From Sneathiella chungangensis (GTDB lineage Bacteria > Pseudomonadota > Alphaproteobacteria > Sneathiellales > Sneathiellaceae), in assembly GCF_009882935.1 (NCBI RefSeq), contig NZ_WTVA01000001.1, positions 696,238 to 760,237 on the forward strand: DNA of 64,000 nucleotides, written 5' to 3'. Every line of letters starts with the position of its first letter. Position 1 is the stretch's first letter. This document shows, in pieces, positions 1 to 64,000 of the stretch. The notes below the pieces were generated by a model, which was not told where the DNA came from, did not search any database, and saw nothing but the letters and a program-made list of their open reading frames with translations. The position numbers were made by a program, and so were the translations under genes.

Positions 1-459
1 CTGCTTAGCCAGCGGCTCGCGGATCTCGGGTTTTCCTATGGCGATTTTCCCGCCCATGACGGCCTCTGGGAGGCGGCGCTGGCCACCCGTCACGACCTGG
101 CCGCCCGCCTCGCGGTGGTGCCGATGGTGCTGGAGGCGCGCGGCCTCGACGTCACGCCCGCGATGATCACCCGATTCGGCCGGATGGGCGATGAAAAGAG
201 CGTCAACGTGCTTAAAACTATCTTAAGCGACGAAATCGGGCACGTCGCCATTGGCAGCCGATGGTTCCATTATTTTTGCACAAAAAACGATCTTTCCCCC
301 CGCGAGAACTGGCAGCGGCTTGTGAGAAAACACTTCCAAGGCCTTTTAAAACCCCCGTTTAATGACGATGCGCGGGAAGTTGCCGGACTGCCCAATGATT
401 ACTACCTCCCCTTGTCCGGCGCCCCGGCGGCAAAATCGACAAAAAAGCGCAAATTTTAG
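1..459 (+). CDS. DUF455 family ferritin-like protein (5' partial)
   Basis: The frame is open from the first base of the window, so the start lies upstream; 152 codons are visible before TAG at 457-459. The sequence has the ferritin-like helical pattern of DUF455 proteins. DEIGHVAIGSRWF carries the E-x2-H type metal-ligand signature typical of four-helix di-iron folds, and it is preceded by a conserved MVLEARGLDVTP stretch. The biochemical role of the family is not well established. The C-terminal tail is lysine-rich. The M23 peptidase gene begins 25 bases downstream on the same strand. Confidence 0.8.
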   Translation: MLSQRLADLGFSYGDFPAHDGLWEAALATRHDLAARLAVVPMVLEARGLDVTPAMITRFGRMGDEKSVNVLKTILSDEIGHVAIGSRWFHYFCTKNDLSPRENWQRLVRKHFQGLLKPPFNDDAREVAGLPNDYYLPLSGAPAAKSTKKRKF

Positions 460-484
460 GGGCCTGTGAGTCCTGTTGCGATTA

Positions 485-1996
485 ATGAAAAAATCAGTTT
501 TATTATTCAGGCTTTCCCTAATCGATGATGAAGCGAAACTGGATCAGGATGACCAAATGAGGCTGAAGGCCGTACTAAATAAACTTCTTACGGATCGTCA
601 GGTCATCATCAGCACCCGTGGCCAGCTTAAATATCTGCGGCTTTCCGTTGCCGCGCAGGCCCTCGGGCTGACCGCCGCCGTCGGTTTCGGCGGCATGTTC
701 GCCTATCTGATGGTGACGGGCGCGCTTCAATATCACGAAAATACCCTGCAGCAGGCGAAGCTTCTCGCCCTGCAATCGAGCTATGACACCGTTTCCGCCG
801 ACTTCGAACTGGCGCAGTCGAAGATCCGGGCGACGCAGGCCGAGCTCGACCAGCAATATGCCCGCCTCGAGGATGTGCTCTCCGACCGCCAGGTCGTCGA
901 GCAGGCCCTCGCCTTCGCCGCCGAGAGCGGCAGCTCCAAGAAACAGTCGCTGGAGGATCGCATCCGCGCCCTCGGCGAGAGCCTGCACAGCTCCAACGCC
1001 CGCCGCGAACAGCTTGAGCTGGAAATCATGCAGCTGAACAAGGCGATGTTCCATACCGCCCGCTCGCGCGATGAGGCCGACACCAACCGCGCGAACACCG
1101 AGCGCAGGCTGGCGACCATGCGCAGCCTCGTCGATCTCTACGCCTCGACCAAGGACGAGATCTACCGCGAGCTGGAGAGCACCCGCGCCCAGTTCGCCAG
1201 CCTCAAGCGCGAATTTTCGAACCGCCTCGACCGGGAGCGGTTGCTGAATTCGGAAGTGACGGAACTGCGCAACCGCATGACCCGCATGTCGACCGAGAAC
1301 AAGGACCTGATCGCCCGCATCCACGACCGCACCAATGAGAGCGTCGCGGCGCTGCGCGAGATTATCGTCCTCACCGGCCTCGATCCCGACAAGCTGCTGG
1401 GCGAGAGCGACGAGGAAATCGGCCAGGGCGGCCCGTTCGTCGCCGCCAAGACCGCCGGCAAGATGCTCGAGACCGAGCAGGAACTCCATGTCCAGGCCAA
1501 GAAGATGGAGGCGAGCCTCGCCCGCTGGGAATCCCTGCAGACCCTGCTCCAGCAGCTGCCGCTCGCCCGCCCCGTCGATGTCGGCTATGTGACGTCGAGC
1601 TTCGGCAAGCGGCGCGATCCGCTCACCAAGCGCTCCGCCTTCCATGCGGGCGTCGATATCGCCGGTCCGCGCAACTCGGCCATTCTGGCGACCGCCCCCG
1701 GCGTCGTCACCTTTGCCGGCAAGAACGGCGCCTATGGCACCATGGTCACCATCGATCACGGCCGCGGCTTCAAGACGCGCTACGGCCATATGAAGAAAGC
1801 GCTCGTCAAGAAGGGCGACAAGGTCGAATTTCGTGACGAAATCGGCGTGATGGGCTCCACCGGTCGAAGCACCGGTCGCCATGTTCACTATGAAGTCATC
1901 TATGAAGGTGAAAATCTCGATCCGGCGAATTTTATCAAGGCCGGAAGATACGCGTTCAAAGCGACGCCGAAACTTGAGAAGGCCGCCATCGAGTAA
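485..1996 (+). CDS. M23 family metallopeptidase with coiled coil
   Basis: Predicted peptidoglycan endopeptidase or regulator acting in the periplasm, 503 aa from ATG 485 (a TTG at 476 is an alternative start). A cytoplasmic N-terminus of about 55 residues is followed by one membrane helix near residues 57-80. A long heptad-like coiled coil fills roughly residues 85-300, and the LytM/M23 domain lies near 365-480. Zinc ligands are visible as His387 and Asp391 (FHAGVD) and the HVH motif at 466-468, so the domain looks catalytically intact, unlike degenerate EnvC/NlpD activators. The bactofilin gene follows after 20 bases, a pairing known in Proteobacteria in which the bactofilin positions the peptidase. 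Confidence 0.9.
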   Translation: MKKSVLLFRLSLIDDEAKLDQDDQMRLKAVLNKLLTDRQVIISTRGQLKYLRLSVAAQALGLTAAVGFGGMFAYLMVTGALQYHENTLQQAKLLALQSSYDTVSADFELAQSKIRATQAELDQQYARLEDVLSDRQVVEQALAFAAESGSSKKQSLEDRIRALGESLHSSNARREQLELEIMQLNKAMFHTARSRDEADTNRANTERRLATMRSLVDLYASTKDEIYRELESTRAQFASLKREFSNRLDRERLLNSEVTELRNRMTRMSTENKDLIARIHDRTNESVAALREIIVLTGLDPDKLLGESDEEIGQGGPFVAAKTAGKMLETEQELHVQAKKMEASLARWESLQTLLQQLPLARPVDVGYVTSSFGKRRDPLTKRSAFHAGVDIAGPRNSAILATAPGVVTFAGKNGAYGTMVTIDHGRGFKTRYGHMKKALVKKGDKVEFRDEIGVMGSTGRSTGRHVHYEVIYEGENLDPANFIKAGRYAFKATPKLEKAAIE

Positions 1997-2016
1997 ATTG
2001 AGAAGCGAGGTATTCC

Positions 2017-2439
2017 ATGTTTTCCGGTAACAGCAAGTCCGAGCCGAAAGCCAGCCGGACCAACACCATGCCCTCCATCATCGCCGATAATCTGAGTATC
2101 GAGGGCAACCTCTTCTCGGAGGGGGAAATCCAGATCGACGGCCAGGTGACGGGCGACGTGCAGGCGAAAACCCTGACCATCGGCCAGAACGCCATGATCA
2201 CCGGCGATATCAATGCGGGCACCCTGATCATCCGCGGCGCCGTCCATGGCAGCCTCAAGGGGGAGGAGATCACCGTCACCTCGACCGCCACGGTGAAGGG
2301 CGACATTATCCATGCCTCGCTCAGCATCGAGCCCGGCGCCAAGATCGACGGTCATTTGAAGCATAGCGACAATCCGCGCGACCTGCCGGACACCGTCACC
2401 TTCCTCGATAAATCCGAGGCGGCCAGCGCCGAGAAATAA
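2017..2439 (+). CDS. Bactofilin (polymer-forming cytoskeletal protein)
   Basis: A 140-residue protein with a short unstructured N-terminus followed by a right-handed beta-helix core, seen as repeating short hydrophobic/glycine turns (IEGNLFSEGEIQIDG, VTGDVQA, ITGDINA, VHGSLKG, VKGDIIHA). Bactofilins self-assemble without nucleotides into membrane-associated filaments that organise cell-wall enzymes. The gene probably shares a transcript with the M23 peptidase upstream (20-base gap) and is followed by a strong terminator. A GAGG ribosome site sits about 7 bases before the ATG. Assignment to bacA or bacM is not possible from sequence alone. Confidence 0.93.
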   Translation: MFSGNSKSEPKASRTNTMPSIIADNLSIEGNLFSEGEIQIDGQVTGDVQAKTLTIGQNAMITGDINAGTLIIRGAVHGSLKGEEITVTSTATVKGDIIHASLSIEPGAKIDGHLKHSDNPRDLPDTVTFLDKSEAASAEK

Positions 2440-2456
2440 CCCGCGCGACAAGACAC

Positions 2457-2488
2457 AAAAAAGGCCCGCGATTGCGGGCCTTTTCTTT
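2457..2488. terminator. Bidirectional Rho-independent terminator
   Basis: A 7-bp GC stem GGCCCGC/GCGGGCC with a 4-base loop is flanked by A6 on the left and TTTTCTTT on the right. It lies between the convergent bactofilin and ndk genes and can serve both strands. Confidence 0.9.
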
Positions 2489-2504
2489 GGGAGAGTATCT
2501 TTCG

Positions 2505-2927
2505 TCAGCCGACGATTTCGGAGCCGGAGAAGAAATAGGCAATCTCGATCGCGGCGTTGGCCTGGCTGTCGGAGCCATGGACCGAGTTGGCCTCGATATT
2601 CTCGGCGAATTCCTTGCGGATCGTGCCCTCGGCCGCGTCGGCCGGGTTGGTCGCGCCCATGACTTCGCGGTTCTTCATGATGGCGTTCTCCCCTTCCAGC
2701 ACCTGCACGACGACGGGACCGGAGGTCATGAAGTCGCACAGATCGTTGAAGAACGGCCGCTCCTTATGGACGCCGTAAAAGGTTTCGGCATTTTCGCGGG
2801 TCATGCGGATGCGCTTCTGCGCGACGATGCGAAGGCCGGCTGCTTCCAGCTTGGCGTTGATCTTGCCGGTCAGGTTGCGGCGGGTCGCATCGGGTTTGAT
2901 GATGGAGAAAGTACGTTCAAGAGCCAT
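2505..2927 (-). CDS. ndk: Nucleoside diphosphate kinase
   Basis: Transfers the gamma phosphate from ATP to NDPs through a phosphohistidine. The 140-residue length from [14 protein letters not shown] is exactly the family norm; in-frame codons further upstream are unlikely to be used. Conserved Lys11 (IIKPDA) and the active-site NSVHGSD motif with catalytic His117 are present. The gene is convergent with bactofilin and shares its terminator. About 200 bases separate it from the divergent YdeI-like gene. Confidence 0.97.
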
Positions 2928-3135
2928 TGGGTCACTCACCTTAATGTCGGGACAAAGAGAATAATTCCGCGCCTTATAGCGTCCCGGGCCGGTGCAGGCA
3001 AGGCGTTTGATGGCAGAATAGGGTATTGCAGGCGACGGAGGGCGGCGATACATTCAAGGGAAGAAGCCGCCGCCCGCCAGAACACTGTCCGGTGGATCGG
3101 AATAAATGCCACAGAGAGTGAATTGAGGGGCGTCC

Positions 3136-3726
3136 ATGAGTACCCATAATCCCAAAGTCGATCCCCTGTTGAACGACGCCGAAAACTGGCTTGAAGAACG
3201 GCGCGCGCTCCGGGATCTGCTGCTCGGCGCCTCGCTGGATGAGGGCGTCAAATGGGGCAAGCTCTGCTATATGCAGGAGGGGAAGAACGTCGCCATGATC
3301 TATGGGCTGAAGGACGCCTGCGCCATTGGTTTTTTTAAGGGCGCGCTCATGAAGGACCCGAACGGCATCCTTGAAAAGCCGGGGGAGAATTCCCAGGCCA
3401 TGCGCTGGGCCAGGTTCATCAGCACCGCAGAAATCGACGCGGCCGCCCCGACCCTGAAAAACTATATCGAGGAGGCGATCGCCCTCGAAAAAGCAGGGGC
3501 GCAGATTGACTTCAAGGAGAAGGACAATCTCGTCCTTGCCGCGGAACTACAGGAAAAGCTCGCGTCCGATCCGGCCTTCAAGGCCGCGTTTGAGAAGCTG
3601 ACCCCCGGGCGGCAGCGCGGCTACAACCTTCATTTCTCCGGCGCGAAACAGGCCAGGACCCGCCTCGCCCGGATTGAGAAATATACCCCGAAAATCCTCG
3701 CCGGAAAGGGCCTGCAGGACCGTTAG
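3136..3726 (+). CDS. YdeI/OmpD-associated family protein (DUF1801-like)
   Basis: A 196-aa protein with two recognisable parts: an N-terminal DUF1801-like half (VKWGKLCYM...GFFKGALMKDP) and the C-terminal YdeI signature LTPGRQRGY...AKQARTR..RIEKYTPKIL.GKG. The molecular function of the family is unknown; E. coli YdeI has been linked to stress resistance, which should not be transferred here. A GAGGGG ribosome site precedes ATG 3136. It ends 30 bases from the convergent dioxygenase gene. Confidence 0.85.
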   Translation: MSTHNPKVDPLLNDAENWLEERRALRDLLLGASLDEGVKWGKLCYMQEGKNVAMIYGLKDACAIGFFKGALMKDPNGILEKPGENSQAMRWARFISTAEIDAAAPTLKNYIEEAIALEKAGAQIDFKEKDNLVLAAELQEKLASDPAFKAAFEKLTPGRQRGYNLHFSGAKQARTRLARIEKYTPKILAGKGLQDR

Positions 3727-3756
3727 GCCGCGCCTCTCCCGCACGGGGCGGGCCTT

Positions 3757-4599
3757 TCAGTAATAGGCCGGGTCGTCGGCAATGGTGAGACGGTGGAGCA
3801 GACGCTCCTTCCCCTCATAGCCGCCGGTCGCCTTATGCAGGACCGAGCGGTTGTCCCACAGCACCAGCATGTCCGGCTCCCATTTATGGCGATAGACGAA
3901 TTCCTCCCGCCCCTGCCAGCGCACCAGTTCCTTCAGCAATTCCTTCGCGCGGGCCTCTTCCATGCCGTCAAGATCGACCAGATAGCTGCCGCCGAAAATG
4001 CCTTTCTTGCCGGTTTCCGGATGCGGGCGGATGACCGGATGGGTCTCCCGCTTGTTTGCCTCGTCCGAGATATTGAAGCGCATCGCGCCCTTGAAATTCT
4101 TCTCCGCATAGGCGCCCTCGCGCGAATAGGCGCCGCCCGCCGAATGAACCGCCGTCAGATTTTCAAAACGTTCCTTCATTTCGGGCGGCATTTCTTCCCA
4201 CGCGAGATGCTGGTTGGAAAAGAGGGTGTCGCCCCCCTCCTCCGGGATGATCTTGCCATAGAGCATGGTGCCGGACGGCGGCACGGTCATGAAGCTCCAG
4301 TCCGAATGCCAGTTATCGGCAAAAATCCGCCCCGTCTCGTCGGCGAGGCGATGGATGGCGGCGATGCGCTCATGCCCATCGATGGGCTTCAGAAAGGGAT
4401 CGTCGCCGATCGGGCCGAAATACTCGGCGACGCGGACGAGATCGTCATTGTCCAGCTTCTGGTCCGGGAAGGCGAGCACATGATGATCCATCCAGGCCTT
4501 GCGGATGGCGGCGAGGTCGTCTTTGGCGAGCGGCGCCGACAGATCGACCCCCTCGATCCGGGCGCCGCAGGGCGCGTCCATTTTCGTCACTGTGATCAT
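3757..4599 (-). CDS. TauD/TfdA family Fe(II)/2-oxoglutarate dioxygenase
   Basis: A 280-residue non-heme iron dioxygenase. The HxD iron motif is visible in DNWHSDWSF, and the distal His with the 2-oxoglutarate-binding Arg near the C-terminus in LLHRLTIADDPAYY. The start is placed at MITVTKMDAPCG, which has a GGGGAGGTGC ribosome site; a longer frame reaching 4659 overlaps an operator-like palindrome and is unlikely. The substrate is not determined: TauD (taurine), TfdA and AtsK relatives share this architecture. The divergent TetR gene and the palindrome between them suggest substrate-induced control. Confidence 0.88.
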   Translation of the reverse strand: MITVTKMDAPCGARIEGVDLSAPLAKDDLAAIRKAWMDHHVLAFPDQKLDNDDLVRVAEYFGPIGDDPFLKPIDGHERIAAIHRLADETGRIFADNWHSDWSFMTVPPSGTMLYGKIIPEEGGDTLFSNQHLAWEEMPPEMKERFENLTAVHSAGGAYSREGAYAEKNFKGAMRFNISDEANKRETHPVIRPHPETGKKGIFGGSYLVDLDGMEEARAKELLKELVRWQGREEFVYRHKWEPDMLVLWDNRSVLHKATGGYEGKERLLHRLTIADDPAYY

Positions 4600-4644
4600 T
4601 GCACCTCCCCCATTCTTGTTTTCCGAAGACATATCATTAATTTT

Positions 4645-4660
4645 GTTGTTCACCAACAAC
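4645..4660. promoter_or_regulatory. Inverted repeat, candidate TetR operator
   Basis: GTTGTT-CACC-AACAAC is a perfect 6-bp dyad with a 4-base spacer in the AT-rich gap between the dioxygenase and the TetR gene. A second weaker dyad (ATATC-ctgtt-GATAT) lies just downstream, near 4674-4688. The position fits a shared operator; binding is inferred. Confidence 0.5.
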
Positions 4661-4693
4661 TATTTTGTTATGGTGATATCCTGTTGATATTAC

Positions 4694-5350
4694 ATGGAAT
4701 TTGACATGAGCCCTGCCACCGCCGCCCCCCGCCCCCGCAAAAATCCGGAACGGCGCCGGGATTCCAGCCAGCGCATGATCGAGGCGGCGACGGAACTCTT
4801 CGCCGAAAAAGGCTATCAGCGGACGACCCTGATCGAGATTGGCCGCCGCGCGGGCTGCACCGGCACGCTGGTCAGCAACCGCTTCGGCAGCAAGGAGCGG
4901 GTCTTGCGCGCCGTTCTCGCCCATATCCTCAACCGGTTCGAGGCGGACGAGAGCCTCAGCCTCCGGGCGAAGGCGCGCGATCCCCGCCCCGCCCCGGCGC
5001 AGCTATCGCGCTTTGTCGCGACCTATCTCACCGATGTGGCGCAGCGCGGCACGCGCATCCGCGCGCTGTATGTTCTGATGGGGGAAGGGCTTGGCTCGCT
5101 GCCCGGCATGGCGGAGGAAATCGCCCATGTGAACCAGGTCTTTCGCGGCGAGATCATGGGCTATCTCACCCTCGGGATGGAAAGAGGGGACCTCCCCTCC
5201 TCCCTCGATCCGGCGATCCTCGCAAGCCTGATCATCGGCCTGTTGCGCGGCGTCGCCCTGCAGATCCTTGCGGAACCCGAGCATCTGCCGCTGGATGCGC
5301 TGATCACCGCCTGCCAGAAATCCGTGCAGGCGATGATCCGCGCAGGGTAA
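4694..5350 (+). CDS. TetR/AcrR family transcriptional regulator
   Basis: A 218-aa regulator with an N-terminal helix-turn-helix (AATELFAEKGYQRTTLIEIGRRAGCTGTLVSNRFGSKERVL) recognised by its classic TetR spacing, and a divergent all-helical ligand domain. The recognition helix carries TLVSNRF where many TetRs have ALYRHF. The start is uncertain: ATG 4694 or ATG 4706 (MSPATAAP), the latter with a weak GGAA upstream. Divergent from the TauD-like dioxygenase, which is its likely target. It ends 6 bases from the convergent GFA gene. Confidence 0.9.
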   Translation: MEFDMSPATAAPRPRKNPERRRDSSQRMIEAATELFAEKGYQRTTLIEIGRRAGCTGTLVSNRFGSKERVLRAVLAHILNRFEADESLSLRAKARDPRPAPAQLSRFVATYLTDVAQRGTRIRALYVLMGEGLGSLPGMAEEIAHVNQVFRGEIMGYLTLGMERGDLPSSLDPAILASLIIGLLRGVALQILAEPEHLPLDALITACQKSVQAMIRAG

Positions 5351-5356
5351 GCCGCT

Positions 5357-5776
5357 TTACCGGGGCAGCACGGTGTCGAAGGCCGCCAATGCCGGGTCCA
5401 TCCGGTCCCAGCCAAATCCCGCGGACGCGTAAGTCACCACGGCCGGATTGAACTGGCCCGGATCATCGAGACTCGCCGCGTGAATGGCGATCCCCTCTGG
5501 CAGCACGTCCAGCAGGAGATAGACCGGCGATCCGCACGTGGCGCAGAAACAGTGGGTTTTCTCCTTCCCGCTGTCCCCCATCACCCGCCATTCTGTTACC
5601 TTCCCGGTGAGATGCACCGCCTTTCTGTCCGCGAAGGTCAGGAAGGAGCTGTGCCCCGTCCCGCTTCGCCGTTGACAGTCGCGGCACTGGCAATGATTTT
5701 CGAAGACCGGGGCACTGTCGGTTTCGTAGCGCACCGCCCCGCAGGCGCAACCGCCGGAATAATGTTTTCCTGTCAT
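5357..5776 (-). CDS. GFA family (glutathione-dependent formaldehyde-activating-like) protein
   Basis: A 139-aa zinc protein of the GFA/CENP-V fold. The cysteine pattern GGCACGAVRY...HCQCRDCQRRSG...CFCATCGSPV gives two zinc sites typical of the family. Despite the family name, most members are not proven to act on S-hydroxymethylglutathione, so the substrate is unknown. It lies 26 bases downstream of the SRPBCC gene on the same strand and may be the third gene of the ArsR-led operon. AAGGA is positioned before the ATG. Confidence 0.88.
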   Translation of the reverse strand: MTGKHYSGGCACGAVRYETDSAPVFENHCQCRDCQRRSGTGHSSFLTFADRKAVHLTGKVTEWRVMGDSGKEKTHCFCATCGSPVYLLLDVLPEGIAIHAASLDDPGQFNPAVVTYASAGFGWDRMDPALAAFDTVLPR

Positions 5777-5802
5777 GATATAGTCCTTTCAGAGTGAAGG
5801 GT

Positions 5803-6279
5803 TTACGCCGCGCTTTCGGTCGCGCAGGGCTGGGCGAAGACATCCATGGGCTCGTCCGTCTCCAGATAGGATTTGAGGCTGGAGAGCACCAGCGGCCAAC
5901 CCCGCGTGACGCCGATCGCCATGCCGCTGCCGGTTTCCAGCTCGTCATGGGTGACGGTCAGCTTCACCATATCCTCATACGGCACCAGATCGAAGGTCAC
6001 CCGGCTGTGTTTCTCCGGGAGATCATATTCGGACGGGTCCGACCAGCTGATCACGAGGCGGTTGGGCGCATCGACCTCAAGCACGTTGCCCGCAATATTG
6101 ACCTTGCGCTCGTCATTGTCGCGGACATGCTCCCATTTCGAGCCGACCTTCCAGTCGGAGACATTCTCATGGCCCCAGTAGCGGGCGGCAATCTCGGGCC
6201 GGGTAATCGCCTCGAATATCTTTTCCGGCGTCGCGCGGATAAAGGTCACATATACAAAAGTCGTCTTTTCCTTAGTCAT
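5803..6279 (-). CDS. SRPBCC (AHSA1-like) domain protein
   Basis: A 158-aa START/Bet v1-like fold. The hallmark start FIRATPEKIFEAITRPEIAARYWG and the C-terminal GWPLVLSSLKSYLET helix match AHSA1-type SRPBCC proteins, which bind hydrophobic ligands. The first 8 bases of the gene overlap the end of the upstream ArsR gene, indicating translational coupling. The ArsR + SRPBCC pairing is very common in alphaproteobacteria and usually represents autoregulated operons of unknown physiological ligand. Confidence 0.9.
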   Translation of the reverse strand: MTKEKTTFVYVTFIRATPEKIFEAITRPEIAARYWGHENVSDWKVGSKWEHVRDNDERKVNIAGNVLEVDAPNRLVISWSDPSEYDLPEKHSRVTFDLVPYEDMVKLTVTHDELETGSGMAIGVTRGWPLVLSSLKSYLETDEPMDVFAQPCATESAA

Positions 6280-6595
6280 CAGTCTCTCCTTCCAGTTCCG
6301 TTTTCAGTTCATGAAGCAGGGCAAGCCGTTGCTGTTCAAATTTCCGTATCCATCGCTCGTAAACCATCTGAAGCGGCACCGGGTTGAGGAAATGCAGCCT
6401 CTCCCGCCCCCGCCGAACGACCGAGACCAGGTTCGCGTCTTCCAGCAGGCCAAGATGCTGCGTCACCGACTGGCGCCGCATATCCAGATGCCCGCACAAC
6501 TCCCCAAGCGTCTGCCCGTTCTTCTCGCAGAGCAGATCCAGCAGTTTCCTGCGTGTCGGATCGCCGAGCGCCTTGAATGTCTTGTCATCGTCCAT
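6272..6595 (-). CDS. ArsR family transcriptional regulator
   Basis: A 107-aa winged helix protein: FKALGDPTRRKLLDLL opens the domain, and the recognition helix RRQSVTQHLGLLEDANLV is followed by the wing VVRRGRERLHFLN. No metal-binding Cys cluster typical of ArsR/SmtB is present, so this is the non-metal (SdpR/SRPBCC-associated) subgroup. First gene of a likely arsR-SRPBCC-GFA operon; AAGGAG precedes the ATG by 6 bases. An operator-like dyad lies upstream at 6621-6638. Confidence 0.92.
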   Translation of the reverse strand: MDDDKTFKALGDPTRRKLLDLLCEKNGQTLGELCGHLDMRRQSVTQHLGLLEDANLVSVVRRGRERLHFLNPVPLQMVYERWIRKFEQQRLALLHELKTELEGETDD

Positions 6596-6620
6596 ACGCT
6601 ACTCCTTGGGCTGGATAATA

Positions 6621-6638
6621 TGTAGGTATTTACCTGCA
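6621..6638. promoter_or_regulatory. Dyad TGTAGGTATTTACCTGCA, candidate ArsR operator
   Basis: An 18-bp near-perfect inverted repeat (one mismatched pair) lies 26 bases upstream of the arsR-type start codon. The location and symmetry fit autoregulation by the ArsR protein; binding is inferred. Confidence 0.6.
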
Positions 6639-6752
6639 TGTCAACAGAATTGAGTCTGCCGTTGCGCGGCCTGGTATTTTCGGGCTATCGCCGGAAACCG
6701 CCTTCTGCTATGAAGCACGCCCCTTCAACGGATTTCCGGCAGGTCACTGAAA

Positions 6753-6968
6753 TTGCAAAATGTTGATATCGTCAAATGGATTGCCACCGTCATTCAGCTT
6801 GTCGGCTACGGCCTGACCGGATTGAATATCGTCCCGTGGAATGTGTTCGCCTTTATCATTGGCATTGTCCTGTGGTTTCTTGTCGGCGTGATGTGGAAGG
6901 ACCGCGCGATCATGATTGTCCATGTCGGGGCATTCATCGCGCTTTTCTCGGGTTATCTGAATTCATGA
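6753..6968 (+). CDS. Small membrane protein, DUF6552-like
   Basis: A 71-aa protein with two to three hydrophobic helices (WIATVIQLVGYGLTGLN, FAFIIGIVLWFLVGVMW, AIMIVHVGAFIALFSGYL) and the conserved VMWKDRAIM loop characteristic of small alphaproteobacterial inner-membrane proteins of this family. The frame has no ATG at its 5' end, so TTG 6753 is taken as the start; AGG about 12 bases upstream is a weak ribosome site. Function unknown. Confidence 0.7.
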   Translation: MQNVDIVKWIATVIQLVGYGLTGLNIVPWNVFAFIIGIVLWFLVGVMWKDRAIMIVHVGAFIALFSGYLNS

Positions 6969-7057
6969 CCCTTCTCGTTGCAAAAACCCGATTTTTTGTG
7001 ACCTGAAGCTGATTTTCCGTCTTTCTAGGAGCGTCGCTTTCTGTTAGAGAGTGCCCC

Positions 7058-8947
7058 ATGCTTCAAATTAAGGATCTGACATACCGCATCGCCGGACGGA
7101 CGCTGCTGGAAAATGCTTCGCTGCATATTCCGGTCGGGCACAAGTTTGGCCTGATCGGACGCAACGGCACCGGGAAATCGACGCTTCTGAAATTGATCAC
7201 CGGGGAGCTGCATGCGGATGGCGGCACGATCGAGCTTCGAAATGGCGCGCGCATGGGCGTCCTCCCGCAGGAGGCGCCGGGCGGGCCGGAAAGCCTGATC
7301 GAGACGGTGCTTGCCGCCGATGTCGAGCGCGCGGCGCTGCTGAAGGAGGCGGAGACCGCCACCGACGGCATGCGCATTGCCGAAATCCATACCCGCCTTG
7401 CCGATATCGACGCCCATACGGCGGAGGCGCGGGCCGCGAAGATTCTCTCCGGCCTCGGCTTCGACCATGAAGCGCAGCAGCGCCCCTGCTCCTCCTTCTC
7501 CGGTGGCTGGCGGACGCGTGTCGCGCTCGCGGGCACCCTCTTTGCCGAGCCGGACCTGCTGCTCCTCGACGAGCCGAGCAACTATCTCGATCTCGAGGCG
7601 ACGCTGTGGCTGGAAAGTTTCCTCCGCGGGTATCAGCGCACCCTCGTCATCATCAGCCATGACAAGGACCTGCTGAATAACGTGGTGACGGAGATCGCCC
7701 ATCTCGACCAGATGAAACTGGTGAAATATACCGGCAACTACGATTTCTTCGAGAAGACCCGGCGCGAGCAGATGGAGCTTCTCGCCGGCATGGCCCGCAA
7801 GCAGGAAGCACAGCGGAAGCACTTACAATCCTTCGTCGATCGCTTCCGCGCCAAGGCATCCAAGGCCCGTCAGGCCCAGAGCCGCGTGAAGATGCTGGAA
7901 AAGATGAAGCCGGTCGTCGGCATCGTCGAGGAACATACGGCGAGCCTCACCTTCCACGCGCCGGAGCCGCTCTCCTCCCCCATCATCACGATGGAGCATT
8001 GCACGGTCGGCTATACCCCGGGCAAGCCGGTGTTGCGCAGCCTCGACCTCCGCATCGACATGGATGACCGGATCGCGCTGCTCGGCTCCAACGGCAACGG
8101 CAAGTCGACCTTCGCGAAACTGCTGGCCAACCGATTGCAGCCCGAAAGCGGCAGCCTGCGCAAATCGACCAAGCTGAAAATCGGCTTCTTCGCGCAGCAT
8201 CAGCTCGACGAGATGCGCGAGAACGAGACCGCCTATCAGCATCTCGCCGCCAAGATGGAAAATGCGCAGGAATCCAAGGTCCGCGCCCGCCTCGGCCAGT
8301 TCGGCTTCACCCGCCAGAAGACCGACACACCCGTCAAGCAGCTTTCGGGCGGCGAGAAGGCGCGGCTCAACTTCTGCCTGATCGCGGAGGAAAAGCCGCA
8401 TCTGCTGATCCTTGACGAGCCGACCAACCATCTCGATGTCGACAGTCGGGAGGCGCTGATCCAGGGCCTTAACGAATATGAGGGCGCGGTGCTGCTGATC
8501 AGCCATGATCCGCATCTCGTCAGCCTCGTCGCCGACCGGCTCTGGCTGGTCAAGGATGGCGGCGTGCATGCCTATGACGGCGATATCGAGGATTACAAGA
8601 AAGAGATTCTGGACGCCGGGCGCGGCGGCAATGGCCGCAAACCGGGCGCCGAGACAGGCGCGCCGAAGCTCTCCGGCAAGGAGGCCCGCAAGGCCCGCGC
8701 CGCCGCCCGCGCCGCCCTCGGTCCCAAGCGGCAGGAGGTGAAAAAGCTCGAGCAGCTGATGCAGGCCCTCGCCACCCGGCAGGCCGCGCTCGAAACCGAA
8801 CTCGCCGACCCCGTCACCTACGACAAGGGCACGGACTATCAGGCCAAACTCACCGGCCAGATCGGCCGCCTAAAGGCGGAACTCACCGAAGCGGAAGAAA
8901 AATGGCTCGCGCTCACGGAGGAGCTTGAAGCGCAAGGCGCGGCGTGA
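7058..8947 (+). CDS. ABC-F family ATPase (Uup/EttA-type)
   Basis: A 629-aa soluble tandem ABC protein without membrane segments, so not a transporter; ABC-F proteins act on ribosomes or in DNA repair (Uup). Domain 1 has Walker A GRNGTGKST and signature SFSGGWRTRVAL; domain 2 has GSNGNGKST and QLSGGEKARLNF. The charged ABC-F linker (about residues 235-300) lies between them, and a C-terminal coiled coil rich in Lys/Glu/Ala resembles Uup. Its last 29 codons (8861-8947) are present again at 9831-9917, beyond an inserted lipoprotein gene. That implies a cargo insertion at its 3' end. Confidence 0.93.
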   Translation: MLQIKDLTYRIAGRTLLENASLHIPVGHKFGLIGRNGTGKSTLLKLITGELHADGGTIELRNGARMGVLPQEAPGGPESLIETVLAADVERAALLKEAETATDGMRIAEIHTRLADIDAHTAEARAAKILSGLGFDHEAQQRPCSSFSGGWRTRVALAGTLFAEPDLLLLDEPSNYLDLEATLWLESFLRGYQRTLVIISHDKDLLNNVVTEIAHLDQMKLVKYTGNYDFFEKTRREQMELLAGMARKQEAQRKHLQSFVDRFRAKASKARQAQSRVKMLEKMKPVVGIVEEHTASLTFHAPEPLSSPIITMEHCTVGYTPGKPVLRSLDLRIDMDDRIALLGSNGNGKSTFAKLLANRLQPESGSLRKSTKLKIGFFAQHQLDEMRENETAYQHLAAKMENAQESKVRARLGQFGFTRQKTDTPVKQLSGGEKARLNFCLIAEEKPHLLILDEPTNHLDVDSREALIQGLNEYEGAVLLISHDPHLVSLVADRLWLVKDGGVHAYDGDIEDYKKEILDAGRGGNGRKPGAETGAPKLSGKEARKARAAARAALGPKRQEVKKLEQLMQALATRQAALETELADPVTYDKGTDYQAKLTGQIGRLKAELTEAEEKWLALTEELEAQGAA

Positions 8948-9059
8948 GGGCGCACCAATTCGCTTGATTGCGTCGGTAATCCCAAAACTCAATTGATGCT
9001 TGAATATATTTTCTATAAAACAATGGAAGATTATTTTGGCCGACTAAATGAGAGTATTG

Positions 9060-9800
9060 ATGCAAACGATACGTAGTTGTTGCGTTCTTCTTCTGGCGGT
9101 TCTGGTAACCGGATGCGCCAGCCTCACGAACACAGAGATTCACACCAGTCCGGAAGTTTCCCTGAACAGCAGCTTTCAACGAGCCCCTGACAAGCCGATT
9201 TTAATTTCGGTCATTGATCATGATGCGGCCAAACGCGAAGGCGATTTCGGGCCTGTTCTGATCAACGAGATCAATCGGATCTATCCAAACGCCTTTCAAG
9301 TCGTTCCGCCCTCCACGTCATCGGTTGCAGGCTCAGTTTCAATGCAGATTCACGTGAGGCGATTAGGTGGTTTCTTCAACGACTCCACCCTTTCTGTTCT
9401 TAGAAGGAGCGGTTACAAAGATCCAGTGTCCGGAGATGCAGACGAGTGGCAGCAAGTTATTTTAGAGGCAAAAAGCGAACAGCCTGTGATTTCAGGTTAT
9501 GTCGGAGGACCCTATGGCATCATTCGGGGATGGAGCGGCATTGCATTTATTGACATTAAAGTTCACGATTTAAGATTTGATCGCCCCCACATATTCACAA
9601 TTTCCATTGCAGCGGAACGTAGCACACTAAATAATTTTGGGTTTATTACAGCACAGATGAATGCCGCAGAAGCATGGGAAGACGTAGAGCCACGCCTCGC
9701 ACGTTTTCTGGATGCCGCAGTGCAGAAAGTTGCGGCAGAGCAATACCGGCAGGTTTCCCCACCCAAGCCGAACAAATCCGGTTCCTATAAAACGATCTAA
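9060..9800 (+). CDS. Putative lipoprotein, unknown family (inserted cargo)
   Basis: A 246-aa protein with a lipoprotein signal peptide (hydrophobic run CVLLLAVLVTGC, lipobox VTGC). The start is placed at ATG 9060, which has GAGAG 6 bases upstream; ATG 9048 is the alternative. The mature part has alternating beta-like segments (ILISVIDHD, VSMQIHVRRLGGFF, IAFIDIKVHDLRF) but I do not recognise the family. The gene is visibly AT-richer than its neighbours. It sits between the ABC-F stop codon and a second copy of the ABC-F 3' end, which marks it as acquired cargo. Confidence 0.65.
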   Translation: MQTIRSCCVLLLAVLVTGCASLTNTEIHTSPEVSLNSSFQRAPDKPILISVIDHDAAKREGDFGPVLINEINRIYPNAFQVVPPSTSSVAGSVSMQIHVRRLGGFFNDSTLSVLRRSGYKDPVSGDADEWQQVILEAKSEQPVISGYVGGPYGIIRGWSGIAFIDIKVHDLRFDRPHIFTISIAAERSTLNNFGFITAQMNAAEAWEDVEPRLARFLDAAVQKVAAEQYRQVSPPKPNKSGSYKTI

Positions 9801-9830
9801 CTCATCAATACTGGATCATCGGCCGACGCC

Positions 9831-9917
9831 ATCGGCCGCCTGAAAGCGGAACTCACCGACGCGGAAGAAAAATGGCTCGCGCTCACAGAAGAACTCGAGG
9901 CACAAGGCGCGGCGTAG
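9831..9917 (+). repeat. Displaced 3'-end copy of the ABC-F gene (29 codons)
   Basis: 87 bases aligned without gaps to 8861-8947 of the ABC-F gene, with 11 differences. Translated, it gives IGRLKAELT(D)AEEKWL... against the intact IGRLKAELT(E)AEEKWL...: eight sense codons change synonymously, one is Glu/Asp, and the stop is TAG instead of TGA. The junction carries a direct microrepeat CATCGGCCG at 9817-9825 and 9830-9838. There is no start or upstream coding region, so it is non-functional. Confidence 0.92.
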
Positions 9918-10012
9918 TTACTCAGTACCCGTGTTTAGGGGAAATTAAATTCTATCATACAATTCCTGATATATATTAGCTGAAACACTAATTGTTATCA
10001 GGAACAATCTCT

Positions 10013-10825
10013 ATGGATAAAGTTACTATCAACTTGAATGATATTAGCAGTATTGGATCCACTGCAATTAGGCGCGCATACGCATTTATGGGGTTTGGCA
10101 TAAATGCGGCGGAAAACCCAGACCAAAAACAAGTTGTTTTGCCGGGTATTGTGAAACCCCGAATTTTTCCTGAGAATGCTTCAAACGAAGATTTAAACAT
10201 GCTTAAGGCTGGATTTAAAACTTGGATTACGGGCAATGCATTACGGGAATTAGTTGAGGGATTTGAGCATTATTTTCGTGCTGTGTTGATTACATTAATA
10301 AGAACTCATCGTTCTAAAGGCCACGAAATTGACTTTAATAAGTTACTCAGAGATTTCGATAACAAAGGTATTGGGGGTAAGCTTGAACTTATTCGTAAAG
10401 AGTTCAATGTTGAGATTCCAAAATCTGTCGATTTTGTGGCCATTAACTACGCAAGAAATAGTTTAACACATGGACGTGGCTACATTCGTCCTCGCGATTG
10501 CAACGAAGACAAAGCTCTCGTAATGCAGTGGCGTGCCATAGAGATTTGGGTGGATAGCAACGATGGCGAGAAGATTCCCATAAAGTCAGACTCTGACGAG
10601 CCAATTCCAGTTCAAGCCGGTGGAACAATCAAACTCCAACCTTTTGATCAAGTTAAGAAAATTGATGCAGGCACGCCGCTTGATCTAACACCAAAAGAAC
10701 TTGAAGGTCTATTTTTTGCGTGTCAGATCTTTGTAAACGAATTGCAAAATAATTTAATACCGATTTTTCAGAGTATCGATATCACAATAAACACAGAAGA
10801 GAATGGAAGCGACGCGGAATCATAA
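10013..10825 (+). CDS. Hypothetical protein with HEPN-like RNxxxH motif
   Basis: A 270-aa, AT-rich gene. ATG 10013 is chosen because AGGA lies 9 bases upstream; a TTG at 9992 extends the frame. The protein is largely helical, with ITGNALRELVEGFEHYFRAVLI, then a charged region and ARNSLTHGRGYI. Arg148-Asn149-x3-His153 matches the R-x4-6-H catalytic signature of HEPN RNases, commonly found in toxin and anti-phage proteins. No NTase antitoxin (MNT) gene is adjacent, so it is either a stand-alone HEPN protein or a chance motif. It lies between the ABC-F 3' copy and the holC 3' copies. Confidence 0.55.
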   Translation: MDKVTINLNDISSIGSTAIRRAYAFMGFGINAAENPDQKQVVLPGIVKPRIFPENASNEDLNMLKAGFKTWITGNALRELVEGFEHYFRAVLITLIRTHRSKGHEIDFNKLLRDFDNKGIGGKLELIRKEFNVEIPKSVDFVAINYARNSLTHGRGYIRPRDCNEDKALVMQWRAIEIWVDSNDGEKIPIKSDSDEPIPVQAGGTIKLQPFDQVKKIDAGTPLDLTPKELEGLFFACQIFVNELQNNLIPIFQSIDITINTEENGSDAES

Positions 10826-10893
10826 TCCATCTGTCTTCCTCTCTGTTTTCGTCTAAAGCTAATAGCTGACGGGACGTGTGCCCTTCCCTATTC

Positions 10894-10935
10894 CTAAATC
10901 TGCCCCTCAATCCCCAGCGAGCAGATAAGTTCGAA
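10894..10935 (-). repeat. Orphan C-terminal fragment, type X (FELICSLGIEGQI*)
   Basis: A minus-strand reading ending in TAG that encodes FELICSLGIEGQI. It is about 76% identical at DNA level to 12186-12227 (FKLTPSLGIDGEI*). Just beyond it, at 10861-10881, lies a short stretch resembling both the holC PVSYY region and the GARPVAY part of the other fragment. It is interpreted as a relic of a displaced gene end; the parent gene is not in this window, unless it is a diverged holC. Confidence 0.45.
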
Positions 10936-10950
10936 ACAACCGTTTAGTCG

Positions 10951-11295
10951 CTAAAACAACAGATTGAAAACAACCCAGCCAGAAACGAAAAAAATCACTA
11001 CGGCTTCGATAGCCATTAACATTATGCCAATTGATGTAATTATTATAGCGACAATAGGTGAAGGCCTATTGACGATTTTTGACAGAACTTTCGCGATTCC
11101 CCGTTGAAGAAAATAAAATACACCGCCAAATATCAATGCGGCGGCAAACATTCCACCAATAAAATAAACAGCCGCCTGCCATGTTAGAAACGATGCCACA
11201 TCGGAAGTGGCAAAATGATACACGCCAATGCCAAGCCATAGGAATGTCGCGTACTTACCTGCTTTCGCCCTTTGACTATCGTAGAAGTCGTCCAA
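10951..11295 (-). CDS. Small multi-pass membrane protein, unknown
   Basis: A 114-aa protein with about four hydrophobic helices (ATFLWLGIGVYHFAT, WQAAVYFIGGMFAAALIFGGVFYFL, IVAIIITSIGIMLMAIEAVVIFF, VSGWVVFNLLF) and a basic loop after helix 2. The MDDFYDSQRAKAG start has a good GGAGG ribosome site. I recognise no family. It is AT-rich and lies within the accretion zone, between fragment X and a 97-codon holC 3' copy, so probably cargo. Confidence 0.6.
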   Translation of the reverse strand: MDDFYDSQRAKAGKYATFLWLGIGVYHFATSDVASFLTWQAAVYFIGGMFAAALIFGGVFYFLQRGIAKVLSKIVNRPSPIVAIIITSIGIMLMAIEAVVIFFVSGWVVFNLLF

Positions 11296-11374
11296 GACGC
11301 ACCTCCTGCTTGAATATAGTTTATCTATTTATCTTATAGATTTTCTCTAAAGCAGGGCAACTAATACCGTCCCC

Positions 11375-11667
11375 TCACGCCATTTTCTTCCAGCCCGCCT
11401 CCGTCTGCTGGTAGTAGCTGACCGGGATGTCGCTGTCCTTCAACTCGCGCCAGCGCGCGCGGGCGGCGGTGAGGGAGGCCTCGTCCTCGCCGTCGAAGAG
11501 ATAGAGGCAGCGGTCGAACGCCGCGAGGTCGGCGGCGGGGGCATCCTCGATCAGCACCAGCACCGCGGCGCCGTTCGCATTCCCCTCCGTCTCCCGGGTC
11601 AGCAGGACCGGCTGCGCCGCCGGATCGACGCCCTCCCCCGCCAGCGCATGGGGCAGGAAGCTGTCGG
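11375..11667 (-). repeat. Displaced 3'-end copy of holC (97 codons)
   Basis: 293 bases aligned without gaps to 13001-13293 of holC, with nine differences (about 97% identity). The frame is open and ends at the same TGA. About three residues differ (Val/Leu, His/Asp, Thr/Ala); the remaining differences are silent. Homology stops abruptly at 11667, where the N-terminal half is missing, so it is a fragment. An internal ATG gives a 62-codon frame that should not be annotated as a gene. Confidence 0.93.
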
Positions 11668-11784
11668 ACGGCCGCAGAGCGAAAATGCTTCCAACAATGC
11701 CTGAGTTGACCTATGTTTGAATATTATTGGAAGAGCATATGGGCAATGTCGGATTGGACGTGCCTGGTTTTACGGGAGATACGG

Positions 11785-12081
11785 ATGATGCAAAAGGTAG
11801 CGGCTGTCGCAATTGTGCTTTCGGGGTTGGCGGCGGGTCCGGCATCCGCCGCATGCCTGTATCAGGGCGGATATTACCCGCAGGGAACGACCTTGTGCTT
11901 TGACGGCTGGCTGCAGGAATGCACGGTCGCCGACTATTGGAAAGCGATCGGCATGTGCCATGCTCCGGACATCAAGGAACCGTTTGTGACCTACCAGAAG
12001 CCCGATGCGCAGACGCTGATGGCAAAGTTTCTCGCCGGTGGGACACGCGTGTTGCCCCAATCGGTACCGACGGACGATTGA
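11785..12081 (+). CDS. Small exported protein, unknown (inserted cargo)
   Basis: A 98-aa protein with a Sec signal peptide (MMQKVAAVAIVLSGLAAGPASA, cleaved before ACLYQGG) and four cysteines in the mature part (CLYQGGYYPQGTTLCFDGWLQEC...MC), which suggests two disulfides. ATG 11785 follows a GGGAG ribosome site; a longer frame from 11713 is unlikely. The CxYxGxxYxxGxxxC pattern vaguely recalls DUF1496-type small periplasmic proteins, but I do not assign it. It lies between two holC 3' copies. Confidence 0.6.
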   Translation: MMQKVAAVAIVLSGLAAGPASAACLYQGGYYPQGTTLCFDGWLQECTVADYWKAIGMCHAPDIKEPFVTYQKPDAQTLMAKFLAGGTRVLPQSVPTDD

Positions 12082-12185
12082 TCAGGCGACCAGGGTCGGG
12101 CCATAGGCGGCCAGACACGGTGCTTATTGGCAGGCTCGAAAACCGCTAGTCAAAACCGTTCGCCTGTATCCTCGACCGAATTTCC

Positions 12186-12254
12186 CTAAATCTCCCCGTC
12201 AATCCCGAGGGACGGGGTAAGCTTGAAATAGGCGACGGGGCGCGCCCCGCACAT
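12186..12254 (-). repeat. Orphan C-terminal fragment, type X' (GARPVAYFKL..GIDGEI*)
   Basis: A short minus-strand reading of 22 codons ending TAG, starting 8 bases after the stop of the 23-codon holC copy. Its last 14 codons resemble 10894-10935. The segment PVAYFKLTPS also loosely resembles the holC C-terminus PVSYYQQTEA, so it may be the end of a diverged holC or of another lost gene. It contains a GGGGCGCGCCCC palindrome. Confidence 0.4.
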
Positions 12255-12262
12255 AAAGGCCC

Positions 12263-12331
12263 TCACGCCATTTTCTTCCAGCCAGCTTCCGTCTGCTGAT
12301 AGTAGCTGACGGGGATGTCCTGCTCCTTGAA
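12263..12331 (-). repeat. Displaced 3'-end copy of holC (23 codons)
   Basis: Encodes FKEQDIPVSYYQQTEAGW followed by KKMA and TGA, against LKDSDIPVSYYQQTEAGW in the intact gene. From Asp-Ile-Pro to the stop every change is synonymous (CCC/CCG, TAT/TAC, GAA/GAG, GCT/GCG), so this end evolved as coding sequence. It is more diverged than the 97-codon copy, which implies a separate or older event. Confidence 0.88.
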
Positions 12332-12380
12332 TCTTGTCCTGAACATAGCATTTTCTTGCAGGTCACATTTCATAGCCAAA

Positions 12381-12989
12381 CTATTGATTTTCAATTACTT
12401 TCAGATTCTCTATCAGTTCCAGGATATTTTCTTTAATCGAAAATGAAACTGCAGCCCACCCCATTGCGACCGTGGCGGCCGTATCTTTGTCGAAAAAATA
12501 TCGATTATTAATGGTGTCGTCGAAAAGGATATCGCCGGTTACAGAATCCTTCAAAGTATAATGAAGCTTCGTATACCCGGTTGAAAGGCCAATTCGTCCG
12601 CCCCAATACACACATAAATCAACGCCTTCCGGCTGATTTAGGCTCGGGGTATAATCAAGCTCCTCCACACGAACACTAAGTTTATACCGTGACACGGCCG
12701 ATCCCAAATACCCGAAATTTTTAAGGCTGTCTCGGATTGCCCATTCGATATTTTGATTCACTTGTGGTGGCTCAACCGGAAAATATAAATACTCCGTCTT
12801 TCCGAGAAATCCGGTCAACTCGATATTTTCCTTAAGTTCCCCCATCGCGACGAATTCCTCCGAGCTCGATGGGGAAGCAGTCATCGTATCCTGCCCCCCG
12901 TAAATGGAAAGCTTGATCAGGCAGGCACAGCCCGTGAGACCGCCAAGAACAACAAAGATCAACAGCCATTTTGACAGGTGTTTAAACAT
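12381..12989 (-). CDS. Putative lipoprotein, unknown family (inserted cargo)
   Basis: A 202-aa protein with a lipoprotein signal peptide (WLLIFVVLGGLTGC, lipobox LTGC). The mature protein alternates beta strands and polar loops, and its C-terminus is helical (SFSIKENILELIENLKVI). No family is recognised. It starts 11 bases after the holC stop, and its ribosome site GAGGAGAA overlaps the holC TGA. The insertion is thus tightly fitted to the end of holC and may be co-transcribed from the pepA-holC promoter. AT-rich compared with pepA/holC. Confidence 0.65.
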   Translation of the reverse strand: MFKHLSKWLLIFVVLGGLTGCACLIKLSIYGGQDTMTASPSSSEEFVAMGELKENIELTGFLGKTEYLYFPVEPPQVNQNIEWAIRDSLKNFGYLGSAVSRYKLSVRVEELDYTPSLNQPEGVDLCVYWGGRIGLSTGYTKLHYTLKDSVTGDILFDDTINNRYFFDKDTAATVAMGWAAVSFSIKENILELIENLKVIENQ

Positions 12990-13000
12990 CTAAATTCTCC

Positions 13001-13453
13001 TCACGCCATTTTCTTCCAGCCCGCCTCCGTCTGCTGGTAGTAGCTGACCGGGATGTCGCTGTCCTTCAACTCGCGCCAGCGGGTGCGCGCGGCGGTGAGG
13101 GAGGCCTCGTCCTCGCCGTCGAAGAGATAGAGGCAGCGGTCGAACGCCGCGAGGTCGGCGGCGGGGGCATGCTCGATCAGCACCAGCACCGCGGCGCCGT
13201 TCGCGTTCCCCTCCGTCTCCCGCGTCAGCAGGACCGGCTGCGCCGCCGGATCGACCCCCTCCCCCGCCACCGCATGGGGCAGAAAGCTGTCGGCGCGATA
13301 GCTCCAGAGGGCGTCGTCGAGCTGTTCCAGCTGTTCTTCCGTCTGGCCCCGCACCAACACGCGAAAGCCCCGCTCCGTCACCTTTTCAAGCAAGCGCGGC
13401 AAGGCCCGCGCGAGCGGTTCCGATTGCAGATGGTAGAAGCTGACCTCGTTCAC
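13001..13453 (-). CDS. holC: DNA polymerase III chi subunit
   Basis: A 150-aa clamp-loader accessory subunit linking the replisome to SSB. Recognised by EVSFYHLQSEPLARALPRLLEK at the N-terminus, DDALWSYRADSFLPH, the central PVLLT and LYLFDG strands, and the C-terminal RWRELKDSDIPVSYYQQ helix/strand typical of HolC. Placed 6 bases downstream of pepA, a conserved alphaproteobacterial pair. Its 3' end is present in two further truncated copies to the left (11375-11667 and 12263-12331), interleaved with cargo genes. Confidence 0.92.
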   Translation of the reverse strand: MNEVSFYHLQSEPLARALPRLLEKVTERGFRVLVRGQTEEQLEQLDDALWSYRADSFLPHAVAGEGVDPAAQPVLLTRETEGNANGAAVLVLIEHAPAADLAAFDRCLYLFDGEDEASLTAARTRWRELKDSDIPVSYYQQTEAGWKKMA

Positions 13454-13459
13454 GGGGCG

Positions 13460-14968
13460 CTACTTGCCCTCGTAATAATCCCGCACGAACTTGTCGAGCA
13501 GGCGGACGCCATAGCCCGTGCCGCCCTTCGGCACCGTCGGCTTGTCGGCCTTGGACCAGGCCATGCCGGCAATGTCGAGATGCGCCCAGGGCACGTCATT
13601 CACGAATTTCGCCAGGAACTCGGCGGCGACGATGGAGCCCGCGCCGCGCCCGCCCGAGCCGATATTCTGCAAATCGGCGATGGGGCTGTCGATCTGCTTG
13701 GCATAGGCATCGGACATCGGCAGGCGCCAGACGCCCTCTCCCACCGCCTTGCCGGCGGCGAACAGACGCTCCGACAGCTCGTCATTGTTCGAAAACAGCC
13801 CGGCATTTTCATGGCCGAGCGTGATGATGATGGCGCCGGTGAGCGTCGCGAGATCGATCATGAACTCGGGCTTGAAGCGGTCCTGCGTGTACCAGAGCGC
13901 ATCGGCGAGGACGAGGCGGCCTTCGGCGTCGGTGTTCAGGATCTCGATCGTCGTCCCGGACATGGCGGTGACGATATCGCCGGGCCGCTGCGCATTGCCG
14001 TCGGGCATATTCTCGACAAGGCCGATGACGCCGACGGCGTTCACCTTCGCCTTGCGCCCGGCCAGCGCCTTCATCAGGCCGGTCACCGTGCCGGCGCCGC
14101 CCATGTCCCATTTCATTTCCTCCATGCCGGGGCCGGGTTTCAGCGAGATGCCGCCGGTATCGAAGCAGACGCCCTTGCCGACGAAGGCGAGCGGCTTGCG
14201 CCCCGCCTTCTTGCCGGTCGCGCCGTTCCACTGCATGACCACAAGGCGGCTGTCGCGGCGGGAGCCCTGCCCGACGCCCAGCAGCGCGCCCATGCCGAGC
14301 CGCTGCATCTTGGCTTCGTCCAGCACCTCGACCTCGACGCCGAGTTCGGTGAGTTCCAGGCAGCGGGCGGCGAAGCTTTCCGGATAGAGGGTATTGGCCG
14401 GCTCGCTCACCAGGTCGCGGGTGAGGAAGACGCCTTCGACCAGCGCCTCCATGTCGGCGAAGGCCTTGCGCGCGGTCGCCGACCCCTTGCAGGAGACGGT
14501 CATGCGGGTCAGGCTCGGCGCCTTGTCCTCCTCCTCCTTGGTCTTGTATTTGGTGAAGCGGTAGGAGCCCATCATCGCCCCGGCGGCGACGGCGGCCGCG
14601 GCCTCATTCGTCTTGATCGCGGTGGCGTTCAGCTCATCGAGGATGACGGTAACGCTGCGGGCGCCCGAGGCGTTGAGGCGCTTGACCAGCGCCCCGCCCA
14701 GGGTTTCCATATCGGTCTGGGTCAGCTTCTCCGTCTCGCCGAGGCCGAACAGCAGCACGCGCGAGACTTCCAGCCCCGCCGGCGCCATGATCTCCAGAAA
14801 GTCACCCTTCTTGCCCTTGAAGCGGCTGGTCTCCAGCGCGCGGGAAACGGCGCCCTTCGTCTTCTTGTCCACCTCTGCCGCGGTCGGCGAGAGGGCTTTG
14901 TCGGCATAGACGGCCACGGCGAGCGAGCCGCGTTTGGGAAGCGAGATTTCGGAAAATGCGAACTTCAT
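13460..14968 (-). CDS. pepA: Leucyl aminopeptidase (M17)
   Basis: A 502-aa cytosolic di-zinc aminopeptidase. The start MKFAFSEISLPKRG is chosen because AGGA lies 7 bases upstream; the frame extends further but without a better site. The catalytic C-terminal domain shows VGKGVCFDTGGISLKP (first metal Lys/Asp), MKWDMGGAGTV and the invariant NTDAEGRLVLADAL signature with metal-binding Asp/Glu and catalytic Arg. Transcribed divergently from lptF with holC behind it. Confidence 0.97.
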   Translation of the reverse strand: MKFAFSEISLPKRGSLAVAVYADKALSPTAAEVDKKTKGAVSRALETSRFKGKKGDFLEIMAPAGLEVSRVLLFGLGETEKLTQTDMETLGGALVKRLNASGARSVTVILDELNATAIKTNEAAAAVAAGAMMGSYRFTKYKTKEEEDKAPSLTRMTVSCKGSATARKAFADMEALVEGVFLTRDLVSEPANTLYPESFAARCLELTELGVEVEVLDEAKMQRLGMGALLGVGQGSRRDSRLVVMQWNGATGKKAGRKPLAFVGKGVCFDTGGISLKPGPGMEEMKWDMGGAGTVTGLMKALAGRKAKVNAVGVIGLVENMPDGNAQRPGDIVTAMSGTTIEILNTDAEGRLVLADALWYTQDRFKPEFMIDLATLTGAIIITLGHENAGLFSNNDELSERLFAAGKAVGEGVWRLPMSDAYAKQIDSPIADLQNIGSGGRGAGSIVAAEFLAKFVNDVPWAHLDIAGMAWSKADKPTVPKGGTGYGVRLLDKFVRDYYEGK

Positions 14969-15030
14969 GGAAATTTCCTGTTGTTTTTGAAACCTTAATC
15001 GGGGAGACATAGGGACATCAACTGATTATC

Positions 15031-15112
15031 GTTAATATTTTTCATAGCGCGTCCTTTCCTGACTGGCAACAAGCAAAACTATGGCTATACTCCCCTCATG
15101 AAAAATATTAAC
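15031..15112. promoter_or_regulatory. 15-bp inverted repeat covering the lptF start codon
   Basis: GTTAATATTTTTCAT at 15031-15045 is the exact reverse complement of ATGAAAAATATTAAC at 15098-15112, the first five codons of lptF. A transcript covering both arms could hide the start codon in a hairpin. Alternatively it could be a protein-binding dyad between pepA and lptF. Confidence 0.6.
15063..15091 (+). promoter_or_regulatory. Candidate lptF promoter (CTGGCA-17-TATACT)
   Basis: The -10 TATACT (15086-15091) with a -35 CTGGCA (15063-15068) at 17-base spacing puts the start point at about 15097-15098, the lptF ATG itself. There is no Shine-Dalgarno sequence before that ATG, so a leaderless message is possible. 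Confidence 0.4.
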
Positions 15113-16228
15113 CGTTATATTATGAAGCAATTGGCTGTTCCCATGCTCTTCATAACCTTTTCGCTGACGGGGGTGATCTGGCTATCGCAGTCCCTCAAGT
15201 TCGTTGAAAAGCTGATTAACGGTCTGCCGGTCTCGACCTTTCTCTATCTCTCGCTCCTGCTGCTTCCCGATATCCTCCGCTATACGCTGCTTCTCGGCCT
15301 CTTCTTCGGCACGCTGTTCGCCTTCAACAAGCTCTATTCGGACAGCGAGCTGATCGTCATGTGGGCGGCGGGGCTCAGCAAGTCGGCGCTGGCGAAACCG
15401 GTGATCTATTTCGCGCTGATCATTTCGCTGGTGATGTATTTCCTCGGCTTCATCCTCGTGCCCTATGGCAACCGGACGGTGACGGAACTGCGCGTCGCCT
15501 GGCAGGACAGCCTCGCCGCCGTGGTCCTCCGCGAAGGCGTGTTCAATGCCCTCACCGACGGCGTCACGGTCTATATCCGCGAGAAGAACCAGACCGGCGA
15601 GATGCTTGGCATCCTCGTCCATGACGAGCGGGTGCCGGAGAAGCCGGTGACCTATATGGCGGAGCGCGGCGCCTTCGTGAAAACCGCCGAGGGGCCGCGC
15701 TTCATCATGAATGCGGGAAACCTGCAGGAAGTCTCCCTTGATGATGCGAAACTGAGCCTGCTCTATTTCGACCAGTATACCCTCGACATCAGCCAGTTCG
15801 AGAAACAGAGCGGCGCCCGCTGGCTGTCGCCGGAGAACCGCTATCTGTGGGAACTGATCAATCCGGAGGAGAGCGAGCGGACGCAGCGCGAATTGCACAA
15901 GCTCAAGGCCGAGCTGCACCAGCGGCTTGTGCTGCCGCTCTATGCGGTGGCGCTCGCGCTGATCGCCCTTGCCGGGGTGATGGGCGGGGAATTCACCCGT
16001 CGCGGCCGGGCGAAACGCATGACCGTTGCCGCCGCCGCGGGCGTCCTCACGCTGATTGCCGCCATGGCGCTGTTCCAGGCGGCGGAGAAATCGGCCCTGC
16101 TGATCCCCGTGCTGTATCTGCTGCCCGTCGTGGCCGGGGCGCTGGGCGGCTATATCGCCTCGGGCGGGCGCTTCCGTTTCCTTGAAAGCCGGATGGCGCC
16201 CGGCGCCGCGGGCGAAGGGGGGACCTGA
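15098..16228 (+). CDS. lptF: LPS export ABC transporter permease LptF
   Basis: A 376-aa permease of the LptB2FGC complex that extracts LPS from the inner membrane. N-terminal RYIMKQLAVPMLFITFSLTGVIWLSQSLKF is the first helix of the LptF/LptG family; three N-terminal and three C-terminal membrane segments flank a periplasmic jellyroll (about residues 120-255). No ribosome site precedes ATG 15098, see the promoter entry. The stop overlaps the lptG start by one base (TGATG). Confidence 0.95.
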   Translation: MKNINRYIMKQLAVPMLFITFSLTGVIWLSQSLKFVEKLINGLPVSTFLYLSLLLLPDILRYTLLLGLFFGTLFAFNKLYSDSELIVMWAAGLSKSALAKPVIYFALIISLVMYFLGFILVPYGNRTVTELRVAWQDSLAAVVLREGVFNALTDGVTVYIREKNQTGEMLGILVHDERVPEKPVTYMAERGAFVKTAEGPRFIMNAGNLQEVSLDDAKLSLLYFDQYTLDISQFEKQSGARWLSPENRYLWELINPEESERTQRELHKLKAELHQRLVLPLYAVALALIALAGVMGGEFTRRGRAKRMTVAAAAGVLTLIAAMALFQAAEKSALLIPVLYLLPVVAGALGGYIASGGRFRFLESRMAPGAAGEGGT

Positions 16229-17322
16229 TGCAGCTTCCGGGGACGCTTTCGGCCTATCTGGGCAAACAGTTCGTCAAGAATACGCTGGTGATTTTCGGCG
16301 TGTTGATGACCATCGTGTTCCTGGCCGATTTTATCGAGGCGCTGCGCCGCGCCGGCGACCGCGACGATATCACCCTCGCGATCCTGATCGAGATGGTGCT
16401 CCTGCGCATCCCCAACCTGGCGCTCAAGCTGTTGCCCTTCATCGCGCTGTTCGGCGGCATGCTGACCTTCTTCCGCCTCTCGAAATCGAGCGAGCTCACG
16501 GTCATCCGCGCGACCGGCGTGTCGGTCTGGCAGTTCCTCGCCCCCGCCCTCCTGATCGCCTTCGTCTTCGGGCTGGTGGTGCTGACGGTGATCAATCCGA
16601 TCGCCGCGGCGATGCAGGCGCAGAACGACCGGATGGAAGCGAAATATTTCGAGACGCAGACCAACCTGCTCACCCTCTCCACCAACGATCTCTGGCTCCG
16701 CCAGGTGGATAAGGACGGACTGTCCGTCATTCATGCGCGCGGCGCCGTCAATCGCGGCATCGACCTGACCGACGTCATCATCTTCCAATATGACCGGGGC
16801 GATATCTTCACCGGCCGCATCGACGCGGCGCAGGCGCGGCTGCATCCGGGCTATTGGGAACTTGACGACGTCGTCATCACCGGCCCCAACCGGCCGGCCG
16901 AGCGCCGCGCCAATATGGAGCTGCCGACGACGCTGACGGTGCTGCAGATCCAGGAAAGCTTCGCCTCCCCGGCGACGCTCTCCTTCTGGGACCTGCCGGG
17001 CTTCATCACGACGCTGGAACAGGCCGGCTTCTCCGGCGATCGCCACCGGCTCTACTGGTACAGCCTGATGGCAGGGCCGATCCTGATGCTGGCGATGGTG
17101 CTGGTCGCCGCGACCTTTTCGCTCCGCTCGATGCGCCAGGGCCGGACGGTCCTGCTTGTTCTGGGCGGCATCGCCACCGGCTTCGTCTTCTATTTCATGA
17201 CCGATATCATCTATGCGCTCGGGCTGGCGGGCAACTTGCCGATCATTTTCGCCGCCTGGATTCCGGCGGTCGCCATTACCCTGTTCGGGCTCGCCATGAT
17301 GTTCCATCTGGAGGACGGCTAG
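16228..17322 (+). CDS. lptG: LPS export ABC transporter permease LptG
   Basis: A 364-aa partner of LptF with the same architecture: LSAYLGKQFVKNTLVIFGVLMTIVFLADFIEALRR at the N-terminus, coupling-helix region ALKLLPFIALFGGMLTFFRLSKSSELTVIRATG, a periplasmic beta domain, and C-terminal helices including the family signature ATFSLRSMRQG and LGGIATGFVFYFM. Translationally coupled to lptF; lptD follows 3 bases after the stop. Confidence 0.95.
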   Translation: MQLPGTLSAYLGKQFVKNTLVIFGVLMTIVFLADFIEALRRAGDRDDITLAILIEMVLLRIPNLALKLLPFIALFGGMLTFFRLSKSSELTVIRATGVSVWQFLAPALLIAFVFGLVVLTVINPIAAAMQAQNDRMEAKYFETQTNLLTLSTNDLWLRQVDKDGLSVIHARGAVNRGIDLTDVIIFQYDRGDIFTGRIDAAQARLHPGYWELDDVVITGPNRPAERRANMELPTTLTVLQIQESFASPATLSFWDLPGFITTLEQAGFSGDRHRLYWYSLMAGPILMLAMVLVAATFSLRSMRQGRTVLLVLGGIATGFVFYFMTDIIYALGLAGNLPIIFAAWIPAVAITLFGLAMMFHLEDG

Positions 17323-17325
17323 GCG

Positions 17326-19494
17326 ATGCGGACATTGATCGGACCGGGAATTGGGGTTGTTATGCTGCTGCTCGCCTCGGCGAGCATGGGGCATGCGGCG
17401 GAGCAGAAATCGGGCGAGCTCGACCTGTCGAAGGAGGCGTTGCTGAGCGCCGACGAAGTCACCTATAACAATGCCGAGCAGCGGGTCGAGGCGAGCGGCA
17501 ATGTCGAGATCGTGCAGGGCGACCGCATCCTCAAGGCCGACCGCATCATCTATGACATTTCCGCCGATACGGTGCGGGCGGAGGGGAATATCGCGTTGCT
17601 GGAACCGTCGGGCGACGTATTGTTCGCCGACCAGATGGAGCTGGAAAACGAACTCAAGACCGGCGCCATCCGCGACCTCAAGATCCTGTTTACCGACAAT
17701 TCCCGCCTCGCCGCCCATGATGCCGTGCGCGAGACCGAGGATCGCACGGTCATGACCAAGGCGGTCTTTACAAGCTGCGAGCCCTGCCGCGAGGATCCGT
17801 CGCGCGCGCCGATCTGGCAGGCCAAGGCCGAGAAGGTCATCCATGACCGGGTCGACAAGACGATCACTTATCAGAACGCCTTCCTCGAATTCTTTGGCGT
17901 GCCGGTTCTCTATACGCCCTACTTCTCGCATCCCGATCCGACGGTCGACCGCGAGAGCGGCTTTCTCGCGCCGACGGTGTTCAGCTCCTCGACCATCGGC
18001 TATGGCGTGAAAATCCCCTATTACTATGTCATTTCCGAAGACAAGGACATGACCATCACGCCGACCATCACCACCAAAGAGGGCGTGCAGATGGCGGCGG
18101 AATACCGCCAGGCTGTGGAAAGCGGCGACTTCCAGTTTGACGGCTCGCTCACCTATGTGGACAAGGTCGACCGCAATAACGTCGATACCGGCGGCAAGGA
18201 ATTTCAGGGGCATATCCGCGGCGACGGGGAGTTCCATATCGATGATGCCTGGACCTGGGGCTACGATATCTTCCGCACCACCCATGATACCTATCTGAAG
18301 AAGTATGACATCAGCAGCGCCGACACGCTCACGTCCACCGTCTATCTGGCGGGCCAGCGCGGCCGCAATTACTCGCTCCTCAGCGCCTATAGCTTCCAGG
18401 GCCTGACCGAGGCCGATGTGTCGGGCGAGACGCCGATCGTGCCGGCCTGGTGGAACTATTCCTATGTCGGCGAGCCGAATTCCTTCGGTGGACGGTTCAG
18501 CGCCGACGCCGACACCCTGGCGGTCTTCCGCACCGACGGGCAGGACACCAACCGCCTGTCGCTGCAGGGCGGCTATCACATTCCCTACACCACCTCGAAC
18601 GGGCAGGTGATCACCTTCGAAAGCTCCCTCCGCGGCGACCTGTACTATGCCCGCGACATCCTCGCCGATCCCGCCGATCCGTCGAGCGCGACCACGCATG
18701 ATAATTTCTACGGCCGCATCGTGCCCTCCGCCGCGCTGAAATGGCGCTATCCCTTCGTCCGGCAGTCCGGATCGATCCGCCAGGTGGTCGAACCGATCGC
18801 GGAGGCGGTCTGGTCCGACGTCCTCGGCGATGATGACACGCCGAACGAGGACAGCCTCAGCTTCGAATTTGACGACACCAACCTGTTCGGCTCCAACCGC
18901 TATGCGGGCCTTGACGAGGTGGAGGAAGGCGGCCGCCTCAACTATGGCATCAATGTCGGGGTTTACGGAGCCTCGGGCGGCTATACGACGCTGCTCTTCG
19001 GCCAGACCTACCATTTCAGCGAGGACACCGGATTCCAGGCCGGGACCGGGCTCGAGGACCAGTTCTCCGACTATGTCGCGCGGCTTGAAATCCGCCCCGC
19101 CGACTACCTGCAGTTCATCAACCGGGTGCGCCTCGACCATGACGCCCTGTTCCTCGCCCGTAACGAAGTGACCATGAAGCTCGGCACCACGGAAAACTGG
19201 TTCGATCTGGGCTATGTCTATTTGCGCGACGACATCAACGGCCTGACGCAGTCCAAGCGCGAGGAAATCTATGTGGCGGGCAAGGTCAAGCTGGCCGAAT
19301 TCTGGAGCGCCTACGGCAGCTATCGGCGCAATCTGGACGACGGCGGCCGTTCAATCGAGGGCCGGCTCGGCGTCGAATATCTGGATGAATGCTTCGGCTT
19401 CGCGCTGGAAGCCCGTAAATCCTTCACCCGCGACCGCGACGTTGAGCCGGAAACGCGATTCAGCGTCAAAATCAGACTGCTGCCTTTCAATTAG
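17326..19494 (+). CDS. lptD: LPS-assembly protein LptD
   Basis: A 722-aa outer-membrane translocon that inserts LPS with LptE. A Sec signal peptide (VVMLLLASASMGHA) is followed by an OstA/LptA-like N-terminal domain (LSADEVTYNNAEQRVEASGNVEIVQGDRILKADR, repeated beta-jellyroll strands). The large C-terminal beta-barrel bears the conserved FDDTNLFGSNRYAGLDEVEEGGRLNYG motif. Cysteines in TSCEPCREDP and near the C-terminus (LDECFGF) can form the required disulfides. The barrel ends in a C-terminal SVKIRLLPFN strand. Second half of the lptFGD operon. Confidence 0.95.
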   Translation: MRTLIGPGIGVVMLLLASASMGHAAEQKSGELDLSKEALLSADEVTYNNAEQRVEASGNVEIVQGDRILKADRIIYDISADTVRAEGNIALLEPSGDVLFADQMELENELKTGAIRDLKILFTDNSRLAAHDAVRETEDRTVMTKAVFTSCEPCREDPSRAPIWQAKAEKVIHDRVDKTITYQNAFLEFFGVPVLYTPYFSHPDPTVDRESGFLAPTVFSSSTIGYGVKIPYYYVISEDKDMTITPTITTKEGVQMAAEYRQAVESGDFQFDGSLTYVDKVDRNNVDTGGKEFQGHIRGDGEFHIDDAWTWGYDIFRTTHDTYLKKYDISSADTLTSTVYLAGQRGRNYSLLSAYSFQGLTEADVSGETPIVPAWWNYSYVGEPNSFGGRFSADADTLAVFRTDGQDTNRLSLQGGYHIPYTTSNGQVITFESSLRGDLYYARDILADPADPSSATTHDNFYGRIVPSAALKWRYPFVRQSGSIRQVVEPIAEAVWSDVLGDDDTPNEDSLSFEFDDTNLFGSNRYAGLDEVEEGGRLNYGINVGVYGASGGYTTLLFGQTYHFSEDTGFQAGTGLEDQFSDYVARLEIRPADYLQFINRVRLDHDALFLARNEVTMKLGTTENWFDLGYVYLRDDINGLTQSKREEIYVAGKVKLAEFWSAYGSYRRNLDDGGRSIEGRLGVEYLDECFGFALEARKSFTRDRDVEPETRFSVKIRLLPFN

Positions 19495-19570
19495 CATCAG
19501 GGCGGGGTATTCTTCCCCCGGTTTATCATGCGGCTGTATTCTTTGTGAAACGAGTTAAAGATTTGTACCG

Positions 19571-20839
19571 ATGCCGATCCATCGAATGATTAAAAACGCG
19601 CTGCTTGCCGCCATGGCCCTGATATGTGTCTCTCTGACGGCGCTGGCGCAGGATGTGCAGAAGATTGTCGCCGTCGTCAATGACGAGATCATCTCCGGCT
19701 ATGACCTCACCCAGCGGATCAAGCTGACCATCGTGCTGTCGGGATTCCCCGATACCGAAGAGACGCGCCGCCAGCTGGTCAATCCGACGGTCTCGCGGCT
19801 GATCGACGACCGGCTGAAATTGCAGGAAGCCCAGCGCTACAATGTTACCGTCAGCGATGAAGAAGTGCTGGAAGCCGTTAAATATCTCGAACAGCAAAAC
19901 GGCATGCGGCCCGGCGAGATCAACACGCTGCTCGAGCGAAATGGAATAGACATCGAGACGATGCTGGCGCAGGTGCGGGCGAACATCACCTGGAACCTGC
20001 TGATCGAGCAGCGTATCCTGCCGCGCATTACCGTCTCCGATGACGAAGTCGCGGCGGTGCAGGAGCGGCTGGAGGCCAACAAGGGCAAGACGGAATATCT
20101 GCTGAGCGAGATTTTCCTCCCCATCGATACCGGCACTAACGAGCAACAGCTGCGCGAGGGCGTCGCCAACCTGGTCTCGCAGATCCGCGCCGGCGCCTCG
20201 TTCCAGCGCGCCGCCGCGCAGGTGAGCCAGGGCGCGACCGCAGCCTCGGGCGGATCGATCGGCTGGGTGCTGGACGAAGAGGTCGAGCCGGAAATCGCCG
20301 CCGTCCTTGACAATCTGCAGCCCGGTCAGGTCTCCGACCCGATCCGCACGCCCTCCGGCTATTACATCGTCATGATCCAGCAGGAACGCGCGATCCTCGA
20401 TGACAATCCCGACGACATCGCCCTCGACCTCACCCAGATCGTCGTGCCGCCGCCGGCCGCCGGCAGCAGCGCCGATGCCGACGACCAGAAAAAACTCGCC
20501 ACCACCATCAGCAACGTCGTCGACGGCTGCCGCAACCTGCCGACCCTGCTGACCGAGCTCAACAGCCGCGACAGCGGGCAGATCGGCCGCGTCCGCCTCG
20601 GCGACATGCCCGACCATATCAAGACGATCCTCAAGGACATGAAGGTGAACGACGTCAGCGCGCCCTATCAGGACGGCGATGTCTACCGGATCTTCGTCGT
20701 CTGCGGGCGCAACGATCCCCAGGCGCGGACCAACGACCCCGACGAGATCCGCCGCGAAATCATGCTTCGCCGGGCCGAAAACCGCTCGCGCGGCTATCTG
20801 CAGGATATCCATAATGCGGCCACCATCGAAACCCGCTAG
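19571..20839 (+). CDS. surA: SurA-type periplasmic peptidyl-prolyl isomerase
   Basis: A 422-aa periplasmic chaperone for outer-membrane proteins. Signal peptide LLAAMALICVSLTALAQ, then the SurA N-terminal domain (IVAVVNDEIISGYDLTQRIKL...VSRLIDDRLKLQEA) and a parvulin domain around residues 170-290 (LSEIFLP...GGSIGWVLDEEVEP...LQPGQVSDPIRTPSGYYIVMIQ). A second, degenerate segment follows. Placement after lptD fits a shared role in building LptD and other barrels; this lptD-surA-pdxA-rsmA order is widely conserved. Confidence 0.92.
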   Translation: MPIHRMIKNALLAAMALICVSLTALAQDVQKIVAVVNDEIISGYDLTQRIKLTIVLSGFPDTEETRRQLVNPTVSRLIDDRLKLQEAQRYNVTVSDEEVLEAVKYLEQQNGMRPGEINTLLERNGIDIETMLAQVRANITWNLLIEQRILPRITVSDDEVAAVQERLEANKGKTEYLLSEIFLPIDTGTNEQQLREGVANLVSQIRAGASFQRAAAQVSQGATAASGGSIGWVLDEEVEPEIAAVLDNLQPGQVSDPIRTPSGYYIVMIQQERAILDDNPDDIALDLTQIVVPPPAAGSSADADDQKKLATTISNVVDGCRNLPTLLTELNSRDSGQIGRVRLGDMPDHIKTILKDMKVNDVSAPYQDGDVYRIFVVCGRNDPQARTNDPDEIRREIMLRRAENRSRGYLQDIHNAATIETR

Positions 20840-20860
20840 GCGGCCCGGGGCGCGCGGCGA

Positions 20861-21829
20861 ATGACCGGCTCTCCCCTGCTTGCGCTCACCCAGGGCGACC
20901 CCAATGGCATCGGCATCGAGATCGCCGCCAAGGCCTGGCGCGTGAGAAGAGAGGAGCAGCTTGCCCCCTTCTTCCTGATCGGCGGGCGCGCGGGGGTAAC
21001 GGCGCAGATGGCCGCCCTCTTCCCCGATATCCCGCTTGCCGAGATCAGCGAGCCCGCGGACGCGCGGGAGAGATTCACGAAGGCCCTGCCGCTTCTCCCC
21101 CTTGATCCGGGCCTCAGCGAAGCCGAGGAAACGATCGCGGCGATCCGCCTCGGAACCGAGCTTTGCGAGGAGGGTCGGGCGGCGGCCCTCGTCACCAATC
21201 CCATCCACAAGAAGCGGCTCTATGAGGCTGGGTTCGACCATCCGGGTCATACGGAATATCTGGCGGCGCTGACCGGACGGCCGGGCAAGTCGGTGATGAT
21301 GCTCGCCTGCCCGAAGCTGCGGGTGGTGCCCGCGACCGTGCATATCCCGATCCGCGAGGTCCCGGCCCGGCTCACCGCCGGGCTGCTCACCCATGTGATT
21401 GAGACGACCCATGCGGACCTCATCACCCGCTTCGGCCTGGATCATCCGCGCCTCGCCGTCGCCGGGCTCAATCCCCATGCGGGGGAGGATGGCAGCATCG
21501 GCACGGAGGAGGAAACCATCATCCGCCCGGTGATCGAACAGCTGCGCGCGACCGGCATGGAGATCACCGGCCCCTATTCTGCCGACAGCCTCTTTCACGA
21601 TGCCGCGCGGGCGAAATACGACGCCGCCATCTGCATGTATCACGACCAGGCGCTGATCCCGATCAAGACGCTGGATTTCGACGGCGGCGTCAATGTGACG
21701 CTCGGCCTCCCCATCATCCGCACCTCCCCCGACCATGGCACGGCGGAGGATATCGCAGGGCGCGGCATCGCCAACCCGGCCAGCCTGATCGCGGCGCTGA
21801 AACTCGCGGCGCTGATGGCCGGGGCCTAG
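20861..21829 (+). CDS. pdxA: 4-hydroxythreonine-4-phosphate dehydrogenase
   Basis: A 322-aa NAD-dependent enzyme of the DXP-dependent vitamin B6 pathway. Starts at [20 protein letters not shown], the family N-terminus. Metal-binding histidines are visible in [20 protein letters not shown] and [10 protein letters not shown], and the C-terminal [18 protein letters not shown] signature is intact. Lies 21 bases after surA and one base before rsmA, in the same operon. Confidence 0.96.
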
Positions 21830-21830
21830 G

Positions 21831-22658
21831 ATGGCGGATCCCGCCGATCTGCCGCCGCTGCGTGAGGTGATCGCGAAATACGGCCTCAATGCGGAAAAAT
21901 CCCTGGGTCAGAACTTCCTGCTCGACCTGAACCTGACGGGACGCATCGCCCGGTGCGCCGGACAGCTCGAGGGCGAGACGGTGATCGAGATCGGCCCCGG
22001 TCCCGGCGGCCTGACCCGCGCCATTCTGGCGGCGGGCGCCAGAAAGCTGATCGCCATCGAGAAGGACCGCCGCTGCCTGCCCGCGCTTGCCGATATCGCG
22101 GAGGCTTATCCGGGGCGGCTCGAGATCGTCAATGACGATGCGCTCGCGATCGACGAGACCGCGCTGTTCGAGGGACGCGCGAAGATCATCGCCAACCTCC
22201 CCTATAACGTGGCGACGCCGCTGCTGATCAAATGGCTGGCCGGGCGGGAGCGGTTTTCGAGCCTGACATTGATGTTCCAGAAGGAAGTGGCCGACCGCAT
22301 CACCGCGCAGCCCCGCACCAAGGCCTATGGCCGGCTCAGCGTCCTCTGCCAGTGGCTCTGCGACACCCGGCGGGAGTTTGATATCTCGCCGCGCGCCTTC
22401 ACCCCGCCGCCGAAGGTGACGAGCACGGTGGTGACATTGCGCCCGCGCGAAACCCCTCTCTATCCCGCCGATCCGGCGGTGCTGGAAAAGGTCGTCGCCG
22501 CCGCCTTCGGCCAGCGCCGCAAGATGCTGCGGGCAAGCCTCAAACCGCTTGGCAAACCGCCGGAAGACATGCTGGAAAAAGCCGGGATCACCCCGACCCG
22601 CCGGGCCGAGGAACTCTCGGTCAAGGAATTCTGCGCCCTCGCCCGGGGTTACGAATAA
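21831..22658 (+). CDS. rsmA: 16S rRNA dimethyladenosine transferase
   Basis: A 275-aa KsgA family enzyme dimethylating two adjacent adenines of helix 45 in 16S rRNA. SAM-binding motif [16 protein letters not shown], catalytic NLPYN at [14 protein letters not shown], and the C-terminal [13 protein letters not shown] helix are all present. Last gene of the lptF-rsmA operon, convergent with gmk. A short gmk 3' relic begins 16 bases after its stop. Confidence 0.97.
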
Positions 22659-22673
22659 ACGATATTTAACCGG

Positions 22674-22706
22674 TTAATAACCTTCGCGCAGGCGGTTGAC
22701 GAAATC
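22674..22706 (-). repeat. Displaced 3'-end copy of gmk (10 codons plus stop)
   Basis: Minus strand encodes DFVNRLREGY followed by TAA, identical in protein to the gmk C-terminus at 23848-23880 (stop TAG). The two 33-base tracts differ at six positions, all silent (five sense codons and the stop). The Sel1-repeat gene lies between the two. The tract is short, but an exact 10-residue end plus stop in the same orientation next to gmk is unlikely by chance. Confidence 0.8.
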
Positions 22707-22951
22707 AGAAAGAGGCGAAACGCCGGGCCAATGTCTGTTTATGACCCTAAGCAGACTCTGTATTTCTGCGGCCTCATTTACCGCAATCATCAAGCATACC
22801 AAGGCACTAGCCGCGTGTTGAAGGATCGCTACCATCCCTAGGTACCATCTCAATCACCTAGTTGACGTTATGGATGTGTTTTCAATTTATGCTGGAATAT
22901 TACTATTTTAAATCTAAACTAAATTAATCAACTCGCTATTTTCTGAGGTTT
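22707..22951. other. Intergenic region between the gmk relic and the Sel1 gene
   Basis: 245 bases with no credible gene. A GGCG-TTTC-CGCC-like hairpin (GAGGCGAAACGCC) adjoins the relic at about 22713-22725. The last ~110 bases are very AT-rich and presumably hold the promoter of the Sel1 gene. Confidence 0.5.
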
Positions 22952-23602
22952 TTGATGCAAGCTTTACGTGATTACAGCATTTTTCTATTTTATTTTCTAA
23001 CAGCAATGATGTGCACGGTAGCTGCCGCGAGCGAAATTACATCATCATCATCGGTTTCCGATCAAGAGGCGGCTTGTAAAAAAGAGGACTTACAAAGCTG
23101 CTATTTCCTTGCGGAAAGATATCTTCTCGGGCTTGGTGTCAGTCATAACAAGGAAATGGCCATTAGCCTTTTGAACAAAGCCTGCGATAGAGGCCATGGA
23201 AAGAGTTGCCTGAAGCTTGGTGGCTGGTACGTGGCAACTATAACGTTTGGCGATAGTAAAAATAAAACGCCAGAAGATAGTGTCATAATTGGATTGTTTG
23301 ATAAATCATGTGAGTTAGGAGAAATGGAGGGATGTGCATATATGGGGACGTTTTATGTCGAAGGAGCTGGCGTGGATAAAGATATTTCCAAATCAATTTC
23401 ATATTTTCAAAAAGCTTGCGACGGCGGTTACGCTGAAGTCTGCAGCGGATTGGGAATGATGTTGATAAAAGGCTCTACGGTTCCGGGGGATGAAAAAAGG
23501 GGGTCAGCCGTTCCGGTGGATAAAAAACGGGGACAAGCCTCTCTTCAAAAGGGCTGTGATCTTGGCGATAAGAAGGCATGCAAATATCTGGATGAGAAAT
23601 AG
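22952..23602 (+). CDS. Exported Sel1-repeat protein (inserted cargo)
   Basis: A 216-aa protein whose N-terminus (IFLFYFLTAMMCTVAAA) is a probable signal peptide. Several Sel1/TPR-like repeats follow, each with Cys (LQSCYFLAERYLLGLGV, AISLLNKACDRGHGKSCLKLG, LFDKSCELGEMEGCAYMGTFYVEGAGV, SISYFQKACDGGYAEVCSGLG, ASLQKGCDLGDKKACKYL). This Cys-rich type resembles HcpA-like proteins with a disulfide per repeat. Near residues 178-198 a tandem VPGDEKRGSA/VPVDKKRGQA duplication interrupts the last repeat. AT-rich against rsmA and gmk, and bracketed by two gmk 3' ends. Confidence 0.8.
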   Translation: MMQALRDYSIFLFYFLTAMMCTVAAASEITSSSSVSDQEAACKKEDLQSCYFLAERYLLGLGVSHNKEMAISLLNKACDRGHGKSCLKLGGWYVATITFGDSKNKTPEDSVIIGLFDKSCELGEMEGCAYMGTFYVEGAGVDKDISKSISYFQKACDGGYAEVCSGLGMMLIKGSTVPGDEKRGSAVPVDKKRGQASLQKGCDLGDKKACKYLDEK

Positions 23603-23847
23603 GTTATTCCACAATTGGCGACAAATAGATGACGATTGTACGAAAAGCAGCTCAATTGTGTGTAAGGTTCAGTGTCCGCTTCTAGCACTACACGGCCCTG
23701 CGCTCACTGCCCTTTGCATTTCCGGACACGAGCTAAGAGAACACTTTATGAGTATGGTGCATTGGACCTTAAGAACGCAAAGCCAAGCCCGAATTGATGG
23801 TGACTTCTAAATTCCTTTTGCCGCCCCGAGTGGGTGTTTGCTGCCGT
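23603..23847. other. Intergenic region between Sel1 gene and gmk
   Basis: 245 bases with no gene I can support; a plus-strand frame running through it from inside the Sel1 gene has no start signal. No copy of the rsmA end was found here. Confidence 0.5.
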
Positions 23848-24498
23848 CTAATATCCCTCACGAAGTCGGTTGACGAAATCGATCAGCCCGGCGCGGCGGC
23901 GGGTGCGGAGCCGTTCCGCCTTCAGGATCGCCTTGACTTCGGCCAGGCAGTGATCGACATCCTCGTTAACGACCACATAGTCATATTCGCGCCAGTGGCT
24001 GATTTCCTCCGACGCCTTGGACATCCGCTGGGCGATTACCTCGGCGCTGTCCTGCGCCCGGGTTTTGAGCCGTTTTTCGAGCGCCGCGGTGGAGGGCGGC
24101 AGGATGAAGATGCTGACCAGGTCATCGCCGGCCTTCTGGGCGAGTTGCTGCGTGCCCTGCCAGTCGATATCGAACAGGATGTCCCGCCCTTCGGAGAGCG
24201 CCGTTTCAACGGGCGCGCGCGGCGTGCCGTAATAATGGTTGAAGACTTTCGCATGCTCCAGCAGTTCGTCGCGGTTGATCATCAGGTTGAAATCGACCGG
24301 CTCGACAAAGAAATAATCCTTGCCGTCCTCCTCGCCGGGGCGGCGCGGCCGGGTGGTCGCCGAGACGGACATGACGAGATTGTCCTCCTCCTTCAGCAGC
24401 GCCCGCGAAATCGTCGTTTTCCCCGCCCCCGACGGCGAAGAGAGCACCAGCATCAGCCCGCGCCGCGTCAGCGCCTCCGTCCCGACTTCAGATGACAT
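23848..24498 (-). CDS. gmk: Guanylate kinase
   Basis: A 216-aa enzyme phosphorylating GMP to GDP. P-loop SSPSGAGKTTISR at the N-terminus, GMP-binding SVSATTRPRRPGEEDGKDYFFV, and ILFDIDWQGTQQL are all diagnostic. ATG 24498 is chosen because AGGAG lies 9 bases upstream; a TTG at 24507 would abut it. Follows yicC by 12 bases, the usual yicC-gmk pair. A second copy of its last 10 codons lies at 22674-22706. Confidence 0.96.
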   Translation of the reverse strand: MSSEVGTEALTRRGLMLVLSSPSGAGKTTISRALLKEEDNLVMSVSATTRPRRPGEEDGKDYFFVEPVDFNLMINRDELLEHAKVFNHYYGTPRAPVETALSEGRDILFDIDWQGTQQLAQKAGDDLVSIFILPPSTAALEKRLKTRAQDSAEVIAQRMSKASEEISHWREYDYVVVNEDVDHCLAEVKAILKAERLRTRRRAGLIDFVNRLREGY

Positions 24499-24510
24499 CC
24501 TCAACAACTC

Positions 24511-25401
24511 CTACTCAATGTTCTGAACCTGTTCGCGCATCTTGTCGACCAGCACCTTGAGGTCCAGCCCGATCTGGGTCAGTTCCTTGTCGTTCGCCTT
24601 CGAACAGAGGGTGTTGGCCTCGCGGTTGAATTCCTGGCAGATGAAGTCGAGCCGCCGCCCGACCGCGCCCTTGCCCGTCCCCACGAGGATTTCGCGCGTC
24701 GCTGCGACATGGCTGGTGAGCCGGTCCAGCTCCTCCGAAATATCCGCCTTGGTGGTGAGCAGCGCCAGTTCCTGCTCGAGCCGCGCCTCGTCGAGAGTGC
24801 CGGCGTCCAGGATCAGCGCCATCTGCGCCCGGATCTTCTCGCGCGCCCGCTCCGGCCAGCCGGCCGCGAGGTCCGTCGCCCGCGCCACCAGTGTCTTGAT
24901 CTCGTCGAGCTGGGCGAGCAGCACCGGACGGAGCTGTGCCCCCTCCTCCGCGCGCATGGCGGCAAGGCCGTCCATCAGCTCCCCGGCCGAGGCGAGGAGC
25001 GCCGCGCCGAGCGCCTCGGCATCGGTCTCGGCGACGGCATCGTCCTTCGGCTCGATAACGCCGCGCAAGGCCAGCATGCCGTCGATGCGCGGCTGGCGCG
25101 CCTGTCCGTTCTGCACATAGTCATGGGCAAGCGCGAAAAGCTCGTCGAGGAACCGCCGGTTGACCTTGTAGGCGGTCTCGGCGGCGCGGTTCTCGAACTG
25201 TAGATGCAGGTTGATATTGCCGCGCTCGAACTTGGCCTTGGCGGCCTTGCGCAGCTTGTCCTCGAGGAAATCGAAGCCCGCCGGCAGGCGGCAGCGCACC
25301 TCGAGCCCGCGGCCATTGACGCTCTTGATCTCCCAGAGCCAGGCGAGGCCATCCAAGGCGCCGCTCGCGCGGGCAAATCCCGTCATGCTGTTTATCGTCA
25401 A
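24511..25401 (-). CDS. YicC family endoribonuclease-like protein
   Basis: A 296-aa YicC family protein (E. coli YicC has reported RNase activity). Family N-terminus SMTGFARASG and KSVNGRGLEVRCRLP, and C-terminus VGRRLDFICQEFNREANTLCSKANDKELTQIGLDLK. The start is probably TTG 25401 (AGAGG 6 bases upstream, giving LTINSMTGFA) since relatives begin M-[TS]-x-SMTGFA; ATG 25386 is the alternative. The long upstream extension is not coding. Directly upstream of gmk. Confidence 0.9.
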   Translation of the reverse strand: MTINSMTGFARASGALDGLAWLWEIKSVNGRGLEVRCRLPAGFDFLEDKLRKAAKAKFERGNINLHLQFENRAAETAYKVNRRFLDELFALAHDYVQNGQARQPRIDGMLALRGVIEPKDDAVAETDAEALGAALLASAGELMDGLAAMRAEEGAQLRPVLLAQLDEIKTLVARATDLAAGWPERAREKIRAQMALILDAGTLDEARLEQELALLTTKADISEELDRLTSHVAATREILVGTGKGAVGRRLDFICQEFNREANTLCSKANDKELTQIGLDLKVLVDKMREQVQNIE

Positions 25402-25478
25402 AGTCGCCTCTTGCCCCCGGGTCCGGAAATGATCGCCCCTGTATATCCTCAACCGTCCGGGGCGACAAGCGCGGGCGG

Positions 25479-26957
25479 TTATTTTTTCGCGGGTCTGGAG
25501 ACGGCGGGCCGGGGCGATTTCGGCTCGATCAGGCCGACGGCGTCGCTGACAACGCGCTGGATCGCGGCAAACAGCAGCGCCGAGAGGAGCCCGCCCGCGA
25601 AGGCCGCCGCGTCAAGGGCGAAGTCCACCATTGCACCGCTCATCGGCAGCCAGGGTTCGAGGAGCAGGAAACAGAGCGCGCCCGTAAGCCCGCCGAGGGC
25701 GCCACGAAGCCCCGGCGCGAGGCGGATGCCGCCATCGAAGCGGCGGCGGCGCATCTCGATCGCGATATGGAGCGCGAGCAGCGTCAGCGCCCCTACCGTC
25801 CCCCAGAGGAAGGCGGCGACAAGGCCGACGGCGAAGGTGAGGTCAGCGGCAAAATCGGTGGTGAACATCTGGCCCGCCAGATGCCGCGCGAGCAGCAGCA
25901 GCGGAAAGACGACGATGATAAGGAGGCTGAGGGAAAAGGGAATCGTCCAGAGCAGTGGCGATCCGGCGGCGCTATCCTCCAGCGTCGTGCCGTTGACCCC
26001 GCTGCTCGCGAAACTCGCCCCGGCGACCTTGCGATAGGCAGCCTGCAGGGTGTGATAGCAGGCGGTCTTTTCGGCGCGGGTCGTCGCCGCCGCGCTCACC
26101 GTAATCGCCGCATTGAAGGCACCAAGATCGGCGGGCGACACATCGGTGGGGTGATCGAGAAGATAGCCCGACAAGGCCTCCGCCTTGCCGATCAGCGCCT
26201 CCAGTTCGTCATGATCCGCCGGCGCGCCATGCGCGGCCGTACCGGGATGAGCCGCCTCGGGACGAGCGGTATCGGGATGAGATGATGCGTTGCTTGTGGG
26301 CGCAGCCTCCTGCGGAGCCGCGTCGTGATGGGCCACCGCATCGATCCGGGGCGCGGCTGGTACCGCCGCCTCTTTTGGTTTCGCCTGTTGTGCATCATCT
26401 TTCGCCGCGTCCTCGTGGCCCGTGACTGCGGGGGGCGTGGCCGGTTCCGGCGCGGGTTTCGGTTCCGGCGGCGGCGCAAGGACCGGCTCCTTGCGGAGAG
26501 GCGCGGCCTCCACGGGTGATTTCGGCGCGGGCGGCGACGCCTCCCCTGCCGCCACTGGCGTTGCGTCCACCTCCGGCGCGGATGGGGGTTCAGGGGTAGC
26601 CGCCGTCGCCCTGGGTTCCGGCATCGGTGCCGGTTTCGGCTCCGGCGATGGCGCCGGTGCCTCGTCCACGGCCTGGGTCGGTGTTGGCGTCGGTGTCGGT
26701 GTCGGCGTTGGCGTCGGTGTCGGCGTTGGCGTCGCGGCGGCGGCGGCCTCGGGCGGAGTCGCGGCGGCCGGTTGCGCGGGCGCGGGCGCTCCGGCGGGCG
26801 CGGGAGTCTTCCCGGCGGGCTGGTTCTTGAAATTTTTATTCACGAGATTGAGCGAGGTGGCATCCAGCGTCTCGATCTCCTTGCGCAGTTCCAGCAGCGA
26901 CTCGCGCAGTTCCTGTCGCTGCCTCAGCAGCATCTGAATGGTGTCCGTGCTGACCAT
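25479..26957 (-). CDS. Pro/Thr-rich coiled-coil membrane protein, unknown
   Basis: About 492 aa from MVSTDTIQMLL (start uncertain; AAGGAG lies 12 bases upstream). A short N-terminal coiled coil (RQRQELRESLLELRKEIETLDATS) is followed by ~230 residues of Pro/Ala/Thr-rich low complexity, including an uninterrupted (TP)n run of about ten units encoded by a hexanucleotide array. Next comes a soluble helical segment (DELEALIGKAEALSGYLLDHPTDVSPADLGAFNAAITV), then four hydrophobic helices near the C-terminus. No family recognised; the layout suggests an envelope-spanning or scaffold protein. Located between mltG and yicC. Confidence 0.75.
   Translation of the reverse strand: MVSTDTIQMLLRQRQELRESLLELRKEIETLDATSLNLVNKNFKNQPAGKTPAPAGAPAPAQPAAATPPEAAAAATPTPTPTPTPTPTPTPTPTQAVDEAPAPSPEPKPAPMPEPRATAATPEPPSAPEVDATPVAAGEASPPAPKSPVEAAPLRKEPVLAPPPEPKPAPEPATPPAVTGHEDAAKDDAQQAKPKEAAVPAAPRIDAVAHHDAAPQEAAPTSNASSHPDTARPEAAHPGTAAHGAPADHDELEALIGKAEALSGYLLDHPTDVSPADLGAFNAAITVSAAATTRAEKTACYHTLQAAYRKVAGASFASSGVNGTTLEDSAAGSPLLWTIPFSLSLLIIVVFPLLLLARHLAGQMFTTDFAADLTFAVGLVAAFLWGTVGALTLLALHIAIEMRRRRFDGGIRLAPGLRGALGGLTGALCFLLLEPWLPMSGAMVDFALDAAAFAGGLLSALLFAAIQRVVSDAVGLIEPKSPRPAVSRPAKK
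26676..26733. repeat. Hexanucleotide tandem repeat encoding Thr-Pro
   Basis: An array of GGTGTC/GGCGTT-type 6-base units on the plus strand (about nine to ten copies, imperfect), read on the minus strand as (Thr-Pro)n inside the preceding gene. Unit length is a multiple of three, so slippage would change linker length without a frameshift. Confidence 0.85.
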
Positions 26958-27046
26958 GCGCCCGCGCCGCTCCTTTGCCTTTGTTTGAGGAAAGACGTCT
27001 GCCGGCGCGATTTGTGTCAAGTCAGATTATTTTACCTGACTGATTA

Positions 27047-27250
27047 CTATTCTTCCCAAGAAATAAATTGCCGACACATTTCCCTTTGTTGTTTTGCTTT
27101 TTCGGTTTGATGGTTTGGGTTGTCCTTCCCTCCGGTATTTTCATATCGACTTTTAATATACTCACAAATATGTGCCATGTTTTCGTCAGTTGTTTTGCAA
27201 CCTGCAATCGCACCAACCAAAACAAGAACGGCTAGTAATCTGCTAATCAT
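27047..27250 (-). CDS. Small putative lipoprotein
   Basis: A 67-aa frame with a lipoprotein signal peptide (MISRLLAVLVLVGAIAGCKTTDENM; lipobox AIAGC) and a short Lys/Glu/Gln-rich mature part containing three further cysteines or near-terminal charged residues (HICEYIKSRYEN, REMCRQFISWEE). AT-rich compared with mltG and the Pro/Thr gene on either side. An overlapping frame on the same strand lacks a signal and is disregarded. No family recognised; likely acquired, but no gene-end repeat was found here. Confidence 0.5.
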   Translation of the reverse strand: MISRLLAVLVLVGAIAGCKTTDENMAHICEYIKSRYENTGGKDNPNHQTEKAKQQREMCRQFISWEE

Positions 27251-27308
27251 TTCTGTCCAACCTCCATACCCAATCCATATTCTTGAACAAAATCAAATTA
27301 GCAAAAAA

Positions 27309-28289
27309 TTATTTATTCTGGTTAAGTTTTCGCCATTTGCGGACATTGTCGTTATGCTCATCGAGGGTGACGGAAAAGGCATGGCCGCCGGTGCCGTCAG
27401 CGACGAAATAGAGGAAGGTCGTCTCCTCGGGCTGCAGCACGGCGCGCAGGCTCTCAAGCCCCGGATTGGCGATCGGCCCCTTGGGCAGGCCGGTCATCTG
27501 GTAGGTGTTGTAATCGGTCGGCGTCGCCAGGTCCTTCTTGCTGAGCGGCCGGCCGAGATCGCGCTGGCCCCCGGTAATGCCATAGACGACCGTCGGGTCC
27601 GATTGCAGCTTCATCCCCTTGCGCAGGCGGTTGAGGAACACCCCGGCGACCAGCGGCCGCTCCTCGGGCAGCGCGGTTTCCTTCTCGACGATGGAGGCAA
27701 GGGTAATCAATTCCTCGGAATTCTTTATCACCTCGGGCAGCGGCGTCGTCGCGGTGACGGCGGCAATCGCCCCCTGCATCGCCTGCGCCATGCGGTCCAC
27801 CAGCGCGTCGCGGGTATCGCCGAGGCGGTACTGGTAGCTTTCGGGCAGGAAGGCGCCTTCGGGCATGTCGCGCGTGATCTCCCCCTCAAGGCCCGGCGCC
27901 GCCTCGACGAGGGCGCGGATCTCCCGGCTCTGCAGCCCTTCAGGGATGGTGAGAAGCCGCTCGATCACCTTGCCCGAGACGAACAGCCGCATCAGCTCGA
28001 TCCCCGAAATGGCGGCGGGCACGCGATATTCCCCGGCCTGGAGGCGGCTCGCGTTTTCCTCAAGCTTTACACCAAGAATAAAGGCCAGGTCATTGTTGAT
28101 GATATCGTTTTTCTTGAGATCATCCGCAAGCGCGCGCAGCCCCGTCCCTTTTTTCACGACATAGACGGTCTCGGCCTTGAGCGGTCCGGGGGACTTGAAA
28201 AGATGCCAGCCGTAGCCGAGCGTGCCCGCCACGGCAATTGCGCCGACGAGGACAAGGACAAGAAGGGCATAGAGAATGCGTTTTGTCAT
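27309..28289 (-). CDS. mltG: Endolytic murein transglycosylase
   Basis: A 326-aa YceG family enzyme that cuts nascent glycan strands and helps set their length. One N-terminal membrane helix (ILYALLVLVLVGAIAVAGTLGYGW), a LysM-like domain (VKKGTGLRALADDLKKNDII), then the catalytic domain with Glu in LASIVEKETALPEERPLVAGVFLNRL and LQSDPTVVYGI. The C-terminal ATPTDYNTYQMTGLPKGPIANPG motif is typical. Follows fabF by 22 bases at the end of the fab cluster, a conserved arrangement. Confidence 0.95.
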   Translation of the reverse strand: MTKRILYALLVLVLVGAIAVAGTLGYGWHLFKSPGPLKAETVYVVKKGTGLRALADDLKKNDIINNDLAFILGVKLEENASRLQAGEYRVPAAISGIELMRLFVSGKVIERLLTIPEGLQSREIRALVEAAPGLEGEITRDMPEGAFLPESYQYRLGDTRDALVDRMAQAMQGAIAAVTATTPLPEVIKNSEELITLASIVEKETALPEERPLVAGVFLNRLRKGMKLQSDPTVVYGITGGQRDLGRPLSKKDLATPTDYNTYQMTGLPKGPIANPGLESLRAVLQPEETTFLYFVADGTGGHAFSVTLDEHNDNVRKWRKLNQNK

Positions 28290-28311
28290 TGCGCCCGCCC
28301 CGCCCTTGCGG

Positions 28312-29568
28312 TCAGATGCGCTTCATCACGAGGCAGGCGTTGGTGCCGCCGAAGCCGAAGGAATTCGAGAGAATGGCATCGACTTTCTTCTCCTGCGCCT
28401 TGACCGGCACGAGGTTGAGCGCCGTGCTCTGTTCGGGCTCATGCAGGTTGATCGTCGGCGGCACGATACCGTCGCGCATCGCCAGGATGGAGAAGATCGC
28501 CTCGACCCCGCCGGCGGCGCCGAGCAGATGGCCGATTGCCGACTTGGTGGAGGACATGGCGACATTCTTGGCATGAGCGCCGAGAAGTCTTTCGACCGCG
28601 TGCGCCTCGATAAAGTCGGCCATGGTCGAGGTGCCGTGGGCGTTGACATAGTCGATATCGTCGACGCTGAGGCCGGATTTCTTCAGCGCCATCTGCATGG
28701 CGCGGAAGCCGCCGTCACCGTCGCTTGACGGCGCGGTGATATGATAGGCATCGCCCGAGAGGCCGTAGCCCAGCACCTCGGCGTAGATTTTCGCGCCGCG
28801 CTTCTTGGCATGCTCATATTCCTCGAGCACGACAACGCCCGCGCCCTCGCCCATGACAAAGCCGTCGCGGCCCTTGTCATAGGGGCGGGAGGCCGTTTCC
28901 GGCGCATCATGATAGGAATTGGAGAGCGCCTTGGCGGAGGCAAAGCCGGAAATGCCGAGGCGGCAGATCGCGCCTTCGGCGCCGCCCGCGACCATCACGT
29001 CGGCATCGTCGTCGGCGATCATCCGCGCCGCATCGCCGATGGCATGGGCGCCGGTGGAACAGGCGGTGACGACCGCGTGGTTCGGTCCCTTGTAGCCGTG
29101 ACGGATGGACACCTGGCCGGAGACGAGATTGATCAGCGCGCCGGGGATGAAGAACGGGCCGATCCGCCGGGGGCCGCGCTCATGCAGGGTGATGGCGTTC
29201 GCCTCGATCGAGGGCAGGCCGCCGATGCCGGAGCCGATGGTGACACCGGTGCGGCAGAATTCCTCCTCCGTCGCCGGTTGCCAGCCGCTGTCCTTGATCG
29301 CCTCATCCGCCGCGGCAATGCCGAAGAGGATGAAACTGTCGACTTTCCGCTGCTCTTTCGGCTCCAGATAGTCGTTGGCGATGAAGGAATCCGGGCTGTC
29401 CGGATCAATGGGGACTTCGCAGCCATAGCGGACGGGCAGATCGGTCGTGTCGATCTTGGTAAGCATCGCTGCCCCGGATTCGCCGTTAATCAGCTTCTTC
29501 CAGGTCGGCTCAACTCCGTTCGCCAGCGGGGTCACAAGCCCCAGCCCGGTTACCACCACTCGTCGCAT
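28312..29568 (-). CDS. fabF: Beta-ketoacyl-ACP synthase II
   Basis: A 418-aa elongating condensing enzyme of type II fatty acid synthesis. The Cys-His-His triad is visible: Cys in VVTACSTGAHAIG, His in YVNAHGTSTM and His in KSAIGHLLGAAGG. Starts MRRVVVTGLGLVTPLA and ends FGFGGTNACLVMKR, both diagnostic. Lies 57 bases after acpP in the fab operon. Confidence 0.97.
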   Translation of the reverse strand: MRRVVVTGLGLVTPLANGVEPTWKKLINGESGAAMLTKIDTTDLPVRYGCEVPIDPDSPDSFIANDYLEPKEQRKVDSFILFGIAAADEAIKDSGWQPATEEEFCRTGVTIGSGIGGLPSIEANAITLHERGPRRIGPFFIPGALINLVSGQVSIRHGYKGPNHAVVTACSTGAHAIGDAARMIADDDADVMVAGGAEGAICRLGISGFASAKALSNSYHDAPETASRPYDKGRDGFVMGEGAGVVVLEEYEHAKKRGAKIYAEVLGYGLSGDAYHITAPSSDGDGGFRAMQMALKKSGLSVDDIDYVNAHGTSTMADFIEAHAVERLLGAHAKNVAMSSTKSAIGHLLGAAGGVEAIFSILAMRDGIVPPTINLHEPEQSTALNLVPVKAQEKKVDAILSNSFGFGGTNACLVMKRI

Positions 29569-29625
29569 GCGTCACCCAATGATTTGTTTCAGAAAAAGAG
29601 GTCCGGGACCATTGGTCCCGGCGGA

Positions 29626-29856
29626 TCAGGCCGCTTCGATATGCGTGATCGCGTCTTTAACTGTCAGAATTTTTTCTGCGGCGTCGTCGGGAATTTCGAT
29701 GCCGAATTCTTCCTCGAACGCCATGACAAGCTCAACGGTGTCCAGGCTGTCCGCCCCCAGATCGTCAATGAAGCTCGCTTCGTCCGTCACTTTGCTTTCA
29801 TCTACACCGAGATGTTCAACGACGATTTTTTTTACACGCCCTGCGATATCACTCAT
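29626..29856 (-). CDS. acpP: Acyl carrier protein
   Basis: A 76-aa acidic carrier protein. The 4'-phosphopantetheine serine is in [13 protein letters not shown]. Preceded by AAGGA 7 bases before the ATG and by its own promoter at 29890-29917, as expected for such an abundant protein. Confidence 0.97.
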
Positions 29857-29889
29857 AGCTGTATCCTTAGATAATCCGACAGTTCAAAA

Positions 29890-29917
29890 TATATAGGTGC
29901 TCATTCCTTACCGCCAA
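29890..29917 (-). promoter_or_regulatory. Candidate acpP promoter (TTGGCG-16-TATATA)
   Basis: Minus-strand -35 TTGGCG (29912-29917) and -10 TATATA (29890-29895) with a 16-base spacer, about 33 bases upstream of the acpP start in the 187-base gap after fabG. Confidence 0.5.
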
Positions 29918-30043
29918 GATGCCAAAAATTCAAGCACCATCGGCGGTGAATTTCGTGCGGCTTCCTAACATACTTTACTCATCTTGCAAAGGAAACCTCG
30001 CCCGCCTTGACTTTTTTGTGACGGGCGTCCGGGGCGCTCCCCG

Positions 30044-30781
30044 TTAAATCATCGCCATCCCGCCATTTACATGCAGAGTCTGGCCGGTGATATAGCCTGC
30101 CTCGGCGGAGGAGAGATAAATGACGGCGGCGGAAATGTCCTCCGGCCGTCCCAGCGTGCCCATCGGCACGGCGGCGAGCAGCGCGTCTTTCTGCGCGTCC
30201 GGCAGCGCGTCGGTCATGGCGGTGCCGATGAAGCCGGGCGCGATGCAATTGACCGTGATGCCGCGCGTCGCCACCTCCTGCGCCAGCGATTTCGACATGC
30301 CGATCATCCCCGCCTTCGAGGCGGCATAGTTCATCTGCCCCGGATTTCCGGTCACCCCGACGATGGAGGTGATGCCGATGATCCGCCCGAAGCGCCGCTT
30401 CATCATGCCGCGTAGGGCGTTGCGCGAAAGCTTGAACGCCGCCTTGAGATTGACATCCATGACCAGGTCCCAGTCCTCGTCCTTCATGCGCATGGCGAGG
30501 CCGTCGCGGGTCAGCCCGGCGTTATTGACGAGGATATCGACCTGCCCCATCGCCTCTTCGGCCTGCTTGATCAGGTTATCCACCGCCGCGCCGTCGGCGA
30601 GGTTGCAGGGCGTCACATGGGCCCGGTCCTTGAGCTCCCCGGCGACCACATTGAGCGCATCCTCGCGCGTGCCGGAGAGGGCGACGGTCGCGCCCCGTTT
30701 ATGCAGATCCCGCGCGATCGCCGCGCCAAGGCCACCGGAGGCGCCGGTCACCAGCGCGCATTTTCCCGTAAGGTCGAACAT
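30044..30781 (-). CDS. fabG: 3-oxoacyl-ACP reductase
   Basis: A 245-aa NADPH-dependent SDR that reduces beta-ketoacyl-ACP. Start MFDLTGKCALVTGASGGLG with the cofactor glycine motif; NNAG at ILVNNAGLTRD; catalytic Ser in GITSIVGVTG and Tyr-Lys in MNYAASKAGM; C-terminus GQTLHVNGGMAM. Frame continues upstream but GGAG 8 bases before ATG 30781 supports this start. Between fabD and acpP, as in most Proteobacteria. Confidence 0.97.
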   Translation of the reverse strand: MFDLTGKCALVTGASGGLGAAIARDLHKRGATVALSGTREDALNVVAGELKDRAHVTPCNLADGAAVDNLIKQAEEAMGQVDILVNNAGLTRDGLAMRMKDEDWDLVMDVNLKAAFKLSRNALRGMMKRRFGRIIGITSIVGVTGNPGQMNYAASKAGMIGMSKSLAQEVATRGITVNCIAPGFIGTAMTDALPDAQKDALLAAVPMGTLGRPEDISAAVIYLSSAEAGYITGQTLHVNGGMAMI

Positions 30782-30801
30782 CTCGTCTACTCCCGTATCA
30801 G

Positions 30802-31755
30802 TTAGAGGCTGGCCAGAAAGGCGTCGATATCGGCGGGCGTGCCGACGGCGGAGCCGGTCATTTCGCGATTGATCCGCCGGACCATGCCGGTCAGGATTTT
30901 CCCTGCGCCAAGCTCGACCAGGCTGGATACGCCGTTCTCGCCCATATAAAGGACGCTCTCGCGCCAGCGCACCCGGCCCGTGACCTGCTCGATCAGCAGG
31001 CGGCGGATGGTATCGGGATCGCTCACCTCGCTCGCCGTCACATTGGCGATAAGCGGGACTTTCGGCGGCGCGATCACCACATCTTTCAGTCGCTCCGCCA
31101 TGGCATCGGCGGCGGGCTGCATCAGCGGGCAATGGAACGGCGCGCTCACCGGGAGCAGCATGGCCTTCTTCACGCCCTTTTCCTTGGCGATCTCGATGGC
31201 CGCCTCGACCGCGCCCTTATGGCCGGAGAGAACCACCTGCCCGTCCGCATTGTCATTGGCGGCGGCAACGATCTCGCCGTTGGTGGATTTCGCCGCGGCC
31301 TCGGCCACAACCTCCTCGACCGGGCCGATATCGAGGCCGAGCAGCGCCGCCATCGCGCCGACACCGACCGGCACCGCCTGCTGCATCGCCTGCCCGCGCG
31401 CCTTCAAAAGCCGGGCCGCGTCCGCAATCTCCAGCGCGCCCGCGGCGGTAAGCGCGGAATATTCGCCGAGCGAATGACCGCCGACATATTTGACGGTATT
31501 CGCCAGTTCCATATTGCCGTCTTTTTCAAGAACGCGGACCACGGCCATGCTGACCGCCATCAGGGCGGGTTGCGCATTCTCGGTCAGGGTCAGTTCCTCG
31601 ATCGGCCCCTCGAACATCAGTTTCGTGAGGTTCTGCGACAGCGCCTCATCCACCTCTTCAAAGACTTCGCGGGCGGCGGCGTAGGTTTGCGCCAGTTCCT
31701 GCCCCATACCGACGGCCTGGCTGCCCTGGCCGGGAAATACAAATGCACGTGTCAT
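30802..31755 (-). CDS. fabD: Malonyl-CoA:ACP transacylase
   Basis: A 317-aa enzyme loading malonyl groups onto ACP. FVFPGQGSQAVGMG at the N-terminus, nucleophile Ser in GGHSLGEYSALTAAG, and His in SAPFHCPLMQPAA. The upstream frame extension is not coding; MTRAFVFPGQG is the family start. Precedes fabG by 20 bases. Confidence 0.96.
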   Translation of the reverse strand: MTRAFVFPGQGSQAVGMGQELAQTYAAAREVFEEVDEALSQNLTKLMFEGPIEELTLTENAQPALMAVSMAVVRVLEKDGNMELANTVKYVGGHSLGEYSALTAAGALEIADAARLLKARGQAMQQAVPVGVGAMAALLGLDIGPVEEVVAEAAAKSTNGEIVAAANDNADGQVVLSGHKGAVEAAIEIAKEKGVKKAMLLPVSAPFHCPLMQPAADAMAERLKDVVIAPPKVPLIANVTASEVSDPDTIRRLLIEQVTGRVRWRESVLYMGENGVSSLVELGAGKILTGMVRRINREMTGSAVGTPADIDAFLASL

Positions 31756-31930
31756 GGTTTTTCGGGTCCGATTTTGTTTCTGGGTCCAGAGACTAATAAA
31801 GGAAATCATCGGCCCTTGTCGAGAGATAGCTGACCCGCGATGCAGCGGACACCGGAAATCCGCCGCCGGTCGAGGAAATGGAAGGTCAACCTCACCGGCG
31901 GCGGGCGGCCTGAAACGGCCGAAAGGCGGA

Positions 31931-32419
31931 TTACAGCCAGAATTTGTTATAACTCGGGCGCCATCCCGGCACATTGCCGGGCCAGTGGGACGCTTCCTTC
32001 GGCGCAGAGCCTTCGGACGCCCCGTCCCGCATGACCCTGGAAATGGTCGTAAAGGCGGCAATCCAGGCATCGCGGAGCCGGTCCGTCCAGATATCGCCAA
32101 GGCCGCGCTCCAGCGACCAGACCAGCGCCGCGCCGACGGTATCGTACTGCCTCTCCAGCATCCCAAAGGCGGCGTGGCGGCGGCCGAGCGCCTTCAACTC
32201 GCCCTGAAATGCCTCAAACTGCGTGAGGCCCTTCACAATATTGTCCAGCCCCTGCACAAGTTTTTGCCCCTGTTCCTCCGTCGGGATGCGGCGGAACAGG
32301 GTCCGCATATCCGGATCCATTTCGAACAGGCGGTCGCAAAACAGGCCCGCCGCCGTGTCGGCAATCGGCCCCACTTTAACCCAACTTGCCTGAATAAGTT
32401 CAATCTGCTGCGGTGTCAT
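31931..32419 (-). CDS. Single-domain globin
   Basis: A 162-aa bacterial haemoglobin-like protein. Start MTPQQIELIQASWVKVGPI, helix C/E region FCDRLFEMDPDMRTLF, and proximal His in ALGRRHAAFG, as in VHb-type single-domain globins, with no reductase domain. A C-terminal 25-residue tail (SEGSAPKEASHWPGNV) extends the fold. Could bind O2 or NO. Divergent from a LysR gene across an AT-rich spacer with a T-N11-A box, so probably regulated by it. Confidence 0.88.
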   Translation of the reverse strand: MTPQQIELIQASWVKVGPIADTAAGLFCDRLFEMDPDMRTLFRRIPTEEQGQKLVQGLDNIVKGLTQFEAFQGELKALGRRHAAFGMLERQYDTVGAALVWSLERGLGDIWTDRLRDAWIAAFTTISRVMRDGASEGSAPKEASHWPGNVPGWRPSYNKFWL

Positions 32420-32498
32420 CCATGTCTCCAGTCCGGTTCGTTGCGACGGGATGACAAGGATATAAATCTTGACGAAAATTATTAAAAATGAATAATAA

Positions 32499-32513
32499 TG
32501 ATATTTTTCATCA
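32499..32513. promoter_or_regulatory. LysR-type T-N11-A box (TGATATTTTTCATCA)
   Basis: A 15-bp interrupted dyad TGAT-N7-ATCA 16 bases before the LysR start and 80 bases before the globin start, in the only AT-rich spacer nearby. It matches the general LysR-box form; binding is inferred. Confidence 0.5.
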
Positions 32514-32528
32514 TAAAATGAGATATAA

Positions 32529-33410
32529 ATGGATTTATCCGACCTCACCATCTTCCGCGCTGTCGTCCGCGAGGGCGGCATCACCCGCGCGGCGGAGCAT
32601 CTCAACCGGGTGCAATCGAATGTAACGACGCGCATCCGTCAGCTTGAGGAAGACCTGCAGGTCCCCCTGTTCATCCGGGAGGGAAAGCGCCTGCATCTTG
32701 CCCCGGCGGGAAAAATCCTGCTCGGCTATGCGGACAGGCTGCTCGCCCTCGCCGAGGAGGCACAAAGCGCCATCCGCGATCCGCACCCGCGCGGCGTCTT
32801 CCGCCTTGGCTCGATGGAAAGCACGGCGGCGGTGCGGCTGCCGGCGCTCCTGTCGGAATATGGCGCGCGGTATCCGAAGGTGCAGCTTGAACTCAGGACC
32901 GGCACGCCGACGGAACTTTCCACGTCGCTCCTCAACGGGGAATTGGACGCGGCGCTGGTGGCCGAACCGGTGGCAGAGGCGCGGTTCGAGAGTCTTCCCG
33001 CCTTTGTCGAGAAAACGATTATCGTGACAGGCGCGGATTTTCCCGACATCAATCTCGATGACGGCGTGCCGAAAACCATGCTGGTATTCGAAAACGGCTG
33101 CCCGCATCGCCGCCTGCTGGAGGCCTGGTACGCCAGCCGGGGCGACATGCCCGAACGGATAGTGGAGCTGACCTCCTATCATGCGATGCTCGGCTGCGTT
33201 ATCGCCGGCATGGGCGCGGCGCTGCTGCCGGAAAGCGTCCTTTGCACCTTCCCGGAGGCAAAACGCCTGGTCCGCCACCCCTTGCCGGAGGGAATGAACC
33301 GGCTTAAAACCTTCCTGATCTGGCGAAAGGACGCGACATCCCCCAATGTCGAGGCGCTGGCCGATATCATCGCGAAAGACCCGCAGAACTCTCTGGCGGA
33401 GGCGTCTTAG
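32529..33410 (+). CDS. LysR family transcriptional regulator
   Basis: A 293-aa regulator. N-terminal winged HTH DLTIFRAVVREGGITRAAEHLNRVQSNVTTRIRQLEEDLQVPLFIREGKRLHL, then a periplasmic-binding-like effector domain (RLGSMESTAAVRLPALLSEY...). The HTH region, RVQSNVTTRIRQLE, resembles the PecT/GltR/CbrA-like subgroup. Divergent from the globin gene. Confidence 0.92.
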   Translation: MDLSDLTIFRAVVREGGITRAAEHLNRVQSNVTTRIRQLEEDLQVPLFIREGKRLHLAPAGKILLGYADRLLALAEEAQSAIRDPHPRGVFRLGSMESTAAVRLPALLSEYGARYPKVQLELRTGTPTELSTSLLNGELDAALVAEPVAEARFESLPAFVEKTIIVTGADFPDINLDDGVPKTMLVFENGCPHRRLLEAWYASRGDMPERIVELTSYHAMLGCVIAGMGAALLPESVLCTFPEAKRLVRHPLPEGMNRLKTFLIWRKDATSPNVEALADIIAKDPQNSLAEAS

Positions 33411-33474
33411 GGCAGAGGTGAGGCCTTTCCCGCGCCGATCGGTTAATAGGCGCAAAATTTCCTGTCAAGCATAC

Positions 33475-33502
33475 TTGCATATCGTGGTAAAATCTGTATA
33501 GT
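33475..33502 (+). promoter_or_regulatory. Candidate rpsF operon promoter (TTGCAT-16-TATAGT)
   Basis: -35 TTGCAT (33475-33480), 16-base spacer and -10 TATAGT (33497-33502), giving a leader of about 90 bases before rpsF. Confidence 0.55.
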
Positions 33503-33541
33503 CCGCCGCCTCAATACTCCTTGCCGGCGGAGGTCGGCTAA

Positions 33542-33572
33542 GTCTGGGCGGTTACAGGGTGTAACTCCAGAC
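33542..33572 (+). promoter_or_regulatory. rpsF leader hairpin, candidate S6:S18 autoregulatory element
   Basis: Nested stems: outer GTCTGG/CCAGAC and inner GTTACA/TGTAAC around a GGG loop, with an internal bulge (GCG opposite T), followed by AAGGAGC before the rpsF ATG. Bacterial rpsF leaders often carry a structure bound by the S6:S18 pair; the position fits, but I cannot align it to the published consensus. Confidence 0.5.
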
Positions 33573-33599
33573 ATTCAAGAGCCATAAGGAGCTTTATAT

Positions 33600-34025
33600 A
33601 TGCCTCTATACGAGACAGTTATTATTGCGCGTCAGGACATCTCCACCCAGCAGGTGGAAACGCTGACCGAAAATATGTCCAGCTTTATCACCGATGGTGG
33701 CGGCAATGTCGCCAAGGTCGAAAACTGGGGCCTTCGCAATCTTGCCTACAAGATCAAGAAGAACCGCAAGGGCCATTATGTTCTCCTCAATCTCGACGCC
33801 CCGGTTGACGCCGTGAAGGAAATGGAACGCAACCTGCGTCTCAATGAAGACGTGCTGCGCCATATGACCATCAAGGTCGACGAACTGGAAGAAGGCGATA
33901 GCGTCATGCTGCAGACCCGCAGCGCCCGTCCGGGCCGGCGCGACCGCGATGAGGACGAAGCAGAAACCGTGGACACATCCTCCGACGATGAGTCCGTTGA
34001 TACAGACAGTGAAGGGGAAGAATAA
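33600..34025 (+). CDS. rpsF: 30S ribosomal protein S6
   Basis: A 141-aa protein; [22 protein letters not shown] and [27 protein letters not shown] are the S6 signatures. The C-terminus is an acidic tail ([18 protein letters not shown]...) as in many Gram-negative S6 proteins modified by RimK. Stop overlaps the rpsR start by one base. Confidence 0.97.
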
Positions 34026-34261
34026 TGGCTGACGCACAACGCCGCCCGTTTTTCCGCCGCCGCAAGACCTGCCCCTTTTCCGGGGAAGGCGCGCCGAAGA
34101 TTGACTACAAGGATGTCAAGCTGCTGCAGCGCTATGTGTCCGAGCGCGGGAAAATCATGCCGAGCCGCATCACCGCCGTTTCCTCCAAGAAACAGCGCGA
34201 GCTGGCGACGGCCATCAAACGCGCAAGGCATCTGGCGCTGCTGCCGTTCCTTGTAAAGTAA
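34025..34261 (+). CDS. rpsR: 30S ribosomal protein S18
   Basis: A 78-aa basic protein binding next to S6 on the platform of the 30S subunit. [66 protein letters not shown] is the complete S18 pattern; the CPF cysteine is the common S18 form. Coupled to rpsF. Confidence 0.97.
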
Positions 34262-34301
34262 CAAGACCGGAGGCGGCGCGTGCCGCCTCTGGCCGATCCT
34301 G

Positions 34302-35255
34302 ATGGTCAAGGAAATTGTCATCGCCGTTGCGCTTGGTATCCTGAATACCGCGCTTGTCACCCTCTCCATCATCGGAAATGCGGGTGGCACCAGTTTCGGA
34401 ATGGCGATCCAGACCTTGATTTTCTGGATCCTGTCACTCGTTCCGCTGTTCGTGTCCGGGCTCGGCTTTGGCGTCAGAAGCGCCGCCATCTCGGTCTTGA
34501 CCAGCACGGTTGTCGCAGGCCTGGCGATCGGGATGCCCTTCGCCGTCGCCTATGCGATGATTGCCGGGCTTCCGGTGATCCTGCTGGTGCGGCAGGCGCT
34601 GCTCTGGCGGGAGAGTGACGGCATAAGATACTGGTATCCGGCCGACTATCTGTTGATGTGGTGGGCCGGGATCTGCATCGCCCTGACCCTGATGGCCATG
34701 GGGCTGTTGAGTTTTGACGATGCGCTGCGCCAGGGGCTGATCGACGGGTTCGACCAGATGCTGACGCAGGTTGAGGAGATGCAGGGTGTCGCCCCGCAGA
34801 TAAGTGGCGCGGAATTTGTGCTGTTGATGCCGCAATATCTGGGCCCGATGTGGGGGTTGTTTATTCTGTTGAGCGGCTGCCTGGCGCAAGGGCTGCTGGT
34901 CCGCTTCAAGAAGAATATCCGGCCGACACCGGAACTGACGAAGATGGGGCTGCCGGTTTGGCTGGCCCTCGCCTTCATCGCGGCGACGGTTCTCAGCGTT
35001 GTGCTGGATGCCGCCTTCCCGCTGCTGGGGGCGATTGAGATCACGCTGGTGACGCTGTTCTTCATACAGGGAATGGCGGTTGTCCATGTGGTGTCGCATA
35101 GATGGAGCGCCCGCCCCTTTATTCTGGGCGCAATTTATGTGGCGACGGTTATGATGGTATGGATGGTCCTGATCATCGCGATCTTGGGACTGTTGGAAAC
35201 TTGGGTCGGGTTCAGGCGCCGCTTTGCCGTATCCCCCCGCCAGGAGGAAGACTGA
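34302..35255 (+). CDS. DUF2232 family membrane protein
   Basis: A 317-aa polytopic protein with about eight hydrophobic segments, matching the DUF2232 (YybS-like) family that is typically encoded between rpsR and rplI in alphaproteobacteria. Function unknown. Its TGA overlaps the rplI ATG by one base, with CAGGAGGAAG for rplI lying inside this gene, so the two are translationally coupled. Confidence 0.88.
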
Positions 35256-35863
35256 TGGAAGTAGTATTGTTGGAAAGAGTTGAAAAACTCGGACAGATGG
35301 GCGACGTCGTCAAGGTGAAGAACGGCTATGCCCGCAATTACCTGTTGCCGCAGAAAAAGGCGCTCCGGGCGAGCAAGGAAAATCTCTCGATTTTCGAAAC
35401 CCAGCGAGCCCAGCTCGAGGCGGAAAACCTCAAGCGCCGCGAGGAAGCGGAAAAAGTCGGCGAGAAGCTCGATGGCGAGGCCGTGGTCATCATCCGCGCC
35501 GCCTCCGATTCACAGCAGCTTTACGGCTCGGTCAGCACGCAGGACATCGCCAAGGCGATCACCGCGGCCGGCTTCACCGTCAACCGCAAGCAGATCGTGC
35601 TCGACAAGGTGCTGAAAACCCTTGGCCTGCATGACATCAAGGTGCGGCTGCATCCGGAAGTGACGGTTGGCGTGGTTGTCAATATCGCCCGCTCGAACGA
35701 GGAAGCGGATATCCAGGCCCGCGGCGAATCTGTCGAGGAAGTCGCCGAAGCCAAGCTCGATGCCCGCGACGAAGCGGTGATCAATGTCTTCGAATCCACC
35801 GCCGAGGTCGATGTCGAGGAACTGAAAGAAGTCGTCGAGGGCGAAACCGAAGACGAGAAATAA
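35255..35863 (+). CDS. rplI: 50S ribosomal protein L9
   Basis: A 202-aa protein; [36 protein letters not shown] is the N-terminal rRNA-binding domain and [12 protein letters not shown]...[16 protein letters not shown] the C-terminal domain. An acidic extension of about 50 residues after the usual end ([16 protein letters not shown]...) makes it longer than E. coli L9 (149 aa), as in related alphaproteobacteria. The excellent AGGAGG site fixes the start. Ends the ribosomal operon with a terminator. Confidence 0.96.
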
Positions 35864-35903
35864 TTAAACGGATCGGGCGGCCACCCCCGCCCCGGAACGA
35901 GAG

Positions 35904-35935
35904 AAAACGGCGCCCGCGAACGGCGCCGTTTTTTT
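35904..35935 (+). terminator. Rho-independent terminator after rplI
   Basis: GAAAACGGCGCC-CGCGAA-CGGCGCCGTT followed by a T-run: an 8-10 bp GC stem, closing the rpsF-rpsR-DUF2232-rplI operon. Confidence 0.92.
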
Positions 35936-36016
35936 ATCCCCATGACTCACAGCCTGTGGACTGGTTTTTTCCTGTATAGCCCTACCCTATCAACCGAATT
36001 GTGCTAGTATAAATTT

Positions 36017-37498
36017 ATGGAAACTGTGTCGCTTAGTGAAGGCCGCGTAAAGGACGAGGGGGAAGCCGGGCCCGGCTATCGCTCCGCGCCGCATAATATC
36101 GAGGCGGAGCAGGATCTTCTCGGGGCGATTCTCGTCAATAACGACGCGGCGGCGAAGGTATCGGGCTTTCTCCGGGCCGAGCATTTCGCCGAGGAGGTGC
36201 ACCGGCGCATCTATGATGCGGCGAGCATCCTGATCGAGCGCGGCGAGATTGCCGATCCGGTGACGCTGAAATCCTATTTCGATCATGACAGCGCCCTCGC
36301 CGATATCGGCGGATCGCAGTATCTTGCGCGGCTTGCCGCCTCGGCGACGACCATCATCAATGCGGAAAACTACGGCCGGCTGATCTATGACCTTGCGATG
36401 CGGCGCGAGCTGATCATGCTGGGCGAGGAAATCGTCAATACCGCCTATGACGCGGAGGTCGACGAGACCGCCACCTCGCAGATCGAGACGGCGGAGCAGA
36501 AGCTCTTCGCGCTGGCCGAGAACGGTGCCCATGAAGGGGCGCTGATGCCGATCCGCCTGGCTGTCGACGAGACGCTCAAATCCATCGAGGAGGCGTTCCA
36601 GCGCGACGGCAACCTGGTCGGCGTGACGACTGGGCTGAAGGACATGGACGGCAAGCTTGGCGGCCTGCACAAGTCGGACCTGCTCATTCTCGCCGGACGC
36701 CCGTCGATGGGGAAAACCTCGCTCGCCACCAATATCGCCTATAACGCCGCCAAGGCCTATCACGCGACCGGCGGCAAGGAAGGCGCGGTGGTCGGCTTCT
36801 TCTCGCTGGAAATGTCGGCGGAACAGCTGGTCGGCCGTATCCTTGCCGAAGCCACCGAGATCAGCTCGGAAAAGCTCCGGCGCGGCGACCTGACGGACGA
36901 TGAATTCGCCACCAAGCTGGTGCCGCAGAGTGCGCTTCTCTCCGAACTGCCGCTCTATATCGACGATACGCCGGCGCTCTCGATCGCCGCGCTCCGGACC
37001 CGCGCCCGGCGGCTCAAGCGCACCCACGGCCTCGGCCTCATCGTCGTCGACTATCTCCAGCTCATGAAGGGCTCGGGCCGGCGGCAGGACAACCGGGTGC
37101 AGGAAATCTCCGAGGTGACACAGGGCCTCAAGGCCATCGCCAAGGAACTCGACATCCCCGTCATCGCCCTCTCGCAGTTGTCGAGACAGGTCGAGAACCG
37201 CGATGACAAGCGCCCGCAGCTCTCGGACCTGCGCGAATCCGGCTCGATCGAGCAGGATGCCGACGTGGTCATGTTCGTCTATCGCGAAGCCTATTACGAG
37301 GAACGCAAGGAGCCCAACGAGGGCACGCCCGAGCATGCCGACTGGCAGGAACGCATGGCCCGCCTGCATAACCTGGCGGAAGTCATCGTCGGCAAGCAGC
37401 GCCATGGCCCGATCGGCATCATCAAGCTGCATTTCAAGCCGGAATTCACCCGCTTTGGCAATTTCGTATCCGACGAATATCTCCCCGATCATCACTAG
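36017..37498 (+). CDS. dnaB: Replicative DNA helicase
   Basis: A 493-aa hexameric helicase. N-terminal domain HNIEAEQDLLGAILVNNDAA, RecA-like domain with Walker A AGRPSMGKTSLA, Walker B LIVVDYLQLM, and SQLSRQVENRDDKRP...DLRESGSIEQDADVV. No intein. The ATG has no ribosome site in the preceding bases (TAGTATAAATTT), so initiation may be leaderless or weak. Confidence 0.97.
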   Translation: METVSLSEGRVKDEGEAGPGYRSAPHNIEAEQDLLGAILVNNDAAAKVSGFLRAEHFAEEVHRRIYDAASILIERGEIADPVTLKSYFDHDSALADIGGSQYLARLAASATTIINAENYGRLIYDLAMRRELIMLGEEIVNTAYDAEVDETATSQIETAEQKLFALAENGAHEGALMPIRLAVDETLKSIEEAFQRDGNLVGVTTGLKDMDGKLGGLHKSDLLILAGRPSMGKTSLATNIAYNAAKAYHATGGKEGAVVGFFSLEMSAEQLVGRILAEATEISSEKLRRGDLTDDEFATKLVPQSALLSELPLYIDDTPALSIAALRTRARRLKRTHGLGLIVVDYLQLMKGSGRRQDNRVQEISEVTQGLKAIAKELDIPVIALSQLSRQVENRDDKRPQLSDLRESGSIEQDADVVMFVYREAYYEERKEPNEGTPEHADWQERMARLHNLAEVIVGKQRHGPIGIIKLHFKPEFTRFGNFVSDEYLPDHH

Positions 37499-37512
37499 GA
37501 GGGTCGGCGGGT

Positions 37513-38625
37513 ATGGAGAGTAAACTTGCCGGCGCGCATCTGACCATCGACCTTGCGGCCCTCAAGGCCAATTACCGACTGCTTGCGCGCACCGCGGCAC
37601 CGGCCGAATGCGCCGCCGCCGTCAAGGCGAATGCCTATGGCCTCGGGATCGAGCGGGTCGGCCCGGCGCTCTTTGAGGCGGGCTGCCGGCGGTTCTTCGT
37701 CGCCCTGCCCGCCGAGGGGATCACGCTGCGCAAGCTCCTGCCGGACGCGAAAATCCATATCCTCGCGGGATTGCTGCCGGAAACCGAGCCGGCCTATCTT
37801 GAATACCGCCTCGATCCGGTGCTGAATTCCCTCAACGACCTCCGCCTATGGGCGGACTTCGCGACGCGGCGGGGCCCGCTCCCGGCGCTGCTTCATCTCG
37901 ATACCGGCATGACCCGCCTCGGCCTGCTGGAGACGGACATCCGCCGCCTCGCCGCCGATCCGGCGCTGCTTGAGAATATCGAGGTGGAATTCGTGATGAG
38001 CCACCTTTCCTGCGCCGATGACGCGGACAACCCGATGAACCGCCAGCAGCTGGAGCGGCTCCGTCATTTCCGCGCCTTGCTGCCGGAAAAGCTGAAAAAC
38101 ACGCCCGTCTCCTTCGCCAATTCCGCCGGGATTTTCCTGGGGCCCGAGTATCACTTCGACATGGTCCGGCCCGGCATCGCGCTCTATGGCGGAAATCCCC
38201 ATGCGGGCGCGCCCAATCCGATGCAGGAGGTGGTCCGCCTCAGGGGCCGAATCCTGCAGGTTCAGGACGTTGACAGTGAATCCCCCGTTGGCTATGGTGC
38301 GACATTCCGGACCGGCGAGCCGAGCCGGATTGCCAGCGTGTCGGTTGGCTACGCAGATGGCTATTTTCGCGCCCTGGGTAACAAGGCTGAATGTGCGATC
38401 AAGGATATCAAGGTTCCAGTAGTAGGGCGCGTTTCCATGGATATAATCACCATCGATGTCAGCACGGTTCCCGAAGGTGACTGCCAGGTCGGCGGCTTTG
38501 TCGACCTGATCGGCGGGGCGGTGCCGCTCGATGAGCTGGCCGCCCATGCGGACACCATTCCCTACGAGATTCTGACCTCGCTCGGCAGCCGCTACTACCG
38601 TGAGTATCTGGAAGGCACGGGCTGA
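37513..38625 (+). CDS. alr: Alanine racemase
   Basis: A 370-aa PLP enzyme making D-alanine for peptidoglycan. PLP lysine in AAVKANAYGLG, and catalytic Tyr in VGYGATFRTGEPSRIA on the opposite barrel face. Complete to the C-terminal Greek-key domain (VPYEILTSLGSRYYREY). Follows dnaB by 14 bases. Confidence 0.96.
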   Translation: MESKLAGAHLTIDLAALKANYRLLARTAAPAECAAAVKANAYGLGIERVGPALFEAGCRRFFVALPAEGITLRKLLPDAKIHILAGLLPETEPAYLEYRLDPVLNSLNDLRLWADFATRRGPLPALLHLDTGMTRLGLLETDIRRLAADPALLENIEVEFVMSHLSCADDADNPMNRQQLERLRHFRALLPEKLKNTPVSFANSAGIFLGPEYHFDMVRPGIALYGGNPHAGAPNPMQEVVRLRGRILQVQDVDSESPVGYGATFRTGEPSRIASVSVGYADGYFRALGNKAECAIKDIKVPVVGRVSMDIITIDVSTVPEGDCQVGGFVDLIGGAVPLDELAAHADTIPYEILTSLGSRYYREYLEGTG

Positions 38626-38629
38626 CGTC

Positions 38630-39406
38630 ATGGAAAAGAATTTTCTAGCCACCATCGGTCGGGTTTTCCTGGTGTTCATGTCGGCGGTCGGCCGCATCAC
38701 CATCTTCACCGGGCAGAGCCTGCGCCACTGCATCGTCCCGCCCTTCTATCTTCGCCTGCTTGGCAAGCAGTTCATGGATATCGGCTATTACTCGCTGCCC
38801 GTGGTCGGCATGACGGCGCTCTTTACCGGCATGGTGCTGGCGCTGCAGATCTATGTCGGATCGTCCCGTTTCAACGCCGAGAGCGCGGTCGCCACCATCG
38901 TCGTCATCGGCCTCACCCGTGAACTGGCGCCGGTGCTCTCTGGGCTGATGATCGCCGGCCGCGTCGGCGCCGCCATCGCCGCGGAAATCGGCACCATGCG
39001 GGTGACCGAGCAGATCGACGCCCTCGTCACGCTCTCCACCAACCCGTTCAAGTACCTGGTCGCGCCGCGCCTGATCGCCGGAATGGTCACCCTGCCGATG
39101 CTGGTCCTGATCGGCGATATCATCGGCGTCTCGGGCGGGTTTCTCGTCTCGACGGAGAAGCTCGGCTTCAATCCCGGCAATTATCTGAAAAACACCTTCG
39201 AATTTTTGGAAATCCGCGACGTGGTCTCGGGCCTGATCAAGGCGGGCGTGTTCGGCTTCATCGTCTCGCTGATGGGCTGCTACCACGGCTTCAACTCGAC
39301 CGGCGGGGCGCAGGGCGTCGGCCGGGCAACGACGAACGCGGTGGTCTCCTCCTTCGTGCTGATCCTGATCAGCGACTATTTCCTCACCGTCCTGTTGATC
39401 GACTAA
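38630..39406 (+). CDS. mlaE: MlaE family lipid ABC transporter permease
   Basis: A 258-aa permease of the Mla system, which moves phospholipids between inner and outer membranes. MEKNFLATIGR start; family features LPVVGMTALFTGMVLALQIYVG, GLTRELAPVLSGLMIAGRVGAAIAAEIGTMRVTEQIDAL and MVTLPMLVLIGDIIGVSGG. Starts 4 bases after alr and ends 5 before mlaF. No mlaD or mlaC is in the window. Confidence 0.93.
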   Translation: MEKNFLATIGRVFLVFMSAVGRITIFTGQSLRHCIVPPFYLRLLGKQFMDIGYYSLPVVGMTALFTGMVLALQIYVGSSRFNAESAVATIVVIGLTRELAPVLSGLMIAGRVGAAIAAEIGTMRVTEQIDALVTLSTNPFKYLVAPRLIAGMVTLPMLVLIGDIIGVSGGFLVSTEKLGFNPGNYLKNTFEFLEIRDVVSGLIKAGVFGFIVSLMGCYHGFNSTGGAQGVGRATTNAVVSSFVLILISDYFLTVLLID

Positions 39407-39411
39407 GGGTC

Positions 39412-40188
39412 ATGGCCGAGACACCGAAAATCGAGCTTCGCAACATCTGCAAGTCCTTCGGCAAGAAGGTCATTCTCGATAATCTCAATATCTCGGTCGC
39501 CAAGGGGGAATCGCTGGTCGTCATCGGCGGCTCGGGCACCGGCAAGTCGGTGATGCTGAAATGCATCCTTGGCCTGTTGAAGCCCGAAAGCGGGCAGATC
39601 CTCATCGACGGGGAGGATATCACCAACGCCAGCGGCCACCGGCGCGAACAGGTGCTCCGCAAGACCGGCATGCTGTTCCAGTATGCGGCGCTGTTCGACA
39701 GCCTGACGGTCTGGGAGAATGTCGCCTTCGGCCTGATCCAGGCGCATGGCATGAAGCGCGGGCCCGCGAAGGAAATCGCCATCCAGAAGCTCTCCCTCGT
39801 CGGTCTCGGCGCCGATCTGGCGGACAAGCGCCCGGCGGAGCTTTCCATCGGCATGCAAAAGCGCGTCGGCCTCGCCCGCGCCATCGCCGCCGAGCCGGAG
39901 ATCATCTTCTTCGATGAGCCGACGACGGGCCTCGATCCGATCATGGGCGACGTCATCGACACCCTGATCCGCGATTGTACGCAAGACCTCGGCGCGACCA
40001 CGCTCACCATTTCCCACGACATGGAAAGCGCGCAAAAAATTGCAGACCGCATCGCGCTCCTTTATAAGGGGAATGTGGTCTGGGCGGGCCCGGCCACGGA
40101 TATTAATACCTGCGGCGACCCCTATGTGGAGCAATTTGTCCATGGGGATGTGGATGGACCGATCAAAGTGGATATTCTGAAACCCTGA
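39412..40188 (+). CDS. mlaF: MlaF family lipid ABC transporter ATPase
   Basis: A 258-aa ATP-binding subunit partnering MlaE. Walker A IGGSGTGKSVMLK, signature LSIGMQKRVGLARAIAAEPEIIFFDEPTTGLDP (an I/M-variant of LSGG as in MlaF), His switch ISHDMES. Operon with mlaE. Confidence 0.93.
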   Translation: MAETPKIELRNICKSFGKKVILDNLNISVAKGESLVVIGGSGTGKSVMLKCILGLLKPESGQILIDGEDITNASGHRREQVLRKTGMLFQYAALFDSLTVWENVAFGLIQAHGMKRGPAKEIAIQKLSLVGLGADLADKRPAELSIGMQKRVGLARAIAAEPEIIFFDEPTTGLDPIMGDVIDTLIRDCTQDLGATTLTISHDMESAQKIADRIALLYKGNVVWAGPATDINTCGDPYVEQFVHGDVDGPIKVDILKP

Positions 40189-40258
40189 TTTGTGGGGCGC
40201 TCCGCCCTTTTTTGAAATTTTCACGGCCCTGGCCGGAACGGATTAAACGGAAAGCTGA

Positions 40259-41641
40259 ATGGCGCGATCCAGCGAACAGTTCACCTGCCAGCACTGCGGC
40301 GAAACCTACCGGAAATGGCAGGGCCGCTGCGATTCCTGCGGGGAATGGAACACGCTTGTGCAAAGCACCGCCGATGTCGCCGTCCCGAGCGGGATGACCC
40401 TCGGCAAGGGCCGCGCCCTCACCTTCACCGCGCTCAATGCGGATATTTCCGAATATACGCGCACGCTGAGCCATATCGGCGAGCTCGACCGGGTGCTCGG
40501 CGGCGGCTTCGTGCCCGGCTCCTCTGTGCTGATCGGCGGCGATCCGGGCATCGGCAAATCGACGCTGTTGCTCCAGGCGGTGGCGAAAATGGCGCTCGCC
40601 GCCTCCCCCTGTATCTACATCTCCGGGGAGGAGGCGACGCAGCAGATTTCCATGCGCGCCCAGCGTCTCGGCCTTGCGGATGCGCCGGTGCAGCTCGCCT
40701 CCGCCAATTCGATCCGCGACATCATCACCAGCGTCGAAAAGGCCACCCCCGCGCCGAAGCTGCTGGTCATCGATTCGATCCAGACCGTGTTCGCCGACAA
40801 CCTGCCGAGTGCGCCGGGCACGGTCGCGCAGGTGCGCGCCAGCGCGCAGGAGCTGATCCGCCTTGCGCGCAAGACCGGCACCAGCGTCATCCTGGTGGGC
40901 CATGTCACCAAGGATGGACAGATCGCCGGTCCCCGCGTGCTCGAGCATATGGTTGATACGGTGCTCTATTTCGAGGGCGATCGCGGCCATCAGTTCCGCA
41001 TCCTGCGCGCCGTCAAGAACCGCTTCGGCGCGACCGACGAGATCGGCGTCTTCGAGATGTCGGACGCGGGCCTGCGGGAGGTGGCGAACCCCTCCTCCCT
41101 GTTCATCAGTAGCCCCGGCAAGACGATCAGCGGCGCCTCGGTCTTTGCCGGGATGGAGGGCACCCGCCCGCTGCTGGTGGAGATTCAGGGGCTGGTCGCC
41201 GCCACGCCGCAGGCCACACCGCGCCGCGCCGTCGTCGGCTGGGACAGCGCCCGCCTCGCCATGCTGCTCGCCGTGCTCGATACCCGCTGCGGCCTTTCCT
41301 TTTCGGGGAGCGAGGTCTATCTCAATGTGGCGGGCGGATTGCGAGTGCAGGAACCGGCAGCGGATCTGGCCGTCGCGGCGGCGCTTGTCTCGTCGATCTC
41401 GGATGTGCCGGTGCCGCCGGGCAGCCTGTTTTTCGGCGAGATCGGCCTGTCGGGAGAGATTCGCCCTGTCGGCCAGGCGGACGCCCGATTGAAGGAGGCG
41501 GCGAAGCTCGGCTTCACCACCGCCGTCATCCCGGCGGGCAGCAAGATCAAAGACAGCAAGATGAAGATTATCGAGGTTGAACATTTACGGGAAATCGTCA
41601 GTCTCTTCAGCGAGACGAAGCAGGTCTCCCGGGCAGTATAG
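40259..41641 (+). CDS. radA: DNA repair protein RadA
   Basis: A 460-aa branch-migration protein. N-terminal zinc finger CQHCGETYRKWQGRCDSCGEW, RecA-like core with Walker A IGGDPGIGKST, the RadA-specific KNRFGATDEIG motif, and C-terminal Lon-like domain (GLVAATPQATPRRAVVGWD...GSLFFGEIGLSGEIRPV). Typical length. Followed by cvpA after 8 bases. Confidence 0.97.
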   Translation: MARSSEQFTCQHCGETYRKWQGRCDSCGEWNTLVQSTADVAVPSGMTLGKGRALTFTALNADISEYTRTLSHIGELDRVLGGGFVPGSSVLIGGDPGIGKSTLLLQAVAKMALAASPCIYISGEEATQQISMRAQRLGLADAPVQLASANSIRDIITSVEKATPAPKLLVIDSIQTVFADNLPSAPGTVAQVRASAQELIRLARKTGTSVILVGHVTKDGQIAGPRVLEHMVDTVLYFEGDRGHQFRILRAVKNRFGATDEIGVFEMSDAGLREVANPSSLFISSPGKTISGASVFAGMEGTRPLLVEIQGLVAATPQATPRRAVVGWDSARLAMLLAVLDTRCGLSFSGSEVYLNVAGGLRVQEPAADLAVAAALVSSISDVPVPPGSLFFGEIGLSGEIRPVGQADARLKEAAKLGFTTAVIPAGSKIKDSKMKIIEVEHLREIVSLFSETKQVSRAV

Positions 41642-41649
41642 GAGTATCC

Positions 41650-42345
41650 ATGGAGAATATGCCTATCCAGGGCGCGGATGCCGTTGTTCTGGTTATCCTT
41701 TTGATTTCGGCGATTTTCGGATTCATCCGCGGGTTCGTGAAGGAAACGCTGTCGGTGGCGGGCTGGATCGGCGCGGTTTTCCTCAGCCTTTACCTCTTTC
41801 CGCTGTTGCAGCCGTTCGCCCGGGAGTTTATCCTGAACCTGCTGATCGCGGATATTTTGACCGGCGCGGTGATTTTTATTCTCTCCCTCGTCATTTTGTC
41901 CTATATCAGCCATGCGATATCGGAAAAGGTCAAGGCCTCCAGCCTCGGTGCGCTGGACCGCTCGCTCGGGATCTTTTTCGGCATTGCGCGCGGCGTCATC
42001 CTGCTCGGGATCCTCTGGCTGATTTTCGTCCAGTTCATCCCCGAAAAGGACCGCCCGGAGTGGATTTTGCAGGCAAAGACGCTGCCGATTATTGCCAAGA
42101 GCGGAGAATTCGTGGCGCGGCTGCTGCCGCCCGACATGCAGGAGAATCTGAATATTTCGAAGGAAAGCGACAAGGACACCATGGATCGCCTGAAAGAGAA
42201 ATATGACGACCTGCCCGAGGACGTGAAGGACGGCCTCAAGAACACGATGGAGGATGCGAAATCCCTCCTCGACAAGGGCTATGACGACCAGGCCCGACAG
42301 CAGATGGAAAACCTGACGAAGAGCACCACACAGGAAAAACCCTAA
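41650..42345 (+). CDS. cvpA: CvpA family membrane protein
   Basis: A 231-aa inner-membrane protein with four helices: ADAVVLVILLISAIFGFIRGFVKE, GWIGAVFLSLYLFPLL, FILNLLIADILTGAVIFILSLVILSYI, GIARGVILLGILWLIFVQF, then a charged C-terminal cytoplasmic tail. CvpA is needed for colicin V export in E. coli, and the cvpA-purF order is conserved. Its stop overlaps the purF start by one base. Confidence 0.92.
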   Translation: MENMPIQGADAVVLVILLISAIFGFIRGFVKETLSVAGWIGAVFLSLYLFPLLQPFAREFILNLLIADILTGAVIFILSLVILSYISHAISEKVKASSLGALDRSLGIFFGIARGVILLGILWLIFVQFIPEKDRPEWILQAKTLPIIAKSGEFVARLLPPDMQENLNISKESDKDTMDRLKEKYDDLPEDVKDGLKNTMEDAKSLLDKGYDDQARQQMENLTKSTTQEKP

Positions 42346-43817
42346 TGACAGAGCCTTCCGCCCCCCGCGTTTCGTGCAACCCCTTTGATGACGACAAGCT
42401 GCATGAGGAATGCGGGGTCTTCGGCATCTACGGCCATCCGGAAGCGGCCGCCCTCGCCGCCCTCGGCCTGCATGCGCTGCAGCACCGCGGACAGGAGGCC
42501 GCCGGCATCGTCAGCCACGACGGCCGGCATTTTCATTCCCACAAGGCCATGGGCAAGGTCGGCGACAATTTCTCGACCGAGGAAGTGATCAAGAGCCTCA
42601 AGGGCAGCGCCGCCATCGCCCATAACCGCTACGCCACCACCGGCGGCACCGTCCTTCGCAATGTCCAGCCCATTTTCGCCGATCTCGCCAACGGCGGCTT
42701 CGCCGTCGCCCATAACGGCAACCTCACCAACGCCTCGACCCTGCACCGCCGCCTGGTGCTGGAGGGCAGCATCTTCCAGTCGACCATGGATACGGAAGTT
42801 ATCATCCATCTCGTCGCCAACAGCAAGAAGACCCGCATCGTCGACTGCCTGATCGATGCCATGTCGAAGATCACCGGTGCCTATTCCCTGGTCGCCATGA
42901 CCGGCAAGAAGCTGATCGGCATGCGCGATCCCTACGGCGTGCGGCCGCTGGTGCTGGGTCGGCTTGAGAATGCCTATATCTTCACCTCGGAAAGTTGCGC
43001 GCTTGATATCATCGGTGCCGAATTCGTCCGCGATGTCGCCCCCGGGGAGGTCGTGGTCATCGACGAGAAGGGCCTTTCCAGCCATTTCCCCTTCTCCGCC
43101 CCGCCCAAGCGTTTCTGCATTTTCGAGCATATCTATTTTTCCCGCCCCGACAGCGTGGTCGAGGGCCGCTCGGTCTATGATGTGCGCAAATCCATCGGCA
43201 GCCAGCTGGCGCTCGAAAATCCGGTCCCGGCCGATCTCGTCATCCCGGTGCCCGACAGCGGGACCCCTGCCGCCCTCGGCTATGCGGAGCAATCGGGCAT
43301 TCCCTTCGATCTCGGCATCATCCGCAACCATTATGTGGGCCGCACCTTCATCGAGCCGACGGACCAGATCCGCCATCTCGGCGTCAAGCTGAAACATAAC
43401 GCCAACCGCGCGCTGATCAGCGGCAAGCGCGTCATCCTCGTCGATGACAGTATCGTCCGCGGCACCACCTCCACCAAGATCGTGCAGATGGTGCGGGAGG
43501 CCGGCGCGACGGAGGTGCATATGCGCATCGCCAGCCCGCCGACGACCCATAGCTGCTTCTACGGCGTCGATACGCCGAGCCGCAACAAGCTGCTCGCCGC
43601 GCAATATGACCTCGATGAGATGTGCGCCTTCATCGGCGCCGACAGCCTCAACTTCATCTCCCTCGACGGGCTTTACCGGGCCATGGGCGAGGACGGGCGC
43701 AACGCGAAACAGCCGCAATATTGCGACGCCTGCTTCACCGGCGACTACCCGATCGAGCTGGTCGATAACGAGAACGGCGCCGCGAAGGAACTCACCCTGC
43801 TCGCCGAGCGCTTCTGA
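42345..43817 (+). CDS. purF: Amidophosphoribosyltransferase
   Basis: A 490-aa first enzyme of purine synthesis. A 22-residue propeptide precedes the N-terminal nucleophile Cys23 (EECGVFGIYG). Glutaminase features AHNRYATTG and RDPYGVRPLVLG; PRPP loop VILVDDSIVRGTTS. The Cys-rich Fe-S region is present (SPPTTHSCFYG; YCDACFTGDYP). Confidence 0.97.
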   Translation: MTEPSAPRVSCNPFDDDKLHEECGVFGIYGHPEAAALAALGLHALQHRGQEAAGIVSHDGRHFHSHKAMGKVGDNFSTEEVIKSLKGSAAIAHNRYATTGGTVLRNVQPIFADLANGGFAVAHNGNLTNASTLHRRLVLEGSIFQSTMDTEVIIHLVANSKKTRIVDCLIDAMSKITGAYSLVAMTGKKLIGMRDPYGVRPLVLGRLENAYIFTSESCALDIIGAEFVRDVAPGEVVVIDEKGLSSHFPFSAPPKRFCIFEHIYFSRPDSVVEGRSVYDVRKSIGSQLALENPVPADLVIPVPDSGTPAALGYAEQSGIPFDLGIIRNHYVGRTFIEPTDQIRHLGVKLKHNANRALISGKRVILVDDSIVRGTTSTKIVQMVREAGATEVHMRIASPPTTHSCFYGVDTPSRNKLLAAQYDLDEMCAFIGADSLNFISLDGLYRAMGEDGRNAKQPQYCDACFTGDYPIELVDNENGAAKELTLLAERF

Positions 43818-43841
43818 CAAACAGATAAAACGAAGGCTTTT

Positions 43842-44540
43842 ATGTCCCTGAAACTGAAAGATAAAGTGGCGCTGATCACCGGCGCCTCAAGCGGCATCGG
43901 CGCGGCCGTCGCGAAGAAATTCGCAAGCGAAGGCGCGCATGTCATCCTCGTCGCCCGCTCTGTCGGCGGGCTGGAGGAGGTCGATGACGAAATCCAGAAC
44001 GCGGGCGGCAGCGCGACCCTCGTCCCGCTCGATCTCCTGGACACCGCCGCCATCGACGGCCTCGCCATGCCGCTTTATGAGCGCTGGAAGAAGCTCGATA
44101 TTTTTGTCGGCAACGCGGGCATGGTCGGCAAGCTGATGCCGACGCAGCAATATGTGCCGGATCTGTGGGAGAATGTGTTCCGCCTCAATGTCCATGCGAA
44201 CCAGCGGCTGATCCGCGCCCTCGATCCGCTGCTCCGCCAGAGCGAGGCCGGCCGCGCGCTTTTTGTGACCTCCCATGTCGCCCATGAGAACAAGCAGTTC
44301 TGGAGCGCCTATGCCGCCAGCAAGGCGGCGCTCGAGGTGATCGCGAAAACCTACGCCAACGAGGTCGCGAAAACCAACCTCCGCGTCAACCTCATCGATC
44401 CCGGCCCGACGCGCACCCGCCTCCGCAGCCTCGCCTACCCCGCCGAAAACCCGGAGGACCACCCGCTGCCCGAGACAAAAGCGCAAATGTTCCTCGACGC
44501 GGTGCTGAGTGAGGAAAATGGCGTGGTGTTTGGGGGGTAG
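43842..44540 (+). CDS. SDR family oxidoreductase
   Basis: A 232-aa short-chain dehydrogenase: cofactor motif ALITGASSGIGAAVAKKFA, NAG in IFVGNAGMVG, catalytic Tyr-Lys in SAYAASKAALE. The substrate is unknown; an SDR directly after purF is common in alphaproteobacteria. The C-terminus ends VVFGG*, whereas the displaced copy at 45080 reads VVFEGGALR*. The working gene therefore appears shortened by several residues where its 3' end joins cargo DNA. Confidence 0.93.
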   Translation: MSLKLKDKVALITGASSGIGAAVAKKFASEGAHVILVARSVGGLEEVDDEIQNAGGSATLVPLDLLDTAAIDGLAMPLYERWKKLDIFVGNAGMVGKLMPTQQYVPDLWENVFRLNVHANQRLIRALDPLLRQSEAGRALFVTSHVAHENKQFWSAYAASKAALEVIAKTYANEVAKTNLRVNLIDPGPTRTRLRSLAYPAENPEDHPLPETKAQMFLDAVLSEENGVVFGG

Positions 44541-44676
44541 ATTCGCCGGGTTTTCGCCCTCAAAAAGAGAACACTACCCTTGACCGATCCCGATTTCCGG
44601 GCAATCGTGCGGCCGGACACCCCCTCGGCATGGCGCGCCGGTGGCGGCAGGCATTGGACGGAACAGGAGAGACACC

Positions 44677-45063
44677 ATGCGCATGATGGCGATTGCGGCC
44701 TTCACATTACTGATGATGACCGGCACGGCGCTGGCCGATAAATGGACGGGGCTTTACCAGAATGTCGATCACCTCGATGGCGCCATCGGCACCCTGTCGG
44801 TGGTCAAGCTGGAAGACGGCAGCTACCGGATTGTCGTGACGACCGACGCGCTCAACCATTGCCCGGGTGGCGGCCCCGGCATCGTGACGGCGACCGGGCG
44901 GGAAGAAGGCGACCGGCTCATACGGGAGAATGTCAAATATAAATGCGGCGACGGACCGTTTCAGGAGGGCAAGGGCGGCGCCTATATGCTCGATACGAAC
45001 GGCGTCCTGTCGACCGAGACGATATTCGGCCACACAGTCTATTTCCATCGCGTCCATCCCTGA
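44677..45063 (+). CDS. Small exported protein, unknown (inserted cargo)
   Basis: A 128-aa protein with a Sec signal peptide (MMAIAAFTLLMMTGTALA) and an all-beta mature part (GTLSVVKLEDGSYRIVVTTDALN, GPGIVTATGREEGDRLI) with two cysteines (NHCPGGG, KYKCGDG). ATG 44677 follows AGGAG; a longer frame from 44641 is less likely. GC-rich like its surroundings, so not obviously foreign by composition. It lies between the SDR gene and a second copy of the SDR 3' end. No family recognised. Confidence 0.7.
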   Translation: MRMMAIAAFTLLMMTGTALADKWTGLYQNVDHLDGAIGTLSVVKLEDGSYRIVVTTDALNHCPGGGPGIVTATGREEGDRLIRENVKYKCGDGPFQEGKGGAYMLDTNGVLSTETIFGHTVYFHRVHP

Positions 45064-45079
45064 CCGGCGGGCGGATGCG

Positions 45080-45212
45080 CCCGGCCCGACGCGCACCCGC
45101 CTCCGCAGCCTCGCCTACCCCGCCGAAAACCCCGAAGACCACCCCCTCCCCGAGACAAAAGCGCAGATGTTCCTCGACGCCGTGCTGAGTGAGGAAAATG
45201 GCGTGGTGTTTG
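45080..45212 (+). repeat. Displaced 3'-end copy of the SDR gene
   Basis: 133 bases aligned without gaps to 44400-44532, six differences (about 95.5% identity), every one a silent third-position change. The frame continues past the homology as VVFEGGALR* with TAG at 45230-45232. There is no start, so it is a fragment; it probably holds the original end of the SDR gene. Confidence 0.94.
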
Positions 45213-45247
45213 AGGGGGGAGCGTTAAGATAGTGTAGATCAACAAGT

Positions 45248-46135
45248 TTATTTCTCAGGCTTAAATTTGTTAATCAATTCCCATTCCTCAATGCTTTTGG
45301 GTTTAAACGAAATAAACTCGCTTTTGCCGCAATATGGCAAATTAAGCAACGAGATTAGGCCGCTATCAAAGTGACCATTCAAGAGAATTATACCTTCCTC
45401 TGCGAGCCGCTGTCTCGTACCTCTTTTTTTATCGCTGCGTAACCTACGCATAAAATCACTTTGCTGCGCCACTGCCTCGATGATATCTCGAGTAATTACT
45501 CGCTCTTGTATATATCGAAACAATGTTTTTACGCGCTCATTTCCATTTTTCCCATTGAAAATCGCGGCAACAGCTTCTTCAGATACGGTTCGCCAGAAGT
45601 TTGGAGGATATTCCTCCTCCCTAAATATCCAGTAAATATTTGAAAAGCCATCTTGCGAAATACTTTTCTTGGCATCTCTATTTGAACTTCTGGTTAAATA
45701 TTCCTCTCGCGCAATGAAAATGCCAAAATAGCAAAGCGATGATTCTTCATCGGCAGCAACTAGCATACAAGGATGATCTATTGCCTCTGTAGGTATCATC
45801 CAATTGCTGCCCATTGTGTTTTTGATATCAACATCCCGGCCCTTGATCACTGTATCAAGCTTGCCTTTCTCGAGATCCAGCAAAGCACGCAGCATAATTT
45901 CGACACGAGTACCAATATAAGTTTTCTCAGTTTTCTCAAGCTGAGAATAAGCCCGTCTTCCAGTTTTCGCGGTTTGCAGGACATCGTCAACGCATTCACG
46001 CAGCATGCTAGTAAAGGAAGCACGTAAAGCATCCCTGCCGCCGCCGCGAGATACAATTTCATCAACTAATTCTTTTAAAAGATCATAATCCTTATGCCCT
46101 AAGGCAACAGCGCTTGCTGGAACATTTTTTTTCAC
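45248..46135 (-). CDS. NaeI-like type II restriction endonuclease
   Basis: A 295-aa AT-rich gene with the NaeI layout. An EndA-like N-terminal domain holds Glu79 (TRVE), Asp94 and Asp103-x-Lys105 (LDTVIKGRDVDIK); the 9- and 2-residue spacings equal those of the NaeI active site (Asp86, Asp95, Lys97). Then MIPTEAIDHPCMLVAADE and NRDAKKSI, and a C-terminal TOPO-like DNA-binding part. NaeI cuts GCCGGC and behaves as a two-site (type IIE) enzyme. Whether this protein shares that specificity is inferred. Paired with the C5 methyltransferase to its right, same strand, 65-base gap. Confidence 0.75.
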   Translation of the reverse strand: MKKNVPASAVALGHKDYDLLKELVDEIVSRGGGRDALRASFTSMLRECVDDVLQTAKTGRRAYSQLEKTEKTYIGTRVEIMLRALLDLEKGKLDTVIKGRDVDIKNTMGSNWMIPTEAIDHPCMLVAADEESSLCYFGIFIAREEYLTRSSNRDAKKSISQDGFSNIYWIFREEEYPPNFWRTVSEEAVAAIFNGKNGNERVKTLFRYIQERVITRDIIEAVAQQSDFMRRLRSDKKRGTRQRLAEEGIILLNGHFDSGLISLLNLPYCGKSEFISFKPKSIEEWELINKFKPEK

Positions 46136-46200
46136 AGTGCTGACAACCCATACGATTCAATCCTATGGGACATTGCCACGAATAGTGTGGTGTGAAAAGA

Positions 46201-47172
46201 CTAGGCTCGCAAAAGGTAAATTTGTGAAACGGAAATTGCCTCGGCAAGTTTCTGCGCAACGGCTTTTGCTACCGGTGGCGGAAAGGCATTACCGACCTGC
46301 CGGTACGCCGCAGTTTTTTTTCCTGAAAACACCCATTCTTTTGGAAACCCCTGGAGCAAGGCCACCATAGGTACCGTCAGTCGGGGCATGCCAACAAAAT
46401 CCCGATCAGGCGCTTCATTGGCGATCCCCATGCCATCGACCCCGAGCGTTGCCCACGCCCGCTTTGCTCGCGTTGGTCCCAAATCCGGCCCGCCATGTTT
46501 TTTGGAACCACCAACAATGGTGGGCGCTATTTCATTTGCAGTCTCAACCCATTTTTCTAAACCTTTCCAGCCAAATTCTCCCATAAGTTCAGAAAGGGCC
46601 TCTCCTACCGTAGACGGATTACCCGGTAATGTAACAGGCCAATTAAACCGGTCCGCATACTCTTTCCGGATAGCAACAATTGCTACACGGGGCCGAAGCT
46701 GCGGCACTCCAAAGTCTGAAGCATTGAAAAGATGCCAATCAGTTTCGTAGCCAAGTTTATGAAGCTCGTTTTTCAGATGCTGCCGGTAATCAGAAAAGAC
46801 AGCATCAAGGAACCCGCGCACATTTTCGATCATCACCGCCTTCGGCCGCGTTTCGTCAATGATTCGGATTGCCTCCGGAAACAGGTTACGTTCGTCATTT
46901 TTCCCAAGCTGTTTACCGGCAACTGAAAAAGGCGGACAGGGAAGACCGCCTGCGACAAGGTCAATTCCAGCGTAAGGTTTCGCGTCAAAAGTAGTGAGAT
47001 CTGATTGATCGCCTTCCAACACGTTCCAATCCGGTCGGTTCAGCCGCAATGTGTTGCGACAATGCGTATCATTTTCGACAAGTGCTTCATGATTGAAACC
47101 TGCTTGCTCAAGACCAAGCGCCTGACCGCCTGCGCCTGCACAAACCTCAATAGATGATAACGCGCTATTCAT
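46201..47172 (-). CDS. DNA (cytosine-5) methyltransferase of R-M system
   Basis: A 323-aa C5 methyltransferase. Motif I SSIEVCAGAGGQALGLEQAGF, motif IV GGLPCPPFSVAGKQLG with catalytic Cys79 (PCPP rather than the usual PCQ), motif VI MIENVRG, motif VIII QLRPRVAIVAI, motif X RQVGNAFPPPVA. ATG 47172 has AAGGGG 7 bases upstream; ATG 47178 is too close to it. Transcribed ahead of the NaeI-like nuclease, an order that would let protection precede cutting. AT-richer than der and purF, so probably acquired. Confidence 0.92.
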   Translation of the reverse strand: MNSALSSIEVCAGAGGQALGLEQAGFNHEALVENDTHCRNTLRLNRPDWNVLEGDQSDLTTFDAKPYAGIDLVAGGLPCPPFSVAGKQLGKNDERNLFPEAIRIIDETRPKAVMIENVRGFLDAVFSDYRQHLKNELHKLGYETDWHLFNASDFGVPQLRPRVAIVAIRKEYADRFNWPVTLPGNPSTVGEALSELMGEFGWKGLEKWVETANEIAPTIVGGSKKHGGPDLGPTRAKRAWATLGVDGMGIANEAPDRDFVGMPRLTVPMVALLQGFPKEWVFSGKKTAAYRQVGNAFPPPVAKAVAQKLAEAISVSQIYLLRA

Positions 47173-47359
47173 TGCCATTCCCCTTTTGATGCCATTAGAA
47201 CTTTACATTTGAGTGGCGGGTGATGAAACATGTAATTCACTAATAGGCCGCCCGCAAAAATTGTTCTCTTTTTGTTCCAATAACATCTACATGAAATAAT
47301 TTCAATTGTTTTTACAAGCGGAAACGGACACCAACAACGCCGGGGATGCAACCTACCCC

Positions 47360-48697
47360 TCACCCCTTATCCACATACGGATTTTTGCCCGTCCGCGGGA
47401 AAATCCGGATCGGGACGGCGGGGAGGTTGAAGTCGGTGCGGAGGCCGTTGACGAGATAGCGGAGGTAGCTTTCCGGCAGTTCACCGCGCGACGACATGAA
47501 CAGCGAGAAGGTCGGCGGGCGGGCCTTTACCTGCGTCATATAGCGGATTTTGAGGCGGCGGCCCTTGGCCATGGGCGGCGGATGCTGCTCCAGCATGACC
47601 TCCAGCCAGCGGTTGAGCCGCGCCGTCGAGATGCGGGTATTCCAGAGATCATAAACCTCCATCACCGCCGGCATCAGCCGATCCACCCCGCGCCCCGAAA
47701 GCGCCGAGATGGTGATCACGGGAACCCCGCGCACCTGCGGCAGCGAGATGGAGAGCCGGTCGCGGATGAGCTTGAGCGCCCCCTGCCGGTCCTTCACCGT
47801 GTCCCATTTATTCACGGCGATGACAAGCGCGCGGCCCTCCTCGATCACATGGGCGGCGATGGTAAGGTCCTGTTTTTCAAAGCTTTCCTCCCCGTCGATG
47901 AGAAGGACGACGACCTCCGCCATGCGGATGACGCGGAGGCTGTCGGCGACCGAGAGTTTTTCCAGCTTCTGCTGCACCCGCGCCTTTTTGCGCAGCCCCG
48001 CCGTATCGACGAGCTTCACCGCGCGGCCCTCATAGGTCCATTCGACGGCGATGGAATCGCGCGTGACCCCGGCCTCCGGCCCGGTCAGCATCCGGTCCTC
48101 CCCGATCAGGTAATTGACCAGCGTCGATTTGCCCGCGTTCGGGCGGCCGACGATGGCGAGTTGCAGGGGCTTTTCCTCCTCCTCCGCGTCTTCGTCCGCC
48201 TCCTGTTTCTCGAAGGGAAGCAGCACATCGAAGAGCTCCGCCATGCCCTCCCCATGCTCGGCGGAGAGGGCGATCGGCTCGCCAAGGCCAAGGGAGAAAC
48301 TCTCCATCAGGCCGGGCATGCCCGCCTTGCCCTCGCATTTATTGGCAACCAGGATGACCGGCGTTTTCGACTTGCGAAGCCAGCCCGCGAAATGCTTATC
48401 GAGCGGCGTAATCCCGATGCGCGCATCGATCAGCATGAGGGCGACATCCGCCTCCTCCAGCGCGATTTCCGTCTGCCGGCGCATCCGCGCCTCCAGGCTG
48501 TCGTCGAATTTCTCCTCCAGCCCGGCCGTGTCGATGACCTTGAACTTGAGGTTGCCGATGCTCGCCTCCCCCTCCCGGCGGTCGCGGGTGACCCCCGGCG
48601 TATCGTCGACAAGCGCCAGCTTCTTGCCCACCAGACGGTTGAACAAGGTCGACTTGCCGACGTTCGGACGGCCAATGATCGCAACGGTAAAGGACAT
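47360..48697 (-). CDS. der: GTPase Der
   Basis: A 445-aa essential 50S assembly GTPase (EngA). Two G domains with P-loops [11 protein letters not shown] and [11 protein letters not shown], switch [17 protein letters not shown] and NKWD, and a C-terminal KH-like domain ([12 protein letters not shown]). Typical length. Lies 10 bases after bamB in the TPR-bamB-der cluster. Confidence 0.97.
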
Positions 48698-48707
48698 CTA
48701 TTTTACT

Positions 48708-50054
48708 TTATCGCAACGCCACCAGTTCGGCGTTGTCGGTCAGGATATACAGGGTGTTTCCGGCCACCACCGGCGGGATCGAGGCATTGTCGGAAAGCTC
48801 GATCTGGCCGAGGACCTTGCCGTCATAGGGCGAGACGGACACCGCAACGCCGTAGTTGGACACGAGGATCAGCCGGTCGCTCGCCAAGATCGGGCCGGTC
48901 CAGATGATCAGGTCGCGCTTGTCCTCCGGATTCTCGTACTTGCCGAGCGGGCGGACCCAGCGGATCAGGCCGTTGCGCCGCGACATGCAGACAAGATCGC
49001 CATCGGTCGAGACGACGAAGAGGAAGTCGCCGGCGATCCAGGGGGTCTGCAGGGTCGAGATTTCCTGGTCCCACACCCGGTTGCCCGAGCGCAGGTCGAC
49101 GGCGACCATGCGGCCCGAATAGCTGGCGGCATAGACGATGCCGCGGTCGATGACCGGGAAGGCGTTGATGTCGGTGAGCGAGGTGAGCGAGCTGTAGAAG
49201 CGGCGGCGGACCAGCTGCTCGCTCCAAGCCTGCTGGCCGTTGGCGGCGCGCAGGGCATAGACCTCGCCGCTGGCGAAGGGAACGACGACCGTGCCGCTCG
49301 CGAAGGCGGGGCTGGCGGCGCCGAGAAGGCCGGTGGTTTCCACGCCGCCCTCGAAATCCCAGTTGGTGCTGCCGTCGGCGGCATCGAGGGCGAAGATACG
49401 GCTGTCGAAGGTGATGGCGAAGACCTGCCCCTCGGCGATTGTCGGCGCGGCCCGGAGGGGGACACCAAGGCCGGTCTTCCAGATTTCCTCGCCGCTCTCG
49501 CCATCGAGCGCGACCACATCGCCATAGGAGGTGGTGACGAAGACGCGGCCATATTCAAAGCTGAGCCCGCCGCCGATGCTGCCCTCGTCCTCATCCTCGG
49601 GCGTCAGGTCCTTCTCCCAGAGCTGCTTGCCATCCTCCGCCGCATAGGCGCGCACGGTGGTGCTGCTGTCCAGCGTATAGACCCGGCCATTGGCGATAAC
49701 GGGGGAGGAGAACATGCGGTTCTCATCATCCGATCCGTCGCCGATATCGACGCGCCAGACTTCCTTCAATTCCTCGGGCAGCGCGAGATGATAGAGCGCG
49801 TGGGACGGGATGCCGCCGGCCTGCGGCCAGTTGGCATTCTCATACGGCGCCGGCAGGCGCACTTCAAGATCGGCGAGACCGGCGTCGGCCTCCAACGTCT
49901 GTTCGAGCGAGAGAATGGAAATACGGTCGCCCGGAAGCGGCGGATCCTCCTTGTCGCCGAACCAGGAACAGCCAGCGAGGCCAAGCACAAGCGCGCCCGC
50001 CAGCAGGGGCCGGAGCGGGAACGCGGACATCATCACCACGGCGGGCTTACGCAT
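48708..50054 (-). CDS. bamB: Outer-membrane protein assembly factor BamB
   Basis: A 448-aa lipoprotein of the BAM complex. Signal peptide LLAGALVLGLAGC (lipobox LAGC), then eight PQQ-like beta-propeller blades (SSPVIANGRVYTLDSSTTVRAYAAEDGKQLWEKDL and repeats). ATG 50054 is 4 bases after the TPR stop; an internal MMSAF start is possible. Conserved placement between a TPR protein and der. Confidence 0.94.
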   Translation of the reverse strand: MRKPAVVMMSAFPLRPLLAGALVLGLAGCSWFGDKEDPPLPGDRISILSLEQTLEADAGLADLEVRLPAPYENANWPQAGGIPSHALYHLALPEELKEVWRVDIGDGSDDENRMFSSPVIANGRVYTLDSSTTVRAYAAEDGKQLWEKDLTPEDEDEGSIGGGLSFEYGRVFVTTSYGDVVALDGESGEEIWKTGLGVPLRAAPTIAEGQVFAITFDSRIFALDAADGSTNWDFEGGVETTGLLGAASPAFASGTVVVPFASGEVYALRAANGQQAWSEQLVRRRFYSSLTSLTDINAFPVIDRGIVYAASYSGRMVAVDLRSGNRVWDQEISTLQTPWIAGDFLFVVSTDGDLVCMSRRNGLIRWVRPLGKYENPEDKRDLIIWTGPILASDRLILVSNYGVAVSVSPYDGKVLGQIELSDNASIPPVVAGNTLYILTDNAELVALR

Positions 50055-50058
50055 CCGA

Positions 50059-50706
50059 TCAGCTACCCTCGAGCGCGGTGAGAAGCTGGCGCACGCGGCC
50101 CTTGATGATGTCGGGCGCGGCGGCGTCATTCTGGATGAGGCTGAGCACCTCTTTCGCGCGGGCCTTGTCGCCGTCCTTGATATAGGTGAGCGCCAAAAGC
50201 TCGTTGGCCGACGCACTCCAGAGTTTGCCGGGCTCGGTGAGATTGGCGATACGGCTCCGGACCTGATCGGTGGTGCCGTTGTCCATCAGGTAATAGCCCG
50301 CCATCAGATCAGCGAGGGAGGCGAATTCGGCATCGATGGAACTGTCGGCCGCCATGCGGTCATAGACGAGGAGCGCCTTGTCGCCCTCCCCCGCATCGAT
50401 GAGCGCCGCCGCCTCGCGCAGAGCCGCCAGCGCCCGGTATCCGGCATTGCCGCTTTCGGCGAGGCCCGCAAAGGCCGCCGCGCTTTCGCCGAATTTGTCT
50501 TCCCGGGCCAGCACCGCCGCCGCCTCGAATTCGGCCCCCTGGGCGCGCGACTGGCTGACCGTGTAATTCTGCCAGCCGACCCAGCCCGCGGTGCCCGCGA
50601 CAATCAGCACGGCCGCGCCGATGACATATTTGCCATAGGCCTTCCAAAGCGCCAGCGATTTTTCCTTGCGGACATCCTCATCCACTTCGTTAAAAATATC
50701 GGCCAC
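50059..50706 (-). CDS. YfgM-like tetratricopeptide membrane protein
   Basis: A 215-aa protein beginning with GTG 50706 (GGAG 6 bases upstream; VADIFNEVDEDVRKEKSLALWKAYGKY), an N-terminal helix (VIGAAVLIVAGTAGWVGW) and periplasmic TPR_21 repeats. YfgM in E. coli interacts with the SecYEG/PpiD exit site; this family sits beside bamB in many Proteobacteria. Confidence 0.88.
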   Translation of the reverse strand: MADIFNEVDEDVRKEKSLALWKAYGKYVIGAAVLIVAGTAGWVGWQNYTVSQSRAQGAEFEAAAVLAREDKFGESAAAFAGLAESGNAGYRALAALREAAALIDAGEGDKALLVYDRMAADSSIDAEFASLADLMAGYYLMDNGTTDQVRSRIANLTEPGKLWSASANELLALTYIKDGDKARAKEVLSLIQNDAAAPDIIKGRVRQLLTALEGS

Positions 50707-50867
50707 AAATAACTCCAGTTCCACCCGTAAATTTGGGTGCAAAATAAACCGCCGGGCAAATTTAAGCAAATGTTGTCTCGCGCTTTGCCCAAATTTTGAT
50801 ATTTTGGGAGAAATGCGGCGATTTCATGCCCGCCGCGCCCGCGAACAACAGGGAGAAATGGACCTCC

Positions 50868-51047
50868 ATGACCGAAATGCAGATTTTGCAACTCGTCGCC
50901 TTGATCATGATGGCGATACTGGTGGTGCCGGGCTTCATTTACTTCACCCGGCGTGCAGGCATGGCGGCATCGTTGCGCAACCTCGCCATCTGGCTCGCCA
51001 TTGCGCTTGTTATCGCCCTCCTCTACCGCACCTTCGGCAGCGGTTGA
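50868..51047 (+). CDS. Small two-helix membrane protein
   Basis: A 59-aa protein from MTEMQILQLVALIMMAI: helices ILQLVALIMMAILVVPGFIYF and LRNLAIWLAIALVIALLYRTF joined by a basic loop (TRRAGMAAS). Longer in-frame starts at 50796 and 50826 lack better ribosome sites. Resembles small alphaproteobacterial inner-membrane proteins; function unknown. Divergent from the YfgM-like gene. Confidence 0.65.
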   Translation: MTEMQILQLVALIMMAILVVPGFIYFTRRAGMAASLRNLAIWLAIALVIALLYRTFGSG

Positions 51048-51783
51048 GGCGGCGACCCGGCATTGGCGAGGGGCTCCCTCCGCCGTCTCCGGTATGGTCA
51101 CGGGATCACGAACGCCGGTTCCGCCTCACCGTCGCGACGGGGCTCTGGCCATAAGGCCCGTCATCGCGGCAAGGAAAGGGTCCCGTCGGCGGCACGCGGC
51201 GGACGACTGGCGCGAGTGAGGTCATTCCGATAACAGGAAGAGGTCGCGGCAAATTTCGTCCGAGGGGTTCCACCTGGGCGTCCAATCAATCGAGGGGGCA
51301 ACCGTTTTCCCGATCCGTTGGGGGATCGGAACCGGCGCCGCGCCGATTTCGGCGATACCGATTTTTTACCCGGCACAGGACTTCCTGATTATCCGCAAGG
51401 CGCCATTCACGATATAGCGTCCCGTAAAATTTGTCCCAATTCCGGCGGCGCCTTGTTCGGAATTGCCTCCAATCCGGCGCCATCGATACCGCTATATGAA
51501 GGGAATTTGGTATCCAAGCTGTCCTGAACCTCCTTTGAAATTCCCCCTAAGACAAGGGGCGAAGTGGCAGTCAAATCCAATTCCTTCTAGCCCGTGAATT
51601 ATAGCACAGGGCAATCGAATATGCAATAACCCTAATACGCAAAACCGCCGCGCCGCGGGCCGCATTTTCAAAAAGACTTTACAGACCGCCAGAGGTTACT
51701 AAAATCTTCTCTTATATAAGACGTTACGTAATCCAGAACCGATACAGCGCCCCCTCATCGCCGGGAAAAAGGAAGACACAGCC
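51048..51783. other. 736-base region without a supported gene
   Basis: No frame here has a convincing start, length or protein character. Minus-strand frames at 51161-51376 and 51286-51483 are Arg-rich, of shadow quality. The right-hand 180 bases are AT-rich (with TTATATAAG near 51712) and probably carry the promoter of the next gene. No copy of a neighbour's 3' end was found. It could be decayed coding sequence. Confidence 0.5.
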
Positions 51784-53568
51784 GTGCCAAGACGCCTCCT
51801 GACGACCCTCATCCTCTGTTGCCTGCCCTTTTTCATGCCCGGGACCGCAAGCGCGGACTGGCTGGATAAACTCAAGGAGACGGCCAAGGATCTGACCGAC
51901 AAGGCGGGCGAGGCGCTCGAAAATGCGGAACCGACCGCCCCCTCCACCTCCGACGGCGAAGGCCAGGTGAAGAAACCGGCGACGACGGCGGCCCCGGCCA
52001 AGCCCGCCGCGCCGGAACCGAAGGCGGTGGCGGCGCCCGCCGCCCCGGCGCAACCGGCCGTCAGCGGCAATAATGACAAGACGCTGGTCCGGGAGACGCA
52101 GAAGGAGCTCAAGCGTCTCGGCTATTCAATCGCTGTCGATGGCGCCTATGGTCCGAACACCAAGAAGCAGATCATCGCCTTTGAGCAATCGCAGAATCTG
52201 GCGGCGAGCGGCAATGCCTCCGCGGAGTTGCTGGCCACACTGAAAGCAACGCCAACGCCGCAAGCGGCAACCACTACTGCCGCCACAGCCGTAGCCCCCG
52301 CAACAACGCCGGAGGAGGAAAAGACGGCGGAGAAGAAGGCGGAAGAGCCTAAAGCAGCGCAAACGAAAGCGGAACCGAAGAAGTCAGAACCGGCCCCTGC
52401 CGCAATTCCGGATATTCTTGAGGCTGTAATAGTGAATGATGACCCCAACGGTGAAGCGGGGTGGATTATGATCAGTGCCCCGGAAAACGCCGAAGCAACC
52501 GTAGCCGAGATATATTTTGGAGAGAATAAGTACCGGCATAAATTTACCTATTTTAGCTCGAACATAACCAACAAGGAAATTCCATTCGAAGCCCATATTA
52601 CAACGCAGAATGGGAGTTATAATTATATTGGCCGTTGCTACAAATATACTGATTGCTGGGGTGAGCCTTCTCCCAAAGTAAGTGTGCAAACATACAAGGA
52701 TTTTATCGATTTGATTAATACCGCCGGAATTTTCGAGTTTCAAATCGTAACGTCAGATCCCGCCGCCAACCGTTTCGGCGATAAAACCTACAAAGTTCAT
52801 ATGCCTACGCCTGAAAAGCAGGCAGCCGCGAATAAAGCCCAGCAAGAAGAAGTTGATAAAATCGCGGCCGAAAAGAAAATCGAAGCCGAAAAGATCGCCA
52901 CAGCAAAACAAGCCGAAGCCGACAAGATTGCCGCCGAACAAGTAGTAATTGCCGCAGCAAAAAAAGTGGAAGAGGATCAGAATAAGGCGATCATGGCGGA
53001 ATTATCACCCGAAGGAAAAATTGCGTTCGCTCGATGCATCAGAAACGAATACGCAAAGAAATATTATTCCTGTAGCTGCCTTGGAAATGAAATCGATCAA
53101 TATGTGGACAGCACTATCGCGAAGCGCGTAAAACGCCTGACACAGCTCAATTCGGGTTTCGAAAACGCCATCCAGAAGAACAATGCTAATCCGAAACTTT
53201 CCGCAGAGAGGAAGGCGGAGTTAGAAAAAAATATGCGTAAAAAAATAGAAGAGCAAAAGCAGGAGCTTGAAATAATCCAGAACAAGCCCAGCTGGAACGC
53301 TACAATGCGTCAGGAAGCCGTCGTATCTGCCGAAACATATTTACACAAAGCAACGACCTGCAAGATAGCCGACAGCGTCCGCGTAGAGAACTACAACTAC
53401 TGCCAAAAATACAAAATGCCTGATTATGTAAAAGGAAAAACGAAGGCTGAATATTGTACCTGCGTCAGCGACAAGGCGGCGGAATACTGGGTCACATCCT
53501 CAAGAGGTTTTGACTCCGGCGTCGCTACGAGCGCCAGGACGGTGGGATTACATGCGTGCCGGAAGTAG
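51784..53568 (+). CDS. Exported protein with peptidoglycan-binding domain
   Basis: A 594-aa protein from GTG 51784 (AAGGAAG about 9 bases upstream). Signal peptide LLTTLILCCLPFFMPGTASA; Ala/Pro linker; a PG_binding_1 domain near residues 98-155 (KTLVRETQKELKRLGYSIAVDGAYGPNTKKQIIAFEQ); acidic Ala/Lys linker; a beta-rich domain near 220-345 (WIMISAPENAEATVAEIYFGE...); a long Lys/Glu/Ala coiled coil; and a C-terminal Cys-rich helical part (CSCLGNEID, CTCVSDKAAEYW). The first ~600 bases are GC-rich and the rest AT-rich, so the gene may be a fusion. No single family covers it. Confidence 0.75.
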   Translation: MPRRLLTTLILCCLPFFMPGTASADWLDKLKETAKDLTDKAGEALENAEPTAPSTSDGEGQVKKPATTAAPAKPAAPEPKAVAAPAAPAQPAVSGNNDKTLVRETQKELKRLGYSIAVDGAYGPNTKKQIIAFEQSQNLAASGNASAELLATLKATPTPQAATTTAATAVAPATTPEEEKTAEKKAEEPKAAQTKAEPKKSEPAPAAIPDILEAVIVNDDPNGEAGWIMISAPENAEATVAEIYFGENKYRHKFTYFSSNITNKEIPFEAHITTQNGSYNYIGRCYKYTDCWGEPSPKVSVQTYKDFIDLINTAGIFEFQIVTSDPAANRFGDKTYKVHMPTPEKQAAANKAQQEEVDKIAAEKKIEAEKIATAKQAEADKIAAEQVVIAAAKKVEEDQNKAIMAELSPEGKIAFARCIRNEYAKKYYSCSCLGNEIDQYVDSTIAKRVKRLTQLNSGFENAIQKNNANPKLSAERKAELEKNMRKKIEEQKQELEIIQNKPSWNATMRQEAVVSAETYLHKATTCKIADSVRVENYNYCQKYKMPDYVKGKTKAEYCTCVSDKAAEYWVTSSRGFDSGVATSARTVGLHACRK

Positions 53569-53693
53569 CGGCCTTCAGGCGCGAGCGGGGCGGCGCGCGC
53601 CCTGCCCGCCGTGTCTTTACCTAAAGTTCACGATTTGGCCTTAATCTGACCCGATATGCAGCGTTTATCGCCGCCATACGGGAGTTAGTTTTG

Positions 53694-53885
53694 ATGGCCA
53701 GTCAGTCCCTCGACAAGCGCAAGCGGGCTATTGCGCAGAACCTAATCGATACCTGCGGCTTGCAGCGCGCCCTCCATGCGGCGCGGCAATATGGCTGGAA
53801 CGATATCGCCGAGGAAATCAACGACGAGATCGAGCGCGGCAGCAAATACAAGCGCCGCCGCACCGACCCCCCGATCCAGCACTAA
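53694..53885 (+). CDS. Small conserved hypothetical protein
   Basis: A 63-aa basic helical protein (LDKRKRAIAQNLIDTCGLQRALHAARQYGWNDIAEEINDEIERG then KYKRRR). ATG 53694 follows GGGAG. The C-terminal RKRR cluster and lack of any membrane segment suggest a cytosolic, perhaps nucleic-acid-associated protein. Family not recognised, function unknown. Confidence 0.6.
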   Translation: MASQSLDKRKRAIAQNLIDTCGLQRALHAARQYGWNDIAEEINDEIERGSKYKRRRTDPPIQH

Positions 53886-53991
53886 ATACCGGACGGCGTC
53901 TCGCGGCGCCCCGTTCCCCCTCGTCTTTTCCGCTGTTGACAGCCTCCCTCCCACACGGGCATGTTTCGGGAAACTGTCAGAAGGATGAGAC

Positions 53992-54618
53992 ATGAAGATT
54001 TACTGGATACCGGCGCAGGCGCCGATGCGCGTTCTTGCCCTTGTCAAGCATCTCGGGATCGAGGCGGAGCTGATCCGCATCGATCCTGTCGCGGGCGGCC
54101 TGCATACGCCGGAATACAAGGCCCTCAATCCCAACAAGAAGGCCCCGACCTTGGTCGATGGCGATGTGACGCTCTTTGAATCGGCGGCGATCATGGCGCA
54201 TCTTTGCATCAAGGCAGGCTCCGATCTATGGCCGACGGAAAACCTCACCGAGCAGGTCGAGGTTCTGCGCTGGCTCACCTGGAACGAGGGGCACTGGGTC
54301 GGCGCCGTCGGCCCCTATTATATCGAGCATATCGTGAAGAAGACCTTCAACATGGGCCCGCCGGACCGGGAGCTGCTGGCGAAATCCGGGAAGAACTGCG
54401 TGAAATACGCGAAAGTGCTCGACGCGCATCTTGCGGGGCGCGATTTCGTCGCCGCGAACCGCCTCACCATCGCCGATTTCGCCCTCGCCTCCATGGCCCG
54501 CTACTGGCGGGAGGCGGAGATGCCGTTTGAAGACTTCGCGAACATCACCCGCTGGCTCGACGGCCTGGAGCAAATCCCCGCGTGGAAAAACCCCTGGCCG
54601 GACGAAAAGGCGGCGTGA
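53992..54618 (+). CDS. Glutathione S-transferase family protein
   Basis: A 208-aa GST. Thioredoxin-like N-terminal domain (MKIYWIPAQAPMRVLALVKHLGIEAELIRIDP, KAPTLVDGDVTLFESAAIMAHL with the cis-Pro and the Glu-Ser that bind glutathione) and all-helical C-terminal domain with the N-capping box (LTIADFALASM). Substrate unknown. Convergent with the DsbB-like gene, 9 bases apart. Confidence 0.9.
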   Translation: MKIYWIPAQAPMRVLALVKHLGIEAELIRIDPVAGGLHTPEYKALNPNKKAPTLVDGDVTLFESAAIMAHLCIKAGSDLWPTENLTEQVEVLRWLTWNEGHWVGAVGPYYIEHIVKKTFNMGPPDRELLAKSGKNCVKYAKVLDAHLAGRDFVAANRLTIADFALASMARYWREAEMPFEDFANITRWLDGLEQIPAWKNPWPDEKAA

Positions 54619-54627
54619 GAAAAGAGC

Positions 54628-55215
54628 TTAACCCGCTTTCTTCACATCATCGATCAGCTTGTAGCTTTTGGGCGGGTCGGCGCAGACGGTGGGGCCGCAT
54701 TCGATGAGGGTCGTGACCGCGTTGCCCGCCGCCAGCAGCACCATCAACGCGAAGGCGGCGATGGCGAGGCGGCTGCCGCCGAATTTTTTGGCGGGCGTCG
54801 TCGCCGGCACGGGCGCCTTGCTGAACTGCCCTTCGAACAGGAGCATCACGGCAGTGCCGAGAATGATCAGGAAGAAGCAGACCCCCGCCCAGGTATAATA
54901 ATGCAGCCCCCAGACCGGGGAGCCGTAATGCCCGGTGCCCGGCACGATATGCAGCAGGATCTGGCGGATCGAGACGCTGCCGCCATACACCGCCGCGATC
55001 AGCATGATGCCATAATGATGCGGCTTCGGCCCCCGCACCAGATTGAGGCAGAGGCCATACCCTACGGCGACGAGGCCGACCCGCTGCAACAGACAGAGCG
55101 GACAGGGCAGCTCGTCCAGGGTAAACTGCATGGCATAGGCAGCGATCAGCACGCCGCAAATGGCAAAGAGGCCGAGGGCATTGAGATTGCGGGACGCGCG
55201 GGCATCGATCATCAT
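54628..55215 (-). CDS. DsbB-like disulfide bond formation protein
   Basis: A 195-aa four-helix protein reoxidising periplasmic thiol oxidases with quinones. The first periplasmic pair is Cys38-Pro-Leu-Cys41 (ELPCPLCLLQR). The second DsbB pair is not in the usual loop; instead the C-terminus carries ECGPTVCADPPKSY, a feature of a known alphaproteobacterial DsbB subgroup. GGAGG precedes ATG 55215. Directly follows the DUF5993-like gene. Confidence 0.88.
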   Translation of the reverse strand: MMIDARASRNLNALGLFAICGVLIAAYAMQFTLDELPCPLCLLQRVGLVAVGYGLCLNLVRGPKPHHYGIMLIAAVYGGSVSIRQILLHIVPGTGHYGSPVWGLHYYTWAGVCFFLIILGTAVMLLFEGQFSKAPVPATTPAKKFGGSRLAIAAFALMVLLAAGNAVTTLIECGPTVCADPPKSYKLIDDVKKAG

Positions 55216-55228
55216 CGCACCTCCCTCC

Positions 55229-55384
55229 CTACAGCTGAACGGCGAGCGGCGTGGTCGCATGGAACTTCAGCCAATAGACGCTGAGCCCCATGGTCACGGC
55301 AAAGAGGCTATAGGACACCGCCCATTTATCCCGCCAGGCGGCGAGCATCGCCAACGTGAGCAGCAGAAACAGAAGTGCAATCAT
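55229..55384 (-). CDS. DUF5993-like small membrane protein
   Basis: A 51-aa frame: MIALLFLLLTLAMLAAW then RDKWAVSYSLFAVTMG and KFHATTPLAVQL. It has GGAGG 6 bases before the ATG and lies 13 bases upstream of the DsbB-like gene. Two short helices and the HHATxPL-like end match the DUF5993 family, which is repeatedly found beside this DsbB subtype. Function unknown, possibly a DsbB partner. Confidence 0.75.
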   Translation of the reverse strand: MIALLFLLLTLAMLAAWRDKWAVSYSLFAVTMGLSVYWLKFHATTPLAVQL

Positions 55385-55402
55385 CCTTCACCTCCCCACG
55401 GA

Positions 55403-55792
55403 TCAGATCAGATAGGTATAGAGCAGCCAGAGGCTGCCGATCAGCAGCACGAGCAGCGATAAGAGCGAGCCAATCTGGCGCAGGCGAAAACTCGCGCTGT
55501 CGCGGCTGATGCCGATGGCATGAAAGCAGCGGCCCGCCACCAGCATGACGCCGAGCACGCCCACCACATAGATGCTGACGGCGCGCATCTCCAGAAACGC
55601 CATCAGCAGCAGCGAGATCGGCACATATTCGATGAAATTGCCATGGGCCCGGATCGCCCGTTGCAGCCCAGCATCGCCGCCATCGCCGAGCGAGACCTTG
55701 GCCCGCCGCCGCTCCATCGAGGTGCGCAGGCTGAGGAAGAAAAAGATCAGCCCCAGCAGGGCGGCGGCAAGAGGGGTGATTGTGACATGCAT
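55403..55792 (-). CDS. MAPEG family membrane protein
   Basis: A 129-aa four-helix protein starting MHVTITPLAAALLGLIFFFLSLRT (GGAG 9 bases upstream). The MAPEG motif RAIRAHGNFIEYVPISLLLM is clear. The family includes microsomal glutathione transferases, but many bacterial members have unknown substrates. Probably one unit with the DUF5993-like and DsbB-like genes; a GST gene lies on the other side. Confidence 0.88.
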   Translation of the reverse strand: MHVTITPLAAALLGLIFFFLSLRTSMERRRAKVSLGDGGDAGLQRAIRAHGNFIEYVPISLLLMAFLEMRAVSIYVVGVLGVMLVAGRCFHAIGISRDSASFRLRQIGSLLSLLVLLIGSLWLLYTYLI

Positions 55793-55909
55793 GCGGGGTT
55801 TCTCCGTTAGAGCGTGAGCCAGTCGGGCGTTCTTCATCGTCCATAGCATAATTCGCCGCAAAAATCGGCAACTTTCCGCCGCGGCCCCATCCCGCCCGCA
55901 AGCGCCGCG

Positions 55910-56566
55910 TCAGTCCCGCCCCTCCGGGATGGGAAGCGGGAACAGGTTGCGATAGGGGCGCGCCTCGTCCAGCGCGCGGGCATAGCTCGGCCGGGCCAGC
56001 AAACGGTCACGATAGGCCCAGAGATGGCGGTACTCCCCCGGGATCGGGTGGGTCCAGTCCGTATAGAGCAGCGCCGGCGCCGCCGCGCAATCGGCCATGC
56101 TGAAAGTGTCCCCCGACACCCACTCCCGCTCCGCCATCCGCTGATCCAGAACGGCATAGGCGGTATCGAGCTGGGACGTCGCATGGACGTTGCCCGGCCC
56201 GCTTTCGGGCTCGCGGCCCAGGGTCGCCATGATAACCCGTTGCTGCGGCGTATTGATGTAGTTATCGAAAAACCGGTCCCACATCCTCACCTCCGCCGCG
56301 GCAACGGGATCGGACGGAATCAGCGGCGTCCCGCCGGGACGGATTGCCTCCAGATACTCGATAACGCCCGTCGCCTCGAACACCATCCGGTCGTCATCGG
56401 TGAGGATCGGAAACCGCCGGATCGGCCAGAGCGCGGCGAACTCCCCCGCCACGGGCTCGCTGTTGTCCAGCATTTTCAGCTCGAAATCCACGCCTTTCTC
56501 GTAAAAGGCGGTCACCGCCTTCTGGGAATAGGAGGAGAGCGGATGCATATAGAGCGCAAGTGTCAT
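55910..56566 (-). CDS. Glutathione S-transferase family protein
   Basis: A 218-aa GST: MTLALYMHPLSSYSQKAVTAFYEKGVDFELKML, RFPILTDDDRMVFEATGVIEYLE (cis-Pro, Glu/Ala-Thr site) and C-terminal helices with TFSMADCAAAPALLY. AAGGA precedes ATG 56566. Divergent from an HxlR regulator through an intergenic palindrome, so probably its target. Confidence 0.9.
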   Translation of the reverse strand: MTLALYMHPLSSYSQKAVTAFYEKGVDFELKMLDNSEPVAGEFAALWPIRRFPILTDDDRMVFEATGVIEYLEAIRPGGTPLIPSDPVAAAEVRMWDRFFDNYINTPQQRVIMATLGREPESGPGNVHATSQLDTAYAVLDQRMAEREWVSGDTFSMADCAAAPALLYTDWTHPIPGEYRHLWAYRDRLLARPSYARALDEARPYRNLFPLPIPEGRD

Positions 56567-56616
56567 GTGAAACAATCCTTTCATCCCGGGCAATTCCGGC
56601 AGGCCCATAAACTGAA

Positions 56617-56627
56617 TGCAAATTGCA
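56617..56627. promoter_or_regulatory. Palindrome TGCAAATTGCA, candidate HxlR operator
   Basis: Perfect 11-bp palindrome just upstream of the hxlR-type promoter's -35 box and 51 bases before the divergent GST start. Suitable for control of both genes; inferred. Confidence 0.5.
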
Positions 56628-56632
56628 AGTGG

Positions 56633-56661
56633 TTGAAATCTACCGAAACCGTATGTATAAT
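56633..56661 (+). promoter_or_regulatory. Sigma-70 promoter for the HxlR gene (TTGAAA-17-TATAAT)
   Basis: Near-consensus -35 TTGAAA (56633-56638), 17-base spacer, and consensus -10 TATAAT (56656-56661), 23 bases before the ATG; AAGGAG follows. Confidence 0.75.
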
Positions 56662-56684
56662 GCAAGCAGTTTTAAGGAGCTTTC

Positions 56685-57179
56685 ATGACCCTCTCCATCC
56701 GATCGGGCTGCCCGATCAACCTGACGCTGGAAACCCTTGGTGACCGCTGGAGCCTGATCGTCATTCGCGACATCATGTTCGGCAACCGGCGGCATTACCG
56801 CGACCTGCTGACCCATTCGGAAGAGGGGATCGCCTCGAACATCCTCGCCGACCGGCTGAAGAAGCTGGCGGCGTCCGGACTGGTCGAGAGCCATTCCGAC
56901 CCCTCGCACAAGCAGCGGACAATCTACAACCTGACGGAACCGGCGATCCAGCTGGTCCCGCTGCTGGCGCAGATGGGCGCCTGGGGCCGGCGGCATCTGC
57001 CGGTCTCGCGGGAGCTGGCGATCCGCGCGCAACTGCTGGAGGAAGGCGGGCCGGAAATATGGGACGCCTTCATGGCGGAACTGCGCAGCATCCATCTCGG
57101 CGCGCCCGCGCCCCGGCGATCCGTCTTCCGCGAATTAGCGGACGCCTATGAGAGGGAAATCCGCACCAAAAAAGAATGA
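56685..57179 (+). CDS. HxlR family transcriptional regulator
   Basis: A 164-aa winged helix protein: SGCPINLTLETLGDRWSLIVIRDIMFGNRRHYRDLLTHSEEGIASNILADRLKKLAASGLVE is the full HxlR domain with the N-terminal Cys that is often redox or aldehyde sensing. Longer than the usual ~110 aa because of a 60-residue C-terminal helical extension. AAGGAG before ATG. Divergent GST is the likely target. Confidence 0.92.
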   Translation: MTLSIRSGCPINLTLETLGDRWSLIVIRDIMFGNRRHYRDLLTHSEEGIASNILADRLKKLAASGLVESHSDPSHKQRTIYNLTEPAIQLVPLLAQMGAWGRRHLPVSRELAIRAQLLEEGGPEIWDAFMAELRSIHLGAPAPRRSVFRELADAYEREIRTKKE

Positions 57180-57232
57180 ACCCGGGCGCCGGACCAGACA
57201 AGCTTGAAAGACGCTCTGATCCGCGCGATGGG

Positions 57233-57727
57233 CTAGAAGGCCGCCCGGTCGAGGCGGAAGCAGAGGCGGCCGTCCACCTGATAGCCGCCGAGTCGCTCAT
57301 AAAAGCGGCGGCCATCCTTGTTGTCGGCGGCGACATTCCAGTCGAGGCGGCAGCACCCTTGCGCCCGCGCGTAATCGATCACCCATTGCATGAGCCGTGC
57401 GCCGATCCCGTTGCCGCGCGCATCGGCGCGGACATAGAGCTCCTTCATGAAGCACTGCCGGTTTGCGTCCGGGCGGGGTTCGACGAGGGAGTGAATGAGA
57501 TAGACCGACGTGAGGCCGAGCGCCCTCGCTCCGTCCGCCGCAATGATCAGCGTCTGGTGGCTGTCCGGGGCGAGCAAGTGATGCTCAAGATGCGCCTCTA
57601 TCTCCGCTCTTTTGACGGTACTTTGCGGGTTATAAAAGCGGTTCAGCTCCAGGAGGAGGTCGATCAGGCTGTCCCGATGCGCCGCCCCCGGCTCCCCGAC
57701 ATAAAGAGTTTCCTCGGCTGTCGTCAT
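57233..57727 (-). CDS. GNAT family N-acetyltransferase
   Basis: A 164-aa acetyltransferase. LYVRADARGNGIGARLMQWVIDYARAQGC contains the acetyl-CoA binding R-x2-G-x-G/A motif; LDWNVAADNKDGRRFYERLGG is the typical motif B. Acceptor unknown. Its ATG overlaps the VWA gene stop by 4 bases. Confidence 0.9.
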   Translation of the reverse strand: MTTAEETLYVGEPGAAHRDSLIDLLLELNRFYNPQSTVKRAEIEAHLEHHLLAPDSHQTLIIAADGARALGLTSVYLIHSLVEPRPDANRQCFMKELYVRADARGNGIGARLMQWVIDYARAQGCCRLDWNVAADNKDGRRFYERLGGYQVDGRLCFRLDRAAF

Positions 57728-59880
57728 TCGATCGTGACCGTGCTGAGTTTGGCAGGGTCGATGGTGACCTGCTGCGCGAAGGCACCGGCGGTAACGCGGT
57801 AGGTGCCGGCGGCAAGGCTGAGGGCGCCGCCGCCCGCGATCCCCTCCCCGATCACCGTTCCGGCCTCATCCATCACGGTGAAGGAGGGGTTGATGGCCTT
57901 GGTGAGGGCCGCCGCCAGCGCAGCCTCGTCACTGGCGTTGAAATATTCCCCGCCGCCAAGTTCCGCCCAGAGCGCGAAGCTTTCCTGCAGGGCCGCGTCA
58001 TCGATGGCATAGCCGACGATATTGACCCGCACGTCATCGCCGCCCGCGCGCATTTCCGCGATCACATCGGCGGGATTGCCCTCGCAGGTTTCCTCCCCGT
58101 CGGTGATCAGCACGATGATCCGCTCCCCGGTAACGGCGCGAAGATCGCTGCTCGTCTGGGCGAGGCTGTCGGCGATGGGCGTTTTCGCAAGGTTCATCGC
58201 CGTCACCCCGTCCACGCGGGCCGTCGCCGCGGCGCGGCTCAAAGGCGCGAGCGGGATTTCCAGATCGGTGCGGCATGTATCCGCCTCCTTATGGCCGAAC
58301 ACCCGGAGCGCAAAGGGTGTGCCGTCCGGGATGGTATCGGAGACCAGCGCGTTGAGGGTGCGCTTGGCGATATCGATCCGCCGGTCGCCGTCCTGCCGCT
58401 GCAGCATGCTGCCCGAGGCATCGAGGACGACCTCGATCGCATCCTCAGGGCCGAGGCGCGGCTTCTTCGCGGCGATCACCTGAAGCGAGCCCGGTTCCTG
58501 CTTTGCCGGGGTGATGGTGACGGGCACGGCGGTGAGCACTTTCCCGCCATGGGTCCGGTAGCGCAGCTCATAGTCCCCCGGCAGGTTCGGCGCATGAACG
58601 GCGATGACATTGCCCTTTTCCCTGTCCACATAGCGATAGGCGATATTGCCGGGTTTCGCGGGATCGACCAGTTGCAGGAGATCGCCATGGTTTCCCGGCC
58701 CCTGCCAGGTGACGTTGAAGCGCTGGTTCCCCTCCACCTCGGCGGGGGCATCCAGTTTCGCGCTCACGTCGGTGACGGTGAAGGATACCTCCCCCAGGAT
58801 CTGCCCGCCGGAGAGATAGGCGACGCGATACGCGCCCAGTTCCTCCGGCGCACGGAGCGTCACGGTCTCCGGGTTATGGCCAAGATAGGCGTAGCTTCCC
58901 GCGTTCGAGCCATCGGGGCGCAACACCCGGACCAGATCGCCGCTATTGTTCGGCCCCTGCCACTCGACGGGGAAATGCGCGCCCGCGGGTACCGTCTCCG
59001 CCATGGCGAGCGTCGCGTTGGTGCCGGTCACGGTAATCGCGGTCGAGCCGATATCCTTCTTCGCGGTGAAATAGGCGATGCGATAGCTGCCCGGCTCCAC
59101 CGGTGCGGTCATCTTTGTCACGTTATCCTTCGCCTGCCCGGCATAACGATAGAGCCCGCTCATCGGCTTGCCGCTGGCATCGACGAATTGGAGGTAATCG
59201 CCGTTATTGAGCGGGCCGTCGAAGGACAGCTCGAACGTCTCGTTCGCGCCGACGCTCTCGGGCGCGGTCACCGTCGCGGTCACGCCCTGCACGGAAATCG
59301 GGCTGCTGCCGATCATCATCTTGCCGGTGAAATAGCCGACGCCATACTCGCCCCCCTCCGCCGGGAGACGCAGTTTCACAACGCCGTTCTTGGCGTTGCC
59401 GACATAGGCATAGAGGCCGCGGATCGGCTTGCCCGCATCGGTGATCATCTGGACATAGTCGCCGGAGTTAACCGGCCCCTCGAACGCCACCTCGATCGTC
59501 TCGTTGATCTTCGCGCTTTCGGGAAGGGTGAGGCTTGCGGTCACGGCGGTGACGGTGAGCGGGCTGCTCGCCACAATCTTGCCGCCGGAAACATAGGCGA
59601 CCAAATAATTCCCGGGCGCCAGCGGGGCGGCGAGTTTGCCTTTATTATTCTTGAGGTTGCCGACATAGACATAGGCGCCCTTCAGCAGCTTGCCGCTTTC
59701 ATCGGCGAAGCGGAGGATGTCGCCCTTGGCGGGCGGGCCCGAAACGGTGATCTCGATCGCCTGGTTGATGCCCGCCTCGGTGGGCGCGGTGATCGTAACC
59801 TCCTGCGCCTGCGCCGTCGCGGCGAGCGCGAGGCTGAAGATAAGAATAAAAACGGCCCTTGATAACGTCCTGTAACTCAT
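57724..59880 (-). CDS. Exported VWA-domain protein with Ig-like repeats
   Basis: A 718-aa protein with a signal peptide (RAVFILIFSLALAATAQA). Five similar ~85-residue beta repeats follow, each with a I/F-x-V-x-W/F-x-G-P-x-N/K-x-GD core (ITVSGPPAKGDIL, VAFEGPVNSGDYV, LSFDGPLNNGDYL, VEWQGPNNSGDLV, VTWQGPGNHGDLL). A C-terminal VWA domain has the MIDAS motif DASGSM and a Thr/Asp pair (ITDGEETC). Likely cell-surface or periplasmic; possible phospholipase C-like relatives exist. A short C-terminal beta segment follows the VWA domain. Confidence 0.85.
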   Translation of the reverse strand: MSYRTLSRAVFILIFSLALAATAQAQEVTITAPTEAGINQAIEITVSGPPAKGDILRFADESGKLLKGAYVYVGNLKNNKGKLAAPLAPGNYLVAYVSGGKIVASSPLTVTAVTASLTLPESAKINETIEVAFEGPVNSGDYVQMITDAGKPIRGLYAYVGNAKNGVVKLRLPAEGGEYGVGYFTGKMMIGSSPISVQGVTATVTAPESVGANETFELSFDGPLNNGDYLQFVDASGKPMSGLYRYAGQAKDNVTKMTAPVEPGSYRIAYFTAKKDIGSTAITVTGTNATLAMAETVPAGAHFPVEWQGPNNSGDLVRVLRPDGSNAGSYAYLGHNPETVTLRAPEELGAYRVAYLSGGQILGEVSFTVTDVSAKLDAPAEVEGNQRFNVTWQGPGNHGDLLQLVDPAKPGNIAYRYVDREKGNVIAVHAPNLPGDYELRYRTHGGKVLTAVPVTITPAKQEPGSLQVIAAKKPRLGPEDAIEVVLDASGSMLQRQDGDRRIDIAKRTLNALVSDTIPDGTPFALRVFGHKEADTCRTDLEIPLAPLSRAAATARVDGVTAMNLAKTPIADSLAQTSSDLRAVTGERIIVLITDGEETCEGNPADVIAEMRAGGDDVRVNIVGYAIDDAALQESFALWAELGGGEYFNASDEAALAAALTKAINPSFTVMDEAGTVIGEGIAGGGALSLAAGTYRVTAGAFAQQVTIDPAKLSTVTIE

Positions 59881-59979
59881 GATTTCCCCCTGTCCGCGGC
59901 GGCGCCTCCCCCGGCCGCCGACGGCAAGTGTGCCATTTTTCGGGCAGAAATCAAATGCGCTATAAAATCCGCGCCCCGC

Positions 59980-61527
59980 CTACTCCCACTCGATGGTTCC
60001 GGGGGGTTTGGAGGTGGTGTCGTAGACGACGCGGTTGATGCCCTTGACCTCGTTGATGATGCGGGTCGAGACGCGCCCCAAAAAGTCATGGCTGAAGGGA
60101 TAGTAATCCGCGGTCATACCGTCGGTCGAGGTCACGGCGCGAAGGGCGCAGACATAGTCATAGGTGCGGTTATCTCCCATCACGCCGACAGTGCGGACGG
60201 GCAGCAGCACGGCGAAGGCCTGCCATATCTCGTTATAAAGCCCGGCTTTGCGGATCTCATCAAGATAGATGGTATCAGCCTTGCGCAGGATTTCCAGCCG
60301 CTCGCGAGTGATCGTGCCCGGAATACGGATGGCGAGCCCCGGCCCCGGGAAGGGGTGCCGGTCAACGAGTTCCGCCGCCATGCCAAGCTCCCGCCCCAAA
60401 TCACGGACCTCGTCCTTGAAGAGTTCGCGTAAGGGTTCCACCAGCTTCATATTCATGCGTTCGGGCAGGCCGCCGACATTATGATGCGATTTGATGGTCA
60501 CCGAAGGCCCGCCCGAGAAAGAGACACTCTCGATCACATCCGGATAGAGCGTGCCCTGCGCGAGGAATTCCGCGCCGCCGACCTTGCTGGCTTCTTCGTC
60601 GAACACATCGATGAAGATGCGGCCGATGGTCTTGCGCTTCACTTCGGGATCATCGACGCCCTCAAGCTCGCCGAGGAACAGGTCGGACGCATCGCGATGG
60701 ATCAGCGGGATATTGTATTTATCGCGGAAGAGGCTCACCACCTGCTCCGATTCGCCCGCCCGCATCAGGCCGGTATCGACATAGACGCAGGTGAGCTGAT
60801 CGCCGATCGCCTCATGGATGAGGACGGCGACGACAGAGCTGTCGACCCCGCCCGAAAGGCCGCAGATGACCTTGCCATCCCCCACCTGACGGCGGATCGC
60901 GTCGATCGCCTGATCCTTGAACGCGGCCATGGTCCAGTCGCCCGCAAGGCCACATATACGATGCACGAAATTGGAGAGCAGCGCGGCGCCGCGCGGCGTA
61001 TGCACCACTTCGGGATGGAACTGCACGCCGTAGAATTTCTTCTGATCATTGGCAATGCCGGCAAAGGGCGCACCGCTTGACGTGGCGACAACGGAAAAGC
61101 CGTCCGGGATCGCGACCACATGATCGCCATGGCTCATCCAGACCTGATCCTTGGTTCCGGCTTCCCAGACGCCATTAAACAGGTCGCAATCGGCGACCAC
61201 GTCGATGTCGGCACGGCCAAATTCGCGATGGTCCGGCGCCTCCACCTTGCCGCCGAGCTGATCGACCATGGTCTGCTGTCCGTAACAGATGCCGAGGATG
61301 GGCACGCCCATCTTGAACACGGCATCCGGCGCGCGGGGCGTCGCATCACCGATGACCGAGGCCGGACCGCCCGAGAGGATAATCCCCGCCGGGTCGAAGT
61401 CTTTCAGCCGGTCGGCCGCTGAATTGAAGGGAATGATTTCACTGTAAACCCCAGCCTCCCGGACGCGCCGCGCGATCAGCTGGGTGACCTGACTGCCAAA
61501 GTCAATGATCAGAATACTGTTTTTCAT
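59980..61527 (-). CDS. guaA: GMP synthase (glutamine-hydrolysing)
   Basis: A 515-aa enzyme converting XMP to GMP. Class I glutaminase domain with nucleophile Cys in ILGICYGQQ and His-Glu in [12 protein letters not shown]-loop ATPase [13 protein letters not shown]-terminal dimer domain ending [11 protein letters not shown]. Located with guaB and rsmB, forming a gua region. Confidence 0.97.
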
Positions 61528-61589
61528 AAACGGGGTTTAGACAGTTTGGGGAAGCCTGTCCAGCCCGTTTATGCCGTGTTTTTGCAGTT

Positions 61590-62072
61590 TTAGCTCTGCT
61601 TCGCCTTATAGTCCTCAACCGCGCGTTTCAGCATGGTATATTCGGGGCAGCCGAAGAAGCAGAGCGCGTCGAGTTTGAGCAGATGTTCCTCCGCCATTTT
61701 CAGGTTGCCGGTCTGCAAATAGGCCTCGCCGATATATTCGTTGGCGCCGCGATGATCGGGGTTGATTTCCAGCGCCCGGTTGTAGTTCGCGAAGGCGGCA
61801 TCGTAGTTTTTCAGCTGGCGATTGGCATAGCCGAGATAATTATAGGCATCGGCATTGTCGGGCTCGCTTGCCGTCACCTTGGTGAAGGCGGCGATGGCGG
61901 CGTCCCACTGCTCCGCGTCGATGGCGGCCTTGCCGGCGGCGAATTCAGGATTTTTCGGCGCCTCCGTCGTGCTTGAGCTGTCGCCGCTTCCCGCCGCGAA
62001 CACGATCTGAGCCGCCAGCAGCTGCGCCGCGAAGACGGTCATCATTGCCAGGATAAATTTGCGTATTGTCAT
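61590..62072 (-). CDS. Exported TPR-repeat protein
   Basis: A 160-aa protein starting MTIRKFILAMMTVFAAQLLAAQIVFA (signal peptide), then three TPR units (AAIDAEQWDAAIAAFTKVTASEPDNADAYNYLGYANRQLKNYDAAFANYNRALEINPDHRGANEYIGEAYLQTGNLKMAEEHL). C-terminal CFFGCPEYTMLKRAVEDYK has a Cys pair conserved in related alphaproteobacterial TPR proteins. Between guaA and rsmB. Confidence 0.85.
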   Translation of the reverse strand: MTIRKFILAMMTVFAAQLLAAQIVFAAGSGDSSSTTEAPKNPEFAAGKAAIDAEQWDAAIAAFTKVTASEPDNADAYNYLGYANRQLKNYDAAFANYNRALEINPDHRGANEYIGEAYLQTGNLKMAEEHLLKLDALCFFGCPEYTMLKRAVEDYKAKQS

Positions 62073-62201
62073 TGTCCCCAATCTCCCATTTTTGACGTCT
62101 TTCAAGGACCTACGGGTCATCCGCGACTTCGGATCACCATTATAACGGATCAGGACGGAAATTCCGTTCACATGATGGTGAATTATTTTTCTCACCCAGA
62201 G

Positions 62202-64000
<1,799 letters not shown>

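Follow-up and report, generated by a model that had tools for sequence, protein, structure and literature searches.

The holC–abcF interval of Sneathiella chungangensis

The genome under study (G000) is that of Sneathiella chungangensis, 3.81 Mb in 15 contigs, and "the window" denotes the whole 64-kb stretch of it that was analysed. In the window, an intact holC gene lies convergent with an intact gene for an ABC-F type ATPase, for which the name abcF was coined in this analysis. The features from holC down to abcF are as follows:

13001–13453, minus strand: holC, intact, DNA polymerase III chi, 150 aa (Pfam PF04364, DNA_pol3_chi, E 7.5e-38)
12381–12989, minus strand: cargo 1, lipoprotein-like ORF, 202 aa (ORF list, profile scan)
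12260–12331, minus strand: displaced holC 3' end, short copy, 72 bp, about 23 codons (self-BLAST)
12185–12259, minus strand: remnant of a 200-aa membrane-protein gene, shortened by deletion (comparison with S. litorea)
11785–12081, plus strand: cargo 2, small exported-protein gene, about 98 aa from the likely start (ORF list)
11370–11667, minus strand: displaced holC 3' end, long copy, 298 bp, codons 54–150, gene nt 161–453 (self-BLAST)
10951–11295, minus strand: 114-aa membrane-protein-like ORF attached to the long displaced holC end (attachment also in SAT66)
10893–10936, minus strand: second remnant of the 200-aa membrane-protein gene (sequence comparison)
9992–10825, plus strand: 277-aa ORF with a TTG start, weakly HEPN-like (PADLOC RTasHEPN, E 0.0012)
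9831–9915, plus strand: displaced abcF 3' end, 85 bp, 89% identity (self-BLAST)
9048–9800, plus strand: lipoprotein-like ORF between abcF and the displaced abcF end (ORF list)
7058–8947, plus strand: abcF, intact, ABC-F type ATPase (profile scan)

The initial annotation had described the 3' end of holC as present three times with cargo between the copies, and self-BLAST and the order of the ORFs agree with this. Towards lower coordinates, the intact gene is followed by the lipoprotein-like ORF, the short end of 23 codons, the exported-protein ORF on the opposite strand and the long end of 97 codons, the very sequence of genes that had been proposed (ORF list and self-BLAST). The long copy is 97% identical to intact holC over 298 bp (E 1e-139), which upholds the early estimate of about 3% divergence; the short copy, for which 15–20% had been given, differs by only about 10% over the homologous stretch (90% in self-BLAST, E about 1e-18; 88% to the family reference). 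The displaced abcF end and the two membrane-protein remnants had been missed. Because abcF also has a displaced end, the pattern of repeated gene ends belongs to the whole holC–abcF interval and not to holC alone. An assembly artefact is unlikely, because the junction between the exported gene and the 97-codon end recurs in an independent genome, that of Sneathiella sp. HT1-7.

The 200-aa membrane-protein gene is intact behind holC in S. litorea and also intact in G009 and G012. The "SLGIEGQI" remnant is the end of this gene. That the remnants represent a dispersed repeat was considered and set aside, a search of the own genome having returned the query and matches of 14–21 bases only. This search missed the second remnant, which has 77% identity, and was therefore blind to diverged copies, so that such copies may occur elsewhere in the genome. 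The 277-aa ORF at 9992–10825 has a weak likeness to the HEPN protein of DRT-type defence systems.

Variation of the interval among relatives

The comparison covered 24 Sneathiella genomes, that of S. chungangensis included. The holC gene was found in 19; in 17 of these the whole stretch as far as abcF could be read, whereas in G007 and G019 the contig stops too early. The relatives named here are S. sedimenti (G021), Sneathiella sp. HT1-7 (G002), S. litorea (G017), the SAT66 MAG (G015) and S. chinensis (G010). The two core genes flank the gap in 17 of 17 assessable genomes, and the distance between the match ends is 21–60 bp in seven and 551–4060 bp in ten of them. The interval is a hotspot with mostly different cargo. 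Most of this cargo is specific to one genome, such as an FAD oxidoreductase in SAT66, a Schlafen/AlbA_2 protein in G013 and a PLP enzyme in G003; in S. litorea, a CPCC-family protein (Pfam) adjoins a toxin-tip-like ORF. Shared cargo comprises the exported gene (S. chungangensis and HT1-7), the 114-aa ORF (S. chungangensis and SAT66), a 163-aa ORF (G020 and G022) and a toxin-tip region (HT1-7 and S. litorea). The toxin-tip-like ORFs, which we take to be rhs-like, lie beside small partner ORFs, one of which belongs to the CPCC family (HT1-7, L055:3726–4477; S. litorea, L056:11901–12680).

Displaced holC ends occur in three of the 17 assessable genomes (S. chungangensis, HT1-7 and SAT66) and displaced abcF ends in two (S. 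chungangensis and SAT66). Named alphaproteobacterial loci were scanned as well. From the 79 loci taken, L082 was left out since its holC is cut, and among the remaining 78 a displaced holC end was present in HT1-7 and SAT66 only; minus-strand matches of 28–55 bp in five of the 78 were not scored as displaced ends. Donors of cargo 1 and cargo 2 were sought in 23 other genomes, including 14 of the 23 other Sneathiella. Cargo 2 was present in one of them, HT1-7, and relatives of the cargo 1 lipoprotein in none.

Neither an integrase nor a transposase was found in the five cargo ORFs of the window with Pfam, NCBIfam, PADLOC and PHROGs, so the initial statement that no integrase is visible holds in the Pfam scan of these ORFs. 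Pfam likewise revealed no integrase in ten cargo ORFs from seven relatives, a set without the cargo of G010 and G022. The 64-kb window contains no tRNA gene. Among the literature matches listed for holC together with genomic island and insertion, no title concerns holC as an insertion site.

Displaced ends at SDR and gatB

A second site of the pattern lies in the same window, at a gene for an SDR protein:

43842–44540, plus strand: SDR gene, intact (self-BLAST)
44641–45063, plus strand: exported-protein-like ORF of 140 aa between the SDR gene and its displaced end (ORF list)
45080–45217, plus strand: displaced SDR 3' end, 138 bp, 95% identity (self-BLAST)
45248–47178, minus strand: NaeI-type restriction endonuclease (45248–46135) and C5 cytosine methylase (46201–47178), adjoining the displaced SDR end

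The flanks of the SDR gene in relatives have no match beyond the gene. A further displaced 3' end, 158 bp long and 92% identical, belongs to gatB, and direct repeats of local sequence of 72–298 bp are thus found at four genes of S. chungangensis (holC, abcF, SDR and gatB).

At gatB, relatives represent both arrangements. In HT1-7, the locus is free of cargo, with a short segment of conserved sequence, perhaps a small ORF, between gatB and the next gene, which is presumably RecO-like. In G001, a homologue of the cargo lies between gatB and the conserved segment, which is again followed by the next gene, and in G007 pieces of the cargo lie behind gatB. The order in S. chungangensis is gatB, cargo, the segment cut at AGGCGGC, the displaced gatB end and a GyrI-like gene, with a second copy of the segment, seen by eye, before the next gene. 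At the joint, the BLAST matches to the segment and to gatB overlap by exactly 7 nt, AGGCGGC. This motif is present in gatB and in the segment of G001 and G009, and with one mismatch in that of HT1-7. Of five joints, that of gatB is the only one with relatives in both arrangements, and its 7-nt match is a single observation. A second joint, in HT1-7, was read by eye as lying at TTTA, which is only suggestive of microhomology.

Alleles rather than decayed copies

Intact and displaced ends differ by 3–11%; the comparators are other genomes, none of them conspecific. If a displaced end were a decaying self-copy, its differences should be spread over the codon positions, and at nearly all of these sites relatives should match the intact gene. 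The differences in S. chungangensis fall at third codon positions in 6 of 9 cases for the long holC end, 5 of 5 for the short one, 9 of 9 for abcF, 6 of 7 for SDR and 8 of 12 for gatB. Pooled over the five ends, this amounts to 34 of 42 (binomial p = 3e-10), so the copies arose between working alleles and not as decayed self-duplications. At the same 42 sites, relatives match the displaced copy 22 times and the intact gene 13 times, with seven ties. The ratio of displaced to intact states is 7:2 for the long holC end, 6:2 for abcF, 4:1 for SDR, 4:5 for gatB and 1:3 for the short holC end. Self-duplication followed by decay was set aside on these two counts. A single segmental duplication with equal divergence of all copies, named at the outset as the outcome that would speak against separate insertions, was not seen, given the third-position bias and a unit held in common with HT1-7 across the species gap.

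Decay is visible on a smaller scale. Four gatB differences lie outside third positions; every relative has the state of the intact gene there, which we read as decay after the joint was made. Pairs of intact and displaced ends in other genomes have third-position counts of 10 of 18 (SAT66 holC), 15 of 21 (SAT66 abcF) and 40 of 72 (HT1-7 holC). Changes private to the long-end copy of HT1-7 are distributed 5/1/2 over the three codon positions, as expected after displacement. By their substitution patterns, the displaced ends appear to have passed through a first phase as working alleles and a second one as debris.

Sharing between species and retained neighbours

The own holC gene of HT1-7 is 76% identical to that of S. 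chungangensis. The second holC end of HT1-7, together with the exported gene, matches S. chungangensis at 92% over 768 bp with the same junction, and the long holC ends of both genomes are 96.7% alike. A cut-off gene end is not expected to be conserved better than the functional gene; the unit of exported gene and 97-codon end has therefore crossed between species. Over 8.5 kb upstream, S. chungangensis is about equidistant from its relatives (300-bp bins mostly at 69–89%). The 3' part of abcF, at about 8280–8820, is 95–100% identical to HT1-7 in 60-bp bins, and the rest of the gene is mostly at 73–95% with one other bin at 100%. In a second short tract near abcF, at window positions 5940–6299, identity to HT1-7 rises to 93–100% from about 80% on either side.

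The long end and the 114-aa ORF of S. chungangensis match the displaced end of SAT66 over 521 contiguous bp at 80%. Since the displaced end of SAT66 has the same ORF behind it, this ORF is an old neighbour of the long end. In HT1-7, the long end is followed instead by a shortened gene for a membrane protein, resembling the one downstream of holC in S. sedimenti. On one side the long ends of S. chungangensis and HT1-7 have the same neighbour and on the other side different ones, as would be expected if exchange had taken place by way of the gene end. In HT1-7 it is the displaced end that is foreign, and the long holC end of S. chungangensis carries mostly genus-typical states; in most cases, either allele may have been the resident one.

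The initial proposal of at least two stacked events is supported by this comparison: the two displaced holC ends differ in type, and each has its own neighbour matched in a relative, that of the long end lying also behind the displaced holC end of SAT66 and that of the short end behind the intact holC of S. sedimenti. The greater divergence of the short copy need not mean greater age; it is likewise compatible with an end that belongs to a different type.

Origin of the displaced gene ends

The extra gene ends are read here as joints between two alleles of one locus, made by homology on one side and by microhomology on the other, and we give this reading a probability of about two thirds. DNA from another strain or Sneathiella species would bring its own version of the core-gene end and the genes behind it. 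One side of the incoming DNA would undergo homologous recombination with the chromosome, and the other would be joined non-homologously at a few matching bases. With the joint placed inside the core gene of one allele, the 3' end of that gene would survive in truncated form together with the genes that formerly followed it, and both sets of cargo would be kept in tandem. Repeats of this process from the holC side and from the abcF side could build the stack, and later exchanges may then use the displaced ends as short stretches of homology. For gatB, the mirror case, in which DNA came in from the other flank, agrees with the data as well.

The arrangement of the genes, the allelic divergence of the ends, one unit shared across species, one retained neighbour, the recurrence at SDR and gatB and the 7-nt match at gatB are seen directly in the sequences. 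From these traces we infer the one-sided recombination itself, the entry of the DNA by transformation and the identity of the resident allele. The one marker that points to competence is ComEC, present in 22 of 24 Sneathiella genomes and common in controls too (10 of 14 control genomes). Ku was found in none of the 24 Sneathiella genomes, and Ku-dependent joining was set aside for this reason. The same applies to a gene transfer agent as the route, its marker GTA_TIM being found in none of the 24. A general "allele stacking" route in Sneathiella, in which head-to-tail joining at microhomology proceeds without Ku, displaced ends act as portable homology arms and the hotspot feeds itself from both flanks, is a tentative extension and rather doubtful.

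The same final map, truncated copy and retained neighbours included, would result from a Campbell-type integration, in which a linear fragment with a gene end and cargo is circularised at microhomology and then inserted by one crossover in the gene end. Circularisation is a named fate of linear DNA in E. coli in the account of PMC3240628. The crossover would, however, have to fall within 72–298 bp at 3–11% divergence, and the high-identity tract of abcF, which need not stem from this event, suggests linear homology of greater length. This origin is unlikely, but it deserves some weight. Cargo between direct repeats would also be left by an insertion with long target duplication, in which the local target is copied as the cargo inserts and both ends are self-derived; the SDR site adjoins a restriction-modification pair, the setting of the H. 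pylori pattern as related in PMC1643837. The bias of 34 in 42 and the 22:13 preference of relatives for the displaced copy argue for allelic divergence instead, and the copy in HT1-7 is foreign to HT1-7 and not a copy of its local target, which makes such an insertion improbable.

An island aimed at the 3' end of holC that has lost its integrase could account for displaced holC ends with cargo in three of 17 assessable genomes, but it should have had a fixed attachment site. The truncations lie at nt 161 and 385 and, in SAT66, at nt 361 (codons 54, about 129 and 121), displaced ends exist at abcF, SDR and gatB too, and no integrase was found in the five window cargo ORFs or the ten from seven relatives, nor a tRNA in the window; a remnant of this kind is extremely unlikely. 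The likening of the holC stack to island accretion at tRNA 3' ends, made in the initial annotation, is misleading for similar reasons, as the truncation points vary, abcF and two unrelated loci carry the same scar, and neither integrase nor tRNA was found. The initial interpretation as a whole is partly supported. Duplication of flanking gene ends by IS-mediated (IS6-type) units finds some backing at locus L223, where a remnant of an IS6-type transposase (Pfam DDE_Tnp_IS240) lies between the copies of a repeat pair. This locus lies at N runs and may be misassembled, however, and the ORFs between the copies at holC, abcF, SDR and gatB gave no transposase match, so there is very little likelihood of an IS origin.

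Relation to known systems

At rhs loci, displaced orphan toxin tips occur, with older 3' modules downstream of the newer one. The joining of alleles proposed here gives the same order, and rhs-like tips are found as gap cargo in two relatives, but the displaced ends of Sneathiella belong to housekeeping genes. Homology-facilitated illegitimate recombination is a process to which a 2002 paper by de Vries and Wackernagel is reportedly linked. In the part of PMC3240628 that deals with it, it is described for the transformation of three competent species and for conjugation in E. coli. It resembles the present reading in having homology on one side and a non-homologous join on the other (PMC3240628), and differs from what that account covers in that the Sneathiella case is known from traces in natural genomes alone, at several loci.

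For integrase-free hotspots, double homologous recombination has been proposed (Oliveira et al. 2017, PMC5635113), and gene gain at such sites is argued there from recombination rates in flanking genes. Like the hotspots outlined in that paper, the holC–abcF interval has constant core genes on its flanks and variable cargo, lacks any recognisable gene for mobility, and has a tract in a flanking gene that may stem from recombination (PMC5635113). Double homologous recombination should leave no scar; the process in Sneathiella has left displaced ends that mark joints stacking both alleles. Insertion with long target duplication has been named in H. pylori beside restriction-modification genes (Nobusato et al. 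2000, as cited in PMC1643837). As far as that summary goes, the likeness lies in cargo between long direct repeats and in one site by a restriction-modification pair; the difference is that the Sneathiella repeats are alleles that have diverged, and in HT1-7 one of them is foreign to the genome that carries it.

The component processes are already known, and no claim is made that natural scars of this kind are unreported. The pattern is a variant that combines integrase-free hotspots and homology-facilitated illegitimate recombination. As scars, displaced 3' ends can be read for three things: the former neighbour, the type to which the other allele belonged, and the joint itself. Whether alleles were joined or a gene end was self-duplicated can be told from the codon positions at which intact and displaced ends differ. 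This simple test is applicable to any genome, so that the share of one-sided recombination in gene gain could become countable. Allele joining would represent gene gain without an enzyme of a mobile element.

Frequency of repeat pairs

Stretches of S. chungangensis totalling 800 kb were scanned for repeat pairs with an identity floor of 80%. Five pairs were found, namely those of gatB and L223, two pairs at L161 that lie within genes, and a non-coding element of 51 bp at L171; one of the five, gatB, is a clean further displaced end. In 200 kb each of HT1-7, G011, G032 and G037, no pair of at least 80% was listed. G035 has one 55-bp pair that is not a gene end (L200), and a 78% pair at a gene end (L196), below the floor, may be an old case. 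In S. litorea, two pairs at 81–83% were listed at L237, one of which the script called the 3' end of a 100-aa ORF; inspected by eye, we take both to be an intergenic repeat. These numbers are too small to call S. chungangensis enriched.

Three of these loci deserve separate mention. The L237 repeat of S. litorea (8354–8505 and 15474–15624; 154 bp, 81%) is apparently intergenic and perhaps belongs to a dispersed repeat family. At L223:10148–10980, at N runs, a truncated IS6-type transposase is flanked by two copies of the end of a membrane-protein gene, possibly as an IS-linked version of the pattern or as a misassembly. At L171, an inverted-repeat element with GGCCGGC followed by TCTAACAGGGAGG occurs twice at 98% identity (14340–14390 and 14867–14917), with a diverged third copy seen by eye near 14600, and is perhaps a repeated regulatory element.
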